A stretch of DNA of 64,000 bases from Armatimonadota bacterium (lineage in GTDB: Bacteria > Armatimonadota > Fimbriimonadia > Fimbriimonadales > Fimbriimonadaceae), in contig JACRPN010000005.1 in NCBI GenBank assembly GCA_016223145.1, positions 40,511-104,510 of the forward strand. The letters are read 5' to 3'. The position numbers and the translations under genes are program-made. The number at the start of each line of letters is the position of its first letter. The first letter of the stretch is position 1. Of this stretch, positions 1-64,000 are shown one piece after another. The notes under the pieces are model-generated. The model did not search any database and was not told the DNA's origin. It was given only the letters and a program-made list of their open reading frames with translations.

Positions 1-773
1 ACTACGCCAACTCCATCGCCGTGGCGGCTACGGATTCCAGCGATCAACGGGCGAGTTTCAGCAACTTTGGGACGTGGGTAGACGTTGCCGCGCCGGGCGC
101 CAACATCCTTTGCACGGTGCTCGGCGGAACCTACGGGCTGAAGAGCGGAACCTCGATGGCGGCGCCGCACGTCGCTGGGCTGCTGGGCTTGCTTTGGGCG
201 CACTATGGGACCACCTCGACGGCGGACTTCATCCGGGAAAGACTGGAATCCACCTGCGACGACGTGGGGACGTTTGTGGCGAAAGGAAGAATCAACGGGG
301 AGCGAGCCCTCACCGATCCTCTTCAGAAACACTTCGCGCCGACGAGCCTCGTGTTGCAGGCGGGAACCGCTGCCGGAGACGTGTCCTTTCTCGCGCACAG
401 CGACGACGTCAGGGTCGTCATGCGAACGGTGAGGTCGAACCGCACGAACTACCTGCGCTGGATTGCGGAATTCGATACCGGCGCTTCTGAGGCGCTGGCG
501 GGCATGAAGGTCACCTATGAGGCGTTCGGCACATTTTCGCCGAGCCTCGCCGTGTACTCTTGGGATTATCAGGCGAGCGCGTGGGTGCTATTTGGGACCG
601 TGAAGCTCTCAGGCGCGGACACAACGACCATCTGGAACTCCACCGGCTCTGGTGCGAGCTTTCAGGACGCAAACGGGAAGTTCAAACTGATGTTCAGCTA
701 CGCCAAACCGGCGCGCCAAAGCGTGCAGATCACTTCGGACTTCTTACGCCTCACCAAAGTCCTTGCCAACTGA
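1..773 (+). CDS. Subtilisin-like serine protease (S8), 3' part only
   Basis: C-terminal part of a secreted subtilase; the gene runs off the left edge and is open from base 3. The catalytic-serine block GTSMAAPHVAG is at bases 144-176, with Ser at 153-155, followed by a helix typical of the S8 core. The catalytic Asp and His would lie upstream of the window. After the core (about base 320 on) comes a roughly 145-residue beta-rich tail of no family I recognise, perhaps a cell-surface or substrate-binding domain. The stop is TGA at 771-773. Family assignment is firm; substrate and the tail's role are unknown. Confidence 0.9.
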   Translation, partial: YANSIAVAATDSSDQRASFSNFGTWVDVAAPGANILCTVLGGTYGLKSGTSMAAPHVAGLLGLLWAHYGTTSTADFIRERLESTCDDVGTFVAKGRINGERALTDPLQKHFAPTSLVLQAGTAAGDVSFLAHSDDVRVVMRTVRSNRTNYLRWIAEFDTGASEALAGMKVTYEAFGTFSPSLAVYSWDYQASAWVLFGTVKLSGADTTTIWNSTGSGASFQDANGKFKLMFSYAKPARQSVQITSDFLRLTKVLAN

Positions 774-874
774 ACGGATCCACCCCCCCCGCTTCCTCCC
801 TCCCATAATCTCTTCAGCCCATCATCTCCCCCTCACCGCCTCACGACCCTCAAGCGGTATCCTCTTGGGGTCCT

Positions 875-2029
875 ATGAAGCTCCACGAATACCAGTCCAA
901 AGACCTCCTGTCCAAGTTCGGCGTACCCGTGCCAAAAGGGGATGTCGCCAATAGCGGAACCCAAGTTGGAAAGCTCGCGGCAGACCTGGGAGGCAAGGTT
1001 GTGGTCAAAGCCCAGGTGCTGATGGGCGGGCGGGGCAAGGCCGGCGGCGTCAAGCTCTTCGAGGATGCAGCGGCCGCTGAGGCGTTTGCGGGCGAACTGA
1101 TCGGCAAGAAGCTGGTGAGCATTCAGAACCCCGCCGGGATGATCGTGGAGAAGGTGCTCGTCGCCGAAATCGTGGACATCGCGAAGGAGTTCTATGTCGC
1201 CGTGCTCCTCGACCGCGAGGTTCAGAAGCACCTCATCATGGTCTCGGCCAAAGGGGGCATGGACATCGAAGAAGTGGCGCACACCGACCCTGGCGCCATC
1301 GCCAAGATGCACATCGATCCCGCCTATGGGCTGTGGGACTTCGAGCTTCGCAAGCTGGTGGCCGACGCGGGCATTCCTGCCGAGGCCCGAAACCAAATGG
1401 TGGGCCTGATCAAGAAGCTGGCAAAGGCGTATCTCGAATCGGACGCGGAGATGGTCGAAATCAACCCGTGTGCGCTCGATGCAGCCGGCAAGGTGATCGC
1501 TGCCGACGCCAAGGTGTCGATCGACGACAATGCACTGTTTCGCCACGCCGAATACAGAGCCACCGCGGACGATAGTGCCGAGGACCCTCTTGAGGCGGAA
1601 GCATCGCGCAGGGGCATCGCCTATGTGCGGCTTGGCGGCGACATCGGCATCATCGGCAACGGCGCGGGGCTGGTGATGTGCTCGATGGACGAGGTGAAAG
1701 CGGCCGGAGGCAACCCGGCGAACTTCCTCGACGTGGGCGGCGGCGCCCAGGCCGAGCGCGTGAAGTCCTGCGTCGAGTTGATCTTGATGGACACCAGTGT
1801 CAAGGGGCTGCTCATCAACATTTTTGGGGGCATCACCCGGTGCGACGAGGTGGCCAAGGGCATCCTGTCTGCCTTTGACGAGCTGAATGTGACGATCCCG
1901 GTGGTGGCGCGAATTGAGGGTACGGCGGCCGAAGAGGGAAGAAAGCTCCTTGAAGGCACCCGCATCCAGCCGGCGGCGACGATGCAAGACGCCGCAGCGA
2001 AGGTCGTCAGCCTCAGCTATGGCCGATAA
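875..2029 (+). CDS. sucC: Succinyl-CoA synthetase (ADP/GDP-forming) beta subunit
   Basis: 384 aa, the normal SucC length. It makes the ATP-grasp/beta half of succinyl-CoA ligase of the TCA cycle (succinyl-CoA + Pi + NDP to succinate + CoA + NTP). Visible hallmarks are the N-terminal MKLHEYQSKDLL, the ATP-grasp segment KAQVLMGGRGKAGGV, EINPCAL in the middle and the phosphate-binding NIFGGITRCDEVAKGI near residue 310. The ATG at 875 is the only start that keeps the conserved N-terminus; no strong Shine-Dalgarno precedes it, but TATCCT (859-864) lies 10 nt upstream. No sucD (alpha subunit) follows; the next gene is folB, 110 bp away, so the partner must be elsewhere. Confidence 0.95.
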   Translation: MKLHEYQSKDLLSKFGVPVPKGDVANSGTQVGKLAADLGGKVVVKAQVLMGGRGKAGGVKLFEDAAAAEAFAGELIGKKLVSIQNPAGMIVEKVLVAEIVDIAKEFYVAVLLDREVQKHLIMVSAKGGMDIEEVAHTDPGAIAKMHIDPAYGLWDFELRKLVADAGIPAEARNQMVGLIKKLAKAYLESDAEMVEINPCALDAAGKVIAADAKVSIDDNALFRHAEYRATADDSAEDPLEAEASRRGIAYVRLGGDIGIIGNGAGLVMCSMDEVKAAGGNPANFLDVGGGAQAERVKSCVELILMDTSVKGLLINIFGGITRCDEVAKGILSAFDELNVTIPVVARIEGTAAEEGRKLLEGTRIQPAATMQDAAAKVVSLSYGR

Positions 2030-2058
2030 TCTGCCGTCGCCCAGTTCAGCCGAGGAAG

Positions 2059-2077
2059 CACAGGTGTCCCGCCTGTG
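2059..2077. repeat. Short palindrome (REP-like), sucC-folB spacer
   Basis: Inverted repeat CACAGG-7 nt-CCTGTG between sucC and folB. There is no T-run after it, so it is not a canonical terminator. It has the same design as other short intergenic palindromes in this window (4364, 9119, 30791, 42803, 43366). Confidence 0.5.
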
Positions 2078-2127
2078 TTGATAGGCACCTTGCGCTAATC
2101 CCTATCCAGTCCAAAACGACTCCCTGC

Positions 2128-2133
2128 TAAACT
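2128..2133 (+). promoter_or_regulatory. Candidate -10 box, leaderless folB transcript
   Basis: TAAACT ends 6 nt before the folB GTG (2140), so a transcript starting about 7 nt downstream would begin at or beside the start codon. The same hexamer at the same distance precedes the SDR gene at 8296. No clear -35 box is visible. Confidence 0.4.
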
Positions 2134-2139
2134 CCAACC

Positions 2140-2505
2140 GTGTTCCAGGTTTTCCTCAAGGGGCTCCAGGTCTACGGCCACCACGGCGTCACAGACGAAG
2201 AGCAGGCCATCGGCCATCGCCTGACCTTCGACGTCACCTTGGACGTCTTTGGCGCGGCGGACGAGACGGATCGCGTTGAAGACACGGTGGACTATGGCGA
2301 TCTTGCCCGCCTGATCGCCTCACGCGCGGCCGGCGAACGCCACAGGACGCTCGAACGCCTAAGCGGAGACATTGCGGCCATGATCCTCATCGCCTATCCG
2401 GCGGTTCGACGCGTTGAGCTGTCCGTCGCCAAGCTCGCGCCGCCATTCCCCGAGGTCGCAGACTTCGCCGGCGTCAGGGTGGTCCTGGACCGGACAAAGC
2501 CATAG
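2140..2505 (+). CDS. folB: Dihydroneopterin aldolase
   Basis: 121 aa, normal size for FolB, which cleaves 7,8-dihydroneopterin to 6-hydroxymethyl-dihydropterin and glycolaldehyde in folate synthesis. The start has the family pattern F-L-KGLQVYGHHGVTDEEQ with the conserved Glu-rich loop; VDYGDLARLI and the C-terminal VELSVAKLAPPFP are also family hallmarks. It starts with GTG at 2140; no Shine-Dalgarno is present, but a -10-like TAAACT ends 6 nt upstream. Other folate genes (folP, folK) are not adjacent. Confidence 0.93.
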   Translation: MFQVFLKGLQVYGHHGVTDEEQAIGHRLTFDVTLDVFGAADETDRVEDTVDYGDLARLIASRAAGERHRTLERLSGDIAAMILIAYPAVRRVELSVAKLAPPFPEVADFAGVRVVLDRTKP

Positions 2506-2563
2506 ACACGGGAAATAAGAAATTCTGAAAAAATACGGCTACTTGTGAAACGAAACTGAAGCG

Positions 2564-2989
2564 ATGGCGGTATTCTCATCAGAGATGTCAAACAACGGCG
2601 CATTTCCAATTCCCTCGCGGGATCCGGTCGGCGGTGGCTCGCTGGTCATCACTGAACTCACGGCCGAGGACTCAGGCGTGGTGATTCGCGGGAAGTTCGC
2701 GGTGCCCAGGTATTCGCGCCTCGACGAAGACCAGGCCAAGTTCCTGGAAACGTTTCTGCGCTGTCGCGGGATGCTCGCGAGCGTGGAGAAAGAGCTTGGC
2801 CTGAGCTACCCGACCGTGCGCAGCCGGCTGGACGCGCTCCTGGAGGCCTTGGAATTGACCCCCGTACGAGACGAGAACCGCAAGGAGAGAATCGGCGCGA
2901 ACAAGAGGGCGATCCTGGATCAGCTCGAGCGCGGCGAAATCGGCCCTGAAGAGGCCAAAAGAAAGATCAAAGAAGGAGCGACCCGGTGA
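2564..2989 (+). CDS. DUF2089 family protein, helix-turn-helix type
   Basis: 141 aa. Residues about 45-105 form the DUF2089 core: a beta pair (VVIRGKFAVPRYSRL) followed by helices containing GLSYPTVRSRLDALLEAL, which reads as a DNA-binding helix-turn-helix. The C-terminus (IGPEEAKRKIKEGA) is charged and helical. It overlaps the next gene by 4 bp (GTGA), so the two are translationally coupled. In other bacteria DUF2089 proteins often sit beside DUF4097/YvlB-like proteins, and this one probably regulates its neighbour; that role is inference. An alternative ATG lies at 2585. Confidence 0.85.
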   Translation: MAVFSSEMSNNGAFPIPSRDPVGGGSLVITELTAEDSGVVIRGKFAVPRYSRLDEDQAKFLETFLRCRGMLASVEKELGLSYPTVRSRLDALLEALELTPVRDENRKERIGANKRAILDQLERGEIGPEEAKRKIKEGATR

Positions 2990-4239
2990 AAGAAGAGATT
3001 CGACGCATCATGAACCTTGTTAAGGAGGGCAAGCTAAGTCCGGAGGACGCAGCGGACCTCATAGACGCCTTTGCCTCGACGCCCGAAGAAGCGGCTGCCG
3101 AAGGAGAGCCGAGCGATGAGGCAACTGCAGATGGCCAGACGCCTCCCCCGCCTCCTTCAGGCGCCACTCCTCCTCCGCCACCGGGCGGGGCTGAGAAGGA
3201 CCCGGTCAAGGGCTTTGTGGATTGGGTTGAAGGCGTGGCCCGAGATGTGACCAAGAACGTCAATTGGGAGGACGTCGCGCGGCAGGTTCGCGAAGGCGCC
3301 AAGAAGGGCGTCGTTGGGCTTCATGTGAACATCGAAAACCTGCGCAAAGGGCGCGTCAATTTCCCGTGGGGGTCCGCCTATGAGACCCGAAACATCAGCC
3401 TGCCGATCACGGTGCCCAAGGGGAAGACCCTTCGGGTCGAAAACCCCAACGGCGATGTACGCATCTGGGGCGGCCACAGCGAGGGCGTGATCAACGCCAC
3501 GCTCAAGATGCGCGGGACCGACGAGCAGGAAGCGCGCGAAAACGCCGATGCGTTCACCTTGCTTGTGGATGAGAGTGAGCACGAGGTGGTTTTGCGCCAG
3601 CACGATACGCCAGGCATCACCTTGGACCTGGAGATTCATCTCAAAGGCCACGCAAACCTCGACGTCAAACAGATGAACGGCGATCTGGAGATCAGCAACA
3701 CCGGCGGCAACTGCCGGGTGCACAGCATCTCGGGCGACGTGAGTCTTTCGGGCCTGGACGGGACTGTGGACGTTCAGAACGCGAACGGCGACGTCCGAAT
3801 CTCAGATTCGAAAGTGGTGTCGCTAACGCTTGAAGGCAAGTCAGGCGACATCCTGCTTCAGAGGATCAAAGGCAACATCAACGCGAGAACGGCCCACGGG
3901 GACATCACGCTCCGGGAGTGCATGGGCAAGTCCATCTCCGTGGAATCGATTTCTGGCGACGTGCGGCTGGACCTCGTCGAGCCGATCCGGGGGTTGGTCA
4001 GCGTGCGCACGGTCAACGGCGACACAGCATTGGCGATCGCGGACGGCTCGGACTGCCGCGTGTCCTTGTCTACCCTCAGGGGCGACGTGGAGTGCGATGT
4101 GATGCTCAGTGAGGAAGCGAGGCAGGAGCAACACGTTACGGGCAGACTCGGGGATGGTACGGGCGCGCTCGACGTGAGCGCGGTGAATGGGGACATTCGA
4201 ATGCAGCTCCGAGAGCACATGGCCGCGGCAGCTGATTAG
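2986..4239 (+). CDS. DUF4097 beta-helix repeat protein with YvlB-like N-terminus
   Basis: 417 aa. Residues 1-30 form a short helical pair (EEIRRIMNLVKEGKLSPEDAADLIDA) like the N-terminus of YvlB/SHOCT-type proteins. A Pro-rich linker (about residues 48-67) follows, then a long array of 'GDV/GDI' beta strands (NGDVRIWGG, SISGDVSL, NANGDVRIS, GKSGDILLQ, SISGDVRLD, VNGDIRMQ), the DUF4097 adhesin-like beta-solenoid signature. It has no signal peptide or TM segment. GTG start at 2986 overlaps the DUF2089 stop. Function is unknown; the pairing suggests a regulator with a sensory/structural partner. Confidence 0.88.
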   Translation: MKEEIRRIMNLVKEGKLSPEDAADLIDAFASTPEEAAAEGEPSDEATADGQTPPPPPSGATPPPPPGGAEKDPVKGFVDWVEGVARDVTKNVNWEDVARQVREGAKKGVVGLHVNIENLRKGRVNFPWGSAYETRNISLPITVPKGKTLRVENPNGDVRIWGGHSEGVINATLKMRGTDEQEARENADAFTLLVDESEHEVVLRQHDTPGITLDLEIHLKGHANLDVKQMNGDLEISNTGGNCRVHSISGDVSLSGLDGTVDVQNANGDVRISDSKVVSLTLEGKSGDILLQRIKGNINARTAHGDITLRECMGKSISVESISGDVRLDLVEPIRGLVSVRTVNGDTALAIADGSDCRVSLSTLRGDVECDVMLSEEARQEQHVTGRLGDGTGALDVSAVNGDIRMQLREHMAAAAD

Positions 4240-4363
4240 CCCATGCGGACTTGACAGGGACGTGGCACCGATGCCCGCGTTCGGCTTGTCGCAGGGCTTT
4301 AGGTCTCGGCTCTGCGCTCTCTGCGTTTTCTTGGCGTCCTCTGCGTGAGAGTTCCGGACTGGC

Positions 4364-4379
4364 GCGGGCTGAAGCCCGC
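4364..4379. repeat. REP-like palindrome in 4240-4437 spacer
   Basis: GCGGGCTGAAGCCCGC is a near-perfect palindrome in the non-coding gap between two convergent genes. Just before it (about 4300-4352) lies a low-complexity CTCTGCG-rich stretch of the kind scattered in many bacterial genomes. I see no gene in 4240-4437. Confidence 0.5.
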
Positions 4380-4437
4380 TCAACCCTGAAAAGGCGAGGT
4401 GAACCCCGCCCTCCCTTAGGCTGACCCACGCGCCCAC

Positions 4438-6180
4438 CTATCCGCCGCCGAAGCCGATCCTCACGTCTTTGGCTTGGACCGAGTCGACCGTGAAGGGCAC
4501 GACCAAGAGCATCATTTCGTCCGTCGTCTCCTCGCCCCAACGGATGTCCTTCGGTGGCTTGTGTGGCTGGAACGGGTTCTGCGCCGAGTTGTCGAAGACC
4601 GCCTCAAGGTGGATCTTTGAGCCCATGGGCACCTTCATCGGGTTTTGGAACATGTAGGTCATCTGCCAATTGAAGTCCCAGTTTTTGATCCAGATCATGG
4701 GCTCGCGGCTGCCATCTGGCCTGACCAACTCAGCCTTCATCTGCTTGCCGAGAAGGTGCATGTGCGGCATGGCGCCATAGGCCGTCACGTCGGCGGGAAT
4801 GGGAAAGTCAAACGTCGCTTTGAAGCTGCTCTCCCCCGCTGGAATCTTGAAGAACGGGTTCGCCAACCAGGCGATGTTCATGAGCCGCTCGGGCGGCTTC
4901 CTCGAGAAGTAGAGCCCGATTTTGGTTTGGTCGGACTCCACCTTGCCGCTCTTGTGGTAGTGGATCTGCAGCACGATCTTGGTGCCCGGTTTCAGCTCAA
5001 AGGCGGTCCCATCCGGAGTGAATCCCGGCCTTGAGCCTGGCGCCCAGCCGCCAAGAGACCCGTCCGGGTTGAAACCAAGGCCGCCCCCGGAGGTCGCGTA
5101 GCCTTCCTTGCCGTCTTTGTTCGCCAGGGCCATCCGGTCGCCGCGACCCTTGGCGTCGAGGAAGGCGATCACGTGGTGCACCACGCGTGTGTTGCCGGGC
5201 TTGACCTGGTATCCCTGGACGTAAACCGTCTCTTTGAACCCAGGATCGATTACGAAATGACGGTATTCGTCTTCGCCGGAGGCTTCCACCCGGTAAGGGG
5301 CTTTGGGGCCGATCACCAGATCAGGCTTGCCCAGGCTCCAGTCACCTTTTGGAAACGTGGGTGTCGCGGGCTCTTCCTTCTGATTTCCCCGCTTGGCGCC
5401 GGAGTTAGCCCAGCGCTTCAAGAGTTCGATTTCGCGCTCGGAGAGCGCGTTGTCGTCTTTGAATTCGCCAAATCCGGGAACGGCCTTCCAAGGCGGCATC
5501 GTGCGATTGCCGGTGTAAAACGCGATGTTGGGCGCCCACTTGCGCGCGTTCTCATAGCCCACGAAGGAGATGGGAGCGACCTCGCCGGGTCGGTGGCACG
5601 CCACGCATCGCTTATTCAGAATCGGTGCGATATGCTTGGCGTACGTGACATCGTCGCTCTGAGGCAAGGGTTTGCCGGGCATCAGAATGCAGCCGAAGGT
5701 CGGAGTCTTCGCAAAGGCCAACGGCTTACCCCGGTACAGGTTCCCGAGAACGTTTGCGACGTAGTTCTTGCCGGCGCGGCTTGGGTCCCGGTTATCGAGA
5801 ATCGAGCCCTGATAGATCTTCTTGCCTTTGGCGTCTTTGACGACGGCTGTGGGCACATGGGTGACCCCCTCCTTCCGCGCGAGTTCTCCGCCCACGTCGA
5901 TGCAGTACTCCAGCCTCAGCCCGTAATCCGCGAGGTACTGATCGACCAGAGCCTTGGTCTCCATCTCATTAGAGAAGCAGGCGCTGAAGGTGAATCCCTT
6001 GGGCTGGAACTCGTCCATCAGCTTTTTGATGTCCGGGGCGCTCTTCATGCCGACCGGGCAATCGGTGCTCAGAAACAGGATCACCTTTCCCTTGGCCGCC
6101 GGGGCGGGTCTGGCGAAGGCGAAGATCGCCGCCAACGTGGCGACAACGACGAACAGGACCAGCGCGCGATTCCAGTACAT
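4438..6180 (-). CDS. Thioredoxin-like / cytochrome c / PHM-like copper monooxygenase fusion
   Basis: 580 aa exported protein with three parts. Residues 1-29 are a signal anchor. About 30-150 is a thioredoxin-fold redoxin region with STDCPVG (a single Cys instead of CXXC) and cis-Pro THVPT. About 178-265 is a cytochrome-c-like segment with CVACH (192-196) and Met-Pro-Pro (MPP, 228-230). About 300-575 resembles the copper type II ascorbate-dependent monooxygenase catalytic core: HH at 335-336, HYH at 407-409, HMH at 473-475 and several Met residues around 508-519 as candidate CuH/CuM ligands. Similar fusions occur in Planctomycetes and Acidobacteria (family knowledge). Substrate is unknown. It is transcribed away from the PadR gene at 6337. 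Confidence 0.82.
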   Translation of the reverse strand: MYWNRALVLFVVVATLAAIFAFARPAPAAKGKVILFLSTDCPVGMKSAPDIKKLMDEFQPKGFTFSACFSNEMETKALVDQYLADYGLRLEYCIDVGGELARKEGVTHVPTAVVKDAKGKKIYQGSILDNRDPSRAGKNYVANVLGNLYRGKPLAFAKTPTFGCILMPGKPLPQSDDVTYAKHIAPILNKRCVACHRPGEVAPISFVGYENARKWAPNIAFYTGNRTMPPWKAVPGFGEFKDDNALSEREIELLKRWANSGAKRGNQKEEPATPTFPKGDWSLGKPDLVIGPKAPYRVEASGEDEYRHFVIDPGFKETVYVQGYQVKPGNTRVVHHVIAFLDAKGRGDRMALANKDGKEGYATSGGGLGFNPDGSLGGWAPGSRPGFTPDGTAFELKPGTKIVLQIHYHKSGKVESDQTKIGLYFSRKPPERLMNIAWLANPFFKIPAGESSFKATFDFPIPADVTAYGAMPHMHLLGKQMKAELVRPDGSREPMIWIKNWDFNWQMTYMFQNPMKVPMGSKIHLEAVFDNSAQNPFQPHKPPKDIRWGEETTDEMMLLVVPFTVDSVQAKDVRIGFGGG

Positions 6181-6190
6181 AGGACTCCCT

Positions 6191-6222
6191 CTTCGAATCT
6201 ATACGAAAATGTTACTTCGAAT
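6191..6222. promoter_or_regulatory. Direct repeat in divergent promoter region
   Basis: CTTCGAAT occurs at 6191-6198 and 6215-6222 (24 bp apart) between the divergent copper-protein and PadR genes. Two copies on about the same helix face could be regulator sites, possibly for PadR itself. This rests only on the repeat and its location. Confidence 0.3.
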
Positions 6223-6336
6223 ACCCATGCAAACTGAACCTGAAAAGGGAGAAAGGCCCAAACATCGCAGAATCGTTGTTAAACGCAGGAGTGACGTTGG
6301 GCAGTAGAATCAGCGTCTGGAGAAGCAAGCGGGGAC

Positions 6337-6666
6337 ATGCCGGACGAAAAGATCATCACGCGAGAAATTCTGCTTGCTTTCTGGAAGATCCACATCCTGC
6401 ATCATGCCGCTGAAGACGGCATCTATGGCCAGTGGATGTTGGAGGAGCTTCGGCACCATGGCTATAAAGTGAGCCCTGGCACGCTATACCCAATCCTAAA
6501 CCGAATGGAGAGGTTCGGCTGGCTTTGCTCAGATAGTCCCGCCAGCGGATCCAAAGCGCGACGCGTGTTTAGGATCACCGAGAAAGGACGGGCTGTGCTT
6601 CGGACCGTGCAGGATCATCTTTTGGAGCTTGGTGGAGAAGTTGCAGATAATTGCGTCAGCAGCTAG
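6337..6666 (+). CDS. PadR family transcriptional regulator
   Basis: 109 aa, the size of the short PadR subfamily. The winged-helix is visible: helix LAFWKIHILHHAAE, then YGQWMLEELRHHGYKVSPGTLYPILNRMERFGWL, the diagnostic PadR motif (G-TLYP-L-R-E--G), then RVFRITEKGRAVL forming the wing. There is little left for the C-terminal dimer domain. ATG 6337 has a GGAGAAG upstream (6319-6325). It lies between the copper protein (divergent) and the CXXCH barrel gene (downstream), so it may control either. Its ligand cannot be told from sequence. Confidence 0.92.
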   Translation: MPDEKIITREILLAFWKIHILHHAAEDGIYGQWMLEELRHHGYKVSPGTLYPILNRMERFGWLCSDSPASGSKARRVFRITEKGRAVLRTVQDHLLELGGEVADNCVSS

Positions 6667-7004
6667 CCAGTAGGCCCTAACAACACCCAAAATCTCTAAA
6701 CAAAAATAAGGACTAGTTCAAACAATACTTTGCAAAAAAGTATGGTAGAGCTGAATCCTGGAATGTGCTATTACGAATATCGTAGAATCGGGCTGTCGGC
6801 TGGGAATTGAAGCTAAGGCGACAATTCAGGGCCGGCACTAGAAACCGAGGTCAGGGGTGGGTGCCGGGAAACCGATTCTCGCAATAACGCAGTCTTCCTC
6901 CGTAAGGGACATTGAGCGTCTTGCGCGTTGGGCCGCATCTGCTTCTATCGGTGCGCGGCCAGCGTCAAATCCCCTGAACCTCGGAACATCAAGGAGGATC
7001 CAAA
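6667..7004. other. 338-bp gene-free leader upstream of the CXXCH barrel gene
   Basis: No gene is seen. The first half is AT-richer than its surroundings and holds the 7-bp inverted repeat at 6725-6743. The second half (about 6830-6990) is GC-rich with G-runs and could be a long 5' leader. I compared it by eye with common riboswitches (c-di-GMP, cobalamin, SAM) and found no matching core. A strong Shine-Dalgarno AAGGAGGA (6991-6998) precedes the ATG at 7005. Confidence 0.5.
6725..6743. promoter_or_regulatory. Perfect inverted repeat, candidate operator
   Basis: ATACTTT-GCAAA-AAAGTAT is a perfect 7-5-7 dyad, 58 bp after the padR stop and upstream of the barrel gene, in an AT-rich patch. PadR-type regulators bind AT-rich dyads, so it is a candidate PadR site. 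It lacks a T-run, so a terminator is less likely. Confidence 0.4.
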
Positions 7005-8201
7005 ATGAAAACCTATAAACTCGGGCTTCTCATTGTGGCGATGGTGGCAGCTCCGGCCGCTATGATCGTCATGACTCCGAAGCCTGCAGAAGCGGTTCCG
7101 GCCTACACGCGCAAGTACGGCATGGACTGCACGGTCTGTCACTTCTCGGGAACAAACCGCCTGACCAAGATCGGCAAGGAGTTCCTGTGGAGGGGACAAC
7201 GCTTCAAAGATGCCGGCGGCATCGGCGACGATAAGGTCAACCTTGGCGACTACATGTCGTTTGCCTCGAAGTTCCGCTTCGAGTACGACAAAGACGCCAA
7301 GCCGAAGAGCAAGTTCGACGTTGAAGCGCTCTCGATCTATTCGGGTGGGCCGTTGTACGATAACTTCAGCTACTTCTTTGAGATCTACTTGCACGAACGC
7401 GGCAAGGAGGCCAAGAGCGACGGTTCGGGAACAACGGACACGGCCGTGCGCGAGAAGCTAGCGGAAGCTTATCTGTTCTACAACACCAACCCGGGCGAGG
7501 ATGCCTATTCGTTCTTGCGCGCAGGGCAGTTCACGCCTCGCAGCATCCACCAGGCCAGCACAGGTGGCCGCGTGTCGATCAGCCGACCGCTCATCTTGAA
7601 TGACGTGGATGGCTCTGGCAACCTGTTCACCCCGCGTGATCGCTTCTATGGGATTACCGGCGGTTCTGTGTCTAAGGATGGCCTTCGGTTCGAGGTCGGT
7701 GTGACAAACGGCGGTGGCGGCAACAAGATGCCCAACCAGCCTGAGAACAACGACATGAAGGACTGGTTCGGCTCGATCGAAAAGGACCTGGACGATCAGG
7801 GAAGCTATCTCGGCTTCTTCGGCTACTCCGGCGCTTACCCGGTGAGCACCACCTTCGAGGACAAGTTCCAGCGATATGGCTTCATGGGCGCCTATGAGCG
7901 CGAGAGCTTTGAAGTCAGCGGTGGGTACTTCATGGGAAGGAATAAGGTCAGTACCGGCGGCAACCGCAACCCCAAGGGCTACTTCCTTGAGGCAGCGACC
8001 AAGGCTGGCCAGGCAGGCACCTTCTACGGGCGTGTCGATCGAACGGACTTCGACCTCGGTACGATCAAGGACGGCTTCGCGATTGGGTATTCCCAGCGCT
8101 TGAGCAAGGTCGGCCGAGCGGCCCTTGAGTTCACCCGAACCAAGGCCACCGGAAAGTCGGCCGTCCAAGGGTTCATGTTCGAACTGAACTGGCTCTTCTA
8201 G
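7005..8201 (+). CDS. Putative outer-membrane beta-barrel protein with one CXXCH haem motif
   Basis: 398 aa. Residues 1-30 are a signal peptide ending PAEA. A single haem c site CTVCH (42-46) follows within a short motif (YGMDCTVCHFSGTNRLTKIGKEF). From about residue 70 on, alternating aromatic/polar strands rich in Gly, Tyr and Phe run to the last residue, and the chain ends ELNWLF with a terminal Phe, a typical BAM-recognised barrel end. This architecture recalls porin-cytochrome proteins in which a haem plugs a barrel for electron passage, though here both are in one chain. It has an ideal SD (AAGGAGGA) and is followed by a strong terminator, so it is monocistronic. Function is inferred. Confidence 0.75.
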   Translation: MKTYKLGLLIVAMVAAPAAMIVMTPKPAEAVPAYTRKYGMDCTVCHFSGTNRLTKIGKEFLWRGQRFKDAGGIGDDKVNLGDYMSFASKFRFEYDKDAKPKSKFDVEALSIYSGGPLYDNFSYFFEIYLHERGKEAKSDGSGTTDTAVREKLAEAYLFYNTNPGEDAYSFLRAGQFTPRSIHQASTGGRVSISRPLILNDVDGSGNLFTPRDRFYGITGGSVSKDGLRFEVGVTNGGGGNKMPNQPENNDMKDWFGSIEKDLDDQGSYLGFFGYSGAYPVSTTFEDKFQRYGFMGAYERESFEVSGGYFMGRNKVSTGGNRNPKGYFLEAATKAGQAGTFYGRVDRTDFDLGTIKDGFAIGYSQRLSKVGRAALEFTRTKATGKSAVQGFMFELNWLF

Positions 8202-8229
8202 TTTCCCGTTACCTGCTCCTGTTCAACAA

Positions 8230-8265
8230 GAGGGCCCTGCGGTTGCAGGGCCTCTTTCCTTTTTG
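8230..8265 (+). terminator. Rho-independent terminator after the barrel gene
   Basis: GAGGGCCCTGC - GGTT - GCAGGGCCTC stem (8230-8254, one bulged G) followed by TTTCCTTTTT. It lies 29 bp after the stop at 8201. Confidence 0.85.
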
Positions 8266-8283
8266 GACTTGGGACCGGCAGGA

Positions 8284-8289
8284 TAAACT
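8284..8289 (+). promoter_or_regulatory. Candidate -10 box for SDR gene (leaderless)
   Basis: TAAACT ends 6 nt before ATG 8296. TTGGAC (8263-8268) could be a -35 with a short 15-bp spacer. There is no Shine-Dalgarno in between. Confidence 0.45.
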
Positions 8290-8295
8290 GGCTCA

Positions 8296-9042
8296 ATGGC
8301 TGAGAAACGGCGTGTTCTTGTGACGGGTTCTTCACGCGGGATTGGCAAGGCGATTGCGGTTCGGCTTGGCGAGCAGGGCTGGTCCGTGGCGCTGCACTTT
8401 GGAGGCACTTCCAGCCAGGCGGATGATGCCAGGGATGCTCTAGGTGCGGCTTGTGTTGGGGTGTATCGTTGCGATCTTTCAGACCCAGAGCAAGCGTCGG
8501 GATTGGTTGACGAAGTGCTTGCCGACGGTCCACTCGACGCTTTAGTCAACAATGCCGGCGTCTACATCCCTCAGGATTTCATAGGCGCCAGCGAGGAGTC
8601 GTTCTCAGAAGCATTTCAGAAGACCTTCTCAATTAACTTTGAATCGCCCTTGTTGCTGACCCGGGCGGCGTGCCGCCACTTCGCCCAGCAGGGCCACGGA
8701 AAGGTGCTGAATGTGGCAAGCCGGGTGGGTTTCAAGGGGGAGTCCGGGGCTGCCCTTTATGCGGCTTCCAAGGCGGCGCTCATCAACCTGACACGCAGCC
8801 TTGCCGGTGAACTGGCGCCCAAGAACATCCAGCTCTTTGGAATCGCGCCCGGCTGGACCAAGACCGCCATGGCGCGCGAGGGAATGGACACCCGTCTTGC
8901 GGAGATCCTCTCTGGGATACCGTTGGGCAGGATGGCATCGCCGGAAGATTGCGCGGCGGCTTCGGCGTTCCTGCTCTCCGATGACGCTTCCTATCTCAGC
9001 GGCATCGTCATCGATATCAACGGCGCGAGCTACTTCCACTAG
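8296..9042 (+). CDS. SDR family oxidoreductase (FabG-like)
   Basis: 248 aa, classical short-chain dehydrogenase/reductase length. The Rossmann motif TGSSRGIG (10-17), NNAG (85-88) and the catalytic Ser142-Tyr155-Lys159 (YAASK) are present; ASYLSGIVIDINGA near the C-terminus is the usual FabG-type ending. NADP(H) preference is suggested by the Ser-Arg in the glycine loop (family knowledge). It could be a 3-oxoacyl-ACP reductase or a sugar/alcohol dehydrogenase; neighbours do not decide this. Transcription appears independent, with a -10-like TAAACT right before the ATG. Confidence 0.9.
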   Translation: MAEKRRVLVTGSSRGIGKAIAVRLGEQGWSVALHFGGTSSQADDARDALGAACVGVYRCDLSDPEQASGLVDEVLADGPLDALVNNAGVYIPQDFIGASEESFSEAFQKTFSINFESPLLLTRAACRHFAQQGHGKVLNVASRVGFKGESGAALYAASKAALINLTRSLAGELAPKNIQLFGIAPGWTKTAMAREGMDTRLAEILSGIPLGRMASPEDCAAASAFLLSDDASYLSGIVIDINGASYFH

Positions 9043-9118
9043 GGAAAGAGATGATGGAATGAAGAGTTGAGGGGATGATGGGTTGAGGGCATCTCACGGC
9101 CCCACAAGGAACCCGTAG

Positions 9119-9137
9119 GGCAGACTCTCAGTCTGCC
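9119..9137. repeat. REP-like palindrome in 9043-9287 spacer
   Basis: GGCAGACT-CTC-AGTCTGCC is a perfect 8-bp inverted repeat. The surrounding 9043-9287 is low-complexity (GATGATG/GGGTTGAGG-type and GAGGGAGAGGG-type runs) and holds no gene. Confidence 0.55.
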
Positions 9138-9287
9138 TTCGATTCAACAAACCAAAACCAACGCAGTGGAGAAACCGAAAGGTGAAGGAGCTCCTTGCTC
9201 CACCTGAGGGAGAGGGTCCGTGAACGAAGCAATCGGGGACGAGGCGGAAGGCCCCTACGCGGGATGACTGGCCGTCCGGCGATGCGC

Positions 9288-10616
9288 TTAGAGCTCTCCG
9301 CCCGATGCGTCTGCAGGGTTCCTGGCGACGATCCTCACGCCACCCACATAGCGGCTCCGGCTCAATATCTCGCGCGTCACCTCGACCCCGTTTCTTGAAA
9401 CGATCCGCCAAGTGGTTACGCTATGCCCGCTGGACCCCTTTTCAATAACTTTCTGCTTTCCTGCGGGCAAAGACGGATCGTCCACATACTGCACGCCTCG
9501 GCTCCAGCTCTTCAGGTCCGTCGTCGTGACTTTGACCTCAAGCCCGGGGTCCTTCACCCCGAGCACGCGAAAAGTGAGCTTTCCAGGTTGAAACGTGGAG
9601 CTGATCGCAATGGGGAACTTGTAAGGATTCTTGAACCTGAGATCGAGCGTCCCATAGTCCACGGTGGCATCGCGGCCGACGGGCAAGTAGGGTACGGGCA
9701 TCGAGTGGTTGGAGCGCTGCACGATCGGCAGGTTGGCGAGCAGGGCTGAGTTGTAGAGCGTGCCGCTCACCTGGCAGATGCCGCCACCCAGGCCGAGGTC
9801 GTGCTTACCGTTCTTGTAGACGCCGGCCAGCTTGTAGCCGTCCTCGATGGTGCGCTTGCCGACGACGCCATTGACGCTGAACGTCTCACCGGGCATGAGG
9901 ACGGTGCCGTCAATCTTCGACGAAGCGATCCGCAGGTTCGCGTTGCGACTGGTCTGACGCGAAGGGAACTTGGTCGAGTATTCGGCGATGACATCGACGA
10001 TCTTGTCGAGTTCCTCGTCGGGAACGCTCTTGGCCGATTCGCGCAAGGGCAGATACACGAGCCCAGAGCTCTCGATGGCCTCCGCGATCCCTTTGACAAG
10101 ACCCTCGGTGTCCAATTCGTACTCGGCGACCTCAGGTTCACGAACAATCTGGCCCTCGCGGTAAGTCACGCGTGCCGGTTTGCGTCCACCCAGGCTCTCG
10201 CGGACATAGGCTGTCAGCGCCGGGTTGACCTGTCCTGTGGCTCGCAACACGATCGGAAAGCTGCTGCCGGTCTCGGAGCCCTGCCCAAAAAGCCTCCTTG
10301 TGGCGCCCCAGAAGTCCTCAACGGGAAGCGGGCTGGTGCTGGCCACGTCGTCCAGCGCGCACCCTGCCTTGGAAGGGGTGATTTCGAGAGGCTTGCCCCT
10401 GCCTTCGGCCAAGGCTGCCTCGATGGGTTTCACCTTTTGGTACTCCCACCAGGTCCTAAGCTTCTTGCGCGCTTCGGCGAGGGTGAGGCCGCCAACCGGG
10501 ACGGAACCGATGCGTACCGTCGGCGCGACGCGCGGCTCATATCGGTAAGCCGTGATCGTAAGGCAACCCGTCGCGCCTCCAACGCTAAGCGCGGCAATGA
10601 TCAGAAGACGTTTCAT
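9288..10616 (-). CDS. VanW family protein, exported lipoprotein
   Basis: 442 aa from ATG 10616. The N-terminus MKRLLIIAALSVGGATGC reads as a lipoprotein signal with the lipobox Cys at 18. The middle resembles the putative peptidoglycan-binding region commonly ahead of VanW. The C-terminal VanW domain (about 230-410) has the family core LGGGICQVSGTLYNSALLANL and RSNHSMPVPYLPVGRDATVDYG. VanW proteins are linked to vancomycin-resistance clusters by name, but their biochemical role is unsettled; cell-wall binding is the usual inference. A longer reading frame starts at TTG 10667 with TAGGAT 6 nt before it; I prefer the ATG because it leaves a normal signal sequence. Confidence 0.88.
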   Translation of the reverse strand: MKRLLIIAALSVGGATGCLTITAYRYEPRVAPTVRIGSVPVGGLTLAEARKKLRTWWEYQKVKPIEAALAEGRGKPLEITPSKAGCALDDVASTSPLPVEDFWGATRRLFGQGSETGSSFPIVLRATGQVNPALTAYVRESLGGRKPARVTYREGQIVREPEVAEYELDTEGLVKGIAEAIESSGLVYLPLRESAKSVPDEELDKIVDVIAEYSTKFPSRQTSRNANLRIASSKIDGTVLMPGETFSVNGVVGKRTIEDGYKLAGVYKNGKHDLGLGGGICQVSGTLYNSALLANLPIVQRSNHSMPVPYLPVGRDATVDYGTLDLRFKNPYKFPIAISSTFQPGKLTFRVLGVKDPGLEVKVTTTDLKSWSRGVQYVDDPSLPAGKQKVIEKGSSGHSVTTWRIVSRNGVEVTREILSRSRYVGGVRIVARNPADASGGEL

Positions 10617-10748
10617 CCTTGCTCTGAGGCTCTGGCCCCAACCTGTTTGCAGTCTTGTGCCCAGCAATGCGCCATCCTAACTCATCGCCGGAGCTTTCTA
10701 TTATGACGAACGAAGAGACTTGATCGAATCAAGTAGTTTCACTAGGGA

Positions 10749-11705
10749 TTAGGGAGCGCCTCCGGCCCCAAACATCGAAGGCATTTCATGGTGGCTGGCG
10801 ATGCCAAACCACTTGCGAACGTCGTACTTGGCGCAGATCTGGCCAAGAAGCTTGTCCGACTCGTCGAGCGGGCTGTCCACAGTCCCTTCGGAAGCCCCTT
10901 TCCACTTGCGGACGGTCACAAGAGCCGCAGAGAGGTCGCCTCCAAGAATGTTCTCAATATCCCCGATTTGGCTTTTGATTTGGGTTAGGGCTTCATCGTA
11001 GCGGAGAAAGAGGTTTTGACACTCTCTGGGCGGGGTCCTTGCGGCAAACTCCTTTTCAAGGGCGTCCCACCCCTTGGCCAGGTCCGTTGCCGAGGCTTGC
11101 AGGTCAACTGCGGGGTTCTTCTCTGGGGACCCGCTAATCTCCCCGTCCATATCCAACATGCCCGCACCGGCGGAGGCCTTCGTCACCTCGACAAAAAGCT
11201 GGACGAGCATGTCCATCTGCCGGCTGTTCAGGCGCTCCTTTTTTCGCTCGATCTGCTCCAGGAACAGCAGCCAATCGTAAACGTCCTGCGGCATCCTTGC
11301 CCGTTCTGCCTGGCTAGGCAGCATTGCGCCGGAATCTGAGGTTCCTTGGGCCTCCAGCATCGAGCCGCTGCCACCCGCACCAGGCGCCATCAGGCTGTTG
11401 CCGCCCTGCCCCTCGCCGGATTGCCGGAGCGCGTCACCCTGCGAGCCGCTACCGCCCAATCGGAGCACTCCCGCCGAATTGAGCCCCCAGGCCACAGCCG
11501 CCAGCACGAGCACCGTAAGCGCGGCGCCCGCGAGCATGGTCCGCACCCGCGAGGGCTGGCCGGGGACAGCCGCCGCCGGAATGACGGGTGTCATGGGGGC
11601 TTGTCCCTGGGGTACAGGAGCGGCCGCCAACATCTGCCCGCAGTGCATGCAGAATGTGGCGCTCGCGCCAAGCGGCTTGCCGCATCGAGGGCATTTCATA
11701 TCCAT
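10749..11705 (-). CDS. Zinc-ribbon single-pass membrane protein, function unknown
   Basis: 318 aa. A compact zinc ribbon at the N-terminus (C5, C8, C19, C22: CPRCG and CMHCG) is followed by a Pro/Ala linker, one TM helix at about 57-75 and a long Gly/Ser-rich spacer. The remaining 180 residues are helical and probably extracytoplasmic. Cytosolic zinc ribbon plus TM plus external helical domain is a common bacterial layout of unknown function. The Lys-rich helix EQIERKKERLNSRQMDMLVQL is the best conserved-looking part. It is divergent from the gene at 11850 across a 144-bp spacer. I do not recognise the external domain. Confidence 0.78.
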   Translation of the reverse strand: MDMKCPRCGKPLGASATFCMHCGQMLAAAPVPQGQAPMTPVIPAAAVPGQPSRVRTMLAGAALTVLVLAAVAWGLNSAGVLRLGGSGSQGDALRQSGEGQGGNSLMAPGAGGSGSMLEAQGTSDSGAMLPSQAERARMPQDVYDWLLFLEQIERKKERLNSRQMDMLVQLFVEVTKASAGAGMLDMDGEISGSPEKNPAVDLQASATDLAKGWDALEKEFAARTPPRECQNLFLRYDEALTQIKSQIGDIENILGGDLSAALVTVRKWKGASEGTVDSPLDESDKLLGQICAKYDVRKWFGIASHHEMPSMFGAGGAP

Positions 11706-11849
11706 TCAGACGTCACTTCTCGCGGCGAGGTTGTCTTAAAGCCATTGGTGAGGCACACGGACTTTGCGGAACAACCATATCAGGGACGTTTGGCCCGGGC
11801 GAGGATTCGCTGGCGGCGTCGAATCGGTCCAACGTAAGAAAGGGGTTTG

Positions 11850-12389
11850 ATGATGGAAAGGCAGTCAGAGCTTCCAGCGAACGATCCGCTCCTGCTGTTT
11901 TTCAGGGAGTCCATCCACGACGTGCTGCGCTATAGGCTGGGCGTTCCGGATTGCGAGGATGTCGAGGCCCACCTTTCCTGGATACTGGCGAAGTACGGAA
12001 GGAAGGAAGCGATGGCGCCGCTGCACGATGGCCAGGGCCGGCCGATCGAGGGGCTTGTTGAGATGCTTGGGCAGGCGGACGTGCGCCTGAGCGCCGACTC
12101 TTTTGAGCGCGAGCGGGACGTCCATCAGCACATTGGGGATTCCTTGCTGTTTTGGAGCGGCCTGTATCCTGAGAGGCTCAGGCAGATCGGCGGCGACGGC
12201 TATCTGAAGCAGGCGGCACGCCAGGGCCAGGCCAGCTACCACATCGTTTCGAGCTTCGATCATGAGCCGTATCGCGTCCAAGCGCCGGTCTTCCAAAAGC
12301 TGGGTGACGGTTTCGAGGTCTGGCGCGAGGGACTGAGCGTTCTGCGGCTGGAGCTCAAAGGCTTTCCGCGCCCGGAAGGGAGTTCCTGA
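11850..12389 (+). CDS. Hypothetical protein, 179 aa
   Basis: I do not recognise a family. It is a soluble, mostly helical protein without signal peptide or TM segment; notable parts are FFRESIHDVLRYRLG, VEAHLSWILAKYG, and SYHIVSSFDHEPYRVQAPVFQKLGDGFEVWREGLSVLR. The frame shows normal codon usage for the region and no opposing ORF of quality, so it is likely real. AAGGGG at 11840-11845 is positioned to serve ATG 11850 or 11853; a TTG at 11847 is also in frame. The next gene is 159 bp downstream and has its own SD, so an operon is not clear. Confidence 0.7.
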   Translation: MMERQSELPANDPLLLFFRESIHDVLRYRLGVPDCEDVEAHLSWILAKYGRKEAMAPLHDGQGRPIEGLVEMLGQADVRLSADSFERERDVHQHIGDSLLFWSGLYPERLRQIGGDGYLKQAARQGQASYHIVSSFDHEPYRVQAPVFQKLGDGFEVWREGLSVLRLELKGFPRPEGSS

Positions 12390-12548
12390 GATCCCTGTGG
12401 CCCAGTCGTCTCGCACGGGTAACACGCGTTGAGCGAATGCGTTCAAGGTAGTTTCAGCATTGCGTTTCCGTCAGCCCCTTATGGCGTTGGAAGCGCTAAC
12501 CACGGCCAGGTGGCCGAAAGGTAATCTGGGCCGTTCCTGGAGGCCCCG

Positions 12549-13676
12549 ATGAACCTGTCTGCCGACACCCTTTCGCTTCTTCCGACGCGCTTCGCCGGCT
12601 ATCTGGAGGGCCAAGCGGTCGATGACCTCTTCGAGACATTCGACATCAAGTTCTCGGCCGGGCACTGGGCAGCCGGGGAGTTCTTCGACCGGTTCTGCCC
12701 GGTCGGCTACAACAGCGACCGTGAGTTCGACAATTCAACCGTGGCGCAGATCGGGCGCGTCGCGCAAGCCGGCATCAAGGGGGTCGAGTTTCACGAGGTG
12801 GTGTTCCTGAACCCGGATGGGTCGGTGAACCAGGCGGAATACGAGGCGATCAGGGCGGCGCTCGACACGCATGGCATCGTGCCCACGAACATGAACTTCA
12901 ACCTGTGGACTCATCCGAAGTTCAAGTACGGCGCCCTGACCCACCCCGATGCCGGAATCCGAAAGGTCGCTCTCGAGCAGGTGCATCAGGGCGTCGATCT
13001 CGCCAAGGCGATCGGGTGTGTCAGTTGTGGGCTCTGGCCAGGCTCGGACGGGTGGGACTACCACTTCGAGGTGGACTATGGGCAAAGGCTGAGGTGGTAC
13101 ATCGATGGTTGCACCGAGGTTGCAGAGCATTGCGACCGCCTTGGCCTCAAGTTTGGCCATGAGCCCAAGCAAAAAGAGCCGCGCGAGGGCAACATGATTA
13201 TCAACACGGTCGCCAAGGCCGCCCTCGTGGCGCTCGAGGTGAACAAGAGCCTCGGCAAGACGGTCATGGGCGTCGCCATCGACTACGGCCACGAGCAGAT
13301 GGTGGGGAACACTCCGGCGGACTCGCTGTATGTGCTCAAGACCTTTGGGCTGCCGATCGCAAACTTCCATATCAATGGCGCCAAGTACAACTCGAACGAC
13401 GAAGACCGGATCGCTGGCACCGACGACATCTGGAGGCTGGTCGAATTCTGCTACGCGGCGATCGACACCGGCTATGACGGCTGGTTCGGGGAGGACCAGT
13501 TCACGTACCGGACCGACCAGGTCGAGTCGATGGCGCTCTCACGGGAGTTCTTCGCCAACTGCATGAAGCGGGCACTCATGATCTATGCGGATCGAGGGCG
13601 GCTGCAGACGGCCCAAGCCACCGGCGACGCCGGCAGGGTGATTCAGGTGGTGAAGAGGGCGATCTACGGTGGGTGA
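12549..13676 (+). CDS. Xylose-isomerase-like TIM-barrel sugar isomerase
   Basis: 375 aa. The sequence follows the xylose isomerase fold family: FSAGHWAAGEFFDRFC early, GLWPGSDGWDY in the middle, the signature-like EPKQKEPREGN (compare EPKPNEPR in XylA), VAIDYGHEQMVGNTPADSLYVL, and a C-terminal metal-site-like NFHINGAKYNSNDED. Conserved Glu, His and Asp at these places would bind two divalent metals. It could act on xylose, rhamnose or another aldose; sequence alone does not say. ATG 12549 has a clean SD (GGAGG at 12539-12543). It is shorter and more divergent than true XylA (about 390-440 aa). Confidence 0.85.
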   Translation: MNLSADTLSLLPTRFAGYLEGQAVDDLFETFDIKFSAGHWAAGEFFDRFCPVGYNSDREFDNSTVAQIGRVAQAGIKGVEFHEVVFLNPDGSVNQAEYEAIRAALDTHGIVPTNMNFNLWTHPKFKYGALTHPDAGIRKVALEQVHQGVDLAKAIGCVSCGLWPGSDGWDYHFEVDYGQRLRWYIDGCTEVAEHCDRLGLKFGHEPKQKEPREGNMIINTVAKAALVALEVNKSLGKTVMGVAIDYGHEQMVGNTPADSLYVLKTFGLPIANFHINGAKYNSNDEDRIAGTDDIWRLVEFCYAAIDTGYDGWFGEDQFTYRTDQVESMALSREFFANCMKRALMIYADRGRLQTAQATGDAGRVIQVVKRAIYGG

Positions 13677-13772
13677 ACCAGACGGCGGGTGCACGTCTCT
13701 GCTCGTGACTGGCAACGGGTCCAGGCATGGAATATCTATATCTGAGACGATCGTAGTTTGCAAACCAATCCC

Positions 13773-14123
13773 ATGCCCCATCTTCACCTGACCACCAGTG
13801 CCGACCTCGTGGAGAACGTGGACGTCCCAGACATCCTGGAAGCCCTCGTCAAGGAGTTCTCCGGGATCGAATCGATAAAGCCCGAAGCGGTCAAGGCGTA
13901 CCACACGCTTCAAAACACCTGGGTGATGGGCAAGGGAGCGCCTCCAGGCTTTGCGCACCTTGAGGTCAAGCTGCTCTCCGGAAGAAGTCCCGCACTCCTG
14001 CAGGAACTGTCGGATCGGCTCTATGCCGAGCTTCGAAAAGGGTTTGCCGGCTCCCTGGAAAGCGGGGAAGTCTCCTTGACGCTTGAGGTGACGGAGATGA
14101 GCGCCGCCACCTATCGAAAGTAA
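13773..14123 (+). CDS. CHMI-like tautomerase (5-carboxymethyl-2-hydroxymuconate isomerase family)
   Basis: 116 aa. It starts MPHLHL; removal of Met would expose Pro-1, the catalytic base of the tautomerase superfamily, and MPH is the usual CHMI start. That decides for ATG 13773 over an in-frame TTG at 13758. GFAHLEVKLLSGRSPALLQELSDRLYAEL and VSLTLEVTEMSAATYRK match the CHMI pattern. The classical enzyme acts in homoprotocatechuate degradation, but no other gene of that pathway is nearby, so the real substrate may differ. It ends 31 bp before the trans-sulfuration enzyme and may be cotranscribed with it. Confidence 0.82.
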   Translation: MPHLHLTTSADLVENVDVPDILEALVKEFSGIESIKPEAVKAYHTLQNTWVMGKGAPPGFAHLEVKLLSGRSPALLQELSDRLYAELRKGFAGSLESGEVSLTLEVTEMSAATYRK

Positions 14124-14154
14124 GCCAGGGCCGGTTTGGGCCAAAATCAGGCCT

Positions 14155-15312
14155 ATGCGCTTTGCGACCAAGGCCATTCGCGTCGGACAGGACCCGGCAG
14201 GTCCCCACCTTCCAGTGATTCCGCCCATCTATCAGTCGGCGACTTTTGCCTGGAACTCCCTTGAAGACGCCCCTGCGTTCGACTATTCCCGCGTGAACAA
14301 CCCCACGCGAGCGATGCTCGAAGAGATTCTCGCCGCGCTCGAAGGTGGTTTTGGATGCGTCTGCACCGGCAGCGGGATGGCGGCAATCGCAGCGGCGTTC
14401 TCCCTGCTCAAGAACGGCGACCACCTTCTCATGGCTTCGGACATCTACGGTGGCACCCACCGGATCGTGCACACCATCCTCCCAAACCAGGGGATCACCT
14501 TCACCGAGTTCGATGCGCGGGAGCCAGGCACCATCGACACCGCGATCCAGCCCAACACGAAGATGCTGATCTTCGAGACCCCCACAAACCCTAACCTTCG
14601 GATTGTGGATGTCGAGGCGATCGCGTCAGCCTGCAAGCGGCACGGAATCGTCTGCGTCATCGACAATACGTTCGCCTCACCCTACCTTCAGAACCCGATC
14701 GCCTTGGGCTGCGACATCGTCGTGCACTCGACGACCAAATACGTGGGCGGGCACAGCGACATCATCGGCGGGGCGGCCATTGCGGGCACCCAAGAGGTGT
14801 ATAACAAGCTCTTTGCCTGGGCCAAGTCCATCGGCACGGCGCCAGGGGCGTTCGACTGTTGGCTGGCGGTGCGTGGCGTCAAGACGCTCGAGGTGCGTAT
14901 GGAACGGCACTGCGCGAATGCGATGGCGGTTGCTGAGGCGCTTGAGCGGCATCCGGCGGTGCATCGCGTCCACTATCCGGGGCTCAAGTCGCACCCGGAC
15001 CACGCGATCGCCGCCAAGCAGATGCGGGCGTTCGGCGGAATGGTGTCCTTTGAGGTCAAGGGTACGGCGGCGGACGCCAAACGTGTGGCGGAGTCCACCA
15101 AGGTGTTCATGCTCGCTGAAAGCCTAGGCGGGGTCGAATCGCTGATCGGCTATCCCCCGATGATGTCGCACGCGGCGATGACCGAAGAGCAGCGCATGGA
15201 GGCAGGCATCCCGCCGACTCTGCTGCGGCTATCTGTGGGCATCGAGGACGCTCAGGACCTGATCGAAGACCTGCAGCAAGCGTTGGCAAAGGTCTCGGCG
15301 CTGGCGCGATAG
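14155..15312 (+). CDS. Trans-sulfuration PLP enzyme (cystathionine gamma-synthase/lyase type)
   Basis: 385 aa, standard length for the Cys/Met metabolism PLP family. Hallmarks are IPPIYQSATF, YSRVNNPTRAMLEEILAALEG, TGSGMAAIAAA, VIDNTFASPYLQNP and the PLP-lysine motif HSTTKYVGGHSD with Lys195. The family includes MetB (gamma-synthase), MetC-type lyases, methionine gamma-lyase and O-acylhomoserine sulfhydrylase; MetB or a gamma-lyase is most likely, given ESLGGVESLIGYPPMMSHAAM. No SAM riboswitch fits in the 31-bp gap upstream. It is convergent with the next gene, 13 bp apart. Confidence 0.9.
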   Translation: MRFATKAIRVGQDPAGPHLPVIPPIYQSATFAWNSLEDAPAFDYSRVNNPTRAMLEEILAALEGGFGCVCTGSGMAAIAAAFSLLKNGDHLLMASDIYGGTHRIVHTILPNQGITFTEFDAREPGTIDTAIQPNTKMLIFETPTNPNLRIVDVEAIASACKRHGIVCVIDNTFASPYLQNPIALGCDIVVHSTTKYVGGHSDIIGGAAIAGTQEVYNKLFAWAKSIGTAPGAFDCWLAVRGVKTLEVRMERHCANAMAVAEALERHPAVHRVHYPGLKSHPDHAIAAKQMRAFGGMVSFEVKGTAADAKRVAESTKVFMLAESLGGVESLIGYPPMMSHAAMTEEQRMEAGIPPTLLRLSVGIEDAQDLIEDLQQALAKVSALAR

Positions 15313-15325
15313 ACTATAGTCGCAG

Positions 15326-17221
15326 TTAGTCACCAGGCTTTGCAGAGGCCTCGTCAAGGTCGATCAGGACGAACTGCGTTCCCCCTTCAAGCACGCGCCC
15401 GCGGCTGCGGAAGTCCTCGAACTCCTGCCCATACCGCTGCAGCATGTCGGGAAACGCCTCGGGCACGGGTGCGATCAAATAGCGGGCGCCAGACTCCCCT
15501 AGGATCGCCTGCCGCTCAGCCTCAGGGGTCGACTTCAGAAAGAACTTCGAGGCCTTGTTGCGGCGGTCCGCGTAGTTGGGCGTCTCGCTCCAGTGCCCGG
15601 CGAAGCTGTATGCACCGCCGAATCCGCTCGCCATCGCGTTGAGATCGCTCACATAGGGCGGGTTGTAGGCGTCGATCCCGCGGCCGGATTCGTCTGCATG
15701 CTGTTCGTTGATCCCCGGCATCGCCAGCACCACTTTCCGCCCGGGCAGGCTGCGCAGCTTGTTCATGATGTTGCGGACTTCGGGCGGATAAACGACGGCG
15801 TTGAAGGTCGTCCGGGCCACGTTCGAGGTGATGTATTCGCGCTCGCGCTGAATCCAGAAGATTGAGGTGAAGCACATCGCGAACAGCGCCACCGCCCCAC
15901 CCGCGATGCGCGTCTGCTTCTCCTTGGGCTTGAGCACCTGGTAGATGCCCCAGGCGGCGAGCACGGACCAGGGCAGAGCCATCCCCATGGCGAGCTTTCG
16001 CTGGAAGAGCGCAGGGAAGTAAATGGCGACGACCCCGACCAGCGCCCAGGTTTGCATCAGATTGATGGCCTGAGACTCCGTCGCCAGAAGAACGGACGCC
16101 ACGACCGACAGAACGAAGGCGAGTGCCCAAACCGGGATGCCAAGCCAGAATTGATTGCCCCCGACGTCCCCGACCAGGAACATCGCAAGGAGGCCGACGC
16201 CTGCGATCAGTGCGCCTATCCGTGCGCGATGGGTAGCGGCGGCATCCGATCGGGGCACCAGAAACGACGCGAACGCGCCGATCATCAACGGCAGCAAGCC
16301 GACGATCACCTGTCGCGGGCTCGCCGCATAGGTCGGAGTGGCGGCCCGCGCCTGAAAAACGGCGTCGTTCTGTAGCACATAGGCAAACCAGAGGGCAGAC
16401 GGAACCGCGCCCAGCGCGATGATCAGTGCCCGGAACAGCCAGACTCCGCTTACAGCCTTCTGCGCCACCTGTACGGCCAAAAACCCGAGGCCGACCAGCC
16501 CGACCAGCAGCATGTCGTAGCTGTGGATGTTCATGAGAACCAGGCTGCAACCCACCCCAACCGGGACCGTCTTCCAACTTGTTCGCGCATCCCAGATCGC
16601 CGTCAACAGGGCCAAAATCAGGCACAAAGCGGCCATGAAAAGCCCGTTTGTGAGCATCGATGGGAACACGAATGCCTCGGATTGCCAGACGTCTATCGGC
16701 AGCCGGCCCCCCATCAGCGAGCTGAGCAGGGCGTTATCGCCGGGTATGAAAGCGTCGCCAAACCGGTGCCACACCAGGAACCCAAACCCACTCCCGAAGA
16801 CACCTACGCAGAGCCCGAGCTTCTGAAAATAGGTGTCTGGGGAGATGCGGCAGAGGAAACGGTAAAGCAGAAGCACGAAAAGCGCGGCGAACCCCGCGCG
16901 GGCCAGGCTAAGCGTCAGGGGAATGCCGAAAAGCTTGGAGATTAGCCCCAAAACGAAGAAGTAAACGTTGATCGTGAGGCCCGGTTGTGGGTCCACCGCG
17001 AAGCGGTTGTCCATCAGGAAATGGCCGTCCTGAGCCTGCGTCATCCAGGCAGCGTAGACCATCTGGTCGTCGAACGAATGCTTGAACCCGGCGTACCAGT
17101 CCCCCGTCCGGTAAGCGATTAGTGCGCCCATGAATAGGGGCAAGAGCGCCGCAGCCATAGCTGCGGCGATCACCCATACCAGCGTGCGCTTCATCGCGTT
17201 GCCGGAATCTTCTTGCTGCAT
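15326..17221 (-). CDS. Large multi-TM membrane protein (GT-C-like), unknown
   Basis: 631 aa with about 12 hydrophobic helices spread over residues 10-460, then a soluble C-terminal domain (about 460-631). An extracytoplasmic first loop after TM1 carries acidic residues (KHSFDDQMVYAAWMTQAQDGHFLMDNRF), the arrangement seen in GT-C glycosyltransferases and other lipid-linked sugar transferases. The C-terminal MNKLRSLPGRKVVLAMPGINEQHADESGRGIDAY and Y-LIAPVPEAFPDML resemble the tail of such proteins. A role in envelope glycosylation is inference. A second in-frame ATG at 17194 gives a shorter N-terminus. It lies 15 bp after the lipoprotein gene, so the two are probably one operon. Confidence 0.75.
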   Translation of the reverse strand: MQQEDSGNAMKRTLVWVIAAAMAAALLPLFMGALIAYRTGDWYAGFKHSFDDQMVYAAWMTQAQDGHFLMDNRFAVDPQPGLTINVYFFVLGLISKLFGIPLTLSLARAGFAALFVLLLYRFLCRISPDTYFQKLGLCVGVFGSGFGFLVWHRFGDAFIPGDNALLSSLMGGRLPIDVWQSEAFVFPSMLTNGLFMAALCLILALLTAIWDARTSWKTVPVGVGCSLVLMNIHSYDMLLVGLVGLGFLAVQVAQKAVSGVWLFRALIIALGAVPSALWFAYVLQNDAVFQARAATPTYAASPRQVIVGLLPLMIGAFASFLVPRSDAAATHRARIGALIAGVGLLAMFLVGDVGGNQFWLGIPVWALAFVLSVVASVLLATESQAINLMQTWALVGVVAIYFPALFQRKLAMGMALPWSVLAAWGIYQVLKPKEKQTRIAGGAVALFAMCFTSIFWIQREREYITSNVARTTFNAVVYPPEVRNIMNKLRSLPGRKVVLAMPGINEQHADESGRGIDAYNPPYVSDLNAMASGFGGAYSFAGHWSETPNYADRRNKASKFFLKSTPEAERQAILGESGARYLIAPVPEAFPDMLQRYGQEFEDFRSRGRVLEGGTQFVLIDLDEASAKPGD

Positions 17222-17236
17222 GGCAAAAACCAGAAA

Positions 17237-17704
17237 CTACTTTGGTACGGCTTTGCCCATGCTCTGATAGATGCTCTCGATCATGCCGATCCACTCTTTC
17301 GCTTCCTTGTTCGCCGGATCGACCTTCAGCACATCGCGATAGATTCTAAGCGCGGCCGGGTACTTCTCGGTGGACTCCAACGCGGCACTCTTCATGGTCT
17401 TGTCCGCCAGGTCGAGCGATGCTGTGACGTAGGCTTTCTTGAGCGTCGCGTCTCCGGGTTTCTTCTTGAGGGCGGCCACCGCGCTCTCCTGTTTGGTCTG
17501 GAGCTTCTTGAGGTCCTCCGCCGTTATCGCGGTGTCGCCCGGGTCGGTTCCTTGGGGCGCTGGGGCGGAGGGGGGCTTAAGGTCGGTCTGCTTTGGAGGC
17601 TCAGTGGCCTTGGTGTCGGCCTTCGGCTCGTCTCCAGAACAGCCGATCATCGCACACAAGCAGGAAACGGCGAACAACACGCTCAACTTTCTCATTTGGT
17701 CCAT
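17237..17704 (-). CDS. Small lipoprotein with TPR-like helices
   Basis: 155 aa from ATG 17704 (another ATG at 17695; a TTG at 17722 is less likely). Signal MRKLSVLFAVSCLCAMIGC with the lipobox ending at Cys, then a Pro/Lys-rich linker, then helices DAAV-like KKPGDATLKKAYVTASLDLAD and YPAALRIYRDVLKVDPANKEAKEWIGMI. The last reads as a tetratricopeptide unit. It is probably periplasmic-side membrane-anchored. Its place between a DUF4350/DUF4129 operon and a large membrane protein suggests an accessory envelope role. Confidence 0.78.
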   Translation of the reverse strand: MDQMRKLSVLFAVSCLCAMIGCSGDEPKADTKATEPPKQTDLKPPSAPAPQGTDPGDTAITAEDLKKLQTKQESAVAALKKKPGDATLKKAYVTASLDLADKTMKSAALESTEKYPAALRIYRDVLKVDPANKEAKEWIGMIESIYQSMGKAVPK

Positions 17705-17768
17705 CGTTTGACAACTCCGCAATCAGCGAGACTCCGTCTCGCCGTTCGATGCAGAGGCTACCACAGCT

Positions 17769-18959
17769 CTACCGAAAATCCGAGCCTGTCCCAAGAAACG
17801 AACGAACCTCAGCCTCTAATCGCCGCATCGCCGCAAGGGCCGCACCGCGAGGACCGCGCTCTTTGGACAGTACTTCTGCCTCATGGATGGCAGCCTTCAG
17901 AGCGTCCGGCAGCAACTCGTCTCGGCGCTGCCTCGGGCTGTCCACCGGGAGTTTGAGCTTCCACCGCAGTTCTCGGTCCATCCGCTTCAGCAGCACCTCG
18001 ACTGCAAGCGGGGAGGCCTTGCCCCGTCGCATGACCGAGGAGAGCGCGTCCGCGAGGTCCTTTGAGCCCATTTCCACGCCGCGCGGCTGAGAGGGAAGCC
18101 CAAACCGCTTGCCCAAAGTCAGGAAGAGCACCAGCACCATAATCCCGGTCTGCCACCAGGCCGCCTGGGCCCATTCGCCGATCGCGAGGATCAAACTTGG
18201 CTCTTCCACCGTCCCGTGGGCCGCTTCGAGAAATACAACTTCAGAGCCGGGGGGAGCCAGCGTTCGCACGTTTTGCACCCAGAACGTGGCGTTGTCGGCC
18301 CTGGAAAGGAACCGGTTGGTGGCCCCGATGCCGCTGGAGACGAAACCCATCCGCCCTTTCTCCGCCAAGACCAGTTCCAGCCCAAGGTTGCCGTCCTCGT
18401 CCGAGCGCACCCAGAACCCCCCATTGTTGAGCCAGGGCAGCTCTCGGTACCAGTTCGAGATACCTGTGGTCTTGCCACCGGAAATGGCCAAGGGTTTGGG
18501 TTCCTTTCCACTCTCCTCGGCTTCGATCCAATCGGTGATGGCGCTCTGTCCGGATTCCCCGAGCCGCGTGGCTTCTACAAAGCTGAAGGGGAGCGAGGTC
18601 ACGAGGGCCGTGCCGCCGGACTGAAAGTGCCGCCGCAGGACCGCCACGGCGGGCGATTCCGGCTGCAATTTTGGCGCTTCGGTGTCGAGCTCCTCAAACG
18701 CGCTCCTGGGCTGCTCGACGATGCAGGCCACAACCAGCGCCTTGGCGTCGATCTTGCCGTTCAGGCCCCGCTCCGAGCGAACGCGGTATCCCTCCTGGCG
18801 AAGCACTTCGGCGAACGCTGATAGTCCACTCGGGCCGAAGGACACGGAGTCGGGATTCGATTCGTTATCGGTGCGGCCAAGGGTCAGCAGCGCCCCGCTG
18901 ATCGCCAGAAGGCCTGCGAGGGTCCAGGCCCAAAACCAGAACCCGCGAAAGCGCCTCAA
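17769..18959 (-). CDS. DUF4350 domain membrane protein
   Basis: 396 aa. TM helix at about 9-27, then the DUF4350 region (about 40-235) with PSGLSAFAEVLRQEGYRVRSERGL and GTALVTSLPFSF, a second TM at about 253-268 (WWQTGIMVLVLFLTLG) and a cytosolic helical tail of about 125 residues. It starts at TTG 18959, overlapping the DUF4129 stop by 4 bp (TTGA), so it is coupled. In many bacteria DUF4350 and DUF4129 genes sit with a MoxR ATPase and DUF58 protein; those two are absent here. Function of the family is not established. Confidence 0.88.
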   Translation of the reverse strand: MRRFRGFWFWAWTLAGLLAISGALLTLGRTDNESNPDSVSFGPSGLSAFAEVLRQEGYRVRSERGLNGKIDAKALVVACIVEQPRSAFEELDTEAPKLQPESPAVAVLRRHFQSGGTALVTSLPFSFVEATRLGESGQSAITDWIEAEESGKEPKPLAISGGKTTGISNWYRELPWLNNGGFWVRSDEDGNLGLELVLAEKGRMGFVSSGIGATNRFLSRADNATFWVQNVRTLAPPGSEVVFLEAAHGTVEEPSLILAIGEWAQAAWWQTGIMVLVLFLTLGKRFGLPSQPRGVEMGSKDLADALSSVMRRGKASPLAVEVLLKRMDRELRWKLKLPVDSPRQRRDELLPDALKAAIHEAEVLSKERGPRGAALAAMRRLEAEVRSFLGTGSDFR

Positions 18960-19876
18960 GGCTTGCCTCCGAAGTGGCCCATCAGGCTCACGTAGAACTC
19001 ACGGAAGCGGTCCACGTCGCCTTGCCCTCGGACGTCTGCACCGTACCAAATCCGATCGAACGCCCGGGTCGGCTCGCGAAATTCAAGCCCAGAGGGAAGC
19101 GTGGGGCTGGCTTGGATGCGCGCGAAGTGCTCCCAGTTGGTCTGGCTCCGGTCAAACCGCGCCACGCCGTTTTCATCAAGTCTCAGGAGACAAGCGAGAT
19201 ACAGGCACCTGACGGCCCCACGGTGGTCCCCCTGCGCGGCCAATTGGTCCGCTTGGATAAGCCATTCATCCGCCGAACGCACCGGCTCATCGTCCTCCAG
19301 CAGCGCCATTGCTTTCCGTTTGAGTGTCTTGCGCCAAGAGAATTGACGGAACGCGAGATAGAGGAGGGCCGCCACTCCAAGCGCCAAGGCAATCCAGACG
19401 AGCGCGACCAGTACGTCGACAGCATACGAGACCGACCGGGTGTCGGTCCTCCGCTCGGATGAGGTGGATTCCCGAGGCCGAAACCGCAGACGATCGAGGG
19501 CGCGTTCGATCCAGTTGCTGGCTTTCTTCTGCCCGGTGTCGCGGTATAGCGGAGAGGAGGTGATGTTCGCCGCCGCCTTGCGAACGTCGGTGGTTGGTGT
19601 CGAATGGCCTTGAACTGCCGCACGCAGGGCGACCATCCGCTCGGCCGTTTCGATGGTCTCGGCGTCTGATGTGTCAGCGGCCGTGGCAGCTTGGATGAAC
19701 TCAAGGATGGGTGAGCCATCCGGGAGCTGAGCTCGAAGCTCCTTGAGGATGGCGACCTTCGCGGCGTCTGATTTTGCCTCGGAGAGCTTGCGAGCAAAGG
19801 CACCGTAGTCCGTCGCTAAGGCGAAGGCCGAGAGCATGAGCCCCGATAGTACGATCGCGGCGCACCTAGAGCTCAA
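18956..19876 (-). CDS. DUF4129 domain membrane protein
   Basis: 306 aa from TTG 19876, chosen because GGAG lies 5 nt before it; an ATG at 19930 would overlap the upstream gene by 65 bp. Signal peptide at the N-terminus, a periplasmic helical stretch (YGAFARKLSEAKSDAAKVAIL), one TM at about 165-190 (VDVLVALVWIALALGVAALLYLAF) and the C-terminal DUF4129 domain with DEWLIQADQLAAQGDHRGAVRCLYLACL and the ending RAFDRIWYG. The chain is cotranscribed with DUF4350 (4-bp overlap) and follows the multi-TM gene with an 11-bp overlap. Confidence 0.88.
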   Translation of the reverse strand: MSSRCAAIVLSGLMLSAFALATDYGAFARKLSEAKSDAAKVAILKELRAQLPDGSPILEFIQAATAADTSDAETIETAERMVALRAAVQGHSTPTTDVRKAAANITSSPLYRDTGQKKASNWIERALDRLRFRPRESTSSERRTDTRSVSYAVDVLVALVWIALALGVAALLYLAFRQFSWRKTLKRKAMALLEDDEPVRSADEWLIQADQLAAQGDHRGAVRCLYLACLLRLDENGVARFDRSQTNWEHFARIQASPTLPSGLEFREPTRAFDRIWYGADVRGQGDVDRFREFYVSLMGHFGGKP

Positions 19877-20906
19877 ACTTGCTCCTACGGTCGGCCTGCC
19901 GGACGTCGGCGGCAAGGGCCTCGATGTCAAAGCCCTCTAGGCGGACCCTGCGCTCGTAATAGAGGATCGTCACCCCTGCGCACCATACCGGCACGAGCGT
20001 CCAGATTGCGAGGTAACTGGGAACCTGCTCGATGGCGCGCGCGAGAAGCATGTCGAGCAGCGGAATGGATGGAACCAGATGAAGGTCGGAGCTGATGCCA
20101 ATTGCACCCAGGCCCGCTGATAGGCCCGGAAGCAGAAGCAGGATGAGCAGCAAAACGCACACCGTAATCAGCCACGCGGCAGGATAGCCAGAAGGCTGCC
20201 AAGGAGTGGCCTTCATGAGAGCCACGCTCCTCTTTGCGGTGGCCCGGGAACCGAGCGATTCAAGCACGCAGACCGCAGGCGCAAGCGCATGTCGCACCAA
20301 CACCGCGGGCAGAACGATGAATCCGATGAGGTAAGCGAAGAGGGCGGTGCCTGTGGCAGCAGCGGCCCACGCGTCACCGGTGGCATCGGCGGGCATGAGC
20401 GCGCTAACCATTAGCAAGCCCGTGGCCGCAAGCACTCCGGACCAGCCAACCATCACCTCGTAGAGCATCAGCAGAAACAGCCGCCGAAGGACGCGCAGCC
20501 CCGATGCGGCTGCAGAGGCGGCATTCGGGGTCCGGCCGAGCATGTGGTCGGACACCAACGTCACCACGACGCCGCTGGAATAGGCAAGTCCCAGAAGGAA
20601 AAGCGGCCCCCCCACGCCAATGCCAACCCCGATGGTTGCGGCCGCCTCGCCTACCTGCGCCTTGACGTCCGAGGGATGGTTCGTGAGTCCGAACGAGGGC
20701 AGAACGTACTCCCAGACGAACGCCACAGAAGCCAGGCAGAACACGGTTGGGAGCGCCGTGAGCTTCAGGATGGTCCAGCCGAGCGCCTGATAGACCGAGA
20801 GGGCCATGTCAAGCACCTCGCTCGAAGTCATGGGCCGCAGCCTCTCTCTTCGGGAGGTGCGGGAGGTGCGGTTGACCAGATAGCGGCTCAGCGGATCGGA
20901 GGTCAA
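19866..20906 (-). CDS. Multi-TM membrane protein, DUF4129-operon partner
   Basis: 346 aa with about six TM helices. The opening RLRPMTSSEVLDMALSVYQALG resembles the 'RP-s--EILD-AF-LYR' start of DUF7544/glycerophosphodiester-membrane-domain-like proteins that sit upstream of DUF4129 genes. I place the start at TTG 20906 because TACAAT (20916-20921, minus strand) lies 9 nt before it; an ATG at 20972 would add 22 Gly-rich residues that do not resemble a protein N-terminus. First gene of the operon 20906-17769. Function is unknown. Confidence 0.75.
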   Translation of the reverse strand: MTSDPLSRYLVNRTSRTSRRERLRPMTSSEVLDMALSVYQALGWTILKLTALPTVFCLASVAFVWEYVLPSFGLTNHPSDVKAQVGEAAATIGVGIGVGGPLFLLGLAYSSGVVVTLVSDHMLGRTPNAASAAASGLRVLRRLFLLMLYEVMVGWSGVLAATGLLMVSALMPADATGDAWAAAATGTALFAYLIGFIVLPAVLVRHALAPAVCVLESLGSRATAKRSVALMKATPWQPSGYPAAWLITVCVLLLILLLLPGLSAGLGAIGISSDLHLVPSIPLLDMLLARAIEQVPSYLAIWTLVPVWCAGVTILYYERRVRLEGFDIEALAADVRQADRRSKFEL

Positions 20907-21070
20907 GTTGAGAGCATTGTATCCGAGGCAAGCCCCGAATCCGTCACCGTCTGAACCCCCAAAACGGAGCATCTGGACAGGAGCCCAAGCCGTTTGGAAC
21001 CGCCAAAGCAGAGTGCGGCGTAGAATGGGCGAAGCCAGCCCCTCGCCGCCGACGTCTGAACCCGCGGAGA

Positions 21071-21076
21071 TACAAT
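21071..21076 (+). promoter_or_regulatory. Candidate -10 box, leaderless transcript
   Basis: TACAAT ends 7 nt before ATG 21084, with no Shine-Dalgarno in the gap. It follows the same pattern as 2128, 8284, 30631, 34265 and 50570. No convincing -35 is seen. Confidence 0.45.
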
Positions 21077-21083
21077 ACTGCCC

Positions 21084-21797
21084 ATGACCTCATTGCTTGC
21101 CGCCACTGCGCTCCTCTGCACGGCGATCGCCGATCCGGACCCCGACGACATCGTTCAAAAGAACCTCAAGGACGTCTCCTTCACCTTAGTCATCGAGAAG
21201 GCAGATCAGAAGGAGCTTGGGAAGATCAACAAGGACTTCGGCACAAGCTATCGGGCCGACAGCGGGAAGGCCTATTTCAAGGACCCGTTCAAGTTCCGGA
21301 TCGAGTCGAAGTACGGCGAAACGAACGTGTATTACGTCCTGAACGGCGGCACCGCCTACTACCGTCTTGGGCGAGCGGGCATTGGCCAGAAGATGGACGT
21401 GAGCGGCTCGCCTGGGCGCATCCAGACACTCCTCGACTTTGGGGTGCTCGTACCCTCGCTGCTCACCTTTTTCGAGGCGAAGTACGTTCGCACCGACAGG
21501 GCTACAGGCGCGTACGTCTTCGACCTCCTCTTCAAAAAGCGGAAGCCCGACGACAACACGCGGCATCGCATCTGGGTCGAACCGAAGCTGAAGTACGTGA
21601 TGAAGCGCGAGTGGTTCAACCGAGATGGCGACCAACTGGCGACGTTCACCTATTCAGAGCCGCACACCGCCAACGGCTGCACGTTCCCTGGACGGGCAGA
21701 GGTCCGAAACACCGAGAATCGGCTGGGCGGGATCATGCTCTACAAGTCCGTGCAGTTCAACACCGGGCTGAGTGAGTCGCTGTTCAGCATCAAGTAA
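21084..21797 (+). CDS. LolA-like outer-membrane lipoprotein-sorting/DUF1571-type protein
   Basis: 237 aa. A short signal peptide (MTSLLAATALLCTAIA) is followed by a beta-rich domain: SFTLVIEKADQKELG, YFKDPFKFRIESKYGETNVYYVLNGGTAYY, and VFDLLFKKRKPDDNTRHRIWVEPKLKYVMKREWFNRDGDQLATFTYSE, the last with the alternating pattern of LolA/LolB-like half barrels. It is likely periplasmic and may bind lipid or lipoprotein. It lies 12 bp upstream of the CBM9-like gene. Fold assignment is by pattern only. Confidence 0.78.
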   Translation: MTSLLAATALLCTAIADPDPDDIVQKNLKDVSFTLVIEKADQKELGKINKDFGTSYRADSGKAYFKDPFKFRIESKYGETNVYYVLNGGTAYYRLGRAGIGQKMDVSGSPGRIQTLLDFGVLVPSLLTFFEAKYVRTDRATGAYVFDLLFKKRKPDDNTRHRIWVEPKLKYVMKREWFNRDGDQLATFTYSEPHTANGCTFPGRAEVRNTENRLGGIMLYKSVQFNTGLSESLFSIK

Positions 21798-21809
21798 TCT
21801 CCGGGCGCT

Positions 21810-22496
21810 ATGCCCGACAGCTTGCTGAATCGCCGCGAACTCGTGGTGGCTCGATTTGACCCATCTATCGAAGCCTTGGTGGCAGCCATCGAGCTTGGGG
21901 CGGAGCTTCGTCAGGATTGGCTTGAGCAGGAGCGTCCCGGGCTGCAGCCCTCGTTCGCGGGCCTCAGATGGACCGAAAGCTCCCTGATCGTCCAGGCCCT
22001 TCTCGTGGATTCCGAGGTGGTCACGGCTGCGACGGCTGATGGACAGCGCCTCTGGGAACTCGGAGACACCTTCGAGATATTCCTGGGCGATCCGAATTCG
22101 AAGGCGTATTCCGAGTTCCACGTCAGCCCCAATGGCCTCAAGCTGGCGCTGCAGTTCTCCGGGCCGGATGACGTATCCAAGGCCAGGAAAACAGGAGACC
22201 TCAGCCCTTTTGCTGTGCCTCTTGAGATCTTTCATGCCCAAGCTGGATCGGCCGACTCGTTTCCCGGTTGGAAGGTCGATTGTGAAGTGGGAGGCTGGTA
22301 CGCCTTTGCCTCGATCCCGGCGCAAGCCGTAACCGGCCGCGAAAGGATCCAGTCGGGAGAGGTGTGGGACGGGCATTTCGCCCGCTATGACTATTCGTCG
22401 TCCGGTGCAGAGCCAATCCTCTCCTCATCGGCGCCGCTGAGGGCTCTGGATTTCCACCGAAGGCACGAATGGAACCGGTTGATCTTTCAGAAGTGA
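21810..22496 (+). CDS. CBM9-like (DOMON fold) carbohydrate-binding protein
   Basis: 228 aa. The order of motifs fits carbohydrate-binding family 9-like proteins: FAGLRWTESSLIVQALLVDSEVV, then LGDTFEIFLGDPNSKAYSEFHVSPNG, then CEVGGWYAFASIPAQAV and a final beta-strand with WDGHFARYDYS. The F-x-EFHVSPNG segment is the most family-typical. It has no signal peptide, unusual for an extracellular binder, so it may be cytosolic. TAATCT overlapping the previous stop lies 9 nt before its ATG. Probably expressed with the LolA-like gene. Confidence 0.82.
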   Translation: MPDSLLNRRELVVARFDPSIEALVAAIELGAELRQDWLEQERPGLQPSFAGLRWTESSLIVQALLVDSEVVTAATADGQRLWELGDTFEIFLGDPNSKAYSEFHVSPNGLKLALQFSGPDDVSKARKTGDLSPFAVPLEIFHAQAGSADSFPGWKVDCEVGGWYAFASIPAQAVTGRERIQSGEVWDGHFARYDYSSSGAEPILSSSAPLRALDFHRRHEWNRLIFQK

Positions 22497-22562
22497 GGCC
22501 GTGCGTTCAGTTTTCTCGGGTGTTCAGGTTTTGAGGTGCTCAGTTTTTCAGGTCTCAGGTGT

Positions 22563-22680
22563 TTTGGCTACGAGGTGGTAGCCCCTCCCTTGGTTTTGCG
22601 CAGCGAAACTGAGGGAGGGGTTGGGGAGGGAGACTCCGGAGAGCGTTACAGCTCCCCCTAACTCGGGGAGGGGTGTTTGC
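22563..22680. repeat. Low-complexity GAGGG/CCTCCC element in 22497-22691 spacer
   Basis: The spacer between two convergent genes holds runs of CCCTCCC and GAGGGAGGGG that can pair (for example CCCCTCCCTTGG with CTGAGGGAGGGG). It has the composition of other intergenic filler here (9160-9230, 57276-57457). No gene is seen. Confidence 0.45.
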
Positions 22681-22691
22681 TTGCTCCCTCT

Positions 22692-23192
22692 CTACCCCGG
22701 CATCAATTCCATCCAATGGAACGCACCGTCGCCCTGAGAGCACTGGAAGTAGTTGAGCTGTCCGTCATGATAAAACATGTGTTGGACCATCACGATGGCG
22801 AGGTCGAGGACGGTGATGGGGGCGCCCCAGGGCGCCATAACGGTCTTGTCCAAGTTCTCTGCGGGGCAGGACTTGATGCCCGAGATCATTTGATCCACGC
22901 TCTTGTTGAACGCTGGCCTCAGCTTCTCCAGAGTGTCGAATGAAGCCTGGAAGGCAGCGATCTCCGCTTCCGTTTTTTGCTGCGGCTCCTCACCACGGAA
23001 GACGGCGGCGGCAAAGAAGTTGACGCCTGTAACTTCCTGAGTGAACGCAAGAGGCGACCGCGAGCAGCCACCAACGGTCTGTGTCGCTTGTTCTTCGGTC
23101 AAGTGCTTAAGGTCCACATTGTAGAAGGCGCGGGCTCTATCCATTTGGGTCGCGACGAGTTCTCGAACGTCAATTGCAGTTGCGGGCATCAT
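22692..23192 (-). CDS. DinB family protein
   Basis: 166 aa, typical DinB/DUF664 length, a four-helix bundle that often binds a metal by three His. Visible: ELVATQMDRARAFYNVDL, then MAPWGAPITVLDLAIVMVQHMFYHDGQLNYFQ, whose H-x3-H-x-GQLNY segment is the family's C-terminal metal-site motif. These proteins are often bacillithiol/mycothiol or unknown-thiol transferases. SD GGAGGAG lies just upstream of ATG 23192/23189. It is convergent with the CBM9-like gene. Confidence 0.87.
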   Translation of the reverse strand: MMPATAIDVRELVATQMDRARAFYNVDLKHLTEEQATQTVGGCSRSPLAFTQEVTGVNFFAAAVFRGEEPQQKTEAEIAAFQASFDTLEKLRPAFNKSVDQMISGIKSCPAENLDKTVMAPWGAPITVLDLAIVMVQHMFYHDGQLNYFQCSQGDGAFHWMELMPG

Positions 23193-23305
23193 TCTCCTCC
23201 AGTGCGGTTGGTAAGGTCTTCAGGGCACGACATCTTGGTACATGCCGATATGCCTCCCAACCTAACAGGCAGACATTCTATCACATGTTTGGTGATCGAT
23301 TGATT

Positions 23306-24820
23306 CTATGGCTTCGCCAGGTGGAACTTGGTGGCTTTCTGGAACGCCTTCGCAACCTCAAAGCAGACATCCTCCCGAAACGCAGGTGCGATGATCTGCG
23401 CTCCGACGGGCGCTGGCTTGAACCCCAGGGCTCTTGAGGCAGCGCCGTGAACCCCAGGGTCTATCTTGGACTGAGCCGGAGCGCTGCCGCCTGGCGGGGG
23501 CGCTACGCCGCTTTCAGCCTTAGGAGGCGGGACCACCCAATCGTCCATGCCGATCGGGAAGGCGATCGCGGGCCAGCCGAGAAGGTTGGCGGGTCCCTCA
23601 TCGCCACCCATGCACTTCCACGTGTCGCCGAATTTGCCCTCGATCGGTGGCGCGGCATGATAGAAGGTCGGCGTAAAAATACAGTCGCACTTCTTCCAGA
23701 CCTCGTTCGCCTTCAGCGCCTCTTCCCGAAACCGTAGCGCCCAAAGATAGTCGGCGGCCCGCACCTCGAGCGTGGCGAGGAACCCAGCGACCTGATCCTT
23801 GTCCGGGAGCATGTGAATCCGTGCGCTTCGAAGAAAATTCTCATGCGCGCTGGCGCCCTCCGCGTTGATGATGATCTCCATCGCCGTGCCGTAGGGTAGG
23901 GCGGGATAGGCGACCGAAACGATCTCGTAGCCCAGGTGCATGAACGTGCTGAGCGCCTTCTTGTAGGCGTCGGCGCAATTCGGGGCGAAGTTGCCGTCGA
24001 AGTCCTCTTTGAGAATCCCAATGCGAAGTTTGCGGCCCTTCGTGCGCTTCCGACCCGAGGATCCGGAGACGGGGACATTGGCCGAGGCAGGATCGCTCGG
24101 ATCGTAGCCCGCGATGGCCCGGTACACGAGTTCCGCGTCCTGCGCGCTGCGGCAAATGGGCCCGATCTTGTCGTGGCTCCACGCGAGCGCCATCGCGCCG
24201 TGACGGCTGACCCGGCCGTATGTCGGGCGCAGGCCGGTCGCTCCGTTGAAAGCCGACGGGTACGTAATGGACCCCCAGGTCTCGCTGCCGATCGAAAAGC
24301 CGACGCACCCCAAAGCCGTACACGCGCCAGGACCGCTGCTGCTGCCGCCCGCCCACCGCTTGGTGTCGTGCGCCGAGCTGCATGGGCCGGTCGCCGAAGC
24401 GCCTGCCATGTTGTAGTTCCCGCCACCGGCCAGCTCAATCATCGCGAGCTTGCCGATCAGGATCGCGCCGGCCGCGCGAAGCCGCTTGAGAACGGTGGCG
24501 TCGAAATCGAACACCTGGTCCTGGTGCGCCGGAGAGCCCCAAGTCGTGGGAAGTCCCTTGGTCGCGAACATGTCCTTGAGACCGAAGGGAATGCCCTCGA
24601 GCGGCCCGCGGCTCTTGCCGGCGGCACGACGCGCGTCCGAAGCCTTGGCGTCTCGCATGGCTTGGTCCCGAAGCACCCGAACCACGGCCTTGTGCCGTAC
24701 GCCAAGAGTCTCCAGCCGCTCCAGATAGATCGAAGTCAGGCTCTGGCTGAAGCCCGTGCTTGTGGTTTCGACGAGCTTGGGAAGCTCGACGATGCTTCGG
24801 AAAGGAACGTCCGGATTCAT
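23306..24820 (-). CDS. Amidase (amidase-signature family)
   Basis: 504 aa. The Ser-cisSer-Lys triad region is complete: Lys82 in GIPFGLKDMFATKG, the Ser cluster in WAGGSSSGPGAC (158-163) and the nucleophile Ser184 in GSETWGSITYPS. The usual GSDTGGS is here GSETWGS, a Trp for Gly. Substrates in this family range from aliphatic amides to Asn/Gln-tRNA (GatA); without gatB/gatC nearby a GatA role is unlikely. Residues about 245-265 and 440-455 are low-complexity insertions. It overlaps the upstream Tat-leader gene by 4 bp and has no signal of its own. Confidence 0.9.
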   Translation of the reverse strand: MNPDVPFRSIVELPKLVETTSTGFSQSLTSIYLERLETLGVRHKAVVRVLRDQAMRDAKASDARRAAGKSRGPLEGIPFGLKDMFATKGLPTTWGSPAHQDQVFDFDATVLKRLRAAGAILIGKLAMIELAGGGNYNMAGASATGPCSSAHDTKRWAGGSSSGPGACTALGCVGFSIGSETWGSITYPSAFNGATGLRPTYGRVSRHGAMALAWSHDKIGPICRSAQDAELVYRAIAGYDPSDPASANVPVSGSSGRKRTKGRKLRIGILKEDFDGNFAPNCADAYKKALSTFMHLGYEIVSVAYPALPYGTAMEIIINAEGASAHENFLRSARIHMLPDKDQVAGFLATLEVRAADYLWALRFREEALKANEVWKKCDCIFTPTFYHAAPPIEGKFGDTWKCMGGDEGPANLLGWPAIAFPIGMDDWVVPPPKAESGVAPPPGGSAPAQSKIDPGVHGAASRALGFKPAPVGAQIIAPAFREDVCFEVAKAFQKATKFHLAKP

Positions 24821-25113
24821 CGCTTCACCCCTTGGGCGCGATAGATCGAGGTGGGCTCACTGCCGTCTTTCAGCTTGTGCTTCCATCGGGTCTGAAAGAG
24901 GTCATCGTTGTGCTTGAGGCCGGTGGCAACGGTCTTTTGCAGGTCTTCAGGGACCGTCATTGCCAACTGGGAGTTCAGATGGGGAAGGTCCGAGTGGGGT
25001 GCCATCGGCTTGTCTGTCCCAGCGCCTTGAACGCTTGCCAGACTGAGTTTGGCCCCCACACCTGTCGCAAGAACCCCTGCCGCAAATGAACGACGCGTGA
25101 CGTGATCCGCCAT
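24817..25113 (-). CDS. Small Tat-leader protein upstream of amidase
   Basis: 98 aa from ATG 25113. The N-terminus MADHVTRRSFAAGVLATGVGA has the twin-arginine motif TRRSF and a hydrophobic run, so it is probably exported folded. The rest (PHLNSQLAMTVPEDLQKTVATGLKHNDDLFQTRWKHKL) matches no family I know. It overlaps the amidase start by 4 bp (ATGA), so the two are translated together and may work together. A longer frame begins 15 bp upstream. Confidence 0.72.
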   Translation of the reverse strand: MADHVTRRSFAAGVLATGVGAKLSLASVQGAGTDKPMAPHSDLPHLNSQLAMTVPEDLQKTVATGLKHNDDLFQTRWKHKLKDGSEPTSIYRAQGVKR

Positions 25114-25244
25114 GATAGGGGTATTCAACGTTCAGCGCAGAATTCCTTTGGCGGACACGCGAGTGGCAAACGTGGCAATGGAGATAGTGGATGCCGGGAA
25201 GTAGTCGTTGCGAGGGCGGGCCAAGCCCAAGCCTAAGAGAGCCC

Positions 25245-26021
25245 ATGCTGATGCTGCGTCGGTTCGAGCTGGAACGCAGGAAACAAGAACGTTCCGGAAA
25301 GGGAATCGAGCGGTTGCCCCACCTTACTCGCCGAACTTCGCTCGACCGTTCGTGGCGGTGCGTTGAGTGGACCGCGCTGCCAGACGATCGGGCCGACGAA
25401 CTCATCGAAACCGAGATCCGAGAGTCCGAAAGCCTTGAGGAAGGGTGGGAGTGGAAGGTCTACAGCACCGATTCCCCAAGAGACCTGCGGGAACGGCTCC
25501 GCAAGCATGGCTTCCAGATTGGGACTCAAGAAACCGCGATGGGTTTTGACCTTGGGAGGGTCGAGTCCTTGCCCTCTGGCGCACCCGGCATCGAAATCCG
25601 CGCCATCATCACGGAGGACGATTTGGCAGCGTTCCGCAACATTGCCGAGACGCTTTTCAAGAAGGATTTCGCCTATTCCACCGGACACCTGCGACAAGGA
25701 ATCGGCAAGAAGTCGGCGATACATCGCGGTCTCCTGGCCCTCGTCGAGGGCGTACCTGCGGCTATTGGGTGCCTGTATTTGAGCAAGGGGAGCCATTTTG
25801 GCTACCTTTACTGCGGAGGCACATTGCCGGAGTTCCGGGGGAAAGGAGCTTATCGGGCGATGGTCGCTGCCCGCGCGCTCTTGGCGAGGGGGTTGGGAAT
25901 GCGCTATCTCCTGATCGACGCCCAGCCCACAAGCGAGCCGATCCTTCGGCGGCTCGGGTTCATTGAGATCGCCAAAACCTGGCCCTGCACTTGGCCCGGC
26001 CACCGCAAACAAGGCCTCTGA
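25245..26021 (+). CDS. GNAT family N-acetyltransferase
   Basis: 258 aa from ATG 25245, preceded by AAGAGAG; the in-frame start at 25191 would add 18 unlikely residues. The C-terminal half has the GNAT fold: acetyl-CoA pocket GGTLPEFRGKGAYRAMVAARALLARGLGMRYLLIDAQPTSEPILRRLGF, with R/K-G-K-G-A as the pyrophosphate loop (usual Q/RxxGxG/A). The N-terminal half (to about residue 115) is a degenerate second GNAT-like domain. Substrate unknown. Confidence 0.85.
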   Translation: MLMLRRFELERRKQERSGKGIERLPHLTRRTSLDRSWRCVEWTALPDDRADELIETEIRESESLEEGWEWKVYSTDSPRDLRERLRKHGFQIGTQETAMGFDLGRVESLPSGAPGIEIRAIITEDDLAAFRNIAETLFKKDFAYSTGHLRQGIGKKSAIHRGLLALVEGVPAAIGCLYLSKGSHFGYLYCGGTLPEFRGKGAYRAMVAARALLARGLGMRYLLIDAQPTSEPILRRLGFIEIAKTWPCTWPGHRKQGL

Positions 26022-26042
26022 GCCGAAACCTCCAAAGGACAA

Positions 26043-26080
26043 AGCCCCCCGCGCACTGCCTTGGCAGCACGTGAGGGGCT
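26043..26080 (-). terminator. Hairpin terminator for the minus-strand lipoprotein/glycosidase genes
   Basis: On the minus strand an AGCCCC...GGGGCT stem with an inner GCTGCC-AA-GGCAG stem is followed by TTTGTCCTTT. It sits 20 bp past the stop of the lipoprotein at 26100 and may also serve the convergent GNAT gene. Confidence 0.6.
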
Positions 26081-26099
26081 GAAAACGACGAGTTGCGCC

Positions 26100-26234
26100 C
26101 TATTCCTGCTTGTCGGCAGAAGCTTCGCCGGCAGCGGCGTCTTTCTTGGCGGCGGCGTCATCGGTCCCACCGCTGCTCGAGCAGCCACCAACAACGACAA
26201 GCGCGATCAACAGAATTCCAATCCACTTTCGCAT
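26100..26234 (-). CDS. Very small lipoprotein, 44 aa
   Basis: The frame MRKWIGILLIALVVVGGC then SSSGGTDDAAAKKD... reads as a lipoprotein signal (lipobox VVGGC, Cys at 18) with a short Ala/Asp/Lys-rich tail. A long open frame extends upstream in the same phase, but only the region from ATG 26234 has lipoprotein character. It lies 38 bp downstream of the six-hairpin glycosidase and just before a terminator, so it is probably the last gene of that unit. Function unknown. Confidence 0.65.
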   Translation of the reverse strand: MRKWIGILLIALVVVGGCSSSGGTDDAAAKKDAAAGEASADKQE

Positions 26235-26272
26235 GCAGTAGAGACGGAAGGGGACGCTATTTGGATTCAGGT

Positions 26273-27583
26273 TCAGCGCCATGTGCGGATCTCGGCGAAA
26301 GGGAGCGCAACAGACGCCAGGTAGCCGCCGTTTTGTCTGGCGGTTCCATTCGGCCCAAAGCACTCCCAGGGAGCATCGAGGCCCTGTTTGCCTAGCCTGA
26401 GGTCGTTGGCCTTCAAGTGGCTCACGAAGTCGGCCAAAACCTGCCTGGACAGCTTGGGATCCAGTCGATGGAGAACGTGGAGCAGCCACCCGGCCGGCGT
26501 GTGCCAATAGGCCCCGTTTTGATAAGAGCCCTTTGCCGGATAGGCCCTCTCCCAGGCTGACGAGGCCGAGAAGTCGCGGTCTATGGGCACGTGCCGCACC
26601 GCGCCCTCCAGGAGGATCGTGCCTGCCTTGACGGCCTTCCGGACCTCTTGCTCGGCTCTTGACCGAACGCCTCCTGCCAGCGGGAGCTCGGCAAGGGCGC
26701 GAAGAGTGCCCCAGACGTCGGGCTGGCCGCTCGTACCGGTCGAAGCCAGGAGCCACCCGGAAGTCGGATCATTGAACGTCCTGGGGACGTTCAACTCGAT
26801 GCGTCTCTGGGTTTCCCGGTACCTGGCCCTTCCGGTTAGCTCCTCCAGCTCGCTTGCAGCGCGGTGCCTGAGGAGTGAAGCCATCAGGAGCTTGCCGTCG
26901 TGAACGATGGCATCGCAGAACCCAAAACCCACGGCGCGGCGGGCAAGGGTGGTGGCCGCAAGTTCTGTGGCGGGATCGAACCCCGGCGATAGGAACGCCC
27001 GATCCAGGCGCTCCAGCAAAGGGACGCCTTCGACCATCTCACCTAGGAAGCCCTTACTTCGGGTCTGCTTGAAGAGGAGATAGGCAAGGTGGATGAACTC
27101 AAAGTGGTCGTCGATCGGCGGCAGAAATCCAAAGGCGCCGTCGCCCTGGTCTTCTCCAGAGGCATAGGTTCCGGGATAGAACACGGGTTTGCCGTCGAAA
27201 TTGATGTGGTCCGCAATGGACCAGGGCGGCAGTTCGAGCCCGTTCTTGAGCTTGCGAGTTTCGGGTCCGTTCTGGGTCTTGGCGATGAGGAAGAGGTGGT
27301 TGCGAATCTCTTCGGAAGGAACAAGCCCCGAGTCGGCGGCCATGGAAAAGTCGCGAACCCAGAATGCCGGATAGCCGCCCTTCCCTGGGGTGACCAAGGG
27401 AAAGCCGCCGGTGTTCGTGATGCCCCACCCCGGTGGCCCGTTGGTCCCGGGTTTCACGCGCGACGCCTCGAGGACGTCGAGCACGAGTTGCTTGAGGTAG
27501 GCGGTGTCGTCCTGCTCTCCGAGGGACGCTATCTTGAACGCCAGGGCCGAACTTCCCAGCAAGACGTCTCGCCGAGTCATCAT
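26273..27583 (-). CDS. Six-hairpin glycosidase-like protein
   Basis: 436 aa. N-terminus MMTRRDVLLGSSALAFKIASLG is Tat-like (TRRDVLLG). The main part has the alternating helix pattern of alpha/alpha six-hairpin glycosidases, with WVRDFSMAADSGLV, DHFEFIHLAYLLF, and the repeat-like ends SSAWERAYPAKGSYQNGAYWHTPAGWLLHVL and WECFGPNGTARQNGGYLASVALPF. Acidic residues in WVRD and DHFEF are candidate catalytic groups. It could be a debranching or glucosidase-type enzyme of the periplasm. Neighbours (desaturase, AGE epimerase) do not define a pathway. Confidence 0.72.
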   Translation of the reverse strand: MMTRRDVLLGSSALAFKIASLGEQDDTAYLKQLVLDVLEASRVKPGTNGPPGWGITNTGGFPLVTPGKGGYPAFWVRDFSMAADSGLVPSEEIRNHLFLIAKTQNGPETRKLKNGLELPPWSIADHINFDGKPVFYPGTYASGEDQGDGAFGFLPPIDDHFEFIHLAYLLFKQTRSKGFLGEMVEGVPLLERLDRAFLSPGFDPATELAATTLARRAVGFGFCDAIVHDGKLLMASLLRHRAASELEELTGRARYRETQRRIELNVPRTFNDPTSGWLLASTGTSGQPDVWGTLRALAELPLAGGVRSRAEQEVRKAVKAGTILLEGAVRHVPIDRDFSASSAWERAYPAKGSYQNGAYWHTPAGWLLHVLHRLDPKLSRQVLADFVSHLKANDLRLGKQGLDAPWECFGPNGTARQNGGYLASVALPFAEIRTWR

Positions 27584-27611
27584 TGCGAAGACGATTCGCC
27601 AGGGGTGAAGC

Positions 27612-28682
27612 CTAATTCCTCTTTGGGTTCTTCGGCACTTCCAGACCAGTCCCTAACGTTTTCGACCGCACCTGCCGCCGCGGGTCGATCAGCGTTTCTC
27701 TGTCCTCGTAGACCCACGGGGTGTTCCAGAGCAGCCTGAGCGCCGTTGTGATGGGCATCGAATGGTAGCGGTCCGGAAAGAGCTCGGAGGCCTTGTTTTC
27801 GATCTGCCGCGCGTATTTCGACGAAGCCTGCGGGAAGAGGTGATGCGCCACGTGCGCTCCGAAACGAGAGTGCCAGACGTCCAGCCACTCCAAGCCGCGT
27901 GGCAAGGTCACTGTGAGCGACGTGGCCAGCACGTCGCGCTCGTCGGCGAGCGGGTTCAAAAAGTGGTTGGTGGCGATGTAGCTGATGACAATGGCATTCA
28001 GGATCAGTAGCGGAACAAAGTAACCCCACCAGAAAACCTGGGTCCCCAGCGCCAAGGTTCCGCCAATCCACAGTACGTAGCAAGCCGCCCATTGAACGAG
28101 CATGGTGACTTTTGCGCCAGCCGTGGACTTCGGGCTCCTCAAGTACGTCACCAGCATGCCGGTCGAATGCTGCGTCATGCGGTAGGAGAAGCTCGAAAAG
28201 ATCACGATGTTTCTCAGCAGCGGCGAAAGGCGATAGAGAAACTTCAGGACCGGGTTGTGCTTGTAGTCCTCGATCGTGAACAAATGGTCAGGGTCAATTC
28301 CTTCGACGTTCGTGTTGTTGTGGTGGTCGGAATTGTGCCAACGCTTCCAAAGGTGAGGGCCGATCGCCAAGGGCGAAAAAGCGACCCAAGCGAGCGCGTC
28401 CCGCCAGAACGGGCTCTGGATGCTGCTTCCGTGCGCCAGCTCATGAGCGACGAATCCGAGACAGCTCATGGAATGCCCAATGACGAGCGACAAAATCGGC
28501 GCTAGCCACCAGGAAAAGTTGTTCGTGAGCAAATAGAGCGACACGCCGATGAAGGCGAAATGAACAGGGAACCACCAGAGGTTTGCGGCGTGCGGCTTGG
28601 TGTAGCCCTCCGGGAGCGCCTTGCGGATCTGTTGACGATAGTTGGGAATTGAGCGGGTGGGCTCATCGAGGACGACGGACAT
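27612..28682 (-). CDS. Fatty acid desaturase
   Basis: 356 aa membrane enzyme with the three His boxes of the membrane di-iron desaturases: HELAHG (80-85), HNSDHH (116-121) and HVAHH (277-281). TM helices cover about 40-75 and 190-245. It introduces a double bond into acyl chains, needing O2 and an electron donor. The box spacing fits front-end/omega-type desaturases, but regioselectivity is not visible. SD-like GGAG is 16 nt before the ATG at 28682, so the start may be weakly translated. Indicates an aerobic lifestyle. Confidence 0.93.
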   Translation of the reverse strand: MSVVLDEPTRSIPNYRQQIRKALPEGYTKPHAANLWWFPVHFAFIGVSLYLLTNNFSWWLAPILSLVIGHSMSCLGFVAHELAHGSSIQSPFWRDALAWVAFSPLAIGPHLWKRWHNSDHHNNTNVEGIDPDHLFTIEDYKHNPVLKFLYRLSPLLRNIVIFSSFSYRMTQHSTGMLVTYLRSPKSTAGAKVTMLVQWAACYVLWIGGTLALGTQVFWWGYFVPLLILNAIVISYIATNHFLNPLADERDVLATSLTVTLPRGLEWLDVWHSRFGAHVAHHLFPQASSKYARQIENKASELFPDRYHSMPITTALRLLWNTPWVYEDRETLIDPRRQVRSKTLGTGLEVPKNPKRN

Positions 28683-28844
28683 GGTGGTGGGTCAACTCTC
28701 CTTGTTAAGGCGAAACGCAGGCATCCTAGCCTGCCATGAGTTCGTACTACGTCAGCGCTAGCGAAATGATTGCTAACGATAGGGACGTCTGAAACGAGTC
28801 ATCTATCGCACCTTCCCGCGCTTTTTGGACACAGAGGCTCACCA

Positions 28845-30119
28845 TTAACTGGTGTTCTCCCTCAGTAAGGAGGAGGCAGCCGCTTTTCGCAGGAGGGAAG
28901 CCGTTTCGATCATTGCCCTGGTCTCATGGTAGGCAGCCTTCCAGGCGTGTCCCTTGCCCCTGTTGCCAATGACCTCGCCAGCCTGGCTGAGCTTCGCGTA
29001 AACCCCTCCATGAACCGGGTCGAACTGACGTTTCGCGATAAAGTCCCAGAGCTGCGCAATCGCCCTCCTTGACCTGAAACGATCTTCGACGAAAGGTAGA
29101 GTGGCCGCCAGCCCCAGAAGGCACTCGAATTGGTTCCACCAGCCCTTGCCTCGATCCCATATGGGCCCGGTGGCATCGGCAGCCTCAAAGAACCCTCCGT
29201 ATTCCCAGTCGTAGCCCCGATCAAGCGAGTGCCGGATGATCTTGGCCACCTTCTCCCGAAGGTCCGGCGCCTCGATCAGGGTCTCAGCGTCGAGAAGCAA
29301 ATGGCAGGCCTCGACGTCGTGGGCGATCGACCATGCCGCAGGCACGGGACGCCAATCTGGATGGAACACGCCGTGAAAGCACCCGGGCTCGACGTACATG
29401 TGGTCGAGCATGATGCGAACGGCCTCGCTGAGGCGCGTCCTCACAAGCGGGTCTGGAGCCGCTCGCTGAAGCTCGGCAAGCGCTTCGAGCACGTGCAAAT
29501 GGGTGTTCTGAAGCTTCAGACCATAGCGCCCCAATGGGCCGAAATCCCCCACATCGGCCTCTGCATCACCCGTGGCTATAGGGCTGCCGTCAGCCTGAAG
29601 AATCTCCTTCCATCCCCCGTTCACGCTGTCATGAGCATGCTCTTCAACCCAGCGAAAGGCCCTCATCGCCGAGCCAGCGACTTCAGCGTCATCGAGAGCG
29701 ATGGCCGCCTGGGCAAGCGCGAAGATGCCGAACGCCTGGCCATAGGTTCGTTTGAACGCGCCTGAGCCATCTCCTGATGACCCTTCGGGTGTGGTCGACC
29801 AGAAGAATCCGCCATGCCTGGAGTCCCAGAGCTTGTCAACCAGGAACCCAACACCGTGTCGGGCCCAATCTTTGAATTCGGTCCGATCGGGCCTATGCCT
29901 ATAGGCCCGGGCGGCGGTCCAGGTCATCCTCGCCTGAAAGACCACTCCTCGCTCATCGCCTGGGAGCCGGGACCAGTCCTCAGCGAGGTTCTGGTGAAAG
30001 CCTCCCTCTTCGGAGACGCAGGCGGGAAACCAGCGATCAAGGAAGTGGGTGAAAAGGTGGCGCTCGATGTCCTGGGCGAGCAAGGTTGGGTCCAAGCCGG
30101 GCGAAGCAGTTGTGGCCAT
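28845..30119 (-). CDS. AGE family epimerase/isomerase (N-acylglucosamine 2-epimerase type)
   Basis: 424 aa alpha/alpha six-barrel. Family motifs are QARMTWTAARAYR, YGQAFGIFALAQAAIALDD, NTHLHVLEALAELQR, SIAHDVEACHLLLDA and KGWWNQFECLLGLA; the His and Glu/Arg of these loops make the active site. Members interconvert GlcNAc/ManNAc or D-mannose/D-glucose, or are cellobiose 2-epimerases; the IAHDVEA motif is shared by the cellobiose epimerase group. The nearby glycosidase-like gene fits a sugar-recycling role, but this is inference. Confidence 0.9.
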   Translation of the reverse strand: MATTASPGLDPTLLAQDIERHLFTHFLDRWFPACVSEEGGFHQNLAEDWSRLPGDERGVVFQARMTWTAARAYRHRPDRTEFKDWARHGVGFLVDKLWDSRHGGFFWSTTPEGSSGDGSGAFKRTYGQAFGIFALAQAAIALDDAEVAGSAMRAFRWVEEHAHDSVNGGWKEILQADGSPIATGDAEADVGDFGPLGRYGLKLQNTHLHVLEALAELQRAAPDPLVRTRLSEAVRIMLDHMYVEPGCFHGVFHPDWRPVPAAWSIAHDVEACHLLLDAETLIEAPDLREKVAKIIRHSLDRGYDWEYGGFFEAADATGPIWDRGKGWWNQFECLLGLAATLPFVEDRFRSRRAIAQLWDFIAKRQFDPVHGGVYAKLSQAGEVIGNRGKGHAWKAAYHETRAMIETASLLRKAAASSLLRENTS

Positions 30120-30172
30120 TGGTCAGGTTCATTGTGAACCAGAACCAGCAGGCCTGGCGGGCCAAATGGGGC

Positions 30173-30622
30173 TCATAACAACCAAAAGAAGTATACGATG
30201 GCGGTCAAGAGGAACCCGAGGCTCGAAAACAGGAAGATCCTCTGCCTTCCATAGACCCCTCCGACGACGCAAATGAGGGCACCCATGACCACCTCGGGCC
30301 AGTCCACTCCCGCGCGGGAATGCGCGGACCCGGAGATCGGCAAGACGAAGCAGATGAGGCCCAGCACCAGGAGGAAGCCGAGCAGCCTGCGTGTCCCCGG
30401 CTCCTCGCTTTCATGCGAGCGCCAAAGTCCAACAGCCAGCCCAGCCAGGATGATCCATTCCATGCAGAACCGAACGTCGACCTCGTGTCCTGGCGGCCAT
30501 TTGGATTGCATGGTGACGGGAGAGAGCAAGAACGAAGCGAGGGCAATGCAGAACAGGAACACGATCGCGAGCAGGTCAAGCCACGGAAGGGGTTTGTGCG
30601 TCCCAGATGTTGTGATCGTCAC
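30173..30622 (-). CDS. Small multi-TM membrane protein
   Basis: 149 aa from GTG 30622. TM segments at about 14-33, 55-70, 82-100, 112-125 and 132-148. No known family. The longer frame from 30787 would add 55 residues with no TM and weak coding character. A promoter with TTGGCT (30654-30659) and TACACT (30631-30636), 17-bp spacing, ends 8 nt before the GTG, which supports this start. It is transcribed away from pdhA. Confidence 0.62.
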   Translation of the reverse strand: MTITTSGTHKPLPWLDLLAIVFLFCIALASFLLSPVTMQSKWPPGHEVDVRFCMEWIILAGLAVGLWRSHESEEPGTRRLLGFLLVLGLICFVLPISGSAHSRAGVDWPEVVMGALICVVGGVYGRQRIFLFSSLGFLLTAIVYFFWLL

Positions 30623-30630
30623 CAATCTTG

Positions 30631-30659
30631 AGTGTAACACCAGACTTTTCCTGAGCCAA
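30631..30659 (-). promoter_or_regulatory. Promoter of the small membrane-protein gene
   Basis: Minus strand: TTGGCT (30659-30654), 17 bp, TACACT (30636-30631), then 8 nt to GTG 30622. It is the best -35/-10 pair among the leaderless-type candidates here, together with 60077-60105. Confidence 0.5.
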
Positions 30660-30790
30660 AACAGGTACGGGGTCTGGGCGCCAGCCGTGGTACAATGCCT
30701 CATCCAAACGCGTGCTTCAAAGGCGCAGCGCCGGTTGGTAGCTTTGATCCCGCACCGGCCCGAAAACTGACTCTGACCCCAACGCAATGC

Positions 30791-30875
30791 CTTGTAGCCG
30801 CAGGCTTCAGCCTGCGCACCATAGAGGTTTGCGTACGGTGCCGGAGCAGCGCAGGCTAAAGCCTGCGGCTACAAG
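30791..30875. repeat. REP pair (facing copies) upstream of pdhA
   Basis: Two nearly identical copies of a palindromic element (core GCAGGCTTCAGCCTGC / GCAGGCTAAAGCCTGC) lie in opposite orientation at 30791-30820 and 30849-30875, 28 bp apart, like a BIME. A single copy occurs at 43366-43393. The pair can form a cruciform or a strong hairpin in the untranslated region just before the pdhA SD. Confidence 0.75.
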
Positions 30876-30904
30876 AGGAGCCGGTCGGCCGAAAAGGGGA
30901 AGAA

Positions 30905-31921
30905 GTGGCCCAACAAGCTGAGTTTAACCTGATGCACGCGCCCGCGGACTTGGAACATCTGTATCGCCAGATGCTCTACATCCGCCATTTCGAAGAGAAG
31001 ACCCTCGTGGCCTTTCGGCAAGGCAAGGCCGGCGGGTACCTCCACGTTTACAGCGGGATGGAAGCCCTTTGTTGCGGCTGGCTGAACGTGATCCGCCAAG
31101 GCTACGACTACGTGATCACCGCCTATCGCGACCATGGCCATGCCATCGTGCTGGGCACCGATCCGGTCGCCGTGATGGCCGAAATCATGGGCCGAAAAGG
31201 TGGCACGAGCGCCGGCAAGGGCGGGTCGATGCACCTCTACGATATCAAACGCGGCTTCTTCGGCGGCTGGGGCATCGTCGGTGGGCACAACGCATTGGGA
31301 GCGGGTCTTGCCCTGGCAGCCAAGTATCGCGGAGAGGACCGGGTGACGCTTTGCTATCTGGGAGATGGCGCATCCAACGCGGGTGTGTTCTTCGAGACCC
31401 TGAACATGGCGGCGCTTTGGCAGCTGCCCATCGTGTTCATCATCGAGAACAACTTTTACGCCATGGGCACGGCGCTGGAGCGCCACGCCGCCGATCCCGA
31501 TCTCTCCAAGCGCGGCATCCCATTCGGTATTCCTCATGAGAGGCTGGACAGCCAAGACCTCCTACAGGTGATGAAGGACGCCGAGAGGATCGTCGAGCAC
31601 GTTCGCACAAAGGGCGGCCCCTACCTGGTGGAGGCGCTCTGCTACCGGTTCGAGGGCCACGGCGCTGCGGACCACGACCGCGGGCTCTACCGCTCGAAAG
31701 AGGAAGAGCAGGAGTGGCTGAAACGCGACCCCATCAAGCTCCTCGAGAAGCATTTCGAAGAGAACAACCTGATGACCCGAGAGAAAATGGAGGCCATCGA
31801 CGAGGAGATGCGCGACGCCGCCGAGCGCGTGTACGCAGAAGCTGACGCGATGCCGCATCCGGACCCAGCAGAGGTCTACGACAACGTGTATTCGGATATG
31901 GGGCCAGAGGTGGGGCACTAA
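30905..31921 (+). CDS. pdhA: Pyruvate dehydrogenase E1 component, alpha subunit
   Basis: 338 aa. The thiamine diphosphate motif GDGASNAG...ENN is present (GDG at 153-155, NN about 30 residues on), with GRKGGTSAGKGGSMHLYD and the phosphorylation-loop-like FEGHGAADHDRGLYRSKEEE. It decarboxylates pyruvate in the PDH complex; a 2-oxoisovalerate dehydrogenase is the main alternative, but the short N-terminus and sequence pattern favour PDH. GTG 30905 has GGGG 5 nt upstream. Its stop overlaps the pdhB start by one base (TAATG). E2 and E3 are not next to it. Confidence 0.93.
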   Translation: MAQQAEFNLMHAPADLEHLYRQMLYIRHFEEKTLVAFRQGKAGGYLHVYSGMEALCCGWLNVIRQGYDYVITAYRDHGHAIVLGTDPVAVMAEIMGRKGGTSAGKGGSMHLYDIKRGFFGGWGIVGGHNALGAGLALAAKYRGEDRVTLCYLGDGASNAGVFFETLNMAALWQLPIVFIIENNFYAMGTALERHAADPDLSKRGIPFGIPHERLDSQDLLQVMKDAERIVEHVRTKGGPYLVEALCYRFEGHGAADHDRGLYRSKEEEQEWLKRDPIKLLEKHFEENNLMTREKMEAIDEEMRDAAERVYAEADAMPHPDPAEVYDNVYSDMGPEVGH

Positions 31922-32958
31922 TGTCAACTGCCACACTAACCTACCGGGACGCCGTGCGCCAAGCCCTGATCGAAGAGATGGACCGCGATCCGAGCGTCTT
32001 CGTCATGGGCGAGGATATCGGCAAGTACAAGGGCACGTTCCGCGTGACCGACGGCCTCTATGAGAAGTACTGCCAGACGCCAAAGGACTGGCTTCGCGAG
32101 CCATTTCACCCCGAGCTGAACGACGGCATCGGCAGGCGAATCATCGACACGCCGATCGTAGAGCCCGGCATCGTTGGCCTGGCCAACGGAGCGGCGATGG
32201 CGGGCCTTCGACCCGTGGTCGAGATGATGACCATGTCGTTCTCAATCCTCGCGCTCGATCAGATCATCAACCACGCAGCGAAGATCCATTACATGACCAA
32301 CGGTGAGATCTCGTGCCCGATCGTGGTGCGCGGTCCCGGCGGCGCGGCAAACCAGCTCAGCGCGCAGCACAGCCACTCGATCGAAGGGTGGTACGCCCAC
32401 GTCCCCGGCCTAAAGGTCGTCGCGCCCGCCTTTCCTGCCGACGCCAAGGGCATGCTGAAGGCGGCGATCCGCGACGATAACCCGGTCATCTTCACCGAAA
32501 ACCCCGGCCTCTACGGCATCAAGGGCGAGGTGAGCGACGATCCGAACACCCTCCTCGAGTTCGGCAAGGCGAACGTGGTGAGAGTGGGAAAAGACATCAC
32601 GCTGGTGGCCTACAGCCGAATGGTTCACACGTGCCTCAAGGCTGCCGAAACTCTGGCCTCCGACGGCATCGACGCCGAGGTGGTGGATGTGCGCTCGCTG
32701 CTCCCGCTGGACACCGAGAGGATCTTTGCCTCCGTGCGCAAGACCCACCGTGCGGTGGTGGTCTATGAGGACTGGAAGAGCGGCGGCTTTGGCGCCGAGA
32801 TCGCGGCCAGGATCGGCGAGCACTGCTTCGACGATTTGGATGCTCCAGTCTCGCGCGTGGGTGGTTTGAACGTCCCCATGCCCTATTCCAGAGTTCTGGA
32901 GCTCGAGTGCATCCCCAACGAGGGGAATGTGGTCGAGGCCGTCCGGAAGCTGGGGTAG
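31921..32958 (+). CDS. pdhB: Pyruvate dehydrogenase E1 component, beta subunit
   Basis: 345 aa, transketolase-like pyrimidine-binding and C-terminal domains. Motifs: VFVMGEDIGKYKGTFRVTDGLYEKY, IIDTPIVEPGIVGLANGAAMAGLRPVVEMMTMSFSILALDQIINHAAK (with the Glu of the TPP aminopyrimidine site), VRGPGGAANQLSAQHSHSIEGWYAHVPGLKV. It pairs with pdhA, overlapping it by one base. Not followed by E2 (pdhC) or lpd, so the complex is assembled from scattered genes. Confidence 0.94.
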   Translation: MSTATLTYRDAVRQALIEEMDRDPSVFVMGEDIGKYKGTFRVTDGLYEKYCQTPKDWLREPFHPELNDGIGRRIIDTPIVEPGIVGLANGAAMAGLRPVVEMMTMSFSILALDQIINHAAKIHYMTNGEISCPIVVRGPGGAANQLSAQHSHSIEGWYAHVPGLKVVAPAFPADAKGMLKAAIRDDNPVIFTENPGLYGIKGEVSDDPNTLLEFGKANVVRVGKDITLVAYSRMVHTCLKAAETLASDGIDAEVVDVRSLLPLDTERIFASVRKTHRAVVVYEDWKSGGFGAEIAARIGEHCFDDLDAPVSRVGGLNVPMPYSRVLELECIPNEGNVVEAVRKLG

Positions 32959-33043
32959 CGGACAGCGGTCCGATGCTCACGATTTGGTGGTTGAGGTAGA
33001 TCGCTGGGAAACGGGGCGGTTCCCCGTTCGCGTATCAAGGAAC

Positions 33044-33634
33044 ATGGCTGCTGTCCCTTCACGACGCTCTGTCCTTGTCACCGCATCTCTCGCGGCACTG
33101 TCTCCGAAGCTCTTGGGCCAGCAGTCAGGGGCCAAACAAGCTTCACCCGTTGAAGCCGCCTTTGTACGCGACTACCCCGAGCCTGGGTTCAAACCCTCTT
33201 GGAAGACTCCTCAGCTCAACCGGTCCTTGTTGCAGGACTTCGTGATCTATGCTCACTCCGATCTGGACATGACGCGAAAACTTCTGGATCGTGAGCCCGC
33301 ATTGCTCAACGGCATGATGGATTGGGGGAGCGGCGACTGGGAGTCGGCCCTCGGCGGGGCATCTCACATGGGCAGGCACGACATCGTCGATTTCCTGCTT
33401 GAGCGCGGTGCTCGCATGGACATCTTCTGCGCCACCATGAAGGGCCAGCTCGAAGCGGTAAAAGCTTTCCTGACCCTTCAGCCGAAGCTTATCGACGCGC
33501 GCGGCCCCCATGGCTTCAACCTGCATTTCCACGCTCAGCTTGCCGGCAAAAGGGCCGACGAAATGGTCGCCTATCTGCAGTCGGTGAAGAAGATCGACCT
33601 CAAACCGAATCCGTTTCTGAAGGGTGGCGGGTAG
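33044..33634 (+). CDS. Ankyrin-repeat exported protein
   Basis: 196 aa from ATG 33044 (AAGGA 5-9 nt before it). MAAVPSRRSVLVTASLAAL looks like a Tat or Sec signal (SRRSVLV). Ankyrin-type units are visible: LQDFVIYAHSDLDMTRKLLDREPALLNG, GGASHMGRHDIVDFLLERGARMDIF, CATMKGQLEAVKAFLTLQPKLID. It ends YLQSVKKIDLKPNPFLKGGG. Probably a small periplasmic binding protein; partner unknown. It lies 85 bp after pdhB, with a small hairpin (33011-33029) between. Confidence 0.8.
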   Translation: MAAVPSRRSVLVTASLAALSPKLLGQQSGAKQASPVEAAFVRDYPEPGFKPSWKTPQLNRSLLQDFVIYAHSDLDMTRKLLDREPALLNGMMDWGSGDWESALGGASHMGRHDIVDFLLERGARMDIFCATMKGQLEAVKAFLTLQPKLIDARGPHGFNLHFHAQLAGKRADEMVAYLQSVKKIDLKPNPFLKGGG

Positions 33635-33668
33635 CTCAGCCAAGGAGACCATCTCACACCGGTAGGAT

Positions 33669-34034
33669 TCAAATCGGCAGCTTGCGTAGGCGCATTCTCT
33701 GGCTGCTCAGAGCGACGACAGCCCCTTCGTCGAGTTCTTTTTCAATGAGGGCCACCTGGTTTGCCAACAGAATGGCCAGGGGCTCGGGCTGCGTCGGGTA
33801 GTCACCAGTCAGATAGAGTACCGACGGTCCCGTCGCGCCACTCAAGGCGAGCATCTCGGGAAAGTCGCTATCGGCGGTGACGAGAACAGATCCACTTTCG
33901 AGCGCCGCCTGAACCACCTCACTGTCTGCCGACGCCTGTAGGCCCAGCGCTCGGACATGGGAAGCCTCGATGCCAAGTTCTTTGAGGCATGGCGCCAATC
34001 TCGCAGACAGGTTGTTGTCGATTAGGAACCGCAC
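33669..34034 (-). CDS. DUF5615 PIN-like protein (toxin candidate)
   Basis: 121 aa. MRFLIDNNLSARLAPCLKELGIEASHVRALGL and SVLVTADSDFPEML are the two acidic motifs of the DUF5615 PIN-like family (Asp6 and the Asp pair in TADSDF). It forms a tight pair with the DUF433 gene (2 bp apart, DUF433 first), an arrangement widely predicted as a type II toxin-antitoxin-like module with PIN-type nuclease toxin. Whether it is an active toxin is not shown. Confidence 0.87.
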   Translation of the reverse strand: MRFLIDNNLSARLAPCLKELGIEASHVRALGLQASADSEVVQAALESGSVLVTADSDFPEMLALSGATGPSVLYLTGDYPTQPEPLAILLANQVALIEKELDEGAVVALSSQRMRLRKLPI

Positions 34035-34036
34035 CG

Positions 34037-34258
34037 CTAGTTGACTTTGTAGCTTCGAGTTCGCGTTGCTTCCGACGCGAAACGAAGGGCTTCGGTGATG
34101 TCTTCGGCTTCAAGGTCTGGCCAATCCATAAGGATCTGCTCTCGGGTCCACCCGTCGGCAACCAGACGGACCAGTGTGGCAACCGGCATGCGGAGGTTAC
34201 GGATGCAAGGCTCGCCCCCCATCTGCTCAGGATTCACTGTGATTCGTGCAAAGCCCAC
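34037..34258 (-). CDS. DUF433 family protein (antitoxin candidate)
   Basis: 73 aa. The family core VNPEQMGGEPCIRNLRMPVATLVRLVADGWTREQILMDWPDLEAEDI is complete; this is a MerR-like HTH. I choose GTG 34258 because TATACT (34270-34265) ends 6 nt before it, in the same spacing as other leaderless-type genes, and because family members begin just before F-RIT-NPE. An upstream TTG (34273) would put the -10 box inside the coding sequence. Probable antitoxin/repressor of its own operon. Confidence 0.86.
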   Translation of the reverse strand: MGFARITVNPEQMGGEPCIRNLRMPVATLVRLVADGWTREQILMDWPDLEAEDITEALRFASEATRTRSYKVN

Positions 34259-34264
34259 AGAAGG

Positions 34265-34270
34265 AGTATA
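34265..34270 (-). promoter_or_regulatory. Candidate -10 box of the DUF433-DUF5615 operon
   Basis: TATACT ends 6 nt before GTG 34258 on the minus strand. The -35 is weak (TGGGCC at 34293-34288, 17-bp spacing). Confidence 0.45.
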
Positions 34271-34324
34271 CAACGAACCCGACCATGGCCCATTTCGGAT
34301 TCTCTGGACGCCGACCTCCGGCCC

Positions 34325-36019
34325 CTACGCCGTCTGCGCGACAGCCAGGTTCAGTTCCTCGATCATCGCCTTTCGCATGAGATACTTCTGCACCTTGCCG
34401 GTGACCGTCGTCGGGTAGGAATCCATGAACCGGATGTACCGTGGGATCTTGTAGTGGGCGATCTGCCCCTTACAGAAAGCTTGAATCTCCTCGGCAGTGG
34501 CTTCCTCACTGTGGTGCAGGATGATCCAAGCGCAGATCTCTTCGCCATACTTCTCATCCGGCACACCAAACACCTGGACGTCCTGGACTTTCGGGTGCCG
34601 ATAGAGATACTCCTCGATCTCTCTGGGGTAGATGTTCTCGCCGCCGCGGATGACCATGTCCTTGATCCGGCCGACTATGTTGCCGTAGCCGTCTTCATCC
34701 AGCGTCGCCAGATCGCCGGTGTGCATCCAGTGGGCCCGGTCGATGACCTCGCGGGTCCGGTCCGGGTCGCCCCAATAGCCGAGCATCACGCTGTAGCCAC
34801 GGGTCACGAGCTCGCCCGGTACGCCGGGCGGGACGATACGTCCCTCGTGGTCCACGATTTTCACCTCGATATGCGGATGCACGCGCCCGACCGTGGACAC
34901 GCGCTTTTCGATGGAATCGTCCACCGCGCTCTGGAAGCTGGCAGGACTGGTCTCGGTCATGCCGTAGGCGATGGTGACCTGGCGCATGTTCATGCGGTCC
35001 ACGACTTGCTTCATGACTTCGATGGGGCAAGGCGCGCCGGCCATGATGCCGGTCCTGAGGGAGGAGAGATCGAACTCGCTGAAGCGTGGTTGTTCGAGCT
35101 CGGCGATGAACATGGTCGGAACGCCGTGTAGCGCCGTGCAGCGCTCCTCCTGAACGGTTTCCAGCACGGCCAGCGGATCAAACGCCTCCGAGGGGTAGAC
35201 CATCGTCGAACCGTGGGTGACGCAAGCCAGGTTCCCGAGCACCATCCCAAAGCAGTGGTAGAGCGGCACGGGGATGCAGATCTTGTCTTGTTCCGATAGC
35301 CGCATCGCCTCACCAACAAAGAAGCCGTTGTTCAGGATGTTGTGGTGGGTGAGGGTCGCTCCCTTGGGGGTGCCGGTGGTACCGCTGGTGAATTGGATGT
35401 TGATGGGGTCATCGAATTGAAGCTGGGTTTGAAGGCTTGCGAGCGCTTGACAATGGACGTCGGTGGCCAGCGGCGCTACATCTTGGAATCGCAGGACACC
35501 TGCTTCCGGGTCATCGCCGATGCAGATGACGACTTGCAGATTGGGGAGTTTCTCGCATCGGAGTTCTCCCGGAGCGCTGGTTTCAAGCTCTGGGGCAAGG
35601 GTGCGGACCATCCCCAGATAGTCGCTTGTCTTAAACCTGCGTGCGGTCACCAGGGCCTTGCACTCGACCGTGTTCAGGACGAACTCGAGCTCCGAGAGCC
35701 TATAGGCGGGATTGATGTTGACCAGGATGATCCCGGCCTTTGCTGTGGCGAACTGGGTCACCACCCATTCGGCGCAGTTGAGCGACCAGATGCCGAGGCG
35801 GTCGCCGGGCCTGAGCCCTAGGGCGAGCAAGCCTGCCGCGAAGGCGTCGACCTGCTTTTGTAGTTCAACGTAGGTCCATCGGATGCCTTGGTGGCGTATG
35901 ACAAGCGCTTCGCGGTCCGGCCAGCGGGCGGCCGCTTGGTCGAAATGGATGCCGATGGTGTCGCCGATGAGGGGCACGGTTGAAGCTCCGTGCACGTAGC
36001 TTTGGGTCAATTTCTGCAT
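34325..36019 (-). CDS. Acyl-CoA synthetase (AMP-binding, FadD-like)
   Basis: 564 aa from ATG 36019; a GTG at 36070 would add 17 residues of no family match. P-loop-like [10 protein letters not shown] at 211-220, YGMTETSP in the middle, [38 protein letters not shown] near the hinge, and the C-terminal catalytic Lys region [12 protein letters not shown]. It activates a carboxylic acid to its CoA ester via an acyl-AMP. Long/medium-chain or methyl-branched acids fit best by sequence feel; chain length cannot be read reliably. Matches the acyl-CoA dehydrogenase and mutase genes further on. Confidence 0.9.
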
Positions 36020-36070
36020 TGCCGTCCCAGACAGCAGGGACCTATTTGCGGCCCCAGGGGGGTGAAGCAC

Positions 36071-36269
36071 CCGGTTTCAAGGTACCTGGACTCCGAGGGA
36101 AGTGGGGGGGCTAGGGATGAATCGGTGAGTGGGGGTAAGGGAGAATTGGTTGGAGCGCGAGCGGGCGAATCGGGGAAAGGGTGGATGGGTGGATTGGAGA
36201 ATGGGTGAAAGGCGGTGAGGGGGGCATCCATTGGGATGCGGCGGCCTGGCGCCGCTCAATCGCGGCCCG
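36071..36269. repeat. G-rich low-complexity spacer
   Basis: The sequence is dominated by GGGTGAATGGG/GGGTGGATGGG-type repeats (about 36100-36215) with short CCGGCGCC hairpin near 36240-36255. No gene is seen. The same style of G-rich filler occurs at 9043-9120. Confidence 0.5.
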
Positions 36270-36758
36270 CTACTCCTTACCCTTCACCTCGATCTTGCTT
36301 TCGAACTTCGAGCTGTCCCCGGTCACCCCGTAGGCGACGCCTTCGGCTTTCATCTTGTCGAGCAAGGTGGGAACCGTGCCGCTCAAGAAGACCTTGCCCT
36401 CCCGAACATCGACGGCAACACCGCTGGCATTAAGCCCCGCAACCAATTTGAACCCGGCGGCCATTTTGGCCTTAAGGGCGGCGTCGCTCAGCGTGCCACC
36501 GGCCTCTTCCATGGCCTGGCGGCCCTTGGCGGCGGCTTCGTCGTAGGCGCGCTTTCCCATTTCGCTCATCGCTGCTGCGCCCTCTTTGGCCTTCTCGCCG
36601 ACGATCGTCGCACCTACTTTCAGCTTGTCGCCGGCCTGCTCGGCGGCGCGTTTGGCGGCGACGGCGGCATCGCCGGTCTTTTGGCGGACCTCGTCATCGC
36701 TCATCGAGCAGCCAAGCGGGAGCAGGACGATCAACAAGAGAGCAGCCGAGCGGATCAT
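36270..36758 (-). CDS. BON domain lipoprotein
   Basis: 162 aa. MIRSAALLLIVLLPLGC is a lipoprotein signal (Cys 17). Residues 22-95 form a long charged coiled-coil-like helix rich in Ala, Lys and Glu. The last 65 (LKAKMAAGFKLVAGLNASGVAVDVREGKVFLSGTVPTLLDKMKAEGVAYGVTGDSSKFESKIEV) make a BON domain, which binds phospholipid or mediates envelope contacts. Likely an outer-membrane-associated envelope-stress or permeability factor. Confidence 0.87.
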   Translation of the reverse strand: MIRSAALLLIVLLPLGCSMSDDEVRQKTGDAAVAAKRAAEQAGDKLKVGATIVGEKAKEGAAAMSEMGKRAYDEAAAKGRQAMEEAGGTLSDAALKAKMAAGFKLVAGLNASGVAVDVREGKVFLSGTVPTLLDKMKAEGVAYGVTGDSSKFESKIEVKGKE

Positions 36759-37118
36759 ATTCCTGGATACGGTTGAAGTCGCCCATCAGATGCGCCGCGG
36801 GTAGGGTCCGTTTCGAAGAGCGCAGCCCCTCCTTGTCGTAGGCTGACAACACTTCCGGCTCTTCTCTACACTTTTGTCGAGTATTGCTCTGAACCTGCGT
36901 GGGAAATTGAGTGGGCTCGAAGCGGCTCTGCGCGCTACTCCCTGTTTCGTGGGTGAGTAGTATCAAGTAAGGAGTTCCCCCGATGCTGGCGGCACGTCAG
37001 CGCAGACTGCACCCAACCAGCGAGCCGCATATCCGTGGGCGTGCAACGGCCCAGGGGTGGCTTCGTCCACTACTCGATGCCCGTCGGGGTGAAGTCCGCT
37101 CCTTGGAGACGCTTATCC
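36759..37118. other. 360-bp gene-free spacer before PFOR
   Basis: No gene or RNA is recognised. A frame open from GTG 37035 is part of the PFOR reading frame but precedes its conserved start. AAGGAG at 36968-36973 is not followed by a usable start. GC-rich 36780-36830 can fold into small hairpins. A promoter for the PFOR gene is expected here; I cannot single one out. Confidence 0.5.
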
Positions 37119-40100
37119 ATGTCCGTCATCGCCGAAGATAGACCCAAACACGCCAAACGAGCCACGCATTCGATCGCCATGATCGATGGCAATGAAGCCT
37201 GTGCGTATGTGGCGTATCGCCTGAACGAAGTCTGCTCAATCTTTCCCATCACGCCCGCTACCCCCATGGCCGAGCTGGCGGACCAGTGGTCCAGCGAGGG
37301 CCAGAAGAACCTATGGGGTTCTGTGGTGGACGTCATCGAGATGCAGAGCGAACTTGGCGCCGCAGGAACGCTGCACGGCGCTCTGCAATCCGGTGCATTG
37401 GGCACCAGCTTCACCTCCTCGCAGGGGCTGATGCTGATGATCCCGAACATGTTCAAAATCGCCGGCGAGCTCACACCGTGCGTGATCCACGTGGCGGCCA
37501 GGGCGATGGCGGCCAATGGCATCTCCATCTTCTGCGACCATCAGGACGTGATGGCGGTTCGGCAAACCGGCTTTGCCCAGCTTGCCTCCAGTTCGGTACA
37601 GGAGGCGCACGACTTCGCCTTGATCGCCCAGGCCGCAAGCCTTAAGGCGCGGATCCCGTTTCTCCACTTTCAAGATGGGTTCCGCACCTCGCACGAGGTG
37701 AACAAGATTGAGCTTCTTTCGGAGGACCAGATGCGCGCCTTGATCGACGAAGAGGCGATCCTCGCTCACCGGTTGAGGGCGATGAACCCCGACAATCCGG
37801 ATATCCGAGGCACGGTGCAAAACAACGACATCTATTTCCAGGCGCGCGAGACCATCAATCCGTTCTATGCGAAGTGCCCGGAGATCGTGCAGGGCGTGAT
37901 GGATCAGCTCGCCGCATTGACCGGGCGGGCCTACAGGCTGTTCGAGTACGCGGGCCACCCTGAGGCCGAGCGCGTGATCATATCGATGGGCTCGGGCGCA
38001 GAAACCGTACGCGAGACGGTCGAATACCTGGCAAAACAGGGCGAAAAGGTCGGAGCAATTCAGGTGCACCTCTTCCGGCCGTTCTCGGTCTCTCATTTCA
38101 TTCAGGCTCTTCCCAAGACCGTCAGGGCCATCGCCGTGCTGGATCGCACCAAAGAGCCCGGTGCCTCCGGAGAGCCGCTGTATCAAGACGTCCTCACGGC
38201 GATTTTCGAAGACCTCGGACCTCGGACCTCGGACCTCAGACCTCGTATCATCGGCGGCCGCTACGGACTTGCCGGCAAGGAGTTTCACCCCGGAATGGTC
38301 AAGGCGGTTCTGGACGAACTGCTAAAGGACAAGCCCAAAAACCACTTCACCCTGGGCATCGAAGATGACGTGGCCCACACCAGCCTCAGTTACGACGATG
38401 GGTTCTCCGTGGAGTCTCCCAAGGTTCATCGGGCATTGTTCTACGGTCTTGGAGCGGATGGCACCGTGGGCGCCAACAAGAACACGATCAAGATCATCGG
38501 CGAAGACCCAGAGCGCTTTGCCCAGGCATACTTCGTTTACGACTCCAAGAAGTCGGGCTCGCAGACCGTGTCTCACCTGCGCTTCGGCCCGGAGCCGATC
38601 CATGCGACCTACCTCATCCGTGCGGCGCAATTCGTCGGCTGCCATTCGTTCGGCTTCATTCACCGCATGGACATCTTGGAGCGTGCGGCTCATGGCGCGA
38701 CCCTTCTCCTGAACAGCCCCTACGGCCCAGATGAGGTCTGGGACTATCTGCCAAGACCGCTGCAACAGGGGATCCTCGACAAAGGGATCCAGCTCTATGT
38801 CATCGACGCCACAGCGGTTGCCCGCGAGACCGGCCTAGGCTCGCGCACCAACACGGTCCTACAGACCTGCTTCTTTGCCATCTCAGGGGTTCTCCCACGT
38901 GAGAAGGCCATCGCCAAGATCAAAAAGTCGATCAAGGACACGTACGGCAAGAAGGGCGGGGAAGTGGTGGAGATGAACTTCAAGGCCGTCGACACCACGC
39001 TCGAACGGCTTCACAAGGTCTCGATTCCCACCCAGGTCACCAGCAAGCGCGAACTCCTTGAGCCGGTTTCAGGCGATGCGCCCGAATTTGTGAGGTCGGT
39101 GACGGCCGCGATGGTGGCGGGGAAGGGGGATCTGCTTCCCGTCAGCAAACTCCCGATCGACGGGGCATATCCCAGCGGAACGACGAAATACGAGAAGCGC
39201 AATGTTGCCGATTTCGTGCCGATCTGGGATTCAGGGCTGTGCATTCAATGTGGCAACTGCAGTGTGGTGTGCCCGCACACCTGTATCCGTAGCAGGCTCT
39301 TTCACGAAAGCCGACTGGCCGAGGCGCCAAAGGGGTTCCAAAGCTCGACGATCGATGCCAAGGGCTTTCCGGAGACGCGCTACACGCTCCAGATTTATAT
39401 GGAGGACTGCACGGGTTGCGGACTCTGCGTTGAGGCATGCCCGGCCGTGAACCTCTCGGACACCAGCAAGAAGGCGATCAACCTGGTGAAGAAAGAGGGC
39501 CAGGAGGTCGATAACCGCAAAGTCCTCGAGTTCTTCGAGACGCTTCCCGCCAACGACCGCGCGCGCGTGGATTTCTCGACGATCCGGGGTGCGCAATTCC
39601 TGGAGCCCTTGTTCGAGTTCTCGGGCGCCTGCGCAGGATGTGGCGAGACCCCCTATGTCCGGCTGCTCTCTCAGTTGTTCGGCGATCGCATGATGGTGGC
39701 CAATGCCAGCGGATGCTCTTCGGTGTTTGGCGGTTGCCTTCCGACCACCCCCTGGACCCGCAATCACGAAGGAAGGGGTCCGGCCTGGGCGAACTCACTC
39801 TTCGAAGATAACGCCGAATTTGGGCTCGGCATGCGCGTCGCCGCCGACCGGCACCTGGAGCAAGCGCACAGGCTGCTGCACGAGTTCGAGCGTGAGATTG
39901 GCGAAGTCTTGGTGGACGATCTGATCCACGGTCCCCAACGTATGGAGTCGGAGATCCGGCTTCAAAGAGCGCGTGTTGCCGAGCTAAAGGAGAAGTTGAA
40001 TGAACTTCTTGATCCGACCCTCGCCCATCGCTCTTCGCCCTTCGCTGCGCCTGAGTCGGCTTCAAGACTGCGAACTCTGCTCGCCCTCGCCGACCACCTG

Positions 40101-40751
40101 GTTCGCCGTTCGGTCTGGATCGTTGGCGGCGACGGCTGGGCCTATGACATCGGCAGCGCAGGCGTGGATCACGTGCTCGCGGGGGGTCGGGATGTGAACC
40201 TCTTGATCCTCGATAACGAGGTGTACGCCAACACCGGAGGCCAGCAGAGCAAGGCGACCCCGATGGCCGCGGTGGCGAAGTTCGCCAATGCCGGCAAGCG
40301 CGCGCCGAAAAAGGACCTCGCGCTTCAGGCGATCGCCTATGGAAACGTGTACGTGGCCCGAATCGCGCTCGGGGCGAACCCGCAGCAGGCACTAACGGCG
40401 TTCCGTGAGGCGGAAGCCTATCCGGGGCCGTCGCTGATCATTGCCTATGCCCACTGTATCGCGCACGGCATCCCCATGCAGCAGGGCTTACAGCAGCAGA
40501 GCCGGGCGGTGCACTGCGGCTATTGGCCGCTGATCCGCTACAACCCGGAGGTCCGGGCATCGGGCGAGAACCCGTTCTTGCTGGACTCCGCGAGGCCGAC
40601 GAAAAACCTGGAGGATTACACGGAGAACGAGCTTCGCTACAGGATGCTGAGGTACACGAACCCGGAGCACGCGGACAGCATCTTCGAAGCCGCCCGCGAC
40701 CAAATCCAACGCCACTGGAAGCTCTACGAGCAAATGGCAGAAATGGGCTAG
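37119..40751 (+). CDS. nifJ: Pyruvate:ferredoxin (flavodoxin) oxidoreductase
   Basis: 1210 aa from ATG 37119 (GGAG at 37105-37108); family length about 1170-1200. Domains in order: pyrimidine-binding (about 20-250), CoA-binding region to about 500, ferredoxin-like region with CIQCGNCSVVC (from residue 708) and CTGCGLCVEAC (from 764), then the TPP-binding domain with CAGCGET and GDGWAYDIG (from 1004) and the N-x-Y-A-N-T-G-G-Q-Q-S-K ending. It oxidises pyruvate to acetyl-CoA + CO2 with ferredoxin reduction, in addition to the PDH encoded at 30905. A 7-bp x5 tandem repeat (38211-38245) adds about 8-12 residues in the second domain. Confidence 0.94.
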   Translation: MSVIAEDRPKHAKRATHSIAMIDGNEACAYVAYRLNEVCSIFPITPATPMAELADQWSSEGQKNLWGSVVDVIEMQSELGAAGTLHGALQSGALGTSFTSSQGLMLMIPNMFKIAGELTPCVIHVAARAMAANGISIFCDHQDVMAVRQTGFAQLASSSVQEAHDFALIAQAASLKARIPFLHFQDGFRTSHEVNKIELLSEDQMRALIDEEAILAHRLRAMNPDNPDIRGTVQNNDIYFQARETINPFYAKCPEIVQGVMDQLAALTGRAYRLFEYAGHPEAERVIISMGSGAETVRETVEYLAKQGEKVGAIQVHLFRPFSVSHFIQALPKTVRAIAVLDRTKEPGASGEPLYQDVLTAIFEDLGPRTSDLRPRIIGGRYGLAGKEFHPGMVKAVLDELLKDKPKNHFTLGIEDDVAHTSLSYDDGFSVESPKVHRALFYGLGADGTVGANKNTIKIIGEDPERFAQAYFVYDSKKSGSQTVSHLRFGPEPIHATYLIRAAQFVGCHSFGFIHRMDILERAAHGATLLLNSPYGPDEVWDYLPRPLQQGILDKGIQLYVIDATAVARETGLGSRTNTVLQTCFFAISGVLPREKAIAKIKKSIKDTYGKKGGEVVEMNFKAVDTTLERLHKVSIPTQVTSKRELLEPVSGDAPEFVRSVTAAMVAGKGDLLPVSKLPIDGAYPSGTTKYEKRNVADFVPIWDSGLCIQCGNCSVVCPHTCIRSRLFHESRLAEAPKGFQSSTIDAKGFPETRYTLQIYMEDCTGCGLCVEACPAVNLSDTSKKAINLVKKEGQEVDNRKVLEFFETLPANDRARVDFSTIRGAQFLEPLFEFSGACAGCGETPYVRLLSQLFGDRMMVANASGCSSVFGGCLPTTPWTRNHEGRGPAWANSLFEDNAEFGLGMRVAADRHLEQAHRLLHEFEREIGEVLVDDLIHGPQRMESEIRLQRARVAELKEKLNELLDPTLAHRSSPFAAPESASRLRTLLALADHLVRRSVWIVGGDGWAYDIGSAGVDHVLAGGRDVNLLILDNEVYANTGGQQSKATPMAAVAKFANAGKRAPKKDLALQAIAYGNVYVARIALGANPQQALTAFREAEAYPGPSLIIAYAHCIAHGIPMQQGLQQQSRAVHCGYWPLIRYNPEVRASGENPFLLDSARPTKNLEDYTENELRYRMLRYTNPEHADSIFEAARDQIQRHWKLYEQMAEMG
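38211..38245 (+). repeat. 7-bp tandem repeat inside the PFOR gene
   Basis: Five copies of GACCTCG (the fourth is GACCTCA). 35 bp is not a multiple of three, but the frame is kept and encodes DLGPRTSDLRPR just before the conserved GGRYGLAGKEF. The unit resembles the GACCTCAGAC part of the intergenic hairpin at 53278-53308. Confidence 0.85.
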
Positions 40752-41593
40752 TTCCCGTTATTGCTACCCACTCCTGCCGCGGAGATCATGGCCCATGCGG
40801 CCTGATGGAGCTCCTGATAGGTGTCAGCGTCGTAGGCCACCGTGTAGCCGTTCACCCGTCGCACGCCGATCAGCCGCGCCGCTTGGTCGGCTTCTTCGGA
40901 TCTATTGCATTCGAGTTCGACGGTCCCGGGCAGCTTGGGGAGCCAAGTTTTGAGCGACTTGGCTCGCAGGCAACCGTCCTTCGCAGCGGCCTCGATCAGG
41001 GGTAGGGACTCGCAGGGCTCCAGACACAAGCCGCTGTAACGGCCGATGCCATGCTTCACCACTGCCGTGGCTACGCCAGGAAGCAGAGCAGCGGCCTCGT
41101 CGCAGCCGGCTTGATCGCTGCTCACGCAGACGATCGGTACACCGTAAGTCGCCGCGACCCCTGCGCTCAGACCGATCTCTCCCACGTCTTCGCCGTTGAT
41201 CTTCAGGCGGTGGACCACCTTGCCCGAGATCGTGTGCTCCATGATGCCGCCCGCCGTGCCGGCTTTGGCGTGATAGCCGATCAGCATCGCCGCGTCGAAG
41301 CTTGAGCCCACGCCGATCATCATGCCGTCGGTGCCCGCGCCGTGGCCCGAAACCATGCGTGCGCCGGGCTCAAGCCTATCGACGAGGATGTTCTTGCTGT
41401 TGCCGTGAGAATCGCGCAGCACGATCTCCTTCGCGCCGGCATCTTTCGCGCCGCGGATGGCGGCATTCACGTCGTCGGTCATGCGCTCCCGGGCGAACTG
41501 GAAATCGTAGGTGGAAGGGTTCGGCCCTCCGCACTGCGACCAACTGACGAGCCCAGTAATGCCCTCGATGTCGACGGAAATGAAGACCTTCAT
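40748..41593 (-). CDS. M55 family D-aminopeptidase (DppA-like)
   Basis: 281 aa, standard M55 length. MKVFISVDIEGITGLVSW (Asp8 and Glu10 bind zinc), ARERMTDDVNAAIRGA, VLRDSHGNSKNI, MMIGVGSSFDAAMLIGYHAKAGTAGGIMEHT and LPGVATAVVKHGIGRY are the family marks. It releases D-amino acids from peptides, mostly in peptide or peptidoglycan salvage. It is last in the operon after the acyl-CoA dehydrogenase (28 bp) and its stop overlaps the convergent PFOR stop by 4 bp. Start of ATG 41593 has no SD. Confidence 0.92.
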   Translation of the reverse strand: MKVFISVDIEGITGLVSWSQCGGPNPSTYDFQFARERMTDDVNAAIRGAKDAGAKEIVLRDSHGNSKNILVDRLEPGARMVSGHGAGTDGMMIGVGSSFDAAMLIGYHAKAGTAGGIMEHTISGKVVHRLKINGEDVGEIGLSAGVAATYGVPIVCVSSDQAGCDEAAALLPGVATAVVKHGIGRYSGLCLEPCESLPLIEAAAKDGCLRAKSLKTWLPKLPGTVELECNRSEEADQAARLIGVRRVNGYTVAYDADTYQELHQAAWAMISAAGVGSNNGN

Positions 41594-41620
41594 GGGTAGG
41601 GAGGTTACCGGAATGCTCCG

Positions 41621-42763
41621 CTAATCCCCCAACACCGCCCTAGCAATCACCACCCGCTGGATCTCTGAGGTTCCCTCGTAGATTTCCGTGATGCGCTGGT
41701 CGCGGTAGAGGCGCTCTACCTTGAACTCCTTCATGAACCCGTAGCCGCCGTGGATCTGCAGCGCCTTGTGGCAAACCCGATGCGCCATCTCGCTGCAAAA
41801 GAGCTTGGTGATCGCCGATTCCTTCGTGTGCCGGAGGTGCTGGTCCTTCATCCACGCGGTGCGGTAGAGCATGGTCTTGGCCACTTCGACCTCGGTTGCC
41901 ATGTCCGCGATCATGAACTGCAGCGCCTGAAAGTCCGCCAGCCTTTGCCCGAACTGCTTGCGGTCTTTGGCGTACTTCACCGCCTCCTCAAGCGCACCCT
42001 CGGCGATGCCGACCGCTTGCGCCGCGATGCCGATACGGCCGCCGTCGAGAGTGGTCAGGGCGACGTTGAGGCCCTTGTTCTCAACCCCCAGCAGGCAGGA
42101 AGCGGGAACACGGCAGTTGTCGAAGACCATCTCAGTCGTACTGCTCGTTCGGATGCCTAGCTTGTTCTCATGCTTGCCGACCTTGAAGCCAGGTGAAGAG
42201 CTGGGGAGGAGGAAAGCGGAAACTCCCTTGGCGCCCTTGTCCGGATCGGTCTGAAAGAACGCGATGATGGCATCAGCGATCCCGCCGTTCGTCGTGAAGT
42301 TCTTGGTGCCGTTCAAGATGAAGTCGTCGCCATCGCGGACCGCTGAAGCGTGAAGCGAACCGGGGTCGCTGCCCGCGCCGCCTTCCGTGAGCGAGAAGCA
42401 ACCGAACCACTCGCCGGTGGCCAGCTTGGGAAGGTAAGTCTGCTTCTGCTCCTCGGTGCCCCATTTGACGATGGTGTCGTTGACCAGGGAGTTCTGCACG
42501 GAGACGCCCACCGAGGTCCCCGCGTCTACCTTGCTGAGCTCGATCATTACGCCCACGTAGGCGATCGCGCCCAGGTTTGTCCCGCCGTACTGTTCCGGCA
42601 CCGTCATGCCTAGGAAACCTAGGGCACCAAGCTCCCGCAGGGCCTCAAGGTTGACCTCCTGCTTTTCGTCCAGTTCCTGGACCGCAGGCTCAAGCCGCTT
42701 TTCGGCGAACTTGCGGGCCTCGTCCCAGATCAATTGATGTTCTTCGCTAATCGAAAAGTCCAT
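41621..42763 (-). CDS. Acyl-CoA dehydrogenase
   Basis: 380 aa, standard length. FAD-linked alpha,beta-dehydrogenation of acyl-CoA to enoyl-CoA. Visible: SLTEGGAGSDPGSL, FTTNGGIADAIIAF, LLGVENKGLNVALTTLDGGRIGIAAQAVG, and the catalytic Glu region QIHGGYGFMKEFKVERLYRDQRITEIYEGTSEIQRVVIAR (Glu in YEGTSEI). Short-chain/butyryl- or isobutyryl-type is the usual assignment of this pattern. SD GAGG lies 6 nt before ATG. It sits downstream of the B12 mutase subunit, separated by the palindrome pair at 42803-42896. Confidence 0.93.
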   Translation of the reverse strand: MDFSISEEHQLIWDEARKFAEKRLEPAVQELDEKQEVNLEALRELGALGFLGMTVPEQYGGTNLGAIAYVGVMIELSKVDAGTSVGVSVQNSLVNDTIVKWGTEEQKQTYLPKLATGEWFGCFSLTEGGAGSDPGSLHASAVRDGDDFILNGTKNFTTNGGIADAIIAFFQTDPDKGAKGVSAFLLPSSSPGFKVGKHENKLGIRTSSTTEMVFDNCRVPASCLLGVENKGLNVALTTLDGGRIGIAAQAVGIAEGALEEAVKYAKDRKQFGQRLADFQALQFMIADMATEVEVAKTMLYRTAWMKDQHLRHTKESAITKLFCSEMAHRVCHKALQIHGGYGFMKEFKVERLYRDQRITEIYEGTSEIQRVVIARAVLGD

Positions 42764-42802
42764 GTGCGCCTCACAACGAGTGAGTAGTATTGGAGCCTAT
42801 TT

Positions 42803-42896
42803 GGGAGTGCGCGGGCTTGCCCGCGCCTTAACCCGACTTCACCAAGATTCTGTCAGGTCCGGCTCTCCGAAAGCGCGGGCAAGCCCGCGCACTCCC
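42803..42896. repeat. Perfect 24-bp inverted repeat, REP pair inside the acyl-CoA operon
   Basis: Arms 42803-42826 and 42873-42896 are exact reverse complements, and each arm is itself a GCGCGGGC-TT-GCCCGCGC palindrome. The spacer is 46 bp. It lies between the B12 subunit and the acyl-CoA dehydrogenase genes of the same strand. It could form a very stable hairpin, giving transcript stabilisation, attenuation or termination between them. Confidence 0.85.
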
Positions 42897-42900
42897 ATAC

Positions 42901-43323
42901 CTATACTTCCTGTGCCCGATGATCCTGGACCCAATCCTGAATATAGGTAATGATCGCGCTCGGGTCATCTCCGGGGCCGAAGAGCTTTCCAACGCCTAGA
43001 TCGGCTAGCGTTTCCTGGTCCTTGGTCGGGATGATGCCCCCGCCCGTGAGCAGCCGGTCACCGATCCCCTCCTGCAGCATGAGCTCTCGGACCCTCCTGA
43101 AGTGCGTCATGTGGGCCCCGGACAGAACCGATAGCCCGATCACGTCGGCGTCTTCTTCGAGGGCCGCCGCCACGATCGCCTCAGGCGTTTGCCGAAGGCC
43201 CAGATAGACGACCTCCATGCCCGCTTCGACGAGCGACCGCGCCACGACCTTGGCGCCACGATCGTGCCCGTCCAGCCCAGGCTTGGCGACGACGACTTTG
43301 ATCCTCTGCTTCGTTGCTGTCAT
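42901..43323 (-). CDS. Methylmalonyl-CoA mutase small (B12-binding) subunit
   Basis: 140 aa from ATG 43323, preceded by a GGA-rich SD; an upstream frame to 43356 adds 11 residues. The cobalamin signature DxHxxG is present as Asp18-x-His20-xx-Gly23 in KPGLDGHDRGAKVV, followed by the Rossmann-like B12 fold (VIGLSVLSGAHMTHFRRV, LLTGGGIIPTKDQETLADLGVGKLFGPG). It pairs with the large subunit at 43409. The split form (separate B12 subunit) is known in Archaea and some bacteria. Ligands to Co: His20. Confidence 0.93.
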   Translation of the reverse strand: MTATKQRIKVVVAKPGLDGHDRGAKVVARSLVEAGMEVVYLGLRQTPEAIVAAALEEDADVIGLSVLSGAHMTHFRRVRELMLQEGIGDRLLTGGGIIPTKDQETLADLGVGKLFGPGDDPSAIITYIQDWVQDHRAQEV

Positions 43324-43365
43324 TCCAGTTTCCAATCTCGTCCAAGGCTCCCACAATCAGGGGCC

Positions 43366-43393
43366 CGTAGCCGCAGGCTTCAGCCTGCGCACA
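43366..43393. repeat. Single REP copy between mutase subunits
   Basis: Core GCAGGCTTCAGCCTGC, the same family as 30791-30875, in the 85-bp gap between the two mutase genes. No T-run, so no obvious terminator. Confidence 0.7.
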
Positions 43394-43408
43394 CGTCATT
43401 CCATTCCC

Positions 43409-45046
43409 TCAATAGAAAGCCGTCTCCCGATACTCGCCGAACACGCGGATGAGCGTTGCCGAGATTTCGCCAAGGGTGACGTAGTGCCGCGAACAATCGA
43501 GCAGATGCGGGATCAGGTTCTCCTTGGTCCTCGCGGCCCTCTCGAGCTTGTCGAGGCGGTCCTTTACGGCCACGTTGTCGCGGCTTTCGCGCAGCGCCTT
43601 CAAGTTGGCGATCTGCTCGCGTTCGACCGTCTCGTCGATCTCAAGCAGCGGAATCTCCAGCTTCTCATCCTCATGGACGTACTCGTTCACGCCCACATGG
43701 ATCTTGCGCTTGGCCGAAAGAGCCTTCTGATACTCGTAAGCCGACCTTGTGATCTCACGTTGTGGGAAGCCGTTCTCGATGGCCTTGACCATCCCGCCAA
43801 GTTGCTCGATCTCGGCGAAGTACTTCTCGGCCTCATCCTCCAGGTCCCGCGTCAAGCGCTCAACGTAATAGGAGCCGCCAAGCGGATCGGCGACGTTGGC
43901 CACGCCGCTTTCAAAGGCGATCACCTGCTGAGTGCGAAGTGCAATCTCCACGGCCTTGTCTGAAGGAAGCGCGAGTGCCTCGTCCATCGAGTTCGTGTGA
44001 AGACTCTGGCAGCCACCGAGCACACCGGCGAGCGCTTCGAGCGCGGTGCGCACGATGTTGATCTCTGGCTGCTGGGCCGTGAGGCTGCAACCCGCCGTCT
44101 GAACGTGGAACCGACAGAGCCAGGATCGGGGGCTGGTCGAACCGTACTTCTCCTTGAGGTGCCTGGCCCAAATCCTGCGCGCGGCCCTCAGCTTGGCGAT
44201 CTCTTCGAAGAAGTCGAGGTGGGAGTTGAAGAAGAAGGAAAGGCGTGGGGCGAAATCGTCGACCTTCATCCCGGCTTCGAGGGCGTGTTCGACGTAGCAG
44301 AAGCCGTCCGCGAGGGTGAATGCAAGCTCCTGCGCCGCGGTGGCTCCCGCCTCCCGGATGTGGTAGCCGCTGACCGAGATCGTGTTCCACTGGGGCACGT
44401 GCTCCGCGCAAAAGGCGAACATGTCGGTAATGAGCCGCATGTGAGGCTCCGGCGGGAAGATCCACTCCTTCTGTGCGATGTACTCCTTCAGGATGTCGTT
44501 CTGGATGGTTCCTCGAAGCTTGGCGAACGGGATTCCGCGCTTCTCGGCGTTCGCCAGAAACATCGCGAATACCCACGCGGCAGGCGCATTGATCGTCATC
44601 GAGGTCGAGACCTTGTCCAGCGGGATGCCGCCGAACAAAACCTCCATGTCCGCCAACGTATCGACCGCAACGCCTGTCTTGCCGACCTCGCCCTCGGACA
44701 GCGGATGGTCGGAGTCCCAACCGTAGAGCGTTGGGTTGTCGAAGGCCGTCGAAAGGCCGGTCTGTCCTTTTTCCAGCAGGAATCGGAAGCGCTCGTTGGT
44801 CTGGTGGGCGCTGCCGAAGCCGGCAAACTGGCGCATCGTCCAGAGCTTTCCGCGATACATCGTGGGGTGGACGCCCCGGGTGTAGGGGTATTCGCCCGGC
44901 AGCGGAAGGTTCTCTCCCAGGTCCTCGTCAGACACGTCGGACCGATCGTAGACCGGCAGAAGCTCTCGCCCCGAAAGGCTCGTGAAATCGGCATCTCGCG
45001 TGGGAGCGGCCTTTCCGACCTCGTCGTCGATCTTCATTTGCGCCAT
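43409..45046 (-). CDS. Methylmalonyl-CoA mutase large subunit
   Basis: 545 aa, catalytic TIM-barrel without B12 domain. [15 protein letters not shown] places a Tyr at 64 equivalent to the substrate-contacting Tyr of methylmalonyl-CoA mutase, and [12 protein letters not shown] gives an Arg at 204, the residue that holds the carboxylate. Isobutyryl-CoA mutases differ at one or both, so methylmalonyl-CoA is the better guess (inference from recalled family residues). It interconverts methylmalonyl- and succinyl-CoA, feeding the TCA. MeaB lies 14 bp upstream. No mce (epimerase) is nearby. Confidence 0.93.
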
Positions 45047-45060
45047 GGTGAAACTCTACG

Positions 45061-46092
45061 TTACTTTACGGGCTCGATACGCACCTTCGCACACGCTTTT
45101 CTCACAAACTCGTATGGGGAGCCGCCCGTTTTCGCCAGCTTTGCGGCTTCTTTGGCAATGGCGGCGTCCGCGCCGATGGTACTGTCGAAGGCCGTCCAAA
45201 GCTCCTTTTGGATGGACTGCCTTATCTCTTCGACCAACCGTCTGGCTCTCATCGCCTCGTGTCGGCCGGAGCTGATCAGCTCGCCGGCTTGCTTTTCTAT
45301 CTCGGCTATGACCTTTTCGATGCCGGAAGATTGCTGAGCGCTCGTCGCGAGCACCGGCGGAGCAGGCTTATCGGGTCTAGGGCCGCTCAAGCTGAAGAGG
45401 AACCGGAGGGACTGAAGCGCAGAATCTATTCCGGGAAGGTCTGCTTTGTTGACGACGATCAGGTCGGCCGCTTCGATAATCCCAGCCTTGAGAGTCTGAA
45501 TCGTGTCTCCCGTGCTGGGCTGGAGGACCAGCACCACGATATCCGCGCATCGCAGCACGTCGAGTTCCGCCTGGCCAACCCCAACGGTCTCGATGAGGAT
45601 GCGGTCCATGCCATAGCCTTCGATGACTTCGGCGACGTATGGGGTCGAAGGCGATAGGCCTCCGTGGCCCTCGCGCGATGCGAGCGACCGGACGTAAATG
45701 TCGGGGTTCCCGACCAGGGCGTCCATTCGCACGCGGTCACCCATAAAGGCGCCACCGGTGAACGGGCTGGAGGGATCGACGGCGATAACGCCCACCTTGT
45801 GGCCCTTACCTGCCAGACCTAGAGCGATTGCAGAAGTCAGGGTGCTTTTGCCGACGCCAGGGGGCCCCGTGATGCCGATTCGAACTCCTTTCCCAAGCCT
45901 GCCGTCCAGGGCCTTGCGAAGGGCAGGGAAGAGGCTGGGGTCATTCTCCACACGGGTAATCACCCGCGCCAATGCCAGCCGGCTCCCGGAGAGATAGGCG
46001 TCGACGAGCTCGTTTGAGAGGCTCTGCGGGTGGATGGGGGTGGGCTTGGAGCTTTTCACGTAGGCCAGGGTTCTGCGTCGCCGCAGCCTCAT
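45061..46092 (-). CDS. meaB: MeaB-like GTPase, mutase chaperone
   Basis: 343 aa. P-loop GPPGVGKST at 76-84, switch-like PSSPFTGGAFMGDRVRMD, ETVGVGQAELDV and NKAD form the G3E/MeaB GTPase core; a C-terminal dimerisation tail follows. MeaB protects and reloads the B12 cofactor of methylmalonyl-CoA mutase. First gene of the operon and 14 bp before the large subunit. The start ATG 46092 has no clear SD. N-terminal MRLRRRRTLAY is very basic and may be an extra stretch. Confidence 0.95.
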   Translation of the reverse strand: MRLRRRRTLAYVKSSKPTPIHPQSLSNELVDAYLSGSRLALARVITRVENDPSLFPALRKALDGRLGKGVRIGITGPPGVGKSTLTSAIALGLAGKGHKVGVIAVDPSSPFTGGAFMGDRVRMDALVGNPDIYVRSLASREGHGGLSPSTPYVAEVIEGYGMDRILIETVGVGQAELDVLRCADIVVLVLQPSTGDTIQTLKAGIIEAADLIVVNKADLPGIDSALQSLRFLFSLSGPRPDKPAPPVLATSAQQSSGIEKVIAEIEKQAGELISSGRHEAMRARRLVEEIRQSIQKELWTAFDSTIGADAAIAKEAAKLAKTGGSPYEFVRKACAKVRIEPVK

Positions 46093-46190
46093 TGACTATG
46101 CCTTTGGGAGCAAGGGCAAGTCAAGCGTGGGTTGGCTGACGCCGCCAACCTTCGGCTTTCACGAAAAAGTCAAAATGACCCGTAACCTTG

Positions 46191-46208
46191 TGACGACACT
46201 TGTCGTCA
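46191..46208. promoter_or_regulatory. Operator 1 for BlaI-type repressor
   Basis: TGACGACA-CT-TGTCGTCA, a perfect 8-2-8 dyad. A second one starts 26 bp downstream. The shape (short arms, 2-bp centre, GACA/TGTC core) resembles BlaI/MecI sites, and a BlaI homologue is encoded in the same module at 47195. Confidence 0.75.
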
Positions 46209-46216
46209 AACTCAAA

Positions 46217-46234
46217 TGACGACAACTGTCGTCA
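46217..46234. promoter_or_regulatory. Operator 2 for BlaI-type repressor
   Basis: TGACGACA-AC-TGTCGTCA, identical to operator 1 except for the 2-bp centre. Centre-to-centre distance to operator 1 is 26 bp (about 2.5 helix turns). Both lie ahead of the gene at 46285. Confidence 0.75.
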
Positions 46235-46284
46235 ACGCGCCGCCCGGGTTCAGCCGGCAAGAGCCCGCGGCGGTCGGAGGAAAA

Positions 46285-47118
46285 ATGCTTCGACTCAAAC
46301 TGACACTACGCGCACTTGGCGCCATCGGCATACTCGGCACCGTGGCCTTGGTCATGGCCCAACAGATCGCCTCGAAAGAGACCGGCGGCAACGGACCTCA
46401 GAAGGCCACGGGCTCCCGCTCCAGAGCCGGGGGAGGAGCGGCGATCGTCAACGGCAGGACTTACAAACGGATGGAGTCCGCTCACCCGGGACCCTGGAAG
46501 TTTGAAGCGCCCACTGCTGCACAGCACGTTCTCAAATCCTGGATCATAAGTGAAACCAATCGCCTGATCGACCTTGCAAAGGCCCAGAGCCAGCCTGAGC
46601 GCGTTCAAGGGATTATCGAGGCTCAGTGCTACTACATCTTGACGACGATGCGACCCGACGAGCAGAAGCACGAGATGTACGACGTCTGGAACGTCGATGT
46701 CTGGCAGGCGGGGGGCAAGTGGGACCACGTCACAAGTGCCCCATCCTTGGTCAACGCCCTCGCCAAGATCGAAGCCAAGCAGAACGCGACGATCAGCGCC
46801 ATCTGGGACAAGGCTCGCGAAGACCACATGCGGCCCTACATGGAGCTCAGCCGACGAATCACAAAGGAAGTCGGAAACGATCAGGTGCGCCATCACCAAC
46901 GGTATACCGAGGAGCTTCGCAAGCTGCAAGGCGAGAAGTCGAAGTCGGACGTTGCGACGGATCGCATGACCCGATTGAGACCAGCCCTCAACGCCGTCTA
47001 TGGGCAGCTCAACGCTGCCCAAAAGCGAGAGTGGGACCGGATCCTCGTCAACTTCAACCAGGACGTGCTGTCGGCATATCGCGGCGAGGCCGTCAAGCTT
47101 GGCGTGGCAACCAAGTAG
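46285..47118 (+). CDS. Unknown secreted protein controlled by BlaI-type operators
   Basis: 277 aa from ATG 46285, which has a strong SD (GGAGG at 46276-46280). An ATG at 46216 would put operator 2 inside the coding sequence and has no SD. MLRLKLTLRALGAIGILGTVALVMA is a signal peptide. The mature part is helical with charged stretches (EQKHEMYDVWNVDVW, KAREDHMRPYMELSRRITKE) and ends with LNAAQKREWDRILVNFN, which recalls the LTxxQ motif of Spy-like periplasmic chaperones (weak). No family recognised. Product of the regulon whose sensor and repressor follow. Confidence 0.72.
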   Translation: MLRLKLTLRALGAIGILGTVALVMAQQIASKETGGNGPQKATGSRSRAGGGAAIVNGRTYKRMESAHPGPWKFEAPTAAQHVLKSWIISETNRLIDLAKAQSQPERVQGIIEAQCYYILTTMRPDEQKHEMYDVWNVDVWQAGGKWDHVTSAPSLVNALAKIEAKQNATISAIWDKAREDHMRPYMELSRRITKEVGNDQVRHHQRYTEELRKLQGEKSKSDVATDRMTRLRPALNAVYGQLNAAQKREWDRILVNFNQDVLSAYRGEAVKLGVATK

Positions 47119-47158
47119 TTCGCTTTCACTCTGACCCATCACCTAGACCAGCAAGAAA

Positions 47159-47178
47159 GGCCCGGCGGTAGCCGGGCC
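47159..47178 (+). terminator. Hairpin between the secreted-protein gene and blaI
   Basis: GGCCCGGC-GGTA-GCCGGGCC, perfect 8-bp stem, 4-nt loop. No T-run follows on the plus strand; on the minus strand it is followed by TTTCTT. It could reduce readthrough into blaI/M56 or stabilise the upstream mRNA end. Confidence 0.5.
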
Positions 47179-47194
47179 GAAGACCTCAAAGAAG

Positions 47195-47587
47195 ATGAAC
47201 AAGAACGAACGCTTGAGCCTCGGCGCCTCGGAAGCCGAAGTGCTGACCTATATCGCGAGCCATCCTGGCGTCACCGTCGGCCAGGTGGCTCAGTACTTTG
47301 CTTCAGCCAAAGGTTGGGTGCGAACCACCTTGCAGACGACGATGGATCGCCTCCTGGCAAAGGGCCTTCTTCGGCGACAATCCGGGGAAGGCATCGCCCG
47401 GTATGAGAGCACCATGAGTTCTGAGAACATCCGAGAGGGGTTGGTGAGCACCTTTGTCGAGGGCACGTTGGGCGGCTCGCTTTCGCCTTTCGTTGCCTAT
47501 CTGAGCGGCGGAGCGAACATAACGGAGCAAGACCACGCGGAATTGAAGCGGTTGGTCGAGGAGTTGGACAGGAGGAGAGGGAAGTGA
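47195..47587 (+). CDS. BlaI/MecI/CopY family repressor
   Basis: 130 aa, family length. Winged-helix: SEAEVLTYIASHPGVTVGQVAQYFASAKGWVRTTLQTTMDRLLAKGLLRRQSGEG, then RYESTMSSENIREGLVSTFVEGTLGGSLSPFVAYLSGG, whose S-E-N-I region covers the usual protease cleavage segment of BlaI. It is released from DNA on cleavage by its partner protease, here the M56 protein encoded next. GTGA overlap with the M56 gene. Target most likely the twin dyads at 46191-46234. MNKNERLSLG is a short unstructured start. Confidence 0.92.
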   Translation: MNKNERLSLGASEAEVLTYIASHPGVTVGQVAQYFASAKGWVRTTLQTTMDRLLAKGLLRRQSGEGIARYESTMSSENIREGLVSTFVEGTLGGSLSPFVAYLSGGANITEQDHAELKRLVEELDRRRGK

Positions 47588-48522
47588 TCGAAACCTCGGC
47601 TGTAGCTCTACTTGGAGCAGCGCTCTCAGCTTCTCCGTTGGTCCTCTTTGCGCTCGCGTCGGGGCGATGCCCGAAGCTGTCGCCTCGGTTCAGGCTTTGG
47701 TCCGGACGCATTGCGTTTCTCAAGCTCCTGCTCGGGCTGCTTCCGCTCGGAATCTGGATTCAGACCCGAGTTCCCGTTGGGTCCGGAACGGGCAGCGACA
47801 CGCAGACCCCAATGCTATGGGCTTTCCTTCTTTCAGTCTGGCTCTTGGGCGTTTTGGCCGTCCTGGGGGACATGGCCTCCTCTGCGATGAGAACGAGAGC
47901 GGTGGTCCGTTTGGCCAAGCCTCTCGCGGTTCAGCCCGAACATGGCGTCCAGTTCTTGGAGGTTCAGGGGGCGGCTTGCCCCATGGCCACCGGGTGGCTC
48001 CATCCAAAGCTACTGTTGCCCCCCAACTTCGATCAGCAGGCACAGCAGTCCGCCGTTCAGCATGAACTTGCTCACGTTCGCCATGCCGACTTGGTCTGGA
48101 GCGTCTTCTACCGGATCGTCTGCGCGGTGTTCTGGTTTCACCCGCTGGCCTTCGTCTTAGAAAGGGAAGTACACCTTTGGCAGGAGGTCGTTGCAGACCA
48201 GTCGGCATGTATGGCAGCGGCAACATCCCCTGCCGAACACGCCGTTCTGATTCTTGCCGCCACCCGGAATGAGCCAACCGCGCTCATCGCAACGGCCCTT
48301 TCCGGCGATGGGCGGCTCGTCAAGAGGCGCATGGAGGCGATCTTTCAGCAGGGAAGCGGCTCAAAAGCGCTTCTTCTGGCAGGCATCCTGATCGGCTTTG
48401 CCTGTCTGGCTCCAGCTTGGGTGCCCTATTCCAGGGAAGTCCGGAGCATTCCAGCCCGTTCGAGGGCTCTGGCGGAACCCATCAACGCCCCTTCCGTCGA
48501 GATGGCCACACGAGCTCAATAA
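47584..48522 (+). CDS. M56 family membrane metalloprotease, BlaR1-like sensor protease
   Basis: 312 aa. Zinc-protease motif HELAH at 160-164 with a further Glu at 201 (WQEVVADQSA). TM helices at about 6-27, 43-60, 78-96, 171-191 and 265-283. It lacks the large extracellular penicillin-binding domain of BlaR1, leaving only a short tail after TM5, so the signal is not beta-lactam binding by that domain. It is predicted to cleave or trigger cleavage of the BlaI homologue (4-bp overlap). Convergent with the glycosyltransferase at 48525. Confidence 0.9.
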   Translation: MIETSAVALLGAALSASPLVLFALASGRCPKLSPRFRLWSGRIAFLKLLLGLLPLGIWIQTRVPVGSGTGSDTQTPMLWAFLLSVWLLGVLAVLGDMASSAMRTRAVVRLAKPLAVQPEHGVQFLEVQGAACPMATGWLHPKLLLPPNFDQQAQQSAVQHELAHVRHADLVWSVFYRIVCAVFWFHPLAFVLEREVHLWQEVVADQSACMAAATSPAEHAVLILAATRNEPTALIATALSGDGRLVKRRMEAIFQQGSGSKALLLAGILIGFACLAPAWVPYSREVRSIPARSRALAEPINAPSVEMATRAQ

Positions 48523-48524
48523 GG

Positions 48525-49919
48525 CTACTGGGGCGAGACGTCAGCCTCGTGCTCTTTGAAGCTGATTCGGCCCAATTCAGGGGTGACCGCCACGGACGGA
48601 GTCGCCTTGGCAGCAACCTCACCGCGCTCGGCCATCTCGCGCACCCTAAGCACCCGTGCCCGCTCTTCGGCACCGGCGGTGACGGGCCACAGCGTCCGCT
48701 CAGCCCAGTGGCTCGAAAGGAACTCGTCCCAAACTCGCTTGTAGACGCTCGCAGTGGCTTGGGCAAGCTGCGCCCAGTCGAAGTCGGTCTTGAGCCGAAC
48801 CCGTGCGTTGGCGTTCAGTCGGCCGGCTCGATCCGGATCCCCCAGCACCCTCAAAATCCCCCAGGCCAGAGACTCTGGGTTGTTGGCAAAGCTGAGGGTT
48901 CCAGTGACGTCGTGGAGCACGACCTCCTTCAGACCGCCTGCGTCGCTGGCGACAACCGGAATGCCCGCCGCCATGCCCTCGAGCGCGACGATTCCGAACG
49001 GCTCATAGAGAGAAGGGAAGACCGCCACGTCGGCGACCCGGTAAAGCTGGTGCAAGCTCCTGTTGGCCATAAACCCAGTGAAACAGACCTTCTCCGAGAG
49101 GCCGTACCACCGCACAAAGTCCTCGAAACGGTCTCGCTTGCCGCCGCCGACAATGACGAACTTCGCTTTGGGTTCCTTTGCAAGGATCACGCTGGCGGCG
49201 TCGAGAAGCACGTGAATGCCCTTTTCCCGCACAAACCGGCCCACATAGATGATGATCTTTTCGTCGGGCATCGCATAGCGAGAGCGATACTCGGCGAACT
49301 CGGATTGGGGCCAGTCAAACTCGAACTTGGAGGCGTCTATCCCGTTGTAGATGACGTCGATCTTGTCGGCGGGCACATCGAAGCTCTCCTGAACTTCCCC
49401 TTTCATGTACTCAGAGCACACGATAACCCGCCAAGCCTCATAGGTGAGCCAATACTCCTGTTCGTGGATGTACTTCTGAAGGTCGTTCCAAATGCCCCCG
49501 TTGCGGCCCTCCTCGGTGGCGTGGATCGTCGCGACGATCGGAAGTTGGTATTCGTACTTCAACTCCCGCGCGGCGTCGAGCGAGAGCCAGTCGTGGGCGT
49601 GAAAGACCGTCGGGCGTCCGCCAGGGCGCCAGTCCTCCAAGAGCTGTCGGACGCGGCGCTCAGTAGCGTCGTTGAGGAGCTGGATTTCATGAATGAAGTT
49701 GTCGGGCTCGCGCTCCAAGTGAACTCGGTGGACGTGGACGCCGCTGGTTTCGACCTCTTCATCGGGCGCCTGAGGCGTCGCCTTGGTGACCACATGAACC
49801 TCGACACCCGCTTTGACCAATTCACGGGAAAGCTCAAAAACGTGAGGGCTGATGCCGCCGACGATCCTGGGAGGATATTCCCAGGAGAGCATCATCACGC
49901 GAATCGAGTTGTCGGCCAT
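48525..49919 (-). CDS. Glycosyltransferase family 4 (glycogen-synthase-like)
   Basis: 464 aa GT-B fold: MLSWEYPPRIVGGISPHVFELSREL N-terminus, FVREKGIHVLLDAASVILAKEPKAKFVIVGGGKR donor region, and the E-x7-E motif YEPFGIVALEGMAAGIPVVASDAGGLKEVV. The opening SWEYPPRIVGGI is typical of glycogen/starch-synthase-like and maltosyltransferase-like GT4 enzymes. The acceptor is not known. C-terminal 40 residues (PVTAGAEERARVLRVREM..) are helical and unique. Monocistronic; no SD near ATG 49919. It is convergent with the M56 gene (2 bp gap). Confidence 0.9.
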   Translation of the reverse strand: MADNSIRVMMLSWEYPPRIVGGISPHVFELSRELVKAGVEVHVVTKATPQAPDEEVETSGVHVHRVHLEREPDNFIHEIQLLNDATERRVRQLLEDWRPGGRPTVFHAHDWLSLDAARELKYEYQLPIVATIHATEEGRNGGIWNDLQKYIHEQEYWLTYEAWRVIVCSEYMKGEVQESFDVPADKIDVIYNGIDASKFEFDWPQSEFAEYRSRYAMPDEKIIIYVGRFVREKGIHVLLDAASVILAKEPKAKFVIVGGGKRDRFEDFVRWYGLSEKVCFTGFMANRSLHQLYRVADVAVFPSLYEPFGIVALEGMAAGIPVVASDAGGLKEVVLHDVTGTLSFANNPESLAWGILRVLGDPDRAGRLNANARVRLKTDFDWAQLAQATASVYKRVWDEFLSSHWAERTLWPVTAGAEERARVLRVREMAERGEVAAKATPSVAVTPELGRISFKEHEADVSPQ

Positions 49920-50045
49920 GGCAGGTCACGCTTTGAGCCGCAAAGAGAGAGATTCAGGGCGCAAACCGTGGCTCAGAGGGTACCAGAGAGCAGGGAATGG
50001 GAGCCTAACCAGAAAAGGCCATAATAATGATTATCAGAAAGAACA

Positions 50046-50115
50046 AGGGAGCCCGTCTTGCTCCAATTGGCGTAAAAGGCGTATACGACCCATACGTCCT
50101 ATCGGGCCTACCTAT
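50046..50115. repeat. Short CCTATAC/CCTATC-type repeats, spacer 49920-50137
   Basis: Imperfect units of the type TACGACCCATACGTCCTATCGGGCCTACCTATC. The 218-bp gap has no gene; the open frames over it read as simple repeats (Pro/Ile/Gly). Confidence 0.45.
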
Positions 50116-50137
50116 CTTGTGGATGGCCGCGCTGGAT

Positions 50138-50386
50138 CTATCCCGCAAAGCCGTCAGCTTGATACGCGCGCATGCGGTCCTGGAGTTGGTGGGCCGCGCG
50201 GTCGCACTGGCTGATTGCGTCATCGAGCGAAAACTCACCCGTTCGGCCCGCCTGGAGCTTCTTGGCCAAGATCACGGCGCCTGCCGCCACGCCGATCACG
50301 GCGAGGACGGGAATCCAGGGAAAGGTGCCCTGTCGATCGCAGGTGCACGAGGTGTCCGAATGCATGTGGCCGTTCGATGCAGACAT
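50138..50386 (-). CDS. Small single-pass membrane protein, 82 aa
   Basis: MSASNGHMHSDTSCTCDRQGTF then a TM helix (IPVLAVIGVAAGAVILA, about 24-41) then a helical cytosolic tail DDAISQCDRAAHQLQDRMRAYQADG. N-terminal His/Cys residues could bind metal. No family recognised. Divergent from ffh with a 197-bp gap. Coding evidence is only its TM-plus-helix architecture; medium confidence. Confidence 0.55.
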   Translation of the reverse strand: MSASNGHMHSDTSCTCDRQGTFPWIPVLAVIGVAAGAVILAKKLQAGRTGEFSLDDAISQCDRAAHQLQDRMRAYQADGFAG

Positions 50387-50569
50387 TTGTCTCTACTCCA
50401 GTTTATGACGCTATTCCCATTGTCGGTGTTTCTTTGCGTCACTTGAGGGGGTCTTTTGCCTGGAAACTTTCATCTTTTGCGGTGTTTGGCGCGCACCTCG
50501 TCGCGACGTCAAGAGCCTCGCTAGGTCTCCGGAAGACCCTGATTTCTGGAGCCATGTCGCTGCGAACGG

Positions 50570-50575
50570 TACAAT
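50570..50575 (+). promoter_or_regulatory. Candidate -10 box of the ffh operon (leaderless)
   Basis: TACAAT ends 8 nt before ATG 50584; there is no Shine-Dalgarno between. Weak -35. Confidence 0.45.
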
Positions 50576-50583
50576 CCCCGCGC

Positions 50584-51927
50584 ATGCTTGACACCCTGAC
50601 CAAGCGCATCACAGGGATTTTCTCGGGCCTTCGACGCAAAGGAAGGCTCACCGAATCGGACGTGCAGGACATGCTCCGGGAGATTCGCGTGGCGCTCCTT
50701 GAGGCCGATGTCAACTTCCAAGTCGCCAAAGACTTCATTGCCAAGGTCAAAGAAAAGGCGGTCGGCGAGGAGCTCTTTAGCAGCCTGAGCGCCGACCAGA
50801 CCCTGATCCGGATCGTCCGCGACGAGCTTGTCGAACTCCTCGGCGGAAAGGACGCCGACACACGCTTCAATTGGGCTTCCGAGCCTCCGACGGTGGTGCT
50901 TCTATGCGGCCTCCAGGGCTCCGGCAAGACCACCACAGCCGCAAAGCTCGCGCTCAAGCTCCAGCAGGAGGGCAAAAAGGTCATGATGGCGGCCTGCGAC
51001 ATCCAGAGGCCCGCCGCAGTGAAACAGCTTCAAGTCCTGGGCGAGCAGGTCGGGTCCGAGGTCTATGCCAAGCTGGACGGAACCAAGCCGGTTCAGATCG
51101 CCCAGGAGGCCTTGGCCCGTGCGCGGCACATGATGGCCGACGTCTTGATCGTGGACACGGCAGGCCGCCTCCAGGTCGACGAAGACCTGATGCGCGAGCT
51201 TGGCGAGGTTCATCGCAGCGTCAAGCCCAGCGAGACCCTCTTGGTGGTGGATTCCACAACGGGCCAAGAAGCCGTTAACGTCGCGAACGCTTTCCATGAG
51301 CGGGTTCCGCTCACGGGTGCGATCTTCACGAAGCTGGACGGCGACACTCGCGGCGGCGCGGTGCTCAGCGTTCGAGCCGCAACGGGTGTTCCCTTGCGCT
51401 ACATCGGCCTTGGCGAGAGCACCGATGCTCTCGACGCTTTCCATCCCGATCGGATGGCTCAACGCATCATCGGCATGGGCGACGTCCTCGGCATCATCGA
51501 GAAGGCCGAGATGGCGATCGACAAAGACGATGCCAAGCAGCTTGAAAAGAAGCTCCTCGGCGGAGACGGCCTCGACTTCCACGACATGCTGCAGCAGTTT
51601 AAGACCATGCGCAAGATGGGGCCGCTCAAAAACGTGCTAAAAATGGTTCCCGGCCTCGGCGCGCAGATTTCGGATGAGCAGCTGGCGAGTCTGGATGAGC
51701 GCCGAGTGGACCGTATAGAAGCGATTATCCTCAGCATGACGTACCAAGAGCGCTCTCAACCGGATATAATCAATGGCTCGCGGCGAAGACGCATTGCGCA
51801 AGGCTCGGGAACGAGCGTCGAAGACGTTAACCAATTGCTTCGACAGCTCTATGAGGCTCGCAAGCAGATGAAGCAGTTCGCCAAGATGCAGGCGCGGTTC
51901 AAGAAGTTCGGAAAACGCCGAAAATGA
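50584..51927 (+). CDS. ffh: Signal recognition particle protein Ffh (SRP54)
   Basis: 447 aa from ATG 50584 (the frame is open further upstream but the family starts here). N domain 1-85, G domain with GLQGSGKTTTAAK (from 109), DTAGR, TKLD and GLGES, and a C-terminal Met-rich M domain ending SGTSVEDVNQLLRQLYEARKQMKQFAKMQ. It binds signal sequences and 4.5S RNA and targets proteins to SecYEG with FtsY. First gene of the ffh-rpsP-khpA-rimM block, 33 bp before rpsP. Confidence 0.97.
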   Translation: MLDTLTKRITGIFSGLRRKGRLTESDVQDMLREIRVALLEADVNFQVAKDFIAKVKEKAVGEELFSSLSADQTLIRIVRDELVELLGGKDADTRFNWASEPPTVVLLCGLQGSGKTTTAAKLALKLQQEGKKVMMAACDIQRPAAVKQLQVLGEQVGSEVYAKLDGTKPVQIAQEALARARHMMADVLIVDTAGRLQVDEDLMRELGEVHRSVKPSETLLVVDSTTGQEAVNVANAFHERVPLTGAIFTKLDGDTRGGAVLSVRAATGVPLRYIGLGESTDALDAFHPDRMAQRIIGMGDVLGIIEKAEMAIDKDDAKQLEKKLLGGDGLDFHDMLQQFKTMRKMGPLKNVLKMVPGLGAQISDEQLASLDERRVDRIEAIILSMTYQERSQPDIINGSRRRRIAQGSGTSVEDVNQLLRQLYEARKQMKQFAKMQARFKKFGKRRK

Positions 51928-51960
51928 CGGCCGCGTGAGATATCGGGAGAAGACACACGA

Positions 51961-52500
51961 GTGGTAAAGATCAGATTGAGGCGCATTGGCGCAAAGGGCC
52001 GCCCGTTCTATCGGGTCGTGGTGGCCAAATCGACCGCGGGACGCAATGGCGCCTTCATCGAGACGTTGGGGACCTATAACCCCATCGTCAAACCCACGCA
52101 CGTGGAAATCGACGGAGAACGAGCGATGCACTGGCTGATGCAAGGCGCGCAGCCCACCGAAACGGCGGCTCGTCTGCTGAACAAGACCGGCGTCCTGGAA
52201 CAGTATTTCGCCCAGCGGCCCGGAGCAAAGAAGGACTACGCGTTCTTGGACAAGCGCACGGCAGCCACGTCGGTACGATCGGTGATGGACAAACAGTCTG
52301 AACCCAAGGCCGAAGCCGCTCCGGTGGCCGCGGCACCGGTCGCAGCAGCCCCAGAACCTGCGCCGGCCCCCGAGCCCGAAGCGGCGCCTGAACCCGCGGC
52401 CGAAGAGCCCGTCGTCGAAGTGGAAGCGGCCGCCGAAACCGTTGCTGACGCCGAGCCTGTGGCCGAAGCAGAGCCTGAGGCTCCCGCCAAAGAGGCCTAA
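51961..52500 (+). CDS. rpsP: Ribosomal protein bS16 with long acidic C-terminal extension
   Basis: 179 aa; GTG start at 51961, GGGAGAAG ahead. Residues 1-85 are normal bS16 (VKIRLRRIGAKGRPFYRVVVAKSTAGRNGAFIETLGTYNP ... DGERAMHWLMQGAQPTETAARLL). The rest is a low-complexity Ala/Pro/Glu tail (VAAAPVAAAPEPAPAPEPEA...), twice the usual bS16 length. Similar Ala/Glu tails on S16 are known in some phyla; no function assigned. Sits between ffh and khpA. Confidence 0.96.
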   Translation: MVKIRLRRIGAKGRPFYRVVVAKSTAGRNGAFIETLGTYNPIVKPTHVEIDGERAMHWLMQGAQPTETAARLLNKTGVLEQYFAQRPGAKKDYAFLDKRTAATSVRSVMDKQSEPKAEAAPVAAAPVAAAPEPAPAPEPEAAPEPAAEEPVVEVEAAAETVADAEPVAEAEPEAPAKEA

Positions 52501-52502
52501 CC

Positions 52503-52742
52503 ATGAAGTACGGCAACTTAGTTGAAGCTTTGGTCAAGGGCATCGTCGAACAGCCAGACGAAGTGCATATCGACGAGGAACTCACCGGCCACACCCGGAC
52601 CTTCGTGGTCCACGTGGCTCCCGAAGACGTCGGCAAGATCATTGGCAAAAGCGGGCGCGTGGTCTCGGCGATCCGCTGCGTGGTCAGCGCCGTTGCGGCC
52701 AAGGCCCATGAGCGCGCGTTCGTCAAGATCCCCACGGAGTAG
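52503..52742 (+). CDS. khpA: KH-domain RNA-binding protein KhpA
   Basis: 79 aa. A single KH domain: VVHVAPEDVGKIIGKSGRVVSAIRCVVSAVAAK, with the GxxG loop as GKSG. It binds RNA and is linked to cell-envelope/translation control with KhpB. It starts with ATG at 52503, 2 bp after rpsP. Its TAG stop region supplies the GGAG SD for rimM. Confidence 0.94.
   Translation: MKYGNLVEALVKGIVEQPDEVHIDEELTGHTRTFVVHVAPEDVGKIIGKSGRVVSAIRCVVSAVAAKAHERAFVKIPTE
52736..52739 (+). promoter_or_regulatory. Shine-Dalgarno of rimM, overlapping the khpA stop
   Basis: GGAG at 52736-52739 overlaps the last codons of khpA and lies 6 nt before CTG 52746. This is the usual SD spacing and the main support for the CTG start. 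Confidence 0.6.
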
Positions 52743-52745
52743 CCT

Positions 52746-53222
52746 CTGGGAACGATCAGGATCGGCCGAATCGTAGGCGCCCAAGGTCTGAAGGGCGAAG
52801 TCAAGGTGGAACCCTTGACCGACTTCTTCGAGCGGTTCGATCCGGGAAAAGTCCTTACCATTCAAGGCGCCGAGCATGAAATCCTGGGCGCCAGGCTCCA
52901 AGGTGAGCGCCTGGTGCTCCAGATCGAGGGGGTTTCGGACCGAACGGCCGCGGAGAAGCTGCAGTGGGAGTACCTTGAGGCCGACGAGGACCTGGATGTC
53001 GAACTGGACGAAGACGAGTACTTCACCGCCGACCTCATCGGTATGCGCGTGGTGACCGAGGCAGGCGAGGTGCTGGGCGAAGTGGAGAAGGTCCTTCCCT
53101 ACCCCGCTCATGACCTGCTGGTTGTGGACGGCATCATGATTCCCGCCGTGAAAGAGTTTGTGAAGCAAGTGGATTTGAAGGGCCGCCGAATGGTGGTTCA
53201 CCTGATCGAAGGCATGCGCTAA
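52746..53222 (+). CDS. rimM: Ribosome maturation factor RimM, CTG start
   Basis: 158 aa if started at CTG 52746. The conserved N-terminus RIGRIVGAQGLKGEVKVEPLTD is present in frame, but there is no ATG, GTG or TTG before the GTG at 52806, which would delete it. The khpA stop (52740-52742) is in the same frame directly upstream, so no earlier start exists. SD GGAG sits 6 nt before CTG. PRC-barrel domain at the C-terminus (EDEYFTADLIGMRVVTEAGEVLGEVEKVLPYPAHDLLVV). It assists 16S rRNA/S19 maturation. Sequencing error at the start is the other option. Confidence 0.9.
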   Translation: MGTIRIGRIVGAQGLKGEVKVEPLTDFFERFDPGKVLTIQGAEHEILGARLQGERLVLQIEGVSDRTAAEKLQWEYLEADEDLDVELDEDEYFTADLIGMRVVTEAGEVLGEVEKVLPYPAHDLLVVDGIMIPAVKEFVKQVDLKGRRMVVHLIEGMR

Positions 53223-53352
53223 GGGCATACTGATTGCGGATTCTGGATCGCCGATTGGGAAATCCGGATTGGGGATTGCAGACCTCAGACTCCGGGTCTG
53301 AGATCTGCAATCTGAGATCTGGGATTTTAGGCTCGAACTGATAGGATTCACC
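53223..53352. repeat. Spacer with GATTGCGGATT-type and 13-bp hairpin repeats
   Basis: Repeats of GGATTCTGGATCG/GGATTGGGGATTGC type and a strong hairpin: arms 53278-53290 and 53296-53308 (GCAGACCTCAGAC / GTCTGAGATCTGC, one mismatch, loop TCCGG). It separates rimM from obgE. No gene here. Confidence 0.7.
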
Positions 53353-54618
53353 ATGTTTCTCGACCAAGCCACCGTCGAACTCACTTCCGGCAAGGGGGGC
53401 GATGGCGCGGTGACGTTTCACCGCGAGAAGCACGTCCCACGCGGCGGGCCCAACGGCGCGGATGGCGGCAAAGGCGGCGACGTCTGGCTGATCGCGGACC
53501 GCAACAAGCGCACCCTCTACGACTTTCGCCTCCACGCACGGATCAAAGCCGAATCGGGAGGCAACGCCCACGGCAACAAGAAGGGCAAGGACGCGGTAGA
53601 CATCGAGATCCACGTGCCTGTTGGAACGATGATCTTCGATTTCAATTTGGGGTCCGAACTCGCCGACTTGAGCTTCGATGGCGCCCGCTACAGAGTATGT
53701 AAAGGCGGGCGGGGCGGCCATGGCAACATGCACTACGTGAGCAGCGTACGCCAGGCCCCGAAGATCGCCGAAAAGGGCGAGCCCGCCGAGGAGCGCACGG
53801 TCAGACTCGAGCTCAAACTTCTGGCGGACATCGGCCTCGTGGGGCTCCCAAACGCCGGCAAGAGCACCCTCATCAGCCAGATCAGCGCAGCCAAGCCCAA
53901 GATCGCCGACTACCCGTTCACGACCCTTGAACCCAATCTTGGGGTCGTGAGCCTTGGGGAGGAAACGTTCACCGTGGCCGACCTGCCAGGGCTCATCGAA
54001 GGCGCCCACGAAGGCCATGGTCTGGGCGACCGCTTCCTCAAACATGCCGAGCGCTGCGCGGCATTGGTGCACGTGGTCGACATCCTGCCGATCGACGGCT
54101 CAGACCCCCTGAACAACTACGAGCTAATCGAATCTGAACTCAAATCCTATGCCGAGGAGCTTTGGCGCAAGCCCCGTATCGTCGCGTTGAACAAGACGGA
54201 CCTCATGCTGGAAGGCGCCGCTGAAGACGTGGCAAAGCGGTTTGAAAGTGTCGGCCATCCGCTCTTTCGCGTCTCTGCGGCTTCCGGTTCAGGCATCCAG
54301 CCCCTTCTCTACGCGATGCTGGAGACCCTAAAATCTCGGCCCGCCTCCGAGCCCGTTCGGATAGCCATTCCCACGCCGGCAGCGCAGGACGATGATGCCT
54401 GGGAAATCGTCGAGCAGGATGGCATCAAACAGGTGCTTGGCAAGAAGGTCGAGCGTTGGGTGGCTATGACCGACATGGAAAGCGATGACTCGGTGCGGTA
54501 CCTTCACAAGCGCCTGGAGCGCTTGGGAGTTATCGAACGGCTCCGCGAACTTGGCGCAGAGGAAGGGGAAACAATCTTGATTGGGGATTGGGTGTTCGAT
54601 TTTTCGGACGAAGCTTGA
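53353..54618 (+). CDS. obgE: Obg family GTPase
   Basis: 421 aa. N-terminal Obg fold (Gly-rich GGKGGDGAVTFHREKHVPRGGPNGADGGKGGDVW), G domain with GLPNAGKST at 164-172, PFTTLEPNLGVV, DLPGLIEGA, NKTD, and a C-terminal OCT domain (about 330-421). It is an essential GTPase in ribosome assembly and stress control. AGGA 6 nt before the ATG serves as SD. It precedes nadD by 2 bp. Confidence 0.97.
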   Translation: MFLDQATVELTSGKGGDGAVTFHREKHVPRGGPNGADGGKGGDVWLIADRNKRTLYDFRLHARIKAESGGNAHGNKKGKDAVDIEIHVPVGTMIFDFNLGSELADLSFDGARYRVCKGGRGGHGNMHYVSSVRQAPKIAEKGEPAEERTVRLELKLLADIGLVGLPNAGKSTLISQISAAKPKIADYPFTTLEPNLGVVSLGEETFTVADLPGLIEGAHEGHGLGDRFLKHAERCAALVHVVDILPIDGSDPLNNYELIESELKSYAEELWRKPRIVALNKTDLMLEGAAEDVAKRFESVGHPLFRVSAASGSGIQPLLYAMLETLKSRPASEPVRIAIPTPAAQDDDAWEIVEQDGIKQVLGKKVERWVAMTDMESDDSVRYLHKRLERLGVIERLRELGAEEGETILIGDWVFDFSDEA

Positions 54619-54620
54619 GC

Positions 54621-55211
54621 ATGAGAATCGGAATTTTAGGCGGCACTTTCGATCCTCCGCACAGTGGGCATTTGGCCCTTGCGGAGGCTGCACTGTCACA
54701 GCTCCGACTCGAAGAAGTGCTGTTTGTGCCGGCCCACAAGAACCCCGCCAAGTTGGATCAGGCCGTCACACCCGCCAAGATGAGGCTTGAAATGGTCCGG
54801 CTCGCGATCCTCGGTAGGCAAGAGTTCAGCGTTTCGGATATCGAAGTGGTGCGGCGAGGTCCCAGCTACGCCGTCGACACCATGCTTCAACTGGCGCAGG
54901 CGAGCCCCTCCGACTACTGGTTCCTGATGGGAGCGGACGCTCTTAAGGGCCTCCCAAACTGGAAGCAACCTGAGAAACTTATCCGTCTTTGTCGTTTGGG
55001 GGTGGCTGTTCGCGCTCCTGACCAGCCGGATGAAGTGATTTCCAGACTGCCTGAGGCGTTCCGCTCAAAGGTGGACATCATCAAGCTGAAGCCACAGGAC
55101 GTGTCATCATCGGAGATTCGCGAGTACGTTTCGCGGGGCCTCGGCGTTGGGCAATGGCTGCCGGAGGCGGTGCAGAGTTATGTGCTGGAGCACAAGCTCT
55201 ATCGGAGTTGA
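54621..55211 (+). CDS. nadD: Nicotinate-nucleotide adenylyltransferase
   Basis: 196 aa from ATG 54621. GGTFDPPHSGHL (7-18) with the nucleotidyltransferase HxGH-type element (HSGH), and SSSEIREYVSRG near the C-terminus (the ISSTxIR motif, here SSSEIR). It adenylates nicotinate mononucleotide in NAD synthesis. It is in the typical obg-nadD-rsfS gene order. The frame is open to 54588, but obgE's stop at 54616-54618 makes 54621 the natural start. Confidence 0.95.
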   Translation: MRIGILGGTFDPPHSGHLALAEAALSQLRLEEVLFVPAHKNPAKLDQAVTPAKMRLEMVRLAILGRQEFSVSDIEVVRRGPSYAVDTMLQLAQASPSDYWFLMGADALKGLPNWKQPEKLIRLCRLGVAVRAPDQPDEVISRLPEAFRSKVDIIKLKPQDVSSSEIREYVSRGLGVGQWLPEAVQSYVLEHKLYRS

Positions 55212-55556
55212 ATGACCTCAAGAGAGAAAACAGACAAGATCGTAGAGTTCGCCGACGACATGAAGGCCGAGCAAATCGAGGTTCTCGACGTTCACACGAA
55301 AACCTCAGTCGCCGATTTCTTCGTCATATGTGGTGGGACAAGCGATCGGCATGTTGAGTCCATCGCCGACCGTGTGGCCGAGAAGCTGAGGGACCTGAAG
55401 GTGCGGCCCCTTCGTGTGGAGGGCGCCCGCAGCGGGTGGGTCTTGCAGGACTACGGCGACGTCTTGTTCCACGTCATGCGCGAAGAGCAACGGCAGTTCT
55501 ATGATCTGGAGACGCTTTGGACGAACATGAAGCCCGACCCGAGCCTGGCGGAATAG
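55212..55556 (+). CDS. rsfS: Ribosome silencing factor RsfS
   Basis: 114 aa, normal RsfS/DUF143 size. Family signature VLDVHTKTSVADFFVICGGTSDRHVESIADRVAEKLR, then GWVLQDYGDVLFHVMREEQRQFYDLETLW. It binds uL14 and blocks subunit joining on starvation. ATG 55212 follows the nadD stop directly. Its end overlaps the start of the TPR ORF in another frame, where a repeat element begins. Confidence 0.96.
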   Translation: MTSREKTDKIVEFADDMKAEQIEVLDVHTKTSVADFFVICGGTSDRHVESIADRVAEKLRDLKVRPLRVEGARSGWVLQDYGDVLFHVMREEQRQFYDLETLWTNMKPDPSLAE

Positions 55557-56530
55557 GCCCCTCCGCTCCCAACTCGCCCCTCGAGGGAAAGGTCGGTGAG
55601 CGCAGTGAACCGGGTGAGGGAGAGCGTTACAAGGACCAGTGGAACCAAGTCCTCAAGCTCGCTCAATCCTTGGAATCTGCCCACGACGGCGTTGTGCGGC
55701 AGGCTCTTGAAGAAGCGCTCGATGCCAAACTCAAAGCGCTCAGAGCCCAAACGAACCTCGCCGACCCCAAGGCGGCCAAGCATCCACGTCTCGCGCGGGC
55801 CCTGACAGCCCTCGATTTCGCGGTTCCAGAGCCAGAGCCGGAACCTGAGCTTCCCGAGATTCCCCTAGCAGCCGAGCCCGCAGACCCCGAACAAGTGGCT
55901 CAGGCGGAAGCTCTCCTAAGGCAAGCGCGCGTTCATTCCATGCGCGGCGACCACAATGGAGCACGTTCGCTTCTCGAGCAAGCTGCAAAGGTTGCCCCGC
56001 AGTCGGGTGCGGTTCTGGAAGCCCTTGGAGACGAGCTTCAGGCCCAGGGCAAAAAGCGCCCCGCCATCGAGATGTACAAGCGTGCCATCGCACTCTCTCC
56101 TGGCAACGTCGGACTCGAAAAGAAGCATGCCGACCTGGTCTTCAGCGCCTTTGCAGCTTCTCAGGTTTACGTGAGTTCAGCGAGCCAGGCCGAAATGGCG
56201 GCCAGCGCCAAAGCAGCCGTCGTGATGTCGATCATCCTGCCGGGCCTTGGGCAGGTCGTTACCGGACGGTTTGTTGCAGGGGCACTCTGCTTGATTCTGT
56301 GGCTGGGGGCGTGGGTCGTTGCCGGAGTGATGGGCTTCGGAAATCTCGGCGCGGCGATGACCGGGAAGCCCTTCAACGGCCAGCCGCCCAACTACATGAT
56401 CTTCTTGCCGGTGGGTTTGGCGCTTCTATTCCACCTGTATGCGATCGTGGACGCCAATGCGGCATCGAAACAACAGGCCCGCAAGAAAGTGGACCACCCC
56501 AAACCGCCAACCAACCTTCCGTTCGAGTGA
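55517..56530 (+). CDS. TPR-like protein with C-terminal membrane segments
   Basis: 337 aa as an open frame; the true start is uncertain. The region 55569-55622 encodes NSPLEGKVGERSEPGEGE, a translated repeat element (see 57276), so translation may begin further in (TTG or GTG codons around 55670-55690). Helical Ala/Gln-rich 60-120, a Pro/Glu-rich linker (PEPEPEPELPEIPLA), TPR-like helices 130-200, then TM segments at about 235-256 and 290-310 (GLGQVVTGRFVAGALCLILWLGAWVVAGV). The C-terminal helical pair resembles TM2/DUF5683-type domains. Terminator follows at 56532. Confidence 0.72.
   Translation: MDEHEARPEPGGIGPSAPNSPLEGKVGERSEPGEGERYKDQWNQVLKLAQSLESAHDGVVRQALEEALDAKLKALRAQTNLADPKAAKHPRLARALTALDFAVPEPEPEPELPEIPLAAEPADPEQVAQAEALLRQARVHSMRGDHNGARSLLEQAAKVAPQSGAVLEALGDELQAQGKKRPAIEMYKRAIALSPGNVGLEKKHADLVFSAFAASQVYVSSASQAEMAASAKAAVVMSIILPGLGQVVTGRFVAGALCLILWLGAWVVAGVMGFGNLGAAMTGKPFNGQPPNYMIFLPVGLALLFHLYAIVDANAASKQQARKKVDHPKPPTNLPFE
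55569..55622 (+). repeat. Degenerate copy of the 57276 repeat unit
   Basis: Matches the 61-bp unit at 57276 over most of its length (CTCGCCCC...GTCGGTGAGCGCAGTGAACCGGGTGAGGG). It straddles the rsfS/TPR junction and is read as protein in the TPR frame. Confidence 0.7.
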
Positions 56531-56531
56531 C

Positions 56532-56556
56532 CTGGCAAGTTTGCCAGTCCTTTTTT
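56532..56556 (+). terminator. Rho-independent terminator after the TPR gene
   Basis: CTGGCA-AGTT-TGCCAG stem (56532-56547, 6 bp with a tight loop) followed by TCC and six T (56551-56556). Confidence 0.75.
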
Positions 56557-56663
56557 GGACGGGGGGACTTATTGGCTGATCCTGTCACAAATGGCAGGGC
56601 TGGGACAAATACTTATACGAGGGCAGTCGCTCTCAGGCCCTGTTGTTGGGCGAAAGGAGCAAA

Positions 56664-57227
56664 ATGAAACGAATACTGATACTCGCAGCCGCATTTGCGG
56701 CGGGGCAGGCGGGCGCAGCTGTGCTGGTTGCGGCCGAATCGTCGTACCAGTACATCGACGCGACGGCTGCGACGATGTATGGCGGTTCTACCGCTGGATG
56801 GGAAACGACCGGATACGATGACTCAGCTTGGTTCACGGGAAACGCCGTGTTCTCAAACTCGACCGGCATCGATTCCAACCCCACGCAAACCGCCTGGGAC
56901 GCGGACTACGATCCCAAGCTAAGGCACACGTTCACGATGGGAAGCTCGATGGGGCCGCTGTTCGCCCACGTGGCTATTGACAACGGCTTCGATATGTACA
57001 TCGATGGCGTTTGGGTGTGGTCGGCAAACGCTGAAGGCTATACCAGCTATTGGGAATACACCAAGAACATAGGTTCTTTGGGCGCCGGGACGCACACGAT
57101 TGCGTTCCAGCTTGAGGATCACGGCGGATTGACCGCGTTTGACTTCCAACTGGACACGGTGCCGGAACCCGCCAGCCTGGCCGTGCTTGGCCTAGGCGCC
57201 GTCGCCCTCATCCGCCGGCGTCGATAG
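56664..57227 (+). CDS. PEP-CTERM sorting domain protein
   Basis: 187 aa from ATG 56664 (AGGAG 56656-56660 upstream). Signal peptide MKRILILAAAFAAGQAGA. The mature part is Ser/Thr/Gly/aromatic-rich (SSYQYIDATAATMYGGSTAGWETTGYDDSAWFTGNAVFSN), and the end VPEPASLAVLGLGAVALIRRRR is a classical PEP-CTERM tripartite signal (motif, TM, basic tail) handled by exosortase. Such proteins go to the cell surface/EPS matrix. No exosortase gene lies in the window. Confidence 0.92.
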   Translation: MKRILILAAAFAAGQAGAAVLVAAESSYQYIDATAATMYGGSTAGWETTGYDDSAWFTGNAVFSNSTGIDSNPTQTAWDADYDPKLRHTFTMGSSMGPLFAHVAIDNGFDMYIDGVWVWSANAEGYTSYWEYTKNIGSLGAGTHTIAFQLEDHGGLTAFDFQLDTVPEPASLAVLGLGAVALIRRRR

Positions 57228-57275
57228 GCACATTGCCCAGAGGCCAAGAAGCAAAGCCTCCTCACCTTATGCCTG

Positions 57276-57457
57276 CATTCCACCTCGCCCCCCACGGGGA
57301 GAGGTCGGTGAACGCAGTGAACCGGGTGAGGGGGCACATTCCACCTCGCCCCCCACGGGGAGAGGTCGGTGAACGCAGTGAACCGGGTGAGGGGGCACAT
57401 TCCACCTCGCCCCCCACGGGGAGAGGTCGGTGAACGCAGAGAACCGGGTGAGGGGGT
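57276..57457 (+). repeat. 61-bp tandem repeat, three copies
   Basis: Three consecutive 61-bp units start at 57276, 57337 and 57398. Copies 1 and 2 are identical; copy 3 differs by 1-2 bases (AACGCAGAGAACC for AACGCAGTGAACC). Each unit has a CCCCCCAC-GGGGAGAG hairpin seed. It lies in the gene-free 57228-57489 between two convergent genes. It is too uniform, short-spaced and spacerless for a CRISPR. Confidence 0.9.
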
Positions 57458-57489
57458 GCCCACACCCTCTCGCACGAACCCCGGAGCGC

Positions 57490-58128
57490 TTAGCGCTCCA
57501 GGCTCTCTCTCGTCGCCCGCAGCTCCCGGACCAGCTCCATCTGGCTGGCGGTCGTCGTCAAATCGCTACGCGTGCGCTCAAGGACCGCGCGAAGCGCGTC
57601 GCACGTTCGCCGAAGGCCGCAGGTCATCGCGTCGGAGTAATCGAACGTGATCAACTCCTCGTAGATCGCCTCCATGTGCCCCAGGATGCGCTCAGCCTCT
57701 TCGGGTCTTCCCTGCCGGATTTCGTCGAGAACGAATCGGCGGCACTCGCTGGAGGCCTCGCCCATGCCGTTCAGGTAGCTCATCGGGAATGCGCCCAAGT
57801 CCTCGGGTGTCGGATATGGCTCTTTCTGCACGATCGCCATCACTGCAGCTGCCTCGACCATCTCCTTCTCGGCGTCGTGCAGGAACCCGGCGTGCAGGAT
57901 CTCGGGATAGGGCTCCAGCGCCACACGAGCCTGCTTCGAGAGCGCCTTGGCGTCTTCGAGCAGGGCCCTGGCTTGCGTCCATTGTCGCCGATGGATATGG
58001 CGGATGCACTTCGCGCTGGTCTGCGTCAGACTCCTGGAGAGCGAAAGCCCCGCCTCCCGCGCCGCGTGCATAGACTGCGCCGTGCTTCGCACGCCTTCGA
58101 CGATGGTCTCCCACGTGTTCTCGCTCAT
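57490..58128 (-). CDS. Translin family protein
   Basis: 212 aa, fully helical. The order of segments matches translin/TRAX: SAKCIRHIHRRQWTQARALLEDAKALSKQ, PYPEILHAGFLHDAEKEMVEAA (acidic pair Glu89, Glu92), YLNGMGEASSECRRFVLD (Glu124, Glu128, equivalent to the D/E pair of TRAX), then AERILGHMEAIYEELITFDYSDAMTCGLRRTCDALRAVLERTRSDL. Translin binds RNA/ssDNA and TRAX is an RNase; if the acidic residues are catalytic here too it would be an RNase-type protein (inference). It overlaps radC by 4 bp. Confidence 0.82.
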   Translation of the reverse strand: MSENTWETIVEGVRSTAQSMHAAREAGLSLSRSLTQTSAKCIRHIHRRQWTQARALLEDAKALSKQARVALEPYPEILHAGFLHDAEKEMVEAAAVMAIVQKEPYPTPEDLGAFPMSYLNGMGEASSECRRFVLDEIRQGRPEEAERILGHMEAIYEELITFDYSDAMTCGLRRTCDALRAVLERTRSDLTTTASQMELVRELRATRESLER

Positions 58129-58802
58129 GATAGGAACCCTGCCTCGCGAAGGCTCCTGTGCTGGCCCTCTCCGATGATGATGTGGTCCAGCACCGGGATG
58201 TCCAGCGCGCGCCCCAATTCTACAAGCTTCTTGGTGAGCTCGATGTCCTCCGGGCTGGGGGTAGGGTCGCCGCTGGGGTGGTTGTGCGCCACGATCAAGC
58301 TCGAGGCCCCTTCCCTAATAGCCTCCCGGAAGACCTCTCTGGGCCCCACGATCGAACTCGTCAGGGTTCCGATGTGGATCGTCGAAACCTTGAGGATGAC
58401 ATTCTGGGAGTCGAGCAGGACGGCGAGGAAATGCTCTCTCTTTTCAAAGCGCAGCCAGGAGAGCGCCTCCGCGACGACGTCCGCACAGCTCACCTGGGTC
58501 AATGGGCCTTTGAGCGCATAATTCAGTCTTCGGCCGAGCTCGATGAGCGCCATGCAGCGGGCTGCTGCAAAGTCGCTGACTCCAGTTGCGGCAAGCTGGT
58601 TGGCCGAAAGGTCGCCGACGCCGCGCAGCTTCTGGAGCGATGGCGCCAAGGTGCGGGCAACCTGTTCGGTCCGGTCTTGGTCGGATTCAGATTCGGCAAG
58701 GCCAAGGGCGAGCAGGTCAAGCAGCGACATCCCGGCTGGCCCCAGCGTCTTGAGCCTGGAATAGGGGGTCTCGGTTAGAAATCGCTCACGGTTGTCAGCC
58801 AT
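58125..58802 (-). CDS. radC: RadC family JAMM protein
   Basis: 225 aa, standard RadC length. N-terminal helix-hairpin-helix region and a C-terminal JAB/MPN domain with the JAMM zinc motif HNHPSGDPTPSPED (His173, His175, Asp186) and Glu in HIGTLTSSIVGPREVF. Once thought to be a DNA repair factor; the true function is unsettled. First gene ahead of the translin-like gene (4-bp overlap). Confidence 0.95.
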   Translation of the reverse strand: MADNRERFLTETPYSRLKTLGPAGMSLLDLLALGLAESESDQDRTEQVARTLAPSLQKLRGVGDLSANQLAATGVSDFAAARCMALIELGRRLNYALKGPLTQVSCADVVAEALSWLRFEKREHFLAVLLDSQNVILKVSTIHIGTLTSSIVGPREVFREAIREGASSLIVAHNHPSGDPTPSPEDIELTKKLVELGRALDIPVLDHIIIGEGQHRSLREAGFLS

Positions 58803-58805
58803 GGG

Positions 58806-60023
58806 TCACACCGTCCTAAGCGCCTGCCGCTGAGCCGCCCCTTCCGGCGCCTCCACCCACACCCCGTCTTCCTTCAAAAGTGCGATCAGCTCAGAGACGC
58901 CCTGCTCCTGGGGGATGCCGTGCTTCACCGGCTCCTTCTTCCTGTACAGCGTGATCTTCCCTCCCGCCGCCCCCACGTACCCGTAATCCGCATCCGCCAT
59001 CTCGCCAGGACCGTTTACGATGCACCCCATCACAGCGATATCGAGCCCAACCAGGTGTCTGGTGGCCTCGCGGACCTCGTGCAGCACCGTCGGCAGGTTG
59101 AACTTGGTCCTTCCGCAGCTCGGACAGGCGATGTATTCCACCTGCGTTTTCCTCAGTCCCACCGCCTGCAGAATTTCGTAGCAGACCGGAATCTCGTTCG
59201 CGGGGTCTTCAGCCAAAGAAACGCGAATCGTGTCGCCAATTCCCTCGTTCAGCAGGGTCGCGATGCCTGCCGTCGACTTCAGACGGGCGTAAGCCCCGTC
59301 CCCTGCCTCCGTGACGCCGAGGTGGATCGGATAGTCCATACCCTCGGTTTCCAGCCGCATCGCGAGGAGCCTGTTCGCCGCGAGCATGATCGGCACGCGG
59401 CTGGCCTTCATCGAGATCACGATGTTCTGGAAGCCGTGCTTCTCGCAGAGCCGCAGATATTCCAGCGCGCTCTCCACCATCCCTTCGGGCGAGTCGCCAT
59501 AGGTGACCAGTAGCCGTTCGGCCAGAGAGCCATGGTTCACACCGATGCGCAGCGCGGTCTTATGGGCCGTGCAAGCCTCCAGCACCGGCACCAGCTGCTC
59601 CTCGATCTCGGCGCGCTGGTCGGCGTGGTCCTGCTCCGCAAACTCCGACCTCCCGGTGGGCTTCTTGAATACGAACAGCCCCGGGTTAATCCTCACCTTG
59701 TCGGCGTGCTTGGCGGCCTCTGCGGCGATCCCCGCGCCCTGGTGATGGACGTCGGCGACCATTGGCACAGGACCATAGTCCTTCCGAACACGTCCCGCAA
59801 TTTCGCCAAATGCGTCGGCTTCGCGGAGTGTCGGCGTCGTGATTCGAACGATCTCTGCGCCTGCCTTGTGCAAAGCAATGACCTGCTCGACGCACGCCTG
59901 GACGTTGAACGTCTCTTCGGTGATCATCGTCTGCACCACGACGTGCTGCCCGCCACCGATGGTGACGTTCCCAACCCGCACGGCCCGGGTGTTTCGGCGA
60001 GGATAGGAGGTCTGGAGGTTCAT
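58806..60023 (-). CDS. ispG: 4-hydroxy-3-methylbut-2-en-1-yl diphosphate synthase (IspG)
   Basis: 405 aa. TIM barrel with a [4Fe-4S] domain: Cys300 and Cys303 in CPSCGRTKF, Cys334 in [11 protein letters not shown]. Motifs [17 protein letters not shown] at the start and GVNHGSL in the barrel. MEP pathway step making HMBPP for isoprenoids. Ends 4 bp upstream of radC's ATG, on the same strand, so ispG-radC-translin-like may be cotranscribed. Next plus-strand gene starts 94 bp away. Confidence 0.96.
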
Positions 60024-60076
60024 AGGCGTCGGATCTTAGTCGATGAAGCCTCTCCATGATGCCACATGGCAAGAGC

Positions 60077-60105
60077 TTGTGCCGCGAGCGTTTTGCTTCT
60101 ATACT
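60077..60105 (+). promoter_or_regulatory. Promoter of the kinase-like gene
   Basis: TTGTGC (60077-60082), 17-bp spacer, TATACT (60100-60105), then 11 nt to ATG 60117. The best sigma-70-like pair in the window. Confidence 0.6.
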
Positions 60106-60877
60106 GACTGCTGGGCATGGGGGCAAACGAACGAAATGAGCCGGGGTTGGAGCGAATTGGCGAGCCCCATAAATCGGAGTTTCTTTGGCTGGCGAAGGGC
60201 TGTTTCGTGGATTGCTATGCTTCGAACGACCACGTGCTCAAGGTCTTTGTCCCATCCCAAACGGTAGCGCGGCGCTACGCCGACATGGGGATCCACCTCG
60301 GAAGAGTGTCCTGGTCCTTGGCGCCAGGCAACCCGCTGAAAGCGGCGCACCTGCACCGAAAGAGGGCCCTCGGCAGCGCTGAACGGTGCTGCCGCGAGTT
60401 TCCTGAATTGGCGGCGATTGTGGATTGGAACACCGACGAGGCCGCGACAGTGCCCTTCGCGACCGGCCCTAAACGATCTGTGAAGACGGGCCCTTGGGTG
60501 CTCCAGAGGAGGGCGCGGACGTACCGGGAGATCCTCCGGGAGCGGCCAGAGAGCGAGGCACTGGCCTCGCTGAGGCGGGTCGTTGAGCTCGCCAAGGAGC
60601 TTGAGGCGCATAAGGCTTCGGCCCGCGTCTGTAATTTCCTCGATAATTGGGGCGAGGTGGGCGGAGAGCCGCGCTTCCTGGACATCGGCGACTTCGACTT
60701 CGATCTTGAAGCCGGGCTCGCCGGGGAGACCCTGGAACGGCTGCGAGGGCAAGATTCCTTTCGCGAGCTGAAGTGGTCGCACCCGGCCTTGGCCGCGCAC
60801 CTGGAGTCCTTGATCGACGACGCCACCCACCACTCACCTCAAGGCCCAAACCCGTGCTATGCTCAAGCCCTCACTGC

Positions 60878-60883
60878 GGAGGA
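60878..60883 (+). promoter_or_regulatory. Strong Shine-Dalgarno inside the kinase-like gene
   Basis: GGAGGA 5-6 nt before GTG 60889. It decides the EF-G paralogue's start. Confidence 0.75.
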
Positions 60884-60888
60884 ATTGA

Positions 60889-62964
<2,076 letters not shown>

Positions 62965-62976
62965 CCATCAAACAGA

Positions 62977-63018
62977 AACGCCCTCCCTTTGCTTCAGCGA
63001 GGGAGGGCGTTCTTCTTT
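62977..63018 (+). terminator. Rho-independent terminator after the EF-G-like gene
   Basis: AACGCCCTCCCT / AGGGAGGGCGTT, 12-bp stem (62977-62988 and 63000-63011), 11-nt loop, then CTTCTTT. It begins 13 bp after the stop. Confidence 0.88.
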
Positions 63019-63129
63019 GAGGCCGGGGGTGGCACGGGCTACTCGTTTCCAACGTACTCATTAGCAACTCCCCGGGACCCCAGAAACCCAGTGCACGTGC
63101 AGCGCGTAGCTCGTGCCGGCGAAGGCCTC

Positions 63130-63357
63130 TCAGCCCTGTCGTCGACGCACAGTGGCCCTTAGGGTCGCAAGGAACCCAAGGAAGCATCCCACGGCAATGA
63201 CGATGCCCCAGCCACGATTCCAGAGGTTGTCTGCTCGGACCACGCTAAATCTGCCGATGTAGGTGTCAGGCTTCCAGGCCATGAGGATTCCGATGACGCA
63301 ACCCATGAGGGTCATGACGGCAAGATAGACGCCGTACCCAGGGGTTTCTTGATGCAC
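63130..63357 (-). CDS. Small membrane protein, two TM helices
   Basis: 75 aa: TM1 about 8-26 (GVYLAVMTLMGCVIGILMAW), TM2 about 47-66 (NRGWGIVIAVGCFLGFLATL). No family recognised. It lies 9 bp after the next minus-strand gene, so they are likely cotranscribed. Confidence 0.6.
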   Translation of the reverse strand: MHQETPGYGVYLAVMTLMGCVIGILMAWKPDTYIGRFSVVRADNLWNRGWGIVIAVGCFLGFLATLRATVRRRQG

Positions 63358-63366
63358 GGGAGATGC

Positions 63367-63750
63367 CTAAGCCACAGCCATCGCCGGCATCGGCGCTCGC
63401 CTCGAAACCTCGATCGAGGGCCCATCCGGATCCACCCATCGCAGCTTCATCCGCCAAGGGTCGACTTCTTCGAGCCTGAGAACCCAAGGCTGATCGTCCT
63501 TGGCTTCCAGAACGATATAGGAGTGCCCTTCGATGGCCACGATCGTGTAGCGCCCTTCGAGGTTCATGCCCGAGTCCATGAAGCGGAAGTGAAAGCCACC
63601 GTCGGAGTCAAAGCGCATTTCGGAGTGCGACTGCTCGGGCAGCACGCCCCACTTCCCGGTCAGTGCACGGCGCAACGGCGCATAGGTCCTGTTCCATAGA
63701 GTCTTGTATCGATCGCGCTCATTCAAGATGACGGACATCAATTCGTTCAT
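63367..63750 (-). CDS. Hypothetical protein, 127 aa
   Basis: From ATG 63750, which has GGAGAAGG upstream; the frame is open to 63990 but the first 80 residues are basic, low-complexity and have no coding character. MNELMSVILNERDRYKTLWNRTYAPLRRALTGKWGVLP, then a beta-rich part FDSDGGFHFRFMDSGMNLEGRYTIVAIEGHSYIVLEAKDDQPWVLRLEEVDPWRMKLRWVDPDG. No known family. Cotranscribed with the 75-aa membrane protein. 63751-64000 has no other gene that I can support. Confidence 0.6.
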   Translation of the reverse strand: MNELMSVILNERDRYKTLWNRTYAPLRRALTGKWGVLPEQSHSEMRFDSDGGFHFRFMDSGMNLEGRYTIVAIEGHSYIVLEAKDDQPWVLRLEEVDPWRMKLRWVDPDGPSIEVSRRAPMPAMAVA

Positions 63751-64000
63751 GGCCTTCTCCAGTTTGTTCAATGGTTGAAACGCTTCTGCGATCCAAAAAC
63801 TCACAGGGGCGGGTCCTTGGTCCCAATCTTTGTTTCCGCTCCTAAGCAGGAACTCATGGCCTCCAAGGTCGAGTACGCGCTGGCCGTCCAGTCTGGCACG
63901 CCGCCTGGAACCAGACCTAAGAGAACTGCCGGCTTTCGCCAAGCCTTCTGGATCATCGGGCTTTCTGGCACGGGTCTTGAATCCCCTCATTTCCGTACCA

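Follow-up and report, generated by a model that had tools for sequence, protein, structure and literature searches.

An apparently autoregulated BlaI/M56 operon of an Armatimonadota bacterium encodes a secreted LTXXQ-like protein and a protease without a sensor domain

We analysed a 64-kb stretch of the genome of an Armatimonadota bacterium (the window) in which three consecutive genes encode a 277-aa secreted protein, a BlaI-type repressor and an M56 membrane protease (Table 1). The reading that we favor, with moderate confidence, is that these genes form an autoregulated, BlaI-repressed envelope-stress operon, and that its LTXXQ-like secreted product is a probable trans-acting partner of an M56 protease lacking a sensor domain of its own. 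The wiring of this circuit is well supported: comparison among related loci brings out the probable link between dyads and BlaI, the gene order and its conservation, the missing M56 tail and the association with LTXXQ proteins.

Table 1. Features of the BlaI/M56 module, in window coordinates
Feature	Position	Strand	Basis
GTAAC element, possible promoter part	46182..46186	+	just 5' of dyad 1
Dyad 1, TGACGACA-CT-TGTCGTCA, probable BlaI operator	46191..46208	.	exact; fits RNYKACANNYGTMRNY
Dyad 2, TGACGACA-AC-TGTCGTCA, probable BlaI operator	46217..46234	.	exact; fits RNYKACANNYGTMRNY
GGAGG ribosome-binding site of the secreted gene	46276..46280	+	sequence
277-aa secreted protein, by weak evidence divergent LTXXQ (Spy/CpxP-like)	46285..47118	+	sub-threshold LTXXQ match, homologues, profile match
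LTXXQ-like motif MRPDEQK (residues 122-128)	46648..46668	+	alignment, profile comparison
LTXXQ-like motif LNAAQKREW (residues 242-250)	47008..47034	+	alignment, profile comparison
GC-rich hairpin GGCCCGGC-GGTA-GCCGGGCC, no T-run	47159..47178	+	between secreted gene and blaI
BlaI-type repressor, 130 aa	47195..47587	+	Penicillinase_R PF03965, 2.5e-20
M56 (BlaR1-type) membrane protease, 312 aa, GTG start, without C-terminal extracytoplasmic domain	47584..48522	+	Peptidase_M56 PF05569, 3e-18
HELAH zinc-protease motif of M56	48061..48075	+	sequence; BlaR1 active-site alignment

Operon layout and candidate operators

The secreted gene lies first, followed by blaI and then by the M56 gene, which starts within the last 4 bp of blaI. 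Because the flanking genes are on the other strand (a mutase and a MeaB-like gene upstream and a glycosyltransferase gene downstream, named from their translations), the three-gene unit stands alone. The module carries neither a beta-lactamase nor a penicillin-binding protein. The MeaB-like neighbor is absent from the congeners in an empty-site comparison. Recent import of the module was considered and is not supported, as its base composition and GC3 match those of neighboring genes. The genome has only one other BlaI/M56 pair, L046 (G000:C13:148500-156500; blaI 3812-4234 and M56 1368-3815, both on the minus strand), where a long M56 of 815 aa and its blaI are found in a cell-division region directly downstream of ftsZ and ftsA, as read from translations.

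The two dyads are exact and lie where an earlier note on this DNA had placed them, 26 bp apart from start to start, in front of the secreted gene rather than directly before blaI. Allowing up to three mismatches, we find three dyad matches in the window against a mean of 0.28 in shuffled sequence, with three reached in 0 of 100 shuffles. The note had suggested a genome-wide search, expecting random scatter if its idea was wrong; across the 3.87-Mb source genome (97% complete), dyads 1 and 2 are the only perfect copies. That scan also returned one copy with two mismatches (C1:121212), which we rejected as a third operator since it falls within a gene for an unrelated repeat protein. For CopY repressors, which are relatives of BlaI, an operator consensus RNYKACANNYGTMRNY has been proposed from binding studies and bioinformatics (PMC7253601), and the central 16 bases of both dyads fit it, as does nothing else in the 64 kb.

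We also surveyed 102 BlaI loci from 85 genomes, nearly all belonging to the window's bacterial family. Near blaI starts, dyads of the form GACA-NN-TGTC reach about 20 times the density seen in the rest of these loci. The BlaI clade of the window has them at 21 of its 37 loci, the other clade at 1 of 65; many loci have two dyads 23-41 bp apart directly 5' of blaI. Neither a close relative of the window BlaI nor the motif GANGACANNTGTCNTC was found in the two congener genomes. The consensus fit, the enrichment near blaI in the window's clade and the absence from congeners strongly support dyads 1 and 2 as predicted BlaI operators. The repressor–operator link, which the earlier note had drawn from proximity and site shape, thus gains comparative backing from genome-unique dyads, a shared family consensus and the twin dyads of homologous modules (see below). 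In all four modules, a GTAAC element precedes dyad 1 by 3-5 nt.

Similar dyads lie before other kinds of genes at other BlaI loci. At L035 (3873-4907) and L036 (1785-3164), in other genera of the family, GACA-NN-TGTC dyads precede secreted PD40 beta-propeller genes beside blaI/M56, and other secreted products, such as these propellers, may be similarly wired. At L032 (G018:C4), dyads at 509 and 2999 stand before blaI and before a secreted repeat gene 3' of M56; the M56 tail there has repeats resembling those of the co-regulated secreted protein, and the two may be kin.

The repressor is of the BlaI type, as first described, with PF03965 covering residues 9-123 of 130 and profile positions 1-115 of 115, and it matches BlaI and MecI structures. 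In alignment, its Y102-L103 falls opposite N101-F102, the site of cleavage in staphylococci, and a hydrophobic P1' residue at this position is kept in most loci compared. The hairpin between the secreted gene and blaI recurs at the corresponding position in each of the four modules (the window, L047, L068 and L069), with z-scores of -0.3 in the window and -1.9 to -3.5 in the others; since the window hairpin is no more stable than shuffled sequence, its recurrent position alone is notable there. Perhaps it stabilizes the mRNA of the first cistron or limits read-through.

The secreted protein and its homologues

The 277-aa open reading frame is preceded by GGAGG and begins with a signal sequence, a hydrophobic N-terminal stretch (approximately residues 1-25) read from the sequence. 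We discarded the upstream start at 46216, which would give 300 aa, because it falls on the margin of dyad 2, GGAGG precedes 46285 and the homologues begin at the equivalent of 46285.

Searching 291 genomes of the phylum, we found three homologues, in three other genera of the same family: G083 (the MAG Armatimonadetes bacterium SZAS-3), G098 and G105. They surfaced only through family-wide and profile searches; the phylum-wide search gave no credible homologue beyond these three, and a single-sequence search of the 60 nearest genomes returned only the protein itself. In all three cases, the homologous gene lies 54-56 bp upstream of blaI, which is followed by M56, and the twin dyads are spaced at 25, 27 and 25 bp, compared with 26 bp in the window, although in G098 dyad 2 is degenerate (three mismatches). 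Across the modules, dyad 2 is 42-62 bp upstream of the start codon. Because the twin dyads are kept even though the homologues are just 20-24% identical to the window protein in a joint alignment, the operator pair appears to have outlived most of the protein sequence. The earlier note would have been refuted had homologues of the secreted gene never adjoined blaI/M56; in fact, all four family members are encoded immediately 5' of this pair, each with twin dyads in front. With three genes alone on their strand, dyads found nowhere else in the genome and a module that recurs in homologues, the description of a self-contained circuit gains support.

The earlier note assigned the secreted protein to no known family. 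It is true that nothing exceeds a Pfam threshold, but the statement is too strong, as a sub-threshold match to LTXXQ (PF07813; E 0.047, 14.8 bits, with a gathering cut-off of 24.3 bits) is made credible by comparative evidence. The G083 homologue also matches LTXXQ under the cut-off (E 0.0054, 17.9 bits), and the other two homologues, G098 and G105, have no Pfam matches. The window match falls on the C-terminal motif, which reads LNAAQKREW, LTPEQAKEW, LTNEQQAEW and LSKTQLAEF in the four homologues, with L, Q and E invariant (L242, Q246 and E249 of the window protein). A profile of the four members aligned with other M56-linked LTXXQ proteins at 94% probability over both motifs, and LTXXQ is the top Pfam match of other M56-linked proteins, namely L108, L136 and the tail of L102.

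The best PDB profile match of the secreted family is Spy, at a nonsignificant E of 0.53, and a single-sequence PDB search with the 277-aa protein gave nothing. AlphaFold gave a pLDDT of 49 from a single sequence and 54.8 from two; the latter model is all-helical after the signal sequence, at low confidence, and Foldseek found no fold match for it. A PHROGs match (E 0.005) was set aside as a chance match between helical sequences; the family concerned is short and has no assigned function. Formal filing under PF07813 is precluded because the cut-off is missed; we nevertheless consider it quite likely that this helical protein is a distant member of the LTXXQ (Spy/CpxP-like) family.

Tail-less M56 proteases and LTXXQ neighbors

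The M56 protease was originally described as lacking a penicillin-binding sensor domain, and this is borne out: its HELAH and EVVAD (E-x-x-A-D) motifs align with BlaR1, the protein ends 37 aa past the protease core, and Pfam and NCBIfam scans detected neither such a sensor nor any other significant domain. The module is therefore a BlaI/M56 pair and not a BlaR1 beta-lactam receptor system.

M56 lies beside blaI in 99 of the 102 surveyed loci, and 93 complete pairs were used for tail counts. The median M56 in this set is 615 aa long, with about 297 aa beyond the protease core, the region that forms the sensor in BlaR1. Only 8 of the 93 have a tail shorter than 60 aa, including the M56 proteins of all four modules (308-331 aa in full length); a ninth candidate, L164, was set aside as its core match reaches the end of the 533-aa protein. 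A secreted gene with an LTxxQ motif, which is short, is adjacent on the same strand to 6 of the 8 tail-less M56 genes and to 0 of the 85 tailed ones, a grouping set after the data were seen and with a Fisher value (3.7e-8) that overstates the case because there are few independent events: the four modules form one clade (support 95/81) apart from G062 and G089, and an AU test did not reject a single clade for all six associated loci (p 0.33). The six include G098, which was overlooked by the automatic signal-sequence filter (automatic count 5/8), while the 0/85 comes from the same script. The LTxxQ gene is upstream in the four modules and downstream in G062 and G089. With only about four LTXXQ matches per genome here, this adjacency is far above chance placement. 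In a seventh tail-less case, G106, an LTXXQ gene is convergent, and L126 (G033:C1:1453618-1459971) is an exception to the association, with no LTXXQ neighbor.

At L102 (G063:C1), the M56 tail (4263-5072, plus strand), in the place of the BlaR1 sensor, matches LTXXQ below the cut-off (E 0.00056, 21.0 bits), and twin dyads lie 5' of blaI. By its sequence, this tail appears to be a natural fusion of M56 and an LTXXQ-like domain. At L034 (G019:C1), a secreted gene (1108-1962) lies just downstream of M56 (1984-3360), and the C-terminal ends of the M56 tail and the secreted protein are nearly identical, another hint of a shared M56 tail and secreted partner.

A proposed circuit, its alternatives and its relatives

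In the reading that we favor, BlaI dimers would occupy both dyads at the secreted gene's promoter and repress that gene, blaI and M56 together. Disturbance of the envelope would activate the M56 protease, which would then cleave BlaI and derepress the operon. BlaR1 cleaves BlaI directly (PMC9834060), and on the strength of its homology with BlaR1, M56 should do the same; cleavage and derepression are in this sense drawn from known systems. The secreted protein would most likely have a double role like that of CpxP, a product of the very pathway that it holds back: CpxP binds CpxA and, under stress, either leaves it or is degraded (PMC7593790). In the same way, the secreted protein would protect the envelope and restrain M56, so that when it is drawn away M56 would be released, the secreted protein standing in for the missing sensor domain. 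We infer this partner role from three findings: M56 has no sensor domain, LTXXQ genes go with tail-less M56, and at L102 the two are fused. A protective role is conjectural, as is the kind of signal. The "new effector" of the earlier note is thus an operon product as stated, but it is probably also a periplasmic partner of the protease, given its association with tail-less M56 and the fused case. More specifically, and only tentatively, the module might be a split BlaR1: in this family of Armatimonadota, a separately encoded, secreted Spy/CpxP-like protein would have supplanted the M56 sensor domain, or be that domain detached from the protease, and would control the protease in trans, with BlaI cleavage answering envelope folding or metal stress rather than beta-lactams.

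The LTXXQ-like protein could instead be an output only, an envelope chaperone or metal binder, with the tail-less M56 sensing stress through its own TM helices and short loops without a partner. Spy is just such an output and is not known to feed back on its regulators; a hairpin 3' of the secreted gene, present in every module, would be in keeping with more synthesis of the product than of the regulators, and the unrelated secreted genes behind dyads at other BlaI loci of the family, such as those for PD40 propellers, look like outputs. We think this somewhat unlikely, as it leaves unexplained both the LTXXQ neighbors of tail-less rather than tailed M56 and the one M56 that ends in an LTXXQ-like domain. 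It is also conceivable, but less probable again, that the secreted protein belongs to an unrelated helical family that resembles LTXXQ by chance, in which case the wiring would stand and the role of the product would differ. Every single-sequence LTXXQ match is under the curated cut-off, helical proteins yield spurious profile matches, and the fold is predicted without confidence; against this, three residues of the C-terminal motif are invariant across four very divergent proteins, the L108, L136 and L102 sequences have LTXXQ as their top match and align with the secreted family over the motifs, and Spy, though not significant, is its best PDB profile match.

A response to beta-lactams or other cell-wall antibiotics, in which M56 and BlaI would react to wall fragments and the secreted protein would protect the wall, strikes us as highly improbable. 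In Bacillus licheniformis, BlaI reportedly responds to a fragment of peptidoglycan (PMC3305447), and the other BlaI/M56 pair in the source genome adjoins ftsZ and ftsA; however, the M56 considered here has no penicillin-binding sensor domain, and the module includes no beta-lactamase or penicillin-binding protein.

To our knowledge, many bacteria have BlaI/M56 pairs for which no beta-lactam sensing is known. In mycobacteria, the BlaI/BlaR pair Rv1846c/Rv1845c consists of BlaI and a BlaR-like M56 without a penicillin-binding sensor, and we know of no adjacent LTXXQ gene at that locus. Like the bla and mec divergons of Staphylococcus and B. licheniformis (blaZ/blaP-blaI-blaR1 and mecA-mecI-mecR1), the module places a BlaI-type repressor gene beside an M56 protease gene, has at least two dyads as operators, predicted ones in its case, and would include the regulators within their own regulon (PMC3305447; PMC9834060). 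It differs from them in having no penicillin-binding sensor, beta-lactamase or PBP2a, in placing the target gene first in a single operon rather than divergently, and in its operator core, GACA-NN-TGTC as opposed to TACA-NN-TGTA. With the enterobacterial CpxP-CpxA-CpxR and ZraP-ZraSR systems it would share an envelope-stress logic, in which an LTXXQ-family periplasmic protein is made by the pathway that it may restrain (PMC7593790), whereas here an M56 protease and a repressor would carry the signal instead of a kinase and response regulator, and restraint of M56 is the step we infer. The CopY/CopR copper repressors belong to the same repressor superfamily, their family consensus accommodates the module dyads, and two-operator layouts have been described for them (PMC7253601); CopY, however, is metal-controlled through a Cys-X-Cys motif, which is absent from the sequence of the window BlaI, and the latter is paired with a protease.

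Taken singly, none of the elements (BlaI, M56, the operators and the LTXXQ protein) is new in kind, but the pairing of LTXXQ with M56 is undescribed in searchable papers, a body of literature that leaves out most subscription journals and in which we found no LTXXQ or CpxP protein tied to BlaI/M56. The module offers a concrete sensor candidate for BlaI/M56 systems, an LTXXQ-like partner encoded as a separate gene when M56 is tail-less and once as an M56 tail, and its small, defined candidate operator, TGACGACA-NN-TGTCGTCA, makes the circuit testable. If our reading is true, BlaR1-style repressor proteolysis and CpxP-style periplasmic restraint would be joined in one three-gene circuit.
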